Shown: in pieces, positions 1-23,612 of the stretch
Layout of the letters: every line of letters begins with the position of its first letter
Numbering within the stretch: position 1 is the first letter of the stretch
IMG/VR virus record: IMGVR_UViG_3300036800_000219
Location: 1-23,612 of that record
Reading direction: 5' to 3' (one strand)
From: a virus
Length of the DNA stretch: 23,612 bases
The notes under the pieces: model-generated
Seen by the model: the letters and a program-made list of their open reading frames with translations, nothing else
What the model was told of the DNA's origin: nothing
Database searches by the model: none
Translations under genes and position numbers: made by a program

Positions 1-372
1 CTGGGTTACTTCCTTGGTGTCGCCCCCAATGGTTCCGGCCGTTCCCATCAGGATGATGATGTCGAAGGCCCCGGTGCCGGCGGCCGTCTTGGTCATGGAC
101 ACGCGCCAGCGCATCGTCGTGCCCGCCCCGATCGCGGTGGTGTACGTCGCGGGCATCTGCAGATTGGAGCTCGTTACGTAGTAGGCCGTCCCCGCCGCCG
201 TACTTTGCGACTGCGCCGCGGTATTGAAATTGTGAATCCCATTTGGATTCGAGGTCTTCGGGAGCGATTGCTTGGACTGTATGGCCAGGTTGACGAGCGT
301 CTGTCCCTGGACGGCGGGAAGACAGACGAGCAGCCACGCCAATGCGAGCGCGACGAATCGGATGCGTTTCAT
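1..372 (-). CDS. Secreted phage-associated protein, N-terminal 124 residues (runs off left edge)
   Basis: The minus-strand frame opens with ATG at 372 and stays open to base 1, so the C-terminus is missing. Residues 1-24 form a clear signal peptide: basic MKRIR, then a hydrophobic stretch ending near VQGQ. The mature part is rich in Ser, Thr, Ala and Gly. Around residues 88-120 it has the pattern RWRVSMTKTAAGTGAF followed by a glycine-rich strand, which resembles beta-rich repeats in phage minor virion proteins. It lies downstream of the DUF3168 gene on the same strand, where a tail gene is expected, but a signal peptide is atypical for a tail protein. No strong Shine-Dalgarno is visible. The function is unknown; it could be a surface or lysogenic-conversion protein. 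Confidence 0.6.
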   Translation of the reverse strand, partial: MKRIRFVALALAWLLVCLPAVQGQTLVNLAIQSKQSLPKTSNPNGIHNFNTAAQSQSTAAGTAYYVTSSNLQMPATYTTAIGAGTTMRWRVSMTKTAAGTGAFDIIILMGTAGTIGGDTKEVTQ

Positions 373-380
373 AAAATCGG

Positions 381-480
381 TTAAGAGTCGACAGTTGAGA
401 GTTGAAAGTTAAATCTCCGGAAACTGCATGAAACTGCATAGTGCACACTTCTGCGCATTTGTGCTCGCTCTCGACTCTAA
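381..480. repeat. Heptameric AGTYGAN repeat locus 1
   Basis: Bases 381-412 carry tandem degenerate heptads (AGTCGAC, AGTTGAG, AGTTGAA). An inverted piece, CTCTCGACTCTAA, lies at 468-480. Between them is a 10-bp tandem duplication (AAACTGCATG, AAACTGCATA) at 421-440. The locus fills the gap between the two adjacent minus-strand genes. Confidence 0.8.
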
Positions 481-493
481 CGGCCCAGACCCG

Positions 494-1174
494 CTAAAAA
501 ATGGCGTAGAAGTCGTCTCCAAAACCAGGCGCGAAACTCGTGGTTAGCGGAGTGACCCCTCCGGAGTACGTTCCCAGCGTGTAGCTGCTGGATGGATTCA
601 TCTGCAGTCCATTCCAGACGATCACGAGCACGGCCGGATCGGGATTTCCCGGAAGCGTGAAATTCGTGTTCGAGCCGTTCATCGCGCCGCCGATCGCGTA
701 GCGCCGCGGTCCGGAGGTTGGGTAACCCGGCACAAACGGAGGAACCACGTCGGTAACGCTCGGATCGCGATAGGCCGCCTCAAAATCAAGGTGCGTGGCG
801 TAGGAAAAGGGCGCGTCTTCGAAGGCGTCCATTTCGCCGACGCGGTGAATGCTGTCCACCTGGCTACCATCGGAGAGCGCGCCCTGCACACTCTCAAACG
901 CGTTGCGAACGGCCGCGGCCAAACGCTTGGCATCCGCGTAACTGTTCCCATAGCAGGAAAACTGCATTCGCTGCATGGTGAACGCGTCCGGGCCGTCCAG
1001 CGTCATCTCATCGGCCGCGTGAACGTCGACATAGACGATGGCCGGAAGCACGGTTCCCTCCGGCATGGACCCGGCAAATATTCCCGTCGTTCCCCCGCGC
1101 GCCGCCTTCATGCCCAGGATGGCCACGGTAGGCCCATCGCTGAGCAGCAGATTTACCAGTCCCTCCGCGAGCAT
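494..1174 (-). CDS. DUF3168 tail-completion protein with extra C-terminal beta domain
   Basis: Residues 1-140 fit the DUF3168 (HK97 gp10/SPP1 gp17-like neck) family: a start like MLAEGLVNLLLSDGPTVAIL, a central LPAIVYVDV strand, and QRMQFSCYGNSYADAKRLAAAVRNAF. In this family the protein caps the tail or joins it to the head. Residues 150-226 are an added module. Its NTNFTLPGNPDPAVLVIVWN, NGLQMNPSSSYTL and GDDFYAIF pattern matches the small NGL..DYTL..GD beta domain common in phage appendage proteins. The family is usually about 120-140 residues, so this looks like a fusion. The ATG at 1174 is preceded by GAGAG, which belongs to the intergenic repeat. It follows the gp10-like and adaptor genes, the usual order in siphoviruses. 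Confidence 0.8.
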   Translation of the reverse strand: MLAEGLVNLLLSDGPTVAILGMKAARGGTTGIFAGSMPEGTVLPAIVYVDVHAADEMTLDGPDAFTMQRMQFSCYGNSYADAKRLAAAVRNAFESVQGALSDGSQVDSIHRVGEMDAFEDAPFSYATHLDFEAAYRDPSVTDVVPPFVPGYPTSGPRRYAIGGAMNGSNTNFTLPGNPDPAVLVIVWNGLQMNPSSSYTLGTYSGGVTPLTTSFAPGFGDDFYAIF

Positions 1175-1177
1175 TAG

Positions 1178-1211
1178 CTCTCGACTCTCAACTGTCGACT
1201 ATCGACTGTCA
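1178..1211. repeat. Heptameric AGTYGAN repeat locus 2
   Basis: Four to five heptads are read on the minus strand (CAGTCGATAGTCGACAGTTG). They fill the gap between the gp10-like and DUF3168 genes. The TGA stop of the upstream gene lies at the edge of the repeat, and its GAGAG may serve the next start as a ribosome site. Confidence 0.8.
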
Positions 1212-1679
1212 TTTCAAATCCAATGTGTCGCGGAGCTGCTCGCGGACGTCCTCGATAAAATCATCCAGAACCTCCTGTTTTTTGGTTTCGAACGCCGGAC
1301 GCATGAAAGTAAACGCCTGCATCTTGCGCGTGCCGAATTCCAGGAACTTTGCCCAGTACGCGCGTTTGGAGGGATACACGGCCACGCTGCCCTGAAAATC
1401 GCCATTGGTCTGCGATCGCATCAGTATATTATTCGCGATCACGCCAAATTCGCGCTCGCGGCCGGCAGACACCGATCCCTGGCCCTTCTTGCCGCGCAGC
1501 CTGGCGTGTTGGAAGACGTGCCAGCCGCGCCGCACGCGCCCAATGATTTCCGTGCGCATCGGGGCCATGGCTTTGCGAAGAGACGTCCTGACGATTTGCC
1601 TGGCGACTACGGGCGGCTCGGACTCGAGCTTGCGCGCCAGCTCGTCAGCGCCAGTGATCTTGACGGTGATGTTGTCCAT
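1209..1679 (-). CDS. HK97 gp10-like tail-completion / morphogenesis protein
   Basis: The 156-residue protein has the layout of the HK97-gp10 family. An N-terminal MDNITVKITGADELARKL is followed by a helix with paired Arg residues, where the family consensus is a chain of A-x-x-x-R-x-A positions. Residues 105-140 contain YPSKRAYWAKFLEFGTRKM and AFTFMRPAFE, the typical FxEFGT..MxAxPFxRPAxE signature. Family members form the tail terminator or head-tail joining ring. Length is normal. The gene lies between the head-tail adaptor (upstream) and DUF3168 (downstream), each junction carrying a heptad repeat. No clear Shine-Dalgarno precedes the ATG at 1679. Confidence 0.9.
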   Translation of the reverse strand: MDNITVKITGADELARKLESEPPVVARQIVRTSLRKAMAPMRTEIIGRVRRGWHVFQHARLRGKKGQGSVSAGREREFGVIANNILMRSQTNGDFQGSVAVYPSKRAYWAKFLEFGTRKMQAFTFMRPAFETKKQEVLDDFIEDVREQLRDTLDLK

Positions 1680-1688
1680 GGGTGATAC

Positions 1689-1765
1689 AGAGTCGAGAGT
1701 TCACAGTTGAGAGTCGAGAGTCCGGAATTCCGAAAACTCTAAACTCTCAACTGTCGACTGTTAAC
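1689..1765. repeat. Heptameric AGTYGAN repeat locus 3, inverted pair
   Basis: A left arm (1689-1722) and a right arm (1735-1765) are near reverse complements built from AGTYGAN heptads. The centre is CGGAATTCCG. A long imperfect hairpin can form between the two flanking minus-strand genes. Confidence 0.85.
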
Positions 1766-1769
1766 TTCG

Positions 1770-2135
1770 TCACGCCTGCCGTGACGAATCATTCCGCTCG
1801 ATACACATCAAATGCAGGAGCACATGGACGCCGTCGGGATTCTGCACGTCCTGAATCTGGAAGAAACGATCGATCTCATCGAACCATTGCACGTTCATGT
1901 TGGCGCGGATCCCCGGCTGCCAGCGAATGGTGATCCGGTGGGTGACCTCGCTGACCTTTTGCTGCGCCGAGTAGAGCTCGCGCCCGGTAAGCGTCTCAAT
2001 CACGGCGGGCACGCTGGCGAACAGCACAGTGTCATCGCCGATCACCGTTCCCCCGAAAGAGTCCTGCGTAAGGTTCTGGCGAAGGATGGAGATGATGTGC
2101 CGGAGTTTGCCGGCTTGTAGAACGGTGGACGGCAT
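1770..2135 (-). CDS. Phage head-tail adaptor (SPP1 gp16-like, Phage_H_T_join)
   Basis: The 121-residue protein begins MPSTVLQAGKLRHIISILRQ, the classic opening of the Phage_H_T_join family (GxLRHrVtiq). Mid-protein VPAVIETLTGRELYSAQQKVSEVTHRITIRW matches the family pattern (sGrE...a.q..se.th.v.iRy). WFDEIDRFFQIQDVQNPD then corresponds to the conserved ..r.f.I..v.n.d... strand. These proteins form the stopper ring below the portal and connector. Length is normal. The ATG at 2135 abuts a second repeat family and has no obvious Shine-Dalgarno. It is separated from the gp6-like connector by four unrelated genes, which is unusual, as these two are often neighbours. Confidence 0.9.
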   Translation of the reverse strand: MPSTVLQAGKLRHIISILRQNLTQDSFGGTVIGDDTVLFASVPAVIETLTGRELYSAQQKVSEVTHRITIRWQPGIRANMNVQWFDEIDRFFQIQDVQNPDGVHVLLHLMCIERNDSSRQA

Positions 2136-2171
2136 GTGACTAGTGAATGGAGACTGGTGATTCGTGAAAAC
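2136..2171. repeat. Nonamer-like GTGAYTNGT repeat, copy 1
   Basis: Degenerate units (GTGACTAGT, GTGAATGGA, GTGATTCGT) end in GTGAAAAC. The locus starts one base outside the start codon of the adaptor gene and runs into heptad locus 4. Similar copies lie at 5749-5791 and, inverted, at 19735-19770. Confidence 0.7.
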
Positions 2172-2172
2172 G

Positions 2173-2253
2173 CAGTCGATAGTTCACAGTCGAGAGTTGA
2201 GAGTTTCGATCCGAAATCCGGAACTCTCGACTCTCAACTGTCGACTCTTAACT
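2173..2253. repeat. Heptameric AGTYGAN repeat locus 4, inverted pair
   Basis: Left arm heptads (2173-2211) and right arm (2224-2253) are near reverse complements around TTCGATCCGAAATCCGG. The right arm provides the TAA stop (2248-2250) of the upstream small head-protein gene. Confidence 0.85.
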
Positions 2254-2619
2254 GGGTGTTGACAGCACCGCGAAGAACAGCATCGCGCTGTCGCCCTGGT
2301 AGTAGAGGTTACCATCGGATTGCAGCCAGCCCGCCGCGCCGCCGCGCAAACTGAAGGCGCTGATTTTCCCCGCGCCCACCGCATAGCTGGCGATATCCGA
2401 GCTGCGGCCATGCTCGTCAGGCGCCGAGGTGATGGTGAGGTTGTGCGAAGCGCTGTCCGTGTTTTGCACCAGCAGGATATCGCGCCCGGTAAATGGAGTC
2501 TTGTTGTGCATCGAGGTGTCCGCCGCCGTCATCGTCAAATCGAGCGCTGCGGCGCTGACGGTGCCGCCAGCCGGGAATGGCCCTACCGGGGTCTGCCCTG
2601 GAATGTTGGTTCGTGCCAT
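2248..2619 (-). CDS. Small virion-like protein (possible decoration or head-associated protein)
   Basis: A 123-residue, cysteine-free protein with a Gly/Ala-rich beta-strand character. It begins MARTNIPGQTPVGPFPAGGT, and residues 45-75 read TGRDILLVQNTDSASHNLTI, typical of small beta-sandwich proteins in phage head operons that resemble decoration proteins. I assign no specific family. The ATG at 2619 is preceded by AAAGGAG with good spacing, so translation should be efficient, as expected for a structural protein. It is flanked by heptad repeats on both sides, so it forms a single-gene cassette. The stop codon comes from the repeat. Confidence 0.7.
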   Translation of the reverse strand: MARTNIPGQTPVGPFPAGGTVSAAALDLTMTAADTSMHNKTPFTGRDILLVQNTDSASHNLTITSAPDEHGRSSDIASYAVGAGKISAFSLRGGAAGWLQSDGNLYYQGDSAMLFFAVLSTPS

Positions 2620-2632
2620 GTTTTCTCCTTTA

Positions 2633-2670
2633 AGTTCAGTTGACAGTCGATAGTTGAGAGTCGAAAGCTA
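2633..2670. repeat. Heptameric AGTYGAN repeat locus 5
   Basis: This is the cleanest heptad run: AGTTGAC, AGTCGAT, AGTTGAG, AGTCGAA, AGCT. Read on the minus strand it encodes the last codons and the TAG stop (2668-2670) of the 75-aa gene. Confidence 0.85.
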
Positions 2671-2895
2671 AAAACTGATCGCGCGAAGCGCGGGCGGCTC
2701 CGCGCGCATTTCGCCGTCGCCAAGCGCGGGCCTGCAGGAATAGCCGCCCGGCGCATCCACGCTGGCGCGAAACGGTTCCGGCCTGTTTGCCTTCTTGACG
2801 CTCACAATCGCGAAAACGACCGAGAGCACAATCATCGTGGCGGCAAAGAGAAGCTCATTGCGCCGCGCCCGATACTCGGTATATTGGGATCTCAT
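2668..2895 (-). CDS. Small single-span membrane protein
   Basis: The 75-residue protein has a charged N-terminus (MRSQYTEYRARRNE), one transmembrane helix (about residues 14-35, LLFAATMIVLSVVFAIVSV), then a basic, Pro-rich tail. The positive charges suggest either orientation, so topology is open. Its ATG directly abuts the TAA of the 406-aa secreted protein gene, so the two are probably translated as a pair. The distal stop codon lies in a heptad repeat. It might act with the secreted protein at the membrane or be a spanin- or holin-like accessory; neither is shown by the sequence. Confidence 0.65.
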   Translation of the reverse strand: MRSQYTEYRARRNELLFAATMIVLSVVFAIVSVKKANRPEPFRASVDAPGGYSCRPALGDGEMRAEPPALRAISF

Positions 2896-4116
2896 TTAGA
2901 AATTCAGGTTACCCGCATCGAAGCTACTGATCGTTGCATCTGTAACGCTGCCAGAATCTGGCTGCAGAAAAAATCCCACCTGCCCGGTGGCATAAGTGGC
3001 ATCGGTCGTAGATCCCAGTGTGGTACAAACGGGATTCGCGCCGCCGGCCGTACAAAGTTTTGCGGTGAGCGTGCTGCCTTGCGCCTCCAGGCGCGGGAAA
3101 TTACCGTTTACAAACGGCGTGGTCCCCGACAGTAGTGCGGCGGTTGCGCCAGCCGTGTGCTTGATGATCGTCCAACTCATTGGTCCGGCGCCGTTGTTCA
3201 GCAGCAACGAGTATCCGCTCAGTGCGCCCGTCTGCATTCGTGTCATTGGGCCTGCGTTGCAGGCGCATGACGCGATCATATTCGCGGCAACCTCGGCATA
3301 CTGGTCGGCATTGCTCGCGGCGCTGGTGCCCGGAGACGAAGTGTTTCCCGTGCCCGATGCGACGTTGAAGTAGTAAACCGCCACTCCGCTAACGGCACTC
3401 GCCTGAATCTTGTTGCTGACGATCTGCGCGGTGGTGGTCGATCCCGGATTCTGCGCCCACCAGCTGCCGTTAGAGAGCGGGCTTTCATTGGCCCGCGTGG
3501 TATTGTCGAAAAACCACTGCACGTATTTCGGGGCCTCGCCGTACACGTCCGCCCCAGTAAATTGCCCCTCGGCGTCAATGGTGGTTCCCGTGGGATTGTT
3601 GCAGTCGATGTGCACCGCAACCCAATCCCCCGCATTGATCACAATGCCGCCGGGAAAATTCTGGCTGCTCGCGGTATCGGCGTGGGCCCCTGTTCCACCC
3701 GTGGGACTAAACGCTTTCAGGATTCCATTGAATAGGCTGAAGGTACTGGTCGACCCGTGCGCCGTGACGCCGCTGGGATCACTGACAACGGGTGGGCCAA
3801 TGGCCGTGGTGCTGAAATTTGGCACACTCCCAAAATCTTGCGTGGCCGTGGTATGGACTGGGCTGTGCGGACTCAACAGAACGTACGTAAGGCACTGCGA
3901 AAGCCCGTTAGCCGATGGGGCGGTATTGACGTACATGGCAATGCTGGACGTAAGCGAATACAGCGTGCGCGGCCGCAAGGATACGAACTGTAGGATCGCG
4001 CCACTGTTGTTCATGGCGTTGTTCTCGAGGCCAAAACTTTCCAACTGCATACGGTCCTGCGACCGCGCGAGATTGGCCAACAGCAGAATCGCCAATATTA
4101 GAAATAATTTTTTCAC
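2896..4116 (-). CDS. Large secreted protein with C-terminal LamG-like domain, inside the head-tail module
   Basis: The 406-residue protein starts with a strong signal peptide (MKKLFLILAILLLANLARSQ). The rest is Ser, Thr, Gly and Asn-rich, as in extracellular beta-rich proteins. Residues about 303-406 look like a concanavalin/LamG-like jelly roll: SWTIIKHTAG, NFPRLEAQGSTLTAKLCT, GQVGFFLQPDSG, and a terminal VTDATISSFDAGNL strand. It is co-directional with the capsid and connector genes and lies 11 bp downstream of the 152-aa gene. A signal peptide is not expected on a virion protein assembled in the cytoplasm. A cell-surface or lysogenic-conversion role, or a host-binding protein exported before lysis, is possible. 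No catalytic motif was recognised. Confidence 0.7.
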   Translation of the reverse strand: MKKLFLILAILLLANLARSQDRMQLESFGLENNAMNNSGAILQFVSLRPRTLYSLTSSIAMYVNTAPSANGLSQCLTYVLLSPHSPVHTTATQDFGSVPNFSTTAIGPPVVSDPSGVTAHGSTSTFSLFNGILKAFSPTGGTGAHADTASSQNFPGGIVINAGDWVAVHIDCNNPTGTTIDAEGQFTGADVYGEAPKYVQWFFDNTTRANESPLSNGSWWAQNPGSTTTAQIVSNKIQASAVSGVAVYYFNVASGTGNTSSPGTSAASNADQYAEVAANMIASCACNAGPMTRMQTGALSGYSLLLNNGAGPMSWTIIKHTAGATAALLSGTTPFVNGNFPRLEAQGSTLTAKLCTAGGANPVCTTLGSTTDATYATGQVGFFLQPDSGSVTDATISSFDAGNLNF

Positions 4117-4127
4117 GTGGGTTCCTC

Positions 4128-4586
4128 TTAGGCCTTTTTCTCCGCTAAACGCGAGCGCGTTTCAATGCGTGGGCTGCGCGGCTTGATGATCAATGTAGAT
4201 TGGAACAGCCGGCGCGCGCGCACGCTCAGGTCGGCGCCGCCCGGCAGTCGGTCCGGCGTTTCCAGTAGGACGAATTTCTCTTCACAGCGGAAAATTTGCT
4301 CGCCCAGGAAGGCCGGAACTTCCGAGAGAAACTCGCGCGCGGCTTTTTGATCCACGCTGGTGGTTTGGCTGGAGGTCACGCGCAAGTCCCATTCCTTGCC
4401 AGACACGACTTGCGTTTTCGAGGCGCGCTCGGCGAGCTCGCCCTGGGCCTCGACCGCATCGAGAATCTCGACGGCAAGGGCCTTGCGCTCTTCCTCGATC
4501 GCAGCCTCGCGCGCATTGAGTTCTTCCCAGGCGCGCGCCAGCCGATCGATATGAACGGGAGAGAGAACTTTCTTGGTTTCGGGCAT
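4128..4586 (-). CDS. Hypothetical phage protein with N-terminal coiled coil
   Basis: The 152-residue protein opens with a heptad-patterned, Glu/Ala-rich helix (residues 8-50: HIDRLARAWEELNAREAAIE and on) typical of a coiled coil. A mixed alpha/beta middle follows, with VDQKAAREFLSEVPAFLGEQ, and then a basic C-terminus (RIETRSRLAEKKA). I do not recognise the family. It sits between the gp6-like connector and the secreted protein. The ATG at 4586 is preceded only by a weak purine run. A scaffold or chaperone-like role would fit its position but is unproven. Confidence 0.65.
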   Translation of the reverse strand: MPETKKVLSPVHIDRLARAWEELNAREAAIEEERKALAVEILDAVEAQGELAERASKTQVVSGKEWDLRVTSSQTTSVDQKAAREFLSEVPAFLGEQIFRCEEKFVLLETPDRLPGGADLSVRARRLFQSTLIIKPRSPRIETRSRLAEKKA

Positions 4587-4665
4587 AGAACCTCAGTTGA
4601 CAGCCTCTATGGTGAAAAACTGTAATTAAACCGCAAATACAGGCTTAACCCGATTTCGCATGCCG

Positions 4666-4702
4666 GCCAGCCTGGGCTTTAATTGCAGCCCTTGAATCTG
4701 GC
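4666..4702 (-). other. Two-tier stem-loop in the gap upstream of the 152-aa gene
   Basis: GCCAG (4666-4670) pairs with CTGGC (4698-4702). Inside it GGGCT (4674-4678) pairs with AGCCC (4687-4691) around an 8-nt loop. No T-tract follows on the minus strand, so an intrinsic terminator is not supported. It overlaps the stop codon of a tiny possible ORF. The whole 285-bp gap 4587-4871 otherwise holds only heptad pieces. Confidence 0.45.
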
Positions 4703-4759
4703 TTTACTGTCGAAGAAGGGGCCGCCAGGGCCTTCCCAAGCCCGTCGCCAGATCCGCAT
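4679..4759 (-). CDS. Possible 26-aa leader-like peptide
   Basis: An ATG at 4759 has AAGGGG five bases upstream and opens a 26-codon frame that ends with TAA inside a stem-loop. The peptide is Trp, Arg and Phe-rich (MRIWRRAWEG, then GGPFFDSKARFKGCN). It lies alone in a 285-bp gap between the gp6-like connector and the 152-aa gene. The strong ribosome site and the stem at its stop resemble an attenuator leader, but the frame is short and could be chance. Confidence 0.3.
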   Translation of the reverse strand: MRIWRRAWEGPGGPFFDSKARFKGCN

Positions 4760-4822
4760 TCCGACCCCTTCTCCGAGGCCGATTTTACCCTTCAATAACT
4801 AAACCCTGAGCGTCAAAAGTGA

Positions 4823-4859
4823 AGTCGACAGTCGATAGTTGAGAGTCCAGAGTCCCGAA
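4823..4859. repeat. Heptameric AGTYGAN repeat locus 6
   Basis: The run AGTCGAC, AGTCGAT, AGTTGAG, AGTCCAG, AGTCCCG lies just downstream of the gp6-like connector gene. A lone half copy (CAGTTGACAG) occurs at 4594-4603 at the other end of the same gap. Confidence 0.8.
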
Positions 4860-4871
4860 AAATGCCAACTT

Positions 4872-5747
4872 TCACCGTGTTGGCGCGTAATCCAGAACCC
4901 TCTCGGCCCAGATCAGCCGCTGGTACTGGTCCAGATCGTAGAGCTTCTCTGGCGTGACCGCTTCGCGGTTCTGATACGACACACCGGCGGCCATCATTAG
5001 AGCGACCTTCAGGTTTGCCGGCGCGGCCGCGGCGTCATTCCCGTAACCCGCGGTGAAGAAAATCTGTACCGCATTCGGAATACGCAGCGTGGCCGGCCAG
5101 AAAGCTCCGTAGTTCGGGAAAAGTCGAGGAGGCTCGGAGTCGCTGTCCACCAGGAAATCGCCGGCTGGCGCCGTGTTGCGATTGGTGACCGTCAAATCGC
5201 CAGTGACTGTTGTGCCGTCAGGAGTCGGATTCCACGCGGGGATCGAAGATCCGGAAGATGACTCTCCTCCGTCTTCGCCCTCTGTTACCGCTGTCACTTC
5301 CTGCAAATTGACGCCGTCCGTAAATTGGTCGCCCAACTCATATTCGGCATTGGTGAGGAAGGCCGCCGGCGTGGGAAGCAGCGTATGCTGCACCTCGTCG
5401 GTGCCCATGTAGACGATCTTCTGCACGCTCACCAGCGGGCAGCGAAGCAATTTGATCTCCTGCCGATCGTGGTAATGGTGCCCGCGCGCGTATCGGGGAG
5501 CCTGGTAAAAGTAACCCGTGCCGAAATCGCCCCAATCGTGCAGGCGTGGGAACCGGTCATGGGACTGGCGGTAAAGCTTGTTCACCAGGCTGCGCCCCGA
5601 ATCGCTCTCCACTGTCTCGCGCGCGCCCTGCAGGTATATCCCGAGGATCGCATCGTCGTTGCTGATCGTGACGCGCAGGTGCTGCTTCAGCGTGGCGAGC
5701 GACACCGGCTCGGCCGCTGGAGGCGTCTGTATCTGTAGGGAAGACAT
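4872..5747 (-). CDS. Head-tail connector, gp6-like / phiE125 gp8 family
   Basis: The N-terminus EPVSLATLKQHLRVTISNDD followed by AILGIYLQGARETVESDSGR is the signature of the gp6-like connector family: a helix with lrv...dd..l...i.aAre..E...gr.l. It continues with VNKLYRQSHDRFP and a C-terminal LKVALMMAAGVSYQNREAV helix. The protein binds beneath the portal ring. Family members are usually 95-200 residues; this one has 291. Most of the excess is a Gly/Ser/Thr/Asp-rich insertion (about residues 125-205), and an acidic surface loop is likely. The ATG at 5747 is adjoined by the GTGAYTNGT repeat and has no clear Shine-Dalgarno. Confidence 0.9.
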   Translation of the reverse strand: MSSLQIQTPPAAEPVSLATLKQHLRVTISNDDAILGIYLQGARETVESDSGRSLVNKLYRQSHDRFPRLHDWGDFGTGYFYQAPRYARGHHYHDRQEIKLLRCPLVSVQKIVYMGTDEVQHTLLPTPAAFLTNAEYELGDQFTDGVNLQEVTAVTEGEDGGESSSGSSIPAWNPTPDGTTVTGDLTVTNRNTAPAGDFLVDSDSEPPRLFPNYGAFWPATLRIPNAVQIFFTAGYGNDAAAAPANLKVALMMAAGVSYQNREAVTPEKLYDLDQYQRLIWAERVLDYAPTR

Positions 5748-5748
5748 G

Positions 5749-5791
5749 GTGACTCGTGATTAGTGACTCGTGATTCGTGACTTGTGAAAAC
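5749..5791. repeat. Nonamer-like GTGAYTNGT repeat, copy 2
   Basis: Five near-tandem units (GTGACTCGT, GATTAGT, GACTCGT, GATTCGT, GACTTGT) end in GTGAAAAC. The repeat overlaps the 3' end of the 72-aa gene, whose last residues (HKSRITSH) it encodes, and stops one base from the connector start codon. Confidence 0.8.
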
Positions 5792-5978
5792 CTTTCCGTT
5801 TGGCCTTCGGAAGAGGGCCGACGGGCTTGATCACTGCTTCGGTAAGCGTAGGCACCGCCGGCGGATCGGGCGGGAAGGCCAGAACGGCGCGGCCGTCATC
5901 GATGAGGGCCTTCGCGTCGGCATACTTCATTTCAAAGACCTCGCCGGCGCGCGGCCCTGTCAAAAGTTTTATGAACAT
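5760..5978 (-). CDS. Small phage head-region protein
   Basis: The 72-residue protein reads MFIKLLTGPRAGEVFEMKYA then DAKALIDDGRAVLAF. This pattern (gxv.evpd..Ak.LI..G.A) recurs in short proteins encoded beside capsid and connector genes in siphoviruses, where it may be a minor head or assembly factor. It is followed by a Pro-rich segment and a basic end. The final eight or so residues are encoded by the GTGAYTNGT repeat, so the native C-terminus may have been replaced when the repeat arrived. No Shine-Dalgarno is evident. Confidence 0.6.
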   Translation of the reverse strand: MFIKLLTGPRAGEVFEMKYADAKALIDDGRAVLAFPPDPPAVPTLTEAVIKPVGPLPKAKRKGFHKSRITSH

Positions 5979-5990
5979 GGGACGAGTCCA

Positions 5991-6054
5991 GACAGTTCAC
6001 AGTGGAGAGTCAAGAGTCCGAAAACTCTCAACTCTCAACTGTCGACTGTTAACT
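5991..6054. repeat. Heptameric AGTYGAN repeat locus 7, inverted pair
   Basis: Left arm 5991-6019 and right arm 6022-6054 are near reverse complements around TCCGAAAA. The TAG stop of the 156-aa gene (6053-6055) overlaps the outer end of the right arm. Confidence 0.85.
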
Positions 6055-6523
6055 AGGTTATTTCCGTCGGGCTCTGATCTTCCGCGAAGCGCGCGCCGCT
6101 GAGGATAGCTACGACCGCGCAAATATCGGCATTGGCCCCGTTTGTTTCGACCACCTGAACGTAAGGCGATCCATCCGGCAGCGCCTGGGCGTCCAGTTCG
6201 ATCACGTAGAACGTTCCGCCCGTCCCTGTCGGCTGGAAGCCGGCGGCCGCCACCGCGACCTTTGCGCCCAGCACGTCGACGTTGGCCGATTCGGCCTTGA
6301 ACACGTTGAACGGGATCGCCGTCGGATTGTCGCCCGAGGCGTCCGTGCAAGCGTTCACCACGATCGAGGTGGATTGCGCGGCCTGCACGCCGCGCAGCAA
6401 AACGATGCTGGCGTGCTGGTATTTCTTCATCGAGAACGCCTGGGCGGTTTTGCCGCCAGACGTGCTCACCGGGGCCAGCGCCTGTACGACGTGGCACTCC
6501 TGTGCGAGTACTATTCCCTTCAT
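6053..6523 (-). CDS. Minor capsid or decoration-type protein downstream of the major capsid gene
   Basis: The 156-residue protein is placed directly after the major capsid gene. Residues 23-50 (GGKTAQAFSMKKYQHASIVL) and 103-140 (GTFYVIELDAQALPDG then VQVVETNGANADICAVVAIL) follow a pattern I associate with small proteins after HK97-type capsid genes: a beta sheet with a conserved YxxIELDAxxLP segment. Its role in the virion is probably decoration or stabilisation, but this is inference. The start at 6523 has AAGGAG seven bases upstream, predicting high expression. A strong stem-loop separates it from the capsid gene. Confidence 0.7.
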   Translation of the reverse strand: MKGIVLAQECHVVQALAPVSTSGGKTAQAFSMKKYQHASIVLLRGVQAAQSTSIVVNACTDASGDNPTAIPFNVFKAESANVDVLGAKVAVAAAGFQPTGTGGTFYVIELDAQALPDGSPYVQVVETNGANADICAVVAILSGARFAEDQSPTEIT

Positions 6524-6551
6524 GTGATTCTCCTTAAATCAGAATTTTGTG

Positions 6552-6581
6552 GGGCGGCGAAGAATCTAATTTTCGCCGCCC
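6552..6581 (-). terminator. Perfect 10-bp stem-loop after the major capsid gene
   Basis: GGGCGGCGAA (6552-6561) pairs perfectly with TTCGCCGCCC (6572-6581) around a 10-nt loop. It lies 25 bases past the capsid stop and before the next ribosome site. On the minus strand it is followed by CACAAAATT rather than a run of T. A partial terminator, or a stem that protects the capsid mRNA end, fits better than full termination. Confidence 0.55.
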
Positions 6582-6605
6582 GGAAGACTGCACTGTCGGA
6601 AAGAA

Positions 6606-7910
6606 CTAAGAACGTGTGGCCAAAGAGATGAATGGTGAAAGCGTGGATCCGCCGCTCTTCTGGGTGAGAGGCTTCTTCCACCAGACTTGCCCGTCCACGC
6701 GATAGACGAAGCGGAACACGCCCTCGTCGGTGAGGAAGTTCACGTGAATCGAGTAGTCCTGACGGACCCCGTTCTTGTCGATCATCACGTACTGGCTCAA
6801 GTCGGCCAGGACGAAATCGCCGGGAGTTCCGAGGGCCGCGCCATGCTCGTGGAAAATCACCGGTTTGCCCAGCAGCATGCCGTTTCCATCGCCGTCCTTC
6901 GCGGGAGGGGTATAGAGCAGAACTTGTCCCAAGCTGGGCGCGCCCAATACCAATTTGTACAATTGCGGCTTCACGCTCACGTCCGCGAGCCATGCGGCGT
7001 TTCTCATGCTTGGCACCCACAGACGACTGTCCATATTCAGAACGTCGTTCGTGGTTAACACGGCTCCGGAATCCGCCGCGTCCTTGGCCTGGGTGATCAG
7101 CGCGCCGCTGTTCAAAATTCCCAGCGGCTGGCCAGCCCCCGTGCCGTTCATGATTGCGTCCTCCACTTTGAAAACCATTTCTTCCGCGAAGGAGGTTTGG
7201 ATCACGGATTCGAGAGCCGCCGCGTCCTCGAGCAGCTCATCCGTCGCATAGCAGAGCGCGATCAGCTTCTGAAGTTCCAACTCGACCTTCCGGAATTTCG
7301 GCTTGCTGGCGACGAGAGTGTCCGCCTCGTTTTTCCAGTACGCGAGCACGCCGCCCCACCGGGACCCGTCCGCCCGCGAATCTTCGTCGATGGCGTTGAT
7401 CTTGATCCCGTTGGAATTCCCGGAGATCGGGATCTTGCGGGTGCGCGAGACGATCTGCCCAGTCGAATACATGCGTTGAAGCATCTCGGCTGAGAAGTCC
7501 TTCTGTACCAGGAAGCCGCCTTCGGCCGGAAGCGCCTCGTCCATACCGGCAGGACCTGCGAATAGCCGCGGGTCACGCTTGGAACCCTTGGACATTTCGA
7601 ATTGACGAACGGCCAGAAGCTGTTCGGCGAGCGTGGCGAAACCGCGTTTCTGCGTGGAATTCCCGGCAGCCGTGGACGCCTGTTCATTCGCGTCATCGAC
7701 CGGAGGAGTCTGCCGTTCTAATTCGAGCAGATGTCCTTCGCGCTCGAGCGTCTTGCATGTCAGCCCGAGAGCCTCGAGCTCTTTGTTGTAATCGTCGTCC
7801 TCGAGTTTCGTCATGGCGCGTTTTTCATCGCCAGCCTTATCCAGCATCGCGCGGAGCTTTTTCTTGCTCTCCGCCTCGCGCTGTCGCAACGCGATAATAT
7901 TTGACTTCAT
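6606..7910 (-). CDS. HK97-family major capsid protein
   Basis: The 434-residue protein is the expected length for an HK97-fold capsid precursor. Residues 1-70 form a charged, coiled-coil scaffold (delta) domain (MKSNIIALRQREAESKKKLR). A flexible linker leads to the capsid core from about residue 115. The diagnostic E-loop and P-domain motifs are EGGFLVQKDFSAEMLQ (130-145) and DAIMNGTGAGQPLGIL (251-266). The scaffold is presumably removed by the S49 protease encoded just upstream. The start at 7910 has an AAGGGAGAAAG ribosome site. Stem-loops lie on both sides of the gene, which may tune the level of this most abundant virion protein. Confidence 0.96.
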   Translation of the reverse strand: MKSNIIALRQREAESKKKLRAMLDKAGDEKRAMTKLEDDDYNKELEALGLTCKTLEREGHLLELERQTPPVDDANEQASTAAGNSTQKRGFATLAEQLLAVRQFEMSKGSKRDPRLFAGPAGMDEALPAEGGFLVQKDFSAEMLQRMYSTGQIVSRTRKIPISGNSNGIKINAIDEDSRADGSRWGGVLAYWKNEADTLVASKPKFRKVELELQKLIALCYATDELLEDAAALESVIQTSFAEEMVFKVEDAIMNGTGAGQPLGILNSGALITQAKDAADSGAVLTTNDVLNMDSRLWVPSMRNAAWLADVSVKPQLYKLVLGAPSLGQVLLYTPPAKDGDGNGMLLGKPVIFHEHGAALGTPGDFVLADLSQYVMIDKNGVRQDYSIHVNFLTDEGVFRFVYRVDGQVWWKKPLTQKSGGSTLSPFISLATRS

Positions 7911-8036
7911 TTCTTTCTCCCTTGCCCTCGGCAGCTGCCAGTGGCAGGCGCGAAGGGTTCTGTTTTGTTGGCGCAGAGATTCACGCTATCGGCGTCATCG
8001 GACGCTTACGGTGCGACTCTTCGCTTTGTGTGAAGT

Positions 8037-8080
8037 GGCGGCAACGGCCGCCGAAACTTGGTTGCGCCCGGTTAGGGCGC
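8037..8080 (-). other. Tandem hairpins between protease and capsid genes
   Basis: GGCGGC/GCCGCC (8037-8052, AACG loop) and GCGCCC/GGGCGC (8064-8080, GGTTA loop) are two perfect 6-bp stems, the second starting seven bases after the protease stop. No T-run follows. The 176-bp gap 7911-8086 contains no ORF that I can support. It may hold an mRNA processing site or attenuator ahead of the capsid gene. Confidence 0.45.
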
Positions 8081-8086
8081 TTGAAA

Positions 8087-9202
8087 CTAGAGCAGGTCCA
8101 GCTCGCGCCGACGCCGGTCTAATTCAATCTTTGGATCGACTTGTTCCGCGCCAGGCGCGCGGGATTGATTTGGGCATCCCGCAGCTGCACAAGCCGTGTC
8201 ATTACACATCGTGTCTGCGCACATCGCGCAATTTCCAGAACCGACGTTCGAGCAGGCATGGCAGCCGCAGACGCAATCGTTTTCATCCAGCGGATCGTCG
8301 TGTTCGTCCGCCTTCGGACGGATTGGCAGTTCAGCCGCAATTCTGGGCTGATTCGAATCGCTCGCGCCCAGCCGCGCCAAAACATCGTCCATGGTGGCCA
8401 CGCGATCGGCCATTCCTTCTTTCACGGCCTGCGCTGCCAGCACCATGCGGCCCTGGCCGAATCCGCCGCGGACGTCGTCCTGCGAAACGCGGCGCCCGCG
8501 CGCCACGCTTTTCACAAACATTCCGTAGAATGCGTCCACCTTCGCTTGCAGGTCCGCGCGCGCGGAATCCGAGAGCGGCTCATAAGGGCTGCCATCGGTT
8601 TTGTATTTCCCGGCGCTGATCAGAGAAACTTTCACGCCCTCGGCCTCCAGGGCTTTTGATAAATCTTCATGCGCGGCGAACACTCCGATCGATCCGACCT
8701 GGCCGCTGGGAATCACCACTGTCTCGCCGGCGGAGGCTGCCAGCCAGTAGGCCGCACTGGCCGCCGTGCCATTCGCGACGGAGATGCTCTTTTTCTGCCC
8801 GCGCGATTTGTAAATCTCTTCCGCGAGCTCGGGAACGCCGTCAACGCTGCCGCCCGGGCTGTCCACGTCAAATACGATGGCCTTGATGGTGGAATCTGCC
8901 AGCGCCTGGCGAAACTGCGCGGTCAGCTTCTCCACCGAAGTTCCGCCCGAAAATTGGCTCATCAGGTTAGCGCGATGGGAAATGACCCCGCGAATCGGAA
9001 TCACGGCCACCGCCCCATAGCTTTGCTGCGATCGTGGGCCGGCCGAGATCGCCGCCTCGTCCAGGCGCGCGCGGATCTCCGCCTCCGTAAGCTTGCCGCC
9101 GGCAGCGCGCAGGCTGACGAGCTGCGCAATCACCTGCAGCTTTTCCGGAAGCATTGCCCAGGGCTTGCGGAAGACTTCCGCGAATACGCGTTCGTATTTC
9201 AT
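8087..9202 (-). CDS. S49 (SppA/ClpP-fold) prohead protease with Cys-rich C-terminal tail
   Basis: Starting at ATG 9202, two bases after the portal stop, the protein is 371 residues. A longer frame into the portal gene exists but encodes no sensible sequence. It carries the S49 fold: AVIPIRGVIS (66-75), FDVDSPGGSVDGV (111-123), NGTAASAAYWLA with nucleophile Ser149, QVGSIGVFAAH (168-178), and GKYKTDGSPYEPLS with the likely base Lys201. The Ser-Lys spacing equals that known for bacterial SppA (52). In phages such enzymes cut the scaffold from the capsid. Residues 310-343 contain nine cysteines in CxCxC, CxxC and longer spacings, not a usual part of the family, then a charged tail ending RRRELDLL that may be the scaffold-contacting end. 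Confidence 0.93.
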   Translation of the reverse strand: MKYERVFAEVFRKPWAMLPEKLQVIAQLVSLRAAGGKLTEAEIRARLDEAAISAGPRSQQSYGAVAVIPIRGVISHRANLMSQFSGGTSVEKLTAQFRQALADSTIKAIVFDVDSPGGSVDGVPELAEEIYKSRGQKKSISVANGTAASAAYWLAASAGETVVIPSGQVGSIGVFAAHEDLSKALEAEGVKVSLISAGKYKTDGSPYEPLSDSARADLQAKVDAFYGMFVKSVARGRRVSQDDVRGGFGQGRMVLAAQAVKEGMADRVATMDDVLARLGASDSNQPRIAAELPIRPKADEHDDPLDENDCVCGCHACSNVGSGNCAMCADTMCNDTACAAAGCPNQSRAPGAEQVDPKIELDRRRRELDLL

Positions 9203-9204
9203 GG

Positions 9205-10944
9205 TTAGCTCCTCAGCGCGAGGCTTGCAGACTTCCCCTCGACCGCCAGCTCCGCCAGCGCGTCGGGAGCCGTGTCCTCGATCCAATCGAGTACGCAACT
9301 TTTTTCTTCGGGATCCTCGACCGAGACGATTAGTTTCAGGTTGCTCTCCGCATAGCGTCTGGCCTCTTCGGCGGAGATGCACGTCGTCTGCGCCACCATG
9401 GAGACGTGCGATGTATAGAAAGCCTGCGCTTCCTTCGCGAATCCCGTGGGATCGATCGGGAAACGCTTCAGCGTCTTGCGCAGAGCCGTCACTTCTTTTC
9501 GGACCACGCGTCGCGCAGCCTCCGTGGCAAACGCTTTCAGCAGTTGGCGGTGCGGCTGGCTGGCATCCTGGCCGACGTCGTCCGGAGTGTCGGGAGGCGG
9601 AGCGGGATCGTTACGCTGGTCTTCGCCCGGCGCGGGCTTGTCCATAGGATCGGGCGCGTCGCTGGCCATCGCAGGCACGTATACCGTGCCGGCAGGGACC
9701 ATGTTGAGCGGACGGAGGTATTCTTCGCCGCCCTTTTCCTCGGGGATGGGGTCCCAGCCTTCGCGTTCGCAGATGCGATTGGGATTCAGGAAACCCCAAT
9801 TTCGCGCGATGGCGTAGGCTTCGAAGCGGGTCTTCATGTCGCCGCGCTCGAGGCTGTCCAGCAGGAACTCCGCAAAATATTCGTCATCGCCCAGCGCTTC
9901 ACTGACTGGCTCAACCAGGTCGCTATTCAGGCGGCGCTCCCACCGGGTGGCGATGCCCTGCATGCAGCCGGTTTTGAACTCGATGCCCTGATGCTCAATG
10001 TTCGAGTGCGTTGCGCGATCGAGCATGCCGATCTTGTGGGGAGGGACCAGGTACATTCCGCAAATCTCGATGGCGTTGGCGCTGGTGGCTTCCAGGAATT
10101 GCGAGTCTTTGTTAGAGAGACCCATCTGCTTCAGTTCCAGGCCGTCTTCGAGAACGGCTGTCCTCATCCGGTTTTCTCCGGTCTGAGACTTTTGCCAGTT
10201 CTTCTTGAATTCGGCGCGCGCGGCATCCGTCTTGAATCTTCCCGGGTGCTTGATCCAGGTGCTGGTGCTCGCATCATTGGCGAAGAATCGCGCGCCATAA
10301 TCCTGCATGCCCAGGCCTTTGCCCATGGTCTCGCGCTGCAAAGCGATCGGACTGAGCCCGACCAGGCCGTCCGAAGAAAGCCCGCGCAAATGCAGAATCT
10401 CTTCCTGCATGTACCATTTGACTTCGCCCTCGAAGCGCGAGCGCACCTGATATTTCAGTTTGCCGTTAGGTAGCCGGTAGACCTGCACCAGGTCCGGATG
10501 CAGCGGAATTAGCTGGTCGATCGCTCCACGCGGCCCGGGAAGAATGCGCGAGAATGCGTTGCCGCGCAGATCCAGATGCGCCTGCATCATCTCGATCCAC
10601 TCAAAGGACGTCTGCCACTGATTGGGCGAGTCGTGCAGGACTTTATACAGCGGATGCTCTCGCGCCCGTTCCTTGCCGCCATTCGGCAGCCGGCGAAAAA
10701 GAACCAGCGGGCACGTGGCCAGCGTCTCCGACCTCACGCGGATGCACGCGAACACGGCCGCCAGCCGCATCGCCGTTTCCGGCGTGACGGCCATGCCCGC
10801 GGCCGAATCCCAGCCCGGGCGCGAATACCAGTAATCGTCCCACGGCGGCAGCGCGGATCCGCCGCCAGTCATGGCTCGAAATGCGTTTCCCGTGTGCCAA
10901 GCTAGACGGCCAAGAGGGCCAGGCTTCGGAAAGCGTGGGCTCAC
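9205..10944 (-). CDS. HK97-family portal protein
   Basis: The product has the portal core: VTPETAMRLAAVFACIRVRS then ETLATCPLVLFRR, HPLYKVLHDSPNQWQTSFEW, GNAFSRILPGPRGAIDQLIP, LRGLSSDGLVGLSPI, and the CGMYLVPPHKIGMLDRATHS loop. It forms the dodecameric DNA entry ring. I choose GTG at 10944 (579 aa) because it overlaps the TGA of the tiny upstream ORF as GTGA, the same coupling used elsewhere here. A GTG at 10977 in the same frame would add 11 residues. The C-terminus (about the last 170 residues) is longer than a minimal portal: a Pro/Asp-rich linker is followed by a helical domain (TEAARRVVRKEVTALRKTLK) that may bind scaffold or DNA. Confidence 0.95.
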   Translation of the reverse strand: MSPRFPKPGPLGRLAWHTGNAFRAMTGGGSALPPWDDYWYSRPGWDSAAGMAVTPETAMRLAAVFACIRVRSETLATCPLVLFRRLPNGGKERAREHPLYKVLHDSPNQWQTSFEWIEMMQAHLDLRGNAFSRILPGPRGAIDQLIPLHPDLVQVYRLPNGKLKYQVRSRFEGEVKWYMQEEILHLRGLSSDGLVGLSPIALQRETMGKGLGMQDYGARFFANDASTSTWIKHPGRFKTDAARAEFKKNWQKSQTGENRMRTAVLEDGLELKQMGLSNKDSQFLEATSANAIEICGMYLVPPHKIGMLDRATHSNIEHQGIEFKTGCMQGIATRWERRLNSDLVEPVSEALGDDEYFAEFLLDSLERGDMKTRFEAYAIARNWGFLNPNRICEREGWDPIPEEKGGEEYLRPLNMVPAGTVYVPAMASDAPDPMDKPAPGEDQRNDPAPPPDTPDDVGQDASQPHRQLLKAFATEAARRVVRKEVTALRKTLKRFPIDPTGFAKEAQAFYTSHVSMVAQTTCISAEEARRYAESNLKLIVSVEDPEEKSCVLDWIEDTAPDALAELAVEGKSASLALRS

Positions 10945-11027
10945 AGCACCCACCTGCGCCCAAACATTACGTAACACGCAAGCAGCGCCAGACCGATCAG
11001 CGCGACAAGGTCAAAGACGCGCTTCAT
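10941..11027 (-). CDS. 28-aa single-span membrane peptide between terminase and portal
   Basis: This frame is too short for usual gene calls. ATG at 11025-11027 overlaps the TerL stop as ATGA, and its TGA at 10941-10943 overlaps a portal GTG as GTGA. The 28 residues are MKRVFDL, a hydrophobic stretch (VALIGLALLACYVMF), and basic RRWVL: a transmembrane segment with positive ends. Exact coupling on both sides argues for translation. I know no assigned function; it could be a membrane anchor for assembly, a lysis helper, or only a coupling device that keeps ribosomes moving to the portal start. Confidence 0.55.
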   Translation of the reverse strand: MKRVFDLVALIGLALLACYVMFGRRWVL

Positions 11028-12817
11028 ACGAAGAGCACTCCGCGCCCCTCGTCGTAGACGGTCCCGCCATCACCAGGGCTCGCGATCGCGCGGCCAATAC
11101 CCATCTCCATCGCGACGATGCCGTCAATCTTGCCGTAGTTCTGTTTCTTGATGGGGCGGCGGTTTCCGTTATTGTCTTCCTTCACGATCATGTTTCCGGC
11201 CATCCACGAGAGCACGGGGTTAGCCAGGTGCGCCAATTTTCGCGAGGGTATGTAGACGTCCAGCAACTCTTTCGTTGGCTGCGCGAAGAATTCAAACGTT
11301 TGCCGGAACTTCACCAGGCGCTCCACTGCGATACCCTGCTCCTGCAGATCATTGGCCACGCTGGTGGCCAAGTAGGGATCGAAGGCAATCTCGCGGACGT
11401 CGTACCGCTCGCAGTCTTCCAGGATGTCGGCCTCGATCGCGTGGTAATCGATGACGTTTCCTTCCGTCGTGCGGATGAATCCCTCGCGAACCCAGACGTC
11501 ATAGGGCGCCTTGGCTTCCTTCATGCGCTCTTCGATGGTGTCCGCAGGCAAATAAAAATCCGCGAGCACAACAAGTTTTCCCGCGAGGTCCGGCTCGGCA
11601 TCCTCGCCAAATGAAAACACTTTTACCTTGGCGGTGATGTCCTGCGAGGCGGACAGATCCAAGCCTATGAAACACGGCTTCCCGCCCATCCGAACAATCA
11701 TGCGATCGCGCAGAACCTTCGAATCAATCCCAGAGAGAGAAAACCCTGCGCACTGGTTCCAATCTTCCATCTTGATCGCGGCGTTCTCCTGATTGGTCCA
11801 GACGCAGAAGTTGAGGCGCTTGACGATGTTCTGCTTCGACGGCATCCCAGTCGCCTCGGTGACCTGCTCGCGCAGATACTTGACCGGAATCGAAACTCCG
11901 AGATTGGGATTGGCCTTTTTCCAGCAGCGCTCATCGGTCCACTCGTCCGATTCATCGAGGCCGCACACAAAAGCAAACCAGGAATCATCGAGCAGGTTGC
12001 CCTCGACCAGCTTTTGCGAATATTCGTGTTCGGCCCAGCAGACCGTGGCGCGGTCGAAACCTGAGTTGGTGATGCGAAAGATGAGCGCCTGGCGGCGCCC
12101 CTTGGTGCCAGCGCGCATCTTGTCGACGACGAGAGAGTTCGGATGCTCGTGGAGCTCGTCAATCGCGGCAAAATGGACGCGCTTGCCGTCGAGTCCTTTG
12201 TGCTCGGAGGACACGGGGCGGAAGAACGAACCGCTCTCCATGTGGGCGAGGTTGAAAACGCGAGTGGCGCCGGACTTGAAAATGCGCGCAGAGAGCGCAG
12301 GCGAGGCCTCAACCATGCGCACGGCGTCTCGAAAGAGGATGTTGGCCTGATCTTTCGTCGTGGCGGCCGAATAACATTCGGCGGAAGGCTCACCATCGGC
12401 GCACAGCATATAAATGCCAATGCCAGCGGCGAGAGGAGACTTCCCATTTCCCTTTCCAACTTCAACATAGGCGTTACGAAAACGGCGAAAACCGTCTGTG
12501 GTCTTCCATCCAAACAGGGACCCGACGATGAACTGCTGCCAGGGCTGCAGATCGAAAGGCTTGCCGGCATATTCGCCTTCCGCTAAGCGTAGAACATCGG
12601 GGAAAAAGTCTATCGCGCGCTGCGCCGCGTCGGCGTCCCAATTTAATCTGCGCTTCGATCCCTCTCGCAGATCGCGGAGATGTCGTTCGCAAGCTGCCCG
12701 AACCATTGGGCCAGCTACGATTTTCCCCGCGACAATGGCTTTACTGTATTGTGTGACTTGATCGGGTGCCGAAGTACTTGCCGGCGGGATCTTCTTTTTT
12801 CTTTTGTCTATCGCCAT
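11024..12817 (-). CDS. Terminase large subunit (Terminase_1, HK97 type)
   Basis: The 597-residue protein has the two-domain layout of the packaging motor. ATPase domain: a Walker A-like loop GKGNGKS (121-127) after RRFRNAYVEV, and Walker B VHFAAIDELHEH (214-225) with D220/E221. FDLQPWQQFIVGSLFGW (88-104) is the usual adenine-binding/Q-motif region. The nuclease domain begins at CFIGLDLSASQDIT with Asp387 as the first metal-binding residue, followed by AFDPYLATSVANDLQ and the C-terminal GNMIVKEDNNGNRRPIKKQN region. It starts at ATG 12817 inside the TerS gene (77-bp overlap), without a strong Shine-Dalgarno. It packages DNA through the portal encoded next. Confidence 0.97.
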   Translation of the reverse strand: MAIDKRKKKIPPASTSAPDQVTQYSKAIVAGKIVAGPMVRAACERHLRDLREGSKRRLNWDADAAQRAIDFFPDVLRLAEGEYAGKPFDLQPWQQFIVGSLFGWKTTDGFRRFRNAYVEVGKGNGKSPLAAGIGIYMLCADGEPSAECYSAATTKDQANILFRDAVRMVEASPALSARIFKSGATRVFNLAHMESGSFFRPVSSEHKGLDGKRVHFAAIDELHEHPNSLVVDKMRAGTKGRRQALIFRITNSGFDRATVCWAEHEYSQKLVEGNLLDDSWFAFVCGLDESDEWTDERCWKKANPNLGVSIPVKYLREQVTEATGMPSKQNIVKRLNFCVWTNQENAAIKMEDWNQCAGFSLSGIDSKVLRDRMIVRMGGKPCFIGLDLSASQDITAKVKVFSFGEDAEPDLAGKLVVLADFYLPADTIEERMKEAKAPYDVWVREGFIRTTEGNVIDYHAIEADILEDCERYDVREIAFDPYLATSVANDLQEQGIAVERLVKFRQTFEFFAQPTKELLDVYIPSRKLAHLANPVLSWMAGNMIVKEDNNGNRRPIKKQNYGKIDGIVAMEMGIGRAIASPGDGGTVYDEGRGVLFV

Positions 12818-13337
12818 CGGTGGATTGCATCCGCGCGCGCTCCGCGGGCGTCAAACCGAATTCAGAACGGACGCGCGTACGGGCCGCCGGCGTCATCCCA
12901 AACTCGATCAAATAGGACTTCAGGACTTTCAGCCAACTCTGCTCAGAAATGTCCGCGGGATTGCGTTTAAACTCTGTCGCGATGACTTTTTTCTTACCCT
13001 TTTTGCCCTTGCCAAAACTGTATTTCTTCAGCAGTATTCCGTGTTTCGTAACTTCCTGCTGGGCCTCGACCCATCGCTGGTAGGCGTGGCAGCACGCCGC
13101 GAGCGCTTTCCCATCGATCTTTGAGAGAAGGCCGACATTCATTAGATCGGGAACGAGGGATTTCCAATATTCCTGGGCCAAAATCCCCAAGCTCGGCGGC
13201 ATTTCCGGCTCGCCAGGAGGCGGCTTAGGCTCATCGAGGTTCGGTGGGCGCTTGCCGGCATTGCCCTCAAGCTCCTTCAGCTTGGAAGGCTTCGGTCTGC
13301 GTCCTGATCCGGCTGGCATTTTTTGTTTTTTGGCCAA
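12741..13337 (-). CDS. Terminase small subunit, P27 family
   Basis: The 198-residue protein has the family opening: basic MAKKQKMPAGSGRRPKPSKL, then ELEGNAGKRPPNLDEPKPPP (consensus K.leG...krp.n..eP.p), and LGILAQEYWKSLVPDLMNVG then LLSKIDGKALAACCHAYQRW. It recognises phage DNA and regulates TerL. Residues 145-158 (EFGMTPAARTRVRS) are followed immediately by a second copy, EFGLTPAERARMQS (159-172). Most P27 proteins have one such FGLTP.sR.rl element, so a 42-bp tandem duplication is likely. The 3' end overlaps TerL by 77 bp. Confidence 0.93.
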   Translation of the reverse strand: MAKKQKMPAGSGRRPKPSKLKELEGNAGKRPPNLDEPKPPPGEPEMPPSLGILAQEYWKSLVPDLMNVGLLSKIDGKALAACCHAYQRWVEAQQEVTKHGILLKKYSFGKGKKGKKKVIATEFKRNPADISEQSWLKVLKSYLIEFGMTPAARTRVRSEFGLTPAERARMQSTDGDRQKKKEDPAGKYFGTRSSHTIQ

Positions 13338-13421
13338 AACACCAAATTTTTATTTCGCGGTCACGCGCGCTTGTCCGCGCAACGGTCCGCAGCGGGCGCG
13401 ATCGCAGAGAATTGATGCCCC

Positions 13422-13811
13422 CTACCCCTTGGCTCGCCGCCTCGAATCCCTCGCGGCTGTCTTCCAGGAGTGGCAGGCGTGGCACGCGCCCTGCAAGTTC
13501 ACCATTGAGTCGTCACCGATGGGGCGCGGAACGATGTGGTCAGCATCAGTGCTTGGTGCCGCGAAGTGAAGCGGCTCGCCTGGCATGTCGAGTCCTTTGC
13601 CGCAGCGCCGCTGAATCATGCACAGCGGATCGCGCGCGAGCACCATTGTGCGCAGCCGTTCCCAGCGTCGCCCGTATCCGCGCTTCGAAGCAGAGCCGCG
13701 CCGCTGATCGTAGGCCAGCGTTGCCGACTGCGTGTGCCTATCGCAATATCGTCCAGCGCAACGCCGTCCGCAGCCGGGTTCTCTGCAGACGTTACTCGCT
13801 GAGACAGGCAT
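13422..13811 (-). CDS. HNH endonuclease of the packaging module
   Basis: From ATG 13811 the product is 129 residues. An N-terminal zinc knuckle (C9, C14, C23, H26 in VCREPGCGRRCAGRYCDRH) precedes the beta-beta-alpha-metal HNH core: TDADHIVPRPIGDDSMVNLQ then GACHACHSWKT, with D91/H92, N105 and H114 plus the C110/C113 pair. Such enzymes beside terminase genes assist DNA cleavage during packaging in HK97-like phages. A TTG at 13841 would add ten residues, but ATG gives the standard start (MPVSASNVC). It overlaps the preceding 120-aa frame by 20 bp. Confidence 0.92.
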   Translation of the reverse strand: MPVSASNVCREPGCGRRCAGRYCDRHTQSATLAYDQRRGSASKRGYGRRWERLRTMVLARDPLCMIQRRCGKGLDMPGEPLHFAAPSTDADHIVPRPIGDDSMVNLQGACHACHSWKTAARDSRRRAKG

Positions 13812-14154
13812 CGCGATTGCTATCTCGAACGCGCAGGGCAATGTGCGCGAGCATCACCCGCGCCCATGATTGGCCTCGAGCTGCAGCTACAACTAAAGTT
13901 TCTCCAACGCGGCAAGATGCGCCACGAATCGCCACGCGATCGATCACGCTGCCTGGCGCGGCCGCAGTGAGCCTGACCACAGCGCCATTGCCATCAAGAT
14001 CGGCGCGCCTAAGCCAGCGGACGCGACCTTGCAATTCATAACGCAAAACCTGCGGTCGCGATAAATGTGAATGGGAAGAATCGTCGCAGCGATGACGCGC
14101 ATATTCGGCGAGATTCCAAAGCGGAGGAACGTTGCAAACAGTTTTTTTAGACAC
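13792..14154 (-). CDS. Hypothetical protein upstream of HNH (uncertain)
   Basis: A 120-codon frame starts with GTG at 14154 and ends within the HNH gene. The product begins MSKKTVCNVPPLWNLAEYAR and contains a strand-rich middle (RYELQGRVRWLRRADLDGNG, AVVRLTAAAPGSV). I do not recognise it. Codon choice looks reasonable, and it fills an otherwise empty stretch ahead of the packaging genes with a small downstream overlap. However, the GTG has no visible Shine-Dalgarno and no in-frame ATG occurs nearby. It may be a real first gene of the late operon or an accidental frame. Confidence 0.45.
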   Translation of the reverse strand: MSKKTVCNVPPLWNLAEYARHRCDDSSHSHLSRPQVLRYELQGRVRWLRRADLDGNGAVVRLTAAAPGSVIDRVAIRGASCRVGETLVVAAARGQSWARVMLAHIALRVRDSNRDACLSE

Positions 14155-14292
14155 GGGTACGCTGGATGGAAGAGTCCCCGACGCAGGCCGAGCTGCGGCT
14201 GTCGAGGAGAAGCCGACTGCAGGGGAAGGATGGCGCGATTAGTGTGCGGTCACTGAGAAGTAAATGCAATAGAACCATGCTGCCAAGTAGTT

Positions 14293-14322
14293 ATTATCGC
14301 ACGGGATGTGACAAGACGTGAA
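14293..14322 (-). promoter_or_regulatory. Candidate promoter for packaging/head genes
   Basis: On the minus strand TTCACG is followed after 18 bases by GATAAT. The -10 box is good and the -35 box weak. It lies in the 209-bp gap 14155-14363 between the two-span membrane gene and the late genes, where a late promoter is expected. The gap otherwise contains an AAAGGAG without a start codon and a 43-codon frame that I do not trust. Confidence 0.3.
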
Positions 14323-14363
14323 CCGCGATGAACTCCTTTGCGCGGGCGTCTAGGCGCGCGAGA

Positions 14364-14564
14364 CTAATGCGCGGAGGAACAAAACTGAAAGCTCCACAGG
14401 AGAAGTCCATAGACGGCATACCCCCACAGGCACATTCCGGCGAATAAAACAGTAGCGGCAAGAGCTTCCCGTCGTTCATTGCGCAAGTTCCACCAACTCC
14501 AGACCACCCCGAAGATACCCACAAAAGCTGCCAACATAAGATGCCATGGCGGGTGATATTTCAT
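14364..14564 (-). CDS. Two-span small membrane protein (holin-like by topology only)
   Basis: Choosing ATG 14564 gives 66 residues. CTGGAGTG, formed by the end of the ATPase gene, lies eight or so bases upstream. Two hydrophobic helices are visible: about 8-25 (LMLAAFVGIFGVVWSWW) and 35-60 (ALAATVLFAGMCLWGYAVYG LLLWSF), joined by a charged loop NLRNERRE. Length and topology fit class II holins, but no endolysin lies beside it. The gene follows the HerA-type ATPase by five bases, so it may instead be the membrane partner of that ATPase. Trp content is high. Confidence 0.65.
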   Translation of the reverse strand: MKYHPPWHLMLAAFVGIFGVVWSWWNLRNERREALAATVLFAGMCLWGYAVYGLLLWSFQFCSSAH

Positions 14565-14569
14565 TTTTT

Positions 14570-16471
14570 TCACTCCAGAAACAGCCAGTCCGCGCACTTC
14601 GCTTTTCCCGGTGCGGGATATTCGATCATCCCGGCCGAGCGAAGCGCGCCCAGGTTGTTCCCATACGCGCTGCTGGTCGCCGAAGCGCCAGCCAGATCCG
14701 CGAGCTCGGTTTTATCCACCGGTTCGGGATACTTCTCATGCAGCGCTTTCAAAATCGATTGCTGCGATCCGCTCAGCAGCTTCATGCAGCTTTGGAGCAC
14801 TTCCTCGGACGTTTCAGGCGGCTCGATCGGGCCGGCAGCGTTTCGGCCTTTGTCCGTGAGCGCCGCCTTATCGGGACCTGGATACTCGATGTATCCGTTG
14901 CTGCGCAGATATCCCAGATTGTTTCCATACGCGCTCGACGTATAGCTCGCGCCGGATCGCGCAGCGATCCACGACTTCGAAATCTGCTCTCGGCCAATCG
15001 CCTCAAACTCAGCAATTGCGCGCAAAATAGCCTTTCGGGGAGGGTTCAAATCACCGTTAAGATCATTCGGGCGAGGATGGTCTTGAGTCGCAGTCGTCGC
15101 ACCCCTGCTGACGGACTGCGAATGCGAAGGTTCTCCTTTGTGGATTTCCCGTGCGGAGATAGCCGCATGGGATGATGCCTCGCCCGAAACTTTTGACGCC
15201 GGCGCAGCCGTCACGTCGATTTGAATCTTGTCGCTGGAATCATCGAGCAACTGTTTGATCCTGGCACTCAGACGATTCGCCTCCCGGCGCAGCGCCTGGA
15301 GCTTGGTGTCACGCGCGGCCAGTTTCTCATTCGCCAGCTTGCGAACTTCGCGCTTCACCGCATCGAGCAGCGCCGCAGTCTCTTCCTCTTTCAATCCAGC
15401 GAAGTCGCCCAGCGCCTCTACCTTCACGATGATTTTCATGGCGTCCCTCAACAGTTCCCGCAAAGGCCGAACTGCTCGCTCGATCGCGCGCGTGTCAACT
15501 TTTGTTGTCACCGTTTCTTTTGGCGAGCTGCGAATCTGCGCTTTCAAATTCCGAATTTCCAGGCGCAATTCCTTTTCCGTCTTGGCCTTCTCCTCGGCCG
15601 CTTGCGGCAGATCCGCGAGCTTGGGCAGCAGCTCCCTGATCTTCGCCGGCGCCGGAGGAGGCGCGGCCGAGTAGTTGGCCGTGCCCACTTTCGGATGCGA
15701 AGTCTCGACCGGCCCGACATTCACCAGGATGCGTTCCTTGCTGATCGCTCGCCCAAAAGCAAAGAATTGCCCGGGCTCGAGCACTTTCACCTGCGCCTTG
15801 AATTCGTGCTTCAGCTCCGGAGGAACGCTGAGCAGCGCAACCGCGCGATCCACGTCCACATCTTCAAACGTCAGCCCCACCATGCGATTCTGCAGCTGCG
15901 AGCTGGCATTTTTATCCAGCAGAGCGAGTCGCTGCGTCGCCCAGATCGCGGCAATCCCGCGCTTGCGCCCCGCGCCGGCAATTCCCACCATCACGCCTTC
16001 CGCCGGCGATTCGCCCTGCTCGGGACAGAACATGTGCGCCTCATCCACAATCAGAATCGTCGGATGGCGCAGGCTCTTTGGAGCGTCCAGCATCCCCTCC
16101 AGGAACGCTTTCACCCACAAATGGCGGCCGATGGGATTCTTGCGGTAGCCTTCGAACAAATCGATCACTGCCGAAGCTTTCAGCTTCAGCAGCGTTTCCG
16201 CCAGCAGCCCCGCGGAGCGCACGTCGGCCGGAATGTCACCGCCCTCGCCCACCAGAAAGAAATCCAGCTTCTCGCGCAGCGTGGCGAATTCCCCTTCGGG
16301 ATCGATGATGATCACCGGAATTTTCCCGAAGAGCTGCTCAGCCAGCCGGCGCAATAGCCACGATTTGCCGCCGCCGCTATTCGCCTGGATCAGCAGCCGC
16401 GTGGATAGCAGCGTCTCCAGATCGATCGAGACATTCTTCTCGCCAGATTTTCCGATAACGATGTGGCTCAT
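14570..16471 (-). CDS. HerA/DUF87-type P-loop ATPase with tandem C-terminal winged helices
   Basis: The 633-residue protein has HerA-FtsK ATPase features: IGKSGEKNVSIDLETLLSTR, P-loop ANSGGGKS (30-37), IIIDPEGEF (54-62), Walker B ILIVDEAH (139-146), then AGAGRKRGIAAIWATQRLAL (165-184) with arginine-finger and sensor residues. Residues 290-410 are a long charged coiled coil. The C-terminus contains two related winged-helix units, 479-543 and 569-633, each with SSAYGNNLG and an [SN]xG[YM]IEYP wing. HerA rings translocate DNA and usually act with NurA, DUF4297 or SIR2 partners; no nuclease partner is recognisable here. The ATG at 16471 overlaps the previous stop (ATGA). Confidence 0.88.
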   Translation of the reverse strand: MSHIVIGKSGEKNVSIDLETLLSTRLLIQANSGGGKSWLLRRLAEQLFGKIPVIIIDPEGEFATLREKLDFFLVGEGGDIPADVRSAGLLAETLLKLKASAVIDLFEGYRKNPIGRHLWVKAFLEGMLDAPKSLRHPTILIVDEAHMFCPEQGESPAEGVMVGIAGAGRKRGIAAIWATQRLALLDKNASSQLQNRMVGLTFEDVDVDRAVALLSVPPELKHEFKAQVKVLEPGQFFAFGRAISKERILVNVGPVETSHPKVGTANYSAAPPPAPAKIRELLPKLADLPQAAEEKAKTEKELRLEIRNLKAQIRSSPKETVTTKVDTRAIERAVRPLRELLRDAMKIIVKVEALGDFAGLKEEETAALLDAVKREVRKLANEKLAARDTKLQALRREANRLSARIKQLLDDSSDKIQIDVTAAPASKVSGEASSHAAISAREIHKGEPSHSQSVSRGATTATQDHPRPNDLNGDLNPPRKAILRAIAEFEAIGREQISKSWIAARSGASYTSSAYGNNLGYLRSNGYIEYPGPDKAALTDKGRNAAGPIEPPETSEEVLQSCMKLLSGSQQSILKALHEKYPEPVDKTELADLAGASATSSAYGNNLGALRSAGMIEYPAPGKAKCADWLFLE

Positions 16472-16692
16472 TTTTTATCCGCTTCGCGCCAAGAGCCCGC
16501 GGGGACGAACAACATGCCTTCCGCATAGATCCGACGATCAGCCGGAAGAGATGTGCTGAACTTTAGAAGTCGGTACTTTTCCAGGTGGGATTCGCCGGGC
16601 TTTACCAATGGAAAGCCTCGATATTCGGAAACCTCGAAGCCCGCGCTTCGGAGTTCAGAGCTCACCACGGAGGTCCACTCACTGAGTGTCAT
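16468..16692 (-). CDS. Small protein coupled to the HerA-type ATPase
   Basis: The 74-residue protein (MTLSEWTSVVSSELRSAGFE, a central EYRGFPLVKPGESHLEKYRL, then a Pro-containing strand MLFVPAGSW) looks like a compact alpha/beta fold. No family is recognised. Both ends are coupled: its ATG overlaps the zinc-finger gene stop, and its TGA overlaps the ATPase ATG. Such one-to-one coupling suggests the three products work together, perhaps as a loader or regulator for the ATPase; that role is inference only. Confidence 0.7.
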   Translation of the reverse strand: MTLSEWTSVVSSELRSAGFEVSEYRGFPLVKPGESHLEKYRLLKFSTSLPADRRIYAEGMLFVPAGSWREADKK

Positions 16693-17006
16693 TTCTTAGC
16701 TCCGAACAAATCTCCTTGCGTATCCGGCTTTCGAAATTGCGCGGCGTGCGGGCAAGTCTCGAAATGCGAGTGCAGCTTATACGGCGGCTCTTTGTCGCGT
16801 TCCAGTGGAGCGTACTTCTTTCCAGTCCACCAAAAATCGATTGGCACGCCGCAGAGTTTGCAGTTGCGCGAGAACGTCAATCGCCACCCGGCCGCGACCA
16901 GGTCCTCACGCGACGCGGGAAACTCAAGCTTCTGTTTCGGTTTCATTCTGTGGCCACCACAAATGATTGCGAAGTTTCCGTTACCGAGATCGATTTTCTG
17001 GCACAT
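16689..17006 (-). CDS. Zinc-finger protein with C-terminal clamp-binding-like motif
   Basis: The 105-residue protein has two candidate metal ligand pairs: C49/C52 (NCKLCGVPIDFWWT) and H81/C85/H87 (HSHFETCPHAAQ). Between them is FWWTGKKYAPLERD. The last nine residues are QGDLFGAKK; QxDLF matches the bacterial beta-clamp binding pentapeptide (QL[SD]LF type). This suggests a DNA-bound factor tethered to the host sliding clamp, in front of the ATPase that follows in the same coupled set. The ATG at 17006 has GAGGAAC upstream. A later Met21 could also start it. The function is unknown. Confidence 0.75.
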   Translation of the reverse strand: MCQKIDLGNGNFAIICGGHRMKPKQKLEFPASREDLVAAGWRLTFSRNCKLCGVPIDFWWTGKKYAPLERDKEPPYKLHSHFETCPHAAQFRKPDTQGDLFGAKK

Positions 17007-17072
17007 TGCGTTCCTCGAAGAAATGCGGAGCGGGCGCGTCGTCCGGAACGCGTTCCGCCCCGCCGATGGCGC

Positions 17073-17474
17073 CTACCCAGCCCTTCCAATGTTCGCTGGC
17101 ACATGCCCCTTGGGAAATCGGTGGCACGCCCCATGTTTCTGTAAGTCGGCTCCCAATAGCTTCAGATTCTCGGCCAGATATTCCGGGCTCTTTCTCAGAC
17201 CGAGCCTCGCTGCGCGTCCATATACGCTTGTGTGAGTGGCTCCGAAGAATTTTGCCAACTTCTTACAGGACGTATTCGGATATTCTTTTCTCAGTCGGCA
17301 ATCTTCCGCGGCGGTCCACCGTTTGTATTTTCGAATGCGGCGAATTCTCAGCAACTTCGCGCGGGAGGCTATGGAGCAGCGAGAGCGCCCCAAAAGCGAC
17401 GCGCATCTCTTCCGTGACATCACAGGATAGATTTCCCGAAGCCTCTTATCTTCGCGTTTTGACCACGGCCTCAC
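17073..17474 (-). CDS. Tandem SANT/Myb-like HTH protein, relic of an HNH-type endonuclease
   Basis: I place the start at GTG 17474, which overlaps the previous TGA (GTGA) and has GGGAGG eight bases upstream; this gives 133 residues. Two HTH units are seen: residues 3-45 (WSKREDKRLREIYPVMSRKR) and 52-95 (RWTAAEDCRLRKEYPNTSCK KLAKFF). The end, HRFPKGHVPANIGRAG, is the RFxKGHxPxN linker that in many phage proteins leads to an HNH domain. Here the frame stops right after it, so the nuclease domain is absent. It may be a decayed homing endonuclease or a standalone DNA-binding protein. Confidence 0.7.
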   Translation of the reverse strand: MRPWSKREDKRLREIYPVMSRKRCASLLGRSRCSIASRAKLLRIRRIRKYKRWTAAEDCRLRKEYPNTSCKKLAKFFGATHTSVYGRAARLGLRKSPEYLAENLKLLGADLQKHGACHRFPKGHVPANIGRAG

Positions 17475-17692
17475 CGATCCAGCCTCCCATCTATGAGGGA
17501 CCCGCTCCGCAGCCGATCGAGCACGCGCGCCGCCGGCAGCCACTTATTCGACATTCCCGTGTCGCGCGTCAGCCACAACATCAAGTGCCCGCATCTGCAA
17601 ACGATCATGGCATGGTTGATTTGCGTGATTCGAACCACGGCCACTCCGGCAATGTCCTGCGCCGTGAATCCGTACGTATCGCCGACAAGCAT
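17471..17692 (-). CDS. Small protein with single CxC motif
   Basis: From ATG 17692 (GGAGGG five bases upstream; TGATG overlap with the previous gene) the product has 73 residues: MLVGDTYGFTAQDIAGVAVV, then INHAMIVCRCGHLMLW, then a basic tail (LDRLRSGSLIDGRLDR). CRCGH could be half of a metal site. The family is not recognised. It is one link of a five-gene chain of overlapping starts and stops in the early region. Confidence 0.65.
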   Translation of the reverse strand: MLVGDTYGFTAQDIAGVAVVRITQINHAMIVCRCGHLMLWLTRDTGMSNKWLPAARVLDRLRSGSLIDGRLDR

Positions 17693-17865
17693 CAAGCCCT
17701 CCGTGATTTGCGATCGGCACGCCAGTGCGCCCTTCGCGCCAACTCTTCCCGGTATGCCGCTTTCGGTCCCACGCGCTCCTCGCGCTGCGCACTCTGGATG
17801 CTGATGCCGCTCTCGCGCTTCAGGGCTTTTAGCTTTTCCATCCGCTCGCGATCGCTCCTTCTCAT
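17692..17865 (-). CDS. 57-aa basic, coiled-coil-like protein
   Basis: This frame of 58 codons is flanked by exact couplings: ATG 17863-17865 overlaps the previous TGA (ATGA), and its TGA shares one base with the next ATG (TGATG). Sequence is highly charged: MRRSDRERMEKLKALKRESG near the start and AYREELARRAHWRADRKSRR near the end. It would form helices that bind nucleic acid or act as an adaptor. No family is recognised. Confidence 0.6.
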   Translation of the reverse strand: MRRSDRERMEKLKALKRESGISIQSAQREERVGPKAAYREELARRAHWRADRKSRRA

Positions 17866-18542
17866 CCTGCTTCCCTGCGCTGCGCGATTTCGCTATCGAT
17901 CCGCTCGCCCAACTGTTGCCACAGCGCCAGCAGCTCGCGATATCGCGGATGGCCCGACGGCATTCGGTCCAGCACCTTGCGCAGCCGGTAGAATTCCCTT
18001 AGGTCGCGATCGCGGTTATGCACAGGTTGTGCCTGCGCGCCAGCGCCGTACGTTAGGTTCTCTTCTTTAGAAGTACTTCTTTTCTCCGGCAACTTTTTGC
18101 CGGAGCATCCGGCAACTTTTTGCCGGGCGTCAACCTGTGAATTTCTCAGCTTATGCACAGGGTTTTGAACAGCTTTATCCGCAAGCTCAGCTTGCCGTGG
18201 ATTTGGCCGCCCCCTGGGAATCTCAACAGGCTCGCTATACAGAGACATCTGCCGCGGCTGCCCTTCCCGGAAATGCTTTACCGGCGAAAGCACCCAGATC
18301 TTCATGCCCTGATTCATGCGAGCCTTCTTCACCATCACGGCCCCGCCGCGCTCGAGCGCCCGCATCCAGTTTCGCAGCGTCCTCTCGCACGGCGCGCACC
18401 CGTGCAGCGACTTGAGCCACGCTTTCACCTGGCCATAGGTCACGGCGCGGCCGTAGTAGACGCGCCCATCCCCGCTAGTCATTTTTTCGGTGAACAATGC
18501 CAGCAACGCAGTCGCCGGTGACCATGCCCGAACTGAGCCCAA
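17862..18542 (-). CDS. Winged-helix protein, probable replication or replisome-organiser factor
   Basis: I choose TTG 18542 because GGAGA lies six bases upstream; a TTG at 18584 would make the intergenic repeat coding. The protein has 226 residues. Residues 25-90 form a wHTH (TYGQVKAWLKSLHGCAPCER TLRNWMRALERGGAVMV, then KIWVLSP), like the initiator or primosome proteins that open phage early replication operons. A low-complexity, basic middle is followed by a helical C-terminus (YRELLALWQQLGERIDSEIA). No DnaC-type ATPase is seen next to it. The specific role in replication is inferred from fold and position. Confidence 0.6.
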   Translation of the reverse strand: MGSVRAWSPATALLALFTEKMTSGDGRVYYGRAVTYGQVKAWLKSLHGCAPCERTLRNWMRALERGGAVMVKKARMNQGMKIWVLSPVKHFREGQPRQMSLYSEPVEIPRGRPNPRQAELADKAVQNPVHKLRNSQVDARQKVAGCSGKKLPEKRSTSKEENLTYGAGAQAQPVHNRDRDLREFYRLRKVLDRMPSGHPRYRELLALWQQLGERIDSEIAQRREAG

Positions 18543-18557
18543 GTGGTTCTCCAGGGA

Positions 18558-18577
18558 AGTTGAGAGTCGACAGTTAA
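18558..18577. repeat. Heptameric AGTYGAN repeat locus 8
   Basis: A short copy (AGTTGAGAGTCGACAGTTAA) between the wHTH gene and the 64-aa gene. Its TAA is the stop of the latter. Confidence 0.75.
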
Positions 18578-18768
18578 GATCCAATCATCCGCACCGTAAT
18601 CCGCGCCGTGGTGATCCGCTTGCCGCGCATCTCGTCGCGATCGCGAATCACGTCCAGTCCCACGCGCGCCGCCGTTCCCAGCGAAGACGCGCGCACCACG
18701 CAAGCCTGCTCGGCCAGGTGTGCCGGCCGAACTTCAGGAAAGTACGCGGTAATTGACCAATCTTTCAT
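18574..18768 (-). CDS. Small hypothetical early protein (64 aa)
   Basis: From ATG 18768 the product reads MKDWSITAYFPEVRPAHLAE followed by an Ala/Arg-rich helix and a C-terminal strand (GKRITTARITVRMIGS). It resembles small alpha/beta phage early proteins, without an assigned family. No Shine-Dalgarno is obvious; an in-frame TTG lies 12 bases farther out. The stop codon is part of heptad locus 8 and the start is close to locus 9, so it forms another repeat-bounded cassette. Confidence 0.55.
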   Translation of the reverse strand: MKDWSITAYFPEVRPAHLAEQACVVRASSLGTAARVGLDVIRDRDEMRGKRITTARITVRMIGS

Positions 18769-18773
18769 AAGGG

Positions 18774-18807
18774 CAGTCAACAGTTCACAGTTGAGAGTCG
18801 AGAGCTG
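18774..18807. repeat. Heptameric AGTYGAN repeat locus 9
   Basis: The run GGGCAGTCAACAGTTCACAG continues into GTTGAGAGTCGAGAGCT. It encodes the last residues and the TGA stop of the 78-aa gene. Confidence 0.8.
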
Positions 18808-19021
18808 AGCCGCTGACAGATTCGGGGCCAGCGACAGGCGACCCGGGATTCGGCACCGGTGTTTTACGCGGCACGATTCCCAAAACCTTGATATCCAGGT
18901 GCCGCACGTCCTGGTAACTGGATAGCGAATATGTCGCCGCTCTTACCGCGTGGCAGTCGTCATCGGTTTCCTCAATCACTGCGGTAAAGCTGATCGCAAC
19001 TCGTCGCGCGTCTGCTGGCAT
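18785..19021 (-). CDS. Small hypothetical early protein (78 aa)
   Basis: ATG 19021 has GGAGGGG four bases upstream, a very strong ribosome site, so I reject the longer 172-codon frame that crosses a repeat and the next gene. Residues 1-50 (MPADARRVAISFTAVIEETD, CHAVRAATYSLSSYQDVRHL) have an alternating strand pattern; a Pro-rich tail follows. The last residues (SGSALDSQL) are translated from heptad locus 9. Family unknown. Confidence 0.65.
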   Translation of the reverse strand: MPADARRVAISFTAVIEETDDDCHAVRAATYSLSSYQDVRHLDIKVLGIVPRKTPVPNPGSPVAGPESVSGSALDSQL

Positions 19022-19029
19022 TTTCCCCT

Positions 19030-19085
19030 CCGAAACTCTCGGCTCTAAACCTGCCCGCCGGCAGGCAGGCTGTCGACCGTTAACT
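19030..19085. repeat. Heptameric repeat locus 10 with inserted palindrome
   Basis: CGAAACTCTCGGCTCTAAA and GTCGACCGTTAAC are heptad material split by CCTGCCCGCCGGCAGGCAGG (19050-19069), a 20-bp palindrome with one mismatch. The same palindrome, perfect, splits locus 13. Confidence 0.8.
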
Positions 19086-19257
19086 AAAATTTGATTCCCG
19101 CCCAGCACGCCGCCGCCGTAGCAATCATGATCAGCGCGACGATCAGCAGGTGTTTGCGGCGCCGCCGGCGATCCTCCGCACGCATCACGCGCTCGACGTC
19201 CGGAGGGGCCGAATGCAGGGCCGGCGAATTGTCCCATCGTTCGAAATCGCGGCTCAT
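19084..19257 (-). CDS. 57-aa single-span membrane protein
   Basis: This frame, shorter than 60 codons, starts at ATG 19257 and stops with TAG 19084-19086 at the edge of heptad locus 10. Residues 1-36 are hydrophilic with a very basic run (EDRRRRRKH). Residues 37-54 are a membrane helix (LLIVALIMIATAAACWAGI). The positive-inside rule puts the N-terminus in the cytoplasm. It is flanked by heptad repeats on both sides. No Shine-Dalgarno is clear. It could be a small superinfection or lysis accessory; no evidence decides. Confidence 0.55.
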   Translation of the reverse strand: MSRDFERWDNSPALHSAPPDVERVMRAEDRRRRRKHLLIVALIMIATAAACWAGIKF

Positions 19258-19259
19258 AG

Positions 19260-19299
19260 AGGCAGTTCACAGTTGAGAGTTGACAGTCGAGAGTTTCGG
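19260..19299. repeat. Heptameric AGTYGAN repeat locus 11
   Basis: CAGTTCACAGTTGAGAGTTG is followed by ACAGTCGAGAGTTTCGGA. It separates the Acb2-like gene from the 57-aa membrane protein gene. Confidence 0.8.
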
Positions 19300-19309
19300 A
19301 CATCTCCCA

Positions 19310-19522
19310 TCAGTGGCCGCCGCAAGCGATGGCCTGGTTGGCGGTCGTCACTGCTTCCCGAACCTTACGGACAGCCGCCGTGGTATCGGCACAATCAGGT
19401 GAGTTCGCGACAATCGTCGCTGCCAGATGTTTGCCAGCGTTCCGAATATTCAGATATTTGGAGGGTTCATCTTCGCTCGGCGAATAGGTGAACCAATTCT
19501 CTAACTGTTCTGGCGTAATCAT
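19310..19522 (-). CDS. acb2: Acb2-type cyclic-nucleotide sponge (anti-CBASS), Acb2/Tad1 hairpin domain
   Basis: The 70-residue protein reads MITPEQLENWFTYSPSEDEP, then a helix with YLNIRNAGKHLAATIVANSP, then CADTTAAVRKVREAVTTANQ and AIACGGH. This is the pattern of the short phage proteins in the Acb2 family (FTYxxP...Y..IR..gk.lA..I...P..aD...A.rkvREav.tAN.aIAcgG): two helices in a hairpin that assembles into oligomers and sequesters signalling nucleotides such as 3',3'-cGAMP, blocking CBASS effectors. The ATG at 19522 has GGAGAGG eight bases upstream. The gene stands alone between heptad loci 11 and 12. The family assignment is from recognition of the sequence; ligand binding by this member is inferred. 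Confidence 0.8.
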   Translation of the reverse strand: MITPEQLENWFTYSPSEDEPSKYLNIRNAGKHLAATIVANSPDCADTTAAVRKVREAVTTANQAIACGGH

Positions 19523-19535
19523 TTGATTTGTCCTC

Positions 19536-19577
19536 TCCGAAAACTTTCGACTCTCAACTGTTGACTGTCGACTGCCT
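19536..19577. repeat. Heptameric AGTYGAN repeat locus 12
   Basis: CCGAAAACTTTCGACTCTCA is followed by ACTGTTGACTGTCGACTGCC. It lies just upstream of the Acb2-like gene's ribosome site. Confidence 0.8.
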
Positions 19578-19693
19578 CATCTCAGCGCGGCGAGGACGTG
19601 GCAGAACGCCAGCGCCAGGCCGTCGCCGAACAGCAGCCCGGAGGCAATCGTCATGCCCGATACGACGGCCGTCAGCAACAGGAACCGCACCAT
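19577..19693 (-). CDS. Small single-span membrane protein (38 aa or longer; start uncertain)
   Basis: ATG 19693 opens 38 codons: MVRFLLLTAVVSGMTIASGL followed by LFGDGLALAFCHVLAALR, a membrane helix or hairpin. The same frame is open upstream for 14 more sensible codons (KNIDEKWDDDPTPG) but meets no start there. A GTG with good context lies one base out of frame, after GTGAAAAAACATC. One A fewer in that six-A run would give a 53-aa protein. Either the upstream part is a frameshift remnant or translation starts at 19693. Confidence 0.5.
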   Translation of the reverse strand: MVRFLLLTAVVSGMTIASGLLFGDGLALAFCHVLAALR

Positions 19694-19734
19694 TCCAGGC
19701 GTCGGATCGTCATCCCACTTTTCATCGATGTTTT

Positions 19735-19770
19735 TTCACGAGCCACCAATCCATCACGAATCAGTTCGTA
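19735..19770. repeat. Nonamer-like GTGAYTNGT repeat, copy 3 (inverted, diverged)
   Basis: Read on the minus strand: GATTCGTGATGGATTGGTGG, CTCGTGAAAAAA. It resembles copies 1 and 2 and again ends in GTGAAAA at a gene start. Confidence 0.55.
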
Positions 19771-19976
19771 GCTTTGGAACGTCTTCCCGGCTCGCTGGGC
19801 GAATCGTAATCGGGATATTTGGCCTTGAGCACCAGCATCATGGGGCGCATCAGCACATAGTTCTCCGCGTCGGCGCGTTGCGCCGCATCGCCAATCGCGC
19901 GCAGAAATCCGCCCGAGTTCATCAGATAAAGGTTCGCTACCCAATCGAGCAGCTCAGGATCGTTTTGCAGGATCAT
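19761..19976 (-). CDS. Hypothetical phage protein (71 aa)
   Basis: From ATG 19976, whose ATGA overlaps the previous stop, the product begins MILQNDPELLDWVANLYLMN and continues SGGFLRAIGDAAQRADAENY, VLMRPMMLVLKAKYP. The FLRxxxxAAxxADxENYxxMRP pattern recurs in small uncharacterised proteins of phage early regions. It is probably all-helical. A GTG at 20015 in frame is less likely since coupling favours 19976. The 3' end touches a GTGAYTNGT repeat. Confidence 0.65.
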   Translation of the reverse strand: MILQNDPELLDWVANLYLMNSGGFLRAIGDAAQRADAENYVLMRPMMLVLKAKYPDYDSPSEPGRRSKATN

Positions 19977-20191
19977 GCACGCACACGCTGTTCCCAACGC
20001 TTGCAAGCCGGACACAAATCCGGGCCGTTATACCTGCAATTTGAGAAATGAATCCCTGCGAGGCGCTCAGCCGAGTGATAGCCGATGTGGCACAACGTGG
20101 GCGGCCCATACGCCAGGTAATGGGAGTAGTAATCGCATCGCCGCGTCCGGCATCTCCACCACGTGCGAATCCATCGTCCAAGTTTTTTCAC
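19973..20191 (-). CDS. Small Cys/Trp-rich basic protein
   Basis: GTG 20191 has GGAGG about seven bases upstream and gives 72 residues. The N-terminus is basic and Trp-rich (MKKLGRWIRTWWRCRTRRC). Cysteines at 34, 52, 60 and 63 (the last two as CPAC) could bind zinc. The shadow frame one base away has no ribosome site and less regular composition, so this frame is preferred. The stop overlaps the next ATG. Function unknown; nucleic-acid binding would fit its charge. Confidence 0.6.
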   Translation of the reverse strand: MKKLGRWIRTWWRCRTRRCDYYSHYLAYGPPTLCHIGYHSAERLAGIHFSNCRYNGPDLCPACKRWEQRVRA

Positions 20192-20199
20192 GGGCTACC

Positions 20200-20263
20200 T
20201 CCGAAAACTCTCGACTCTTAACCTGCCTGCCGGCAGGCAGGCTGTCGACTGTGAACTGCCTCT
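20200..20263. repeat. Heptameric repeat locus 13 with perfect 20-bp palindrome
   Basis: CCGAAAACTCTCGACTCTTAA and CTGTCGACTGTGAACTG flank CCTGCCTGCCGGCAGGCAGG (20222-20241), a perfect palindrome. It forms the gap between the 53-aa membrane protein and the 72-aa protein genes. Confidence 0.85.
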
Positions 20264-20423
20264 ACAGCAAAAAACGCCAGATCATCAGCCCTGCCGTCAC
20301 CGCCAGCGCAAACAGCGACGCGCCCACGGCAGGCAGCATCCGCGAAGGGTTCGCCGGCAAATACACCGGGCGGGGCTCTTGCGGCGACGGCCATCCCGGC
20401 CAGAACTTATCTTCGATCTTCAT
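20262..20423 (-). CDS. 53-aa single-span membrane protein
   Basis: ATG 20423 overlaps the TGA of the RHH gene (ATGA) and has GGAG nine bases upstream. The N-terminus is Pro and Trp-rich (MKIEDKFWPGWPSPQEPRPV); residues 33-51 are a membrane helix (AVGASLFALAVTAGLMIW) ending in RFLL. The longer 82-codon frame starts inside the RHH gene without a ribosome site and is rejected. No family is recognised. Confidence 0.65.
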   Translation of the reverse strand: MKIEDKFWPGWPSPQEPRPVYLPANPSRMLPAVGASLFALAVTAGLMIWRFLL

Positions 20424-20644
20424 GCTGACGTCTCCTGACTTTCCCTTACAAAATCTGACTTTTCCTGACGAAGCGTGCGCTGTTCTTTCTCGACGCCTTC
20501 GACAATCCAATCCAGAATTTGCAGCTGAATGGTGCGCCGTTTCGCTACCGCGATAAATCGGACAGCCGCTCCCAGTTCCGGATCGATGCGCATCTGGTTC
20601 GGAAGCTGCACCACGCCCGTCTTTTTCCCGACATATCGGGGCAT
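20420..20644 (-). CDS. Ribbon-helix-helix-like DNA-binding protein
   Basis: The 74-residue protein has a beta strand near the N-terminus (GVVQLPNQMRIDPEL) followed by two helices (GAAVRFIAVAKRRTIQLQIL, DWIVEGVEKEQRTL), the order found in Arc/CopG-type dimers. The tail is charged (RQEKSDFVRESQETS). It probably acts as a small repressor or partition-like factor in the early operon. The start is ATG 20644; a GGAG about 13 bases upstream is a little far. The stop overlaps the next gene. Confidence 0.65.
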   Translation of the reverse strand: MPRYVGKKTGVVQLPNQMRIDPELGAAVRFIAVAKRRTIQLQILDWIVEGVEKEQRTLRQEKSDFVRESQETSA

Positions 20645-20667
20645 TGCATGTCCGTTTCTCCCTCAGA

Positions 20668-20683
20668 GAAAGTTGACAGTCTT
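20668..20683. repeat. Heptameric repeat locus 14 (short)
   Basis: A single short piece (GAAAGTTGACAGTCTT) lies between the RHH and 67-aa genes, touching the stop of the latter. Confidence 0.55.
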
Positions 20684-20885
20684 ACTTCTCGAACGGCTTC
20701 CCATGTTCTCCGACCTGGACGGCTCTCATATTTACGGGATAGGAGGTCACGTGAATTTTTCCGTCGGGCGTCGTCGAGATCCTCGGCACCGGGAACTGGG
20801 TTCGCTTCACGTCGGTCGCGTCCGGATAAGTCGAGGTCGCCCGATCGTCGTAAACGGATACGTACCATTTGCCTTCGAGCTTCAT
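20682..20885 (-). CDS. Small hypothetical early protein (67 aa)
   Basis: ATG 20885 overlaps the previous TGA (ATGA) and has GGAGGCGGA upstream. The sequence MKLEGKWYVSVYDDRATSTY followed by FPVPRISTTPDGKIHVTSYP and a basic end suggests a small all-beta fold. Family not recognised. It is coupled to the excisionase-like gene, so it may modulate the same process. Confidence 0.65.
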   Translation of the reverse strand: MKLEGKWYVSVYDDRATSTYPDATDVKRTQFPVPRISTTPDGKIHVTSYPVNMRAVQVGEHGKPFEK

Positions 20886-21289
20886 TCCGCCTCCGCGAGG
20901 GCTTCGGCGTGTACTGCAGCAGTCAGCCTGGAGGGTGAACTTCCCACCGAAGCCCTCGTCGAAGCGGAACGTTCCTGCCAGCAATCAGCGCACAGCGGCA
21001 GCTTGCTGAAGAACCGGATTGCAGGCACTCCTTTGCGCCCTTGCTTCTCGCAATCCCAGCACTCGCGCCCAGCGATGCTGGTGCCGCGGCCGCCATTGGC
21101 CGCCCAGATGCGCGGATGGTCGCTGCGGGAAAAGGCTTCGAGCTTGCGCTTCTCCAGCATCACGCGGCGTCCCATGCGCCGCGAACGCAGCATCCCGCGC
21201 GCAATGGCCACATCCAGGGTGGCCATCGAGATCGACAGCATCTCCGCCGCCTCCGCCCGCGTGAACAGCAGCTTCTCCGACGGCTGCAT
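20882..21289 (-). CDS. Excisionase-type HTH fused to a zinc ribbon-like module
   Basis: The start is ATG 21289, sharing one base with the repressor stop (TGATG); the product has 135 residues. Residues 8-52 are the HTH_17/excisionase motif (LLFTRAEAAEMLSISMATLD, VAIARGML, RRVMLEKRKLEAF), as in Xis-like and MerR-like DNA-binding proteins. Residues 77-103 hold CWDC and CADC, a four-Cys site not usual in excisionases. A helical Ala/Ser-rich tail follows. Position beside repressor and integrase suggests control of excision or of early transcription. Confidence 0.75.
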   Translation of the reverse strand: MQPSEKLLFTRAEAAEMLSISMATLDVAIARGMLRSRRMGRRVMLEKRKLEAFSRSDHPRIWAANGGRGTSIAGRECWDCEKQGRKGVPAIRFFSKLPLCADCWQERSASTRASVGSSPSRLTAAVHAEALAEAE

Positions 21290-21510
21290 CACGCCGCCCT
21301 CTTCGGAAAATATCCGTGTTTGCGCAGAAACTCCGCAAGCTTCGCGAGGGTGGTGCGTCGCGGCTTGCCGATGCCACGCTCGATGTTAGAAATTGCCCCT
21401 GTGCTCATCTTCAGCGCCTTAGCCACGACGGGGATCGTCAGGTTGCGCTCGGTGCGACACTGGACGAGCAGTTGAATCAGCTCTTGCGTTTCAGTATTTC
21501 CAGTTTTCAT
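21289..21510 (-). CDS. XRE-family repressor (lysogeny regulator)
   Basis: From ATG 21510 the protein has 73 residues, mostly one Cro/C1-type HTH: ELIQLLVQCRTERNLTIPVV, AKALKMSTGAISNIERGIGK, PRRTTLAKLAEFLRKHGYF. The recognition helix is around STGAISNIERG. There is no C-terminal cleavage domain, so it is not a LexA/CI-type self-cleaving repressor. Palindromes overlap its start codon and promoter, consistent with autoregulation. A TTG at 21546 would add 12 residues but coincides with a TTGACA box, so I prefer ATG 21510. It leads the leftward early operon. Confidence 0.8.
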   Translation of the reverse strand: MKTGNTETQELIQLLVQCRTERNLTIPVVAKALKMSTGAISNIERGIGKPRRTTLAKLAEFLRKHGYFPKRAA

Positions 21511-21534
21511 ATCCCTAGGGATATCAAATGATAT
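21509..21534. promoter_or_regulatory. Two operator-like palindromes at the repressor start
   Basis: ATATCCCTAGGGATAT (21509-21524) is a perfect 16-bp palindrome that includes the repressor start codon. ATATCA-AA-TGATAT (21521-21534) partly overlaps it. On the minus strand TTGACA at 21541-21546 is followed after 17 bases by TATCCC, so a repressor bound here would block its own promoter. Confidence 0.6.
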
Positions 21535-21539
21535 AAATG

Positions 21540-21568
21540 TTGTCAACTACTATTTTCAGTCCTATTAA
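21540..21568 (+). promoter_or_regulatory. Rightward promoter for the RHH gene
   Basis: TTGTCA (21540-21545) and TATTAA (21563-21568) are spaced 17 bases, giving a start near 21575, only about 10 bases before the ATG at 21584. Its -35 box overlaps the leftward TTGACA box on the opposite strand, so the two promoters should compete. Confidence 0.6.
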
Positions 21569-21583
21569 TACCTGTGATACCTT

Positions 21584-21805
21584 ATGGGCGAGCAGCGAGT
21601 CACCATCGGAGTAATGGCAGCGCCGGGCCTGAAAGAGTCTCTGGAGCGCCAGGCGAAGAGCGAAGGTCGGACCCTGAGCAACCTGGCCGAACGATTGTTG
21701 GCGTGGTCCTACGAGCAACTGGTCGAGGCAGGAGATTCCAATACGCTAACGAACTGGGAGGCAGCCCCGCGAAAGGGAAGAATCAAAAAAAGGGGAGTGG
21801 CTTAA
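21584..21805 (+). CDS. Arc/MetJ-type ribbon-helix-helix protein
   Basis: The 73-residue protein starts MGEQRVTIGVMAAPGLKESL and continues ERQAKSEGRTLSNLAERLLA then WSYEQLVEAG: a strand followed by two helices with the SNLAERLL helix typical of RHH proteins. The C-terminus is basic (APRKGRIKKRG). It is divergent from the XRE repressor and reads towards the integrase, so it plausibly plays the Cro-like or integrase-controlling role. The leader before the ATG is very short and lacks a Shine-Dalgarno. Confidence 0.75.
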   Translation: MGEQRVTIGVMAAPGLKESLERQAKSEGRTLSNLAERLLAWSYEQLVEAGDSNTLTNWEAAPRKGRIKKRGVA

Positions 21806-21868
21806 CTATCGTTCGCGCACACCCACGGCGAGTCAAAGGGAAAATGGAAACGGCGGTGATTGTGCTCT

Positions 21869-21890
21869 CGGGGAACTCCCCGCGACTTTT
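21869..21890 (+). terminator. Terminator-like hairpin between RHH and integrase genes
   Basis: CGGGG-AACT-CCCCG (21869-21882) is followed by CGACTTTT. The stem is short but GC-rich and T-trailed. It would separate the RHH transcript from integrase, which has its own TATAGT box at 21898-21903. The 125-bp gap has no gene. Confidence 0.45.
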
Positions 21891-21930
21891 CGAACAATAT
21901 AGTAAAGATGAATAACTTGTCAACAATGTC

Positions 21931-23052
21931 ATGAGCGAGAAACCAAAAGTCCGCGGCATCTTCGAACGGCCTCCCGGTTCGGAGATCTGGTGGATCTCCT
22001 ACTTCGATGGCGATCGAAGATGGCATCGCGAGAAAGTCGGCCGCCGATCCGTGGCGATTGAGGCTTACCATCGCCGCAAACGCGAGATCCGCGAAGGAAT
22101 CTTCGTGCCGCCCGAATCCCGCAGGACGAGTACGCCGTTCCGCGAGTTGGCGGAGGAACGCATGGCGCTCAAGAAAATGACCCTCGCCCCGCTCTCCTAT
22201 CGAGCCGACGAACAGAGATTGAAGCCGCTCCTGGGGATCCTGGGCTCCGTGCCGGCGCGATCGATCACACCGCAAATACTTGACGCTGCACTGGAGAAGA
22301 TCGCGTCTCATCAAATCGATCGCGCGATAGGCCCATGTGTGATCACTGGCGCGACGGTAAATAGATACAGGACTCTTTTGAGCAGCATCTTCAGCACGGC
22401 CGTGGCAAACGGGCGGCTCGCGGCGAGCCCCATAAAGAAGCTAAGCCGGCGCCGGGAATCGCATGGGCGCGTCCGGTATCTTTCCGGGGTCGAGGAACGC
22501 AAATTGCGCAAAGTCATCCATGCAAAATGGCGCGATCGCGAGCCGAGATTCGACCTGGCTCTGCATACTGGAATGCGGCGCAGCGAGCAGTTCGATTTGA
22601 AGTGGGAGCACGTCGATCTGGAGAGGAAGATCCTTACGGTGCATGGGAAGGGCGATCGCCGGCGCTTCGTAAACCTAAACAAGATCGCCGAGAAGGCGCT
22701 GTTGAAGTTGCACAAGCTTTCGAACGGGTCCAGGTTCATCTACGCAGACCGAAATACGGACTATGACTACACCACCTGGTTCAAGAGCTGCGTAAAGGAA
22801 TCGAGGATCGCCCACTTCACGTGGCACGATCTCCGGCATACCTTCGCTTCGCGGCTGGCGATGGCGGGCGTTCCGCTGCACACGATCCAGGAGCTGCTCG
22901 GCCACGCCTCGATCGTGACGACGATGCGCTACGCCCACCTCTCGGCGGCGCACAAGCAGTCCGCCGTCGAAAAATTGGTAACTCACACCAGAACTAACAC
23001 TAGGGGAAAAAGTCCGGAGCAGCGAATCCTACAAATGCCGAGTTATCAGTGA
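21931..23052 (+). CDS. int: Tyrosine integrase
   Basis: The 373-residue protein has the lambda-integrase family architecture. An N-terminal arm-binding/AP2-like part (WWISYFDGDRRWHREKVGRR) and SAM-like core-binding domain (residues 65-170) precede the catalytic domain with R216 (HTGMRRSEQ), K240 (VHGKGDRRR), H299/R302 (WHDLRHTFASR), H325 (LLGHASI) and nucleophile Y334 (MRYAHLSA). All pentad-type residues are intact. It inserts phage DNA at a tRNA-type site; a tRNA-Cys fragment lies four bases after its stop. Its C-terminal THTRTNT stretch is encoded by one of two 20-bp direct repeats. No Shine-Dalgarno precedes ATG 21931; a TATAGT box lies 28 bases upstream. Confidence 0.96.
   Translation: MSEKPKVRGIFERPPGSEIWWISYFDGDRRWHREKVGRRSVAIEAYHRRKREIREGIFVPPESRRTSTPFRELAEERMALKKMTLAPLSYRADEQRLKPLLGILGSVPARSITPQILDAALEKIASHQIDRAIGPCVITGATVNRYRTLLSSIFSTAVANGRLAASPIKKLSRRRESHGRVRYLSGVEERKLRKVIHAKWRDREPRFDLALHTGMRRSEQFDLKWEHVDLERKILTVHGKGDRRRFVNLNKIAEKALLKLHKLSNGSRFIYADRNTDYDYTTWFKSCVKESRIAHFTWHDLRHTFASRLAMAGVPLHTIQELLGHASIVTTMRYAHLSAAHKQSAVEKLVTHTRTNTRGKSPEQRILQMPSYQ
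22981..23000. repeat. 20-bp direct repeat, left copy
   Basis: ACTCACACCAGAACTAACAC occurs here inside the integrase 3' end and again, identical, at 23200-23219. The tRNA-Cys fragment lies between the two copies. This position fits integrase arm-type sites. Confidence 0.85.
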
Positions 23053-23056
23053 CAAA

Positions 23057-23103
23057 GGCGCGGTTGCCAAGTGGTAAGGCAAAGGTCTGCAAAACCTTTA
23101 TCC
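23057..23103 (+). other. 5' part of a tRNA-Cys(GCA) gene, probable attP core
   Basis: GGCGCGG (acceptor), the GCC...GGC D-arm with AAGTGGTAA loop, and the AAGGT-CTGCAAA-ACCTT anticodon arm with GCA at 23089-23091 match a bacterial tRNA-Cys, then TATCC of the variable region. The T-arm and the acceptor 3' strand are absent: what follows cannot pair with GGCGCGG. It begins four bases after the integrase stop, as expected for an attachment core. Confidence 0.8.
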
Positions 23104-23199
23104 GGCATAGTGGTCGAAAGTGGGAAGGCAAAAAATGCAGCATTTCGCCGCAATCTGGCCAGTTTCGAAAGTGGAGCGATGCGTCAGGCGAGATAGCTA

Positions 23200-23219
23200 C
23201 TCACACCAGAACTAACACC
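23200..23219. repeat. 20-bp direct repeat, right copy
   Basis: Identical to 22981-23000 and about 96 bp beyond the tRNA fragment. Confidence 0.85.
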
Positions 23220-23302
23220 AAATCGGCGTCCAGATTTTTGTTGACTGCGTCGTGACGTTGCGCAAGAGTAGCGCACCTCGTTCCCGCACAAAGGAGACAA
23301 TC

Positions 23303-23612
23303 ATGAAAGCCCTGGCCCTCGCCGTATTCTCTCTGGCCCTCGCCGGTTCCGCTCCCGCGCAGCAATCGCTCGCGCCTCGCGCCACTCGTTCTGAAGGATG
23401 TCTGCTCGTGAAGCATAAAGGAACGGTGGGACGCAGACTGATTTGGTTCGCCCTGCTCGGCGTCCCGATTGCGCCTGGCTCCAAGTACGACTATGTGGAC
23501 AGCATCGATATGCCGCCGACAAAGATGAGCTTTTCGGGGAAGGATTTGACGCAGCTGCAGGGATGGGGAGTCCACGTCATCGTGCTGGAGGGAAACTTCG
23601 GCTCAGAAGATC
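23303..23612 (+). CDS. Secreted protein, N-terminal 103 residues (runs off right edge)
   Basis: ATG 23303 has AAGGAG seven bases upstream and the frame is open to the window end. Residues 1-20 are a signal peptide (MKALALAVFSLALAGSAPAQ). The mature part contains GTVGRRLIWFALLGVPIAPG, SKYDYVDSIDMPPTKMSFSG, and GWGVHVIVLEGNF, a strand-rich pattern that I do not recognise. It is either the first gene of a rightward phage segment or a host gene beyond the phage end; the attP-like context favours phage. The C-terminus is missing. Confidence 0.75.
   Translation, partial: MKALALAVFSLALAGSAPAQQSLAPRATRSEGCLLVKHKGTVGRRLIWFALLGVPIAPGSKYDYVDSIDMPPTKMSFSGKDLTQLQGWGVHVIVLEGNFGSED

Follow-up and report, generated by a model that had tools for sequence, protein, structure and literature searches.

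A HerA/FtsK-superfamily ATPase of a tailed phage carries two winged-helix heads with matched recognition helices

The window, by which we mean the whole stretch of 23,612 bases that was analysed (virus record IMGVR_UViG_3300036800_000219), appears to be part of an integrated tailed phage, with an integrase-like ORF (21931-23052) near one of its ends. Its minus strand encodes a 105-aa zinc-finger protein (16689-17006, with a C-x2-C ... H-x3-C pattern), a 74-aa protein (16468-16692) and a 633-aa ATPase of the HerA/FtsK superfamily (14570-16471). The genes follow one another in that order with a 4-nt ATGA overlap at both junctions, exactly as the original prediction had described. All three coupled genes look real: the homologues of the ATPase and of the 74-aa protein have intact frames, and the zinc finger can be assigned to a recognisable family. 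The upstream neighbour of the trio, also on the minus strand, is an HTH-repeat regulator ("transcriptional regulator, D5-like", 17073-17543). Downstream lie the terminase, portal and head genes on the same strand as the ATPase, with the terminase large subunit encoded by a gene of its own (11024-12817). Immediately after the ATPase, a minus-strand ORF whose ATG lies 5 nt past the ATPase stop codon encodes a 66-aa protein (14364-14564) that had been described as a two-span membrane protein. The protein does have two hydrophobic stretches, assigned as spans by eye, and is probably a membrane protein, but no homologues of it were found, and this is the weakest part of the original observation.

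The window also contains repeats at two other places. At 18085-18126, inside the ORF at 17862-18584, the 19-nt sequence TCCGGCAACTTTTTGCCGG occurs in two exact copies that start 23 nt apart and could each form a hairpin. An exact 20-nt direct repeat, ACTCACACCAGAACTAACAC, is found at the 3' end of the integrase (22981-23000) and just beyond it (23199-23218), and could possibly be an attachment-site relic or a partial duplication.

The ATPase is a member of the HerA/FtsK superfamily of pumping ATPases. It matches the Pfam DUF87/HerA family (E 9.5e-12), and HerA models and HerA structures match it by sequence as well. When its AlphaFold2 model was compared with the PDB using Foldseek, HerA proteins were at the top, and the STIV2 packaging ATPase fitted the core alone. 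The motor is HerA-like, and no FtsK_SpoIIIE Pfam match was obtained at E values up to 1. Walker A (ANSGGGKS, aa 30-37; 16361-16384, minus strand) and Walker B (ILIVDEAH, aa 139-146; 16034-16057, minus strand) are readily located, with S32, G33, G35, K36, D143 and E144 invariant in 46 aligned sequences, as is a conserved arginine motif, GRKR. In the AlphaFold2 model (a monomer, from 46 sequences, with a mean pLDDT of 85 and a pTM of 0.54), a RecA-like core (aa 1-260) is followed by a coiled coil (276-414), a disordered linker (~413-473) and two winged helices (477-546 and 555-633). The coiled coil and both C-terminal winged-helix units that had been read from the sequence are thus present in the model. 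A nuclease domain is absent from it, although phrog_2666 matches the ATPase, and this absence, together with the separate terminase gene at 11024-12817, rules out the ATPase as the terminase large subunit.

Relatives of the ATPase were gathered by a protein scan, which returned 54 viral loci and 18 genome loci, and by a profile scan, which returned 305 viral stretches with a relative, the best 80 of which were fetched; clustering at 90% then gave 101 non-redundant ATPase loci. Only three matches were present in a collection of phage records, one of which carries a HerA helicase annotation. Some relatives (L050, L051, L062 and L065-L071) are shorter, at 400-450 aa, and lack the tandem winged helices, and the next gene after each of them encodes a multi-HTH protein, an arrangement beside headless motors that fits motor and DNA reading belonging together. 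Some of these relatives without fused winged helices are alphaproteobacterial. The window's HTH-repeat regulator likewise has relatives close to the ATPase elsewhere; in some alphaproteobacterial members without fused winged helices, the gene immediately following the ATPase encodes one of them.

HerA/FtsK motors serve in chromosome segregation, end resection, capsid packaging in membrane-containing viruses, and defence. The window ATPase shares its RecA-like core and Walker motifs with HerA of the HerA-NurA translocase, which provides the best PDB fold and sequence matches. However, HerA has an N-terminal HAS barrel, whereas the core of the window ATPase begins at residue 1, with Walker A from residue 30, and of the insertion that HerA carries between its Walker motifs ~140 residues are missing, such that residues 66-120 of the ATPase face residues 223-417 of the 9x1l chain in the sequence alignment. 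HerA also works with NurA, while the window ATPase has no NurA and carries an added coiled coil and two winged helices. The motor, flexible linker and C-terminal winged helix of FtsK/SpoIIIE are present in the window ATPase too, for which DNA reading would be proposed by analogy, the FtsK gamma domain being known to read KOPS (PMC9764985). FtsK has one head per chain, in contrast with the two heads of the window ATPase, which has no membrane domain. Fusions of FtsK_gamma to the terminase small subunit in Bacillus phages Sam46 and Sam112 (PMC8190038) are an earlier example of a DNA-reading winged helix of the FtsK type in the setting of phage packaging, although in those phages the head is fused to the terminase and in the window the heads are fused to a separate motor. 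A relative of similar length, the "hera helicase" of Podoviridae sp. ct4oC223 (MW202482.1), is annotated by name only, and PHROG 7035, which matches the core region, is annotated as "unknown function". While the superfamily itself is established and single members are annotated as HerA, we found no description of the architecture or of the matched heads described below in the open-access literature, which leaves aside the 2004 superfamily survey, and no described job for the nuclease-free HerA/FtsK motors that are common in terminase-bearing tailed phages.

The recognition helices of the two winged helices start with the same peptide, SSAYGNNLG, at aa 512-520 (14912-14938, minus strand) in the first unit and aa 600-608 (14648-14674, minus strand) in the second, and several synonymous codon differences separate the two copies. 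This matched block sits on helices 513-524 and 601-612 of the AlphaFold2 model. When the units were aligned across the family, the block was found to vary from phage to phage, yet both units of a protein change together. Over 11 columns, identity was 85% within a protein versus 29% between proteins (40 proteins under 70% identity; maximum of 2,000 shuffles, 42%), and over 9 columns in 91 proteins it was 90% within a protein versus 31% when shuffled (maximum of 1,000 shuffles, 40%), with both shuffle tests leaving some relatedness in. The 91 proteins carry 66 distinct pairs of helix starts. Outside the block, within-protein and between-protein identities were 32% versus 23% for the helices preceding the recognition helix and 25% versus 16% for the wing.

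A recent duplication or gene conversion behind the matched heads is not supported, because the rest of the units differ and because matching residues use identical codons hardly more often (47.8%) than expected from each gene's codon usage (42.8%). Since codon likeness is close to this expectation, gene conversion is unlikely, and the matched heads are most simply explained by selection on the protein. If selection keeps the heads alike, then both heads of one protein probably contact the same DNA half-site, which would be specific to each phage. That the heads differ among phages suggests an address on the DNA, private to each phage, by which the motor is steered. A repressor, or a protein that binds DNA without moving along it, would have just as much use for matched heads.

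Searches for the cognate DNA site gave no candidate. Enrichment of 8-mers for the SRD(A/T)Y helix class produced mostly AT-rich noise, and no 6+6 direct or inverted dyad was common to five phages with SS(A/S/T)YGNN helices. The window does contain tandem AGTYGAS heptads in both orientations, mostly intergenic, with 37 matches when one mismatch is allowed versus 0.13 expected (386-406, 1180-1207, 1691-1718, 1739-1766, 2181-2253, 2638-2665, 4823-4850, 6027-6054, 18558-18578, 18782-18809, 19264-19291, 19546-19573 and 20244-20257). We rejected these heptads as the ATPase site, because no exact two-unit match was present in the loci gathered to that point and because an ATPase relative was found in only 1 of the 40 heptad-bearing viral records tested. 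The heptads also occur in 88 stretches of other viral contigs, and are probably a separate, host-type dispersed repeat.

The genomic neighbourhood was surveyed with gene calls from a simple scoring script rather than a trained gene finder. In the 19 loci where a terminase of the window's type was found, it was always downstream of the ATPase and on the same strand (19/19), at a median distance of 3.9 kb. Long ORFs downstream of the ATPase are dominated by terminase families and portal proteins, while no terminase family is among the 25 families listed for upstream ORFs, where ParB-like, DnaB-like and recombination proteins are listed and methyltransferases are also found. This order also fits a gene that is simply the last of the early region.

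Since ParB-like partition proteins recur as neighbours, the segregation role named in the original prediction is possible. A minority of loci have ParB-like genes, however, and phages in general commonly encode them. The ATPase might accordingly be a segregation or anti-silencing motor of a prophage or phage episome that works with ParB-like proteins and is unlinked to packaging, as would also befit a "chromosome segregation protein" encoded three genes upstream of the "hera helicase" in MW202482.1 and an architecture that, like that of FtsK, joins a motor to a winged helix (PMC9764985). We nonetheless regard this explanation as doubtful: the integrase at 21931-23052 indicates that the prophage was probably integrated, and neither a ParA gene nor a centromere array was noticed.

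Consistent with the earlier proposal that the ATPase lacks a NurA or SIR2 partner, family searches of 40 related phage records, many of them fragments, returned no NurA (PF09376; 0/40, with the positive control ringing in 7/14) and no SIR2_2 (PF13289; 0/40, with the positive control ringing in 2/14). DUF4297/Cap4 (PF14130) was likewise found in 0/40 records and mad7 in 0/27, with the controls for these two families also silent. These family searches gave no nuclease partner, and a phage DNA translocase that works without one is well supported across the family. The PADLOC mad8 model (the ATPase of the MADS system) aligns with the whole core (E 3.1e-16), its residues 3-299 of 314 covering aa 3-252 of the ATPase, nearly end to end. 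Capture of HerA/FtsK ATPases into defence systems is documented (PMC10853773), and SIR2-HerA pairs carried by phages have been described (PMC9503650), so that the ATPase could be an anti-defence or defence motor that disarms or mimics host HerA systems or pairs with a host nuclease. However, the window ATPase differs from Mad8 in the coiled coil and winged helices beyond its core, and no other MADS component was found as tested. Membership of MADS or another defence island is not supported, the defence-model neighbours among the 25 families listed being mostly DNA methyltransferases. Given also the missing SIR2_2, NurA and mad7 partners, the last with its silent control, and the position of the ATPase beside replication, recombination and packaging genes, we consider a defence or anti-defence motor unlikely.

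The zinc finger is a recurrent but optional neighbour of the ATPase. With a zinc-finger profile, it was detected within 1 kb of the ATPase in 9 of the 101 non-redundant loci (~9%), a frequency to be read with the caveat that a short, divergent zinc finger can be missed and that some surveyed loci end near the ATPase. Nine of its 14 occurrences in ATPase loci fall within 1 kb of the ATPase, and none of 20,000 placement shuffles reached nine, so an optional functional link between the two proteins is possible. The zinc-finger gene also overlaps the ATPase gene by 4 nt in other loci, among them L045 and L104, where it lies upstream, and L044, where it lies downstream. Zinc fingers of this kind are also present in unrelated phages without an ATPase match, such as D6E and phiOH2, and single-protein scans of viral contigs with the zinc finger returned nothing or only the query itself. 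Two homologues (L086:1153-1503 and L127:9524-10000) have an extra N-terminal cysteine-rich stretch, of which apparently just the first residues (NGNFAIICGGHR) remain in the window protein.

The 74-aa protein has three other homologues (L015, L075 and L076). Its gene adjoins the ATPase gene nowhere but in the window: the two are 2.8 kb apart in L015, and no ATPase was found in the L075 and L076 records. It is an optional neighbour of the ATPase. Because the zinc finger accompanies ~9% of the ATPases and the 74-aa gene is found without the ATPase, the trio is not a conserved system, contrary to the set of three that had been proposed. That the zinc finger, the 74-aa protein and the ATPase form an obligate three-protein complex is highly improbable despite the ATGA coupling at both junctions and the zinc finger within 1 kb in nine loci, some with 4-nt overlaps, because an adjacent zinc finger went undetected in ~92 of 101 ATPase loci, and the 74-aa gene is adjacent in the window alone and turns up in phage records where no ATPase was found. 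The neighbourhood survey, in finding ATPase homologues without these neighbours, leaves of the undescribed phage DNA translocation complex first envisaged a nuclease-free translocase that holds family-wide, but not the three-protein complex.

What the sequences show is the family, its motifs, the order of the domains, the matched heads with selection acting on the protein, and the neighbourhood; building on this, we lean, on balance, toward the ATPase being a sequence-directed dsDNA translocase that would act, by analogy with FtsK, on replicated phage DNA before packaging. The RecA-like core would form a ring, assumed from the family to be a hexamer, and pump dsDNA using ATP, with the coiled coil and flexible linker tethering the two winged helices of each subunit. 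Both winged helices would read one short DNA sequence, different in each phage, and in this way may load and orient the motor on phage rather than host DNA, as FtsK gamma does on KOPS. Since the gene is placed at the end of the early genes and upstream of the terminase, the motor most likely would move, sort or clear concatemers or dimers of replicated phage DNA ahead of packaging, with the zinc-finger and 74-aa proteins as its optional accessories.

A broader reading, which we offer tentatively and with considerably less confidence, is that the ATPase represents a widespread family of tailed-phage motors whose matched heads co-evolve with a repeated phage DNA address and, jointly with this, that the heads guide the motor in delivering or sorting phage DNA ahead of the terminase, making the family a possible viral equivalent of FtsK-KOPS with specificities numbering in the dozens. 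The matched recognition helices provide a direct handle on the ATPase, in that the DNA sequence read by the protein of any one phage is open to testing and a swap of heads should swap specificity. They thereby bring the function within reach of experiment, which gene neighbourhood on its own would not.
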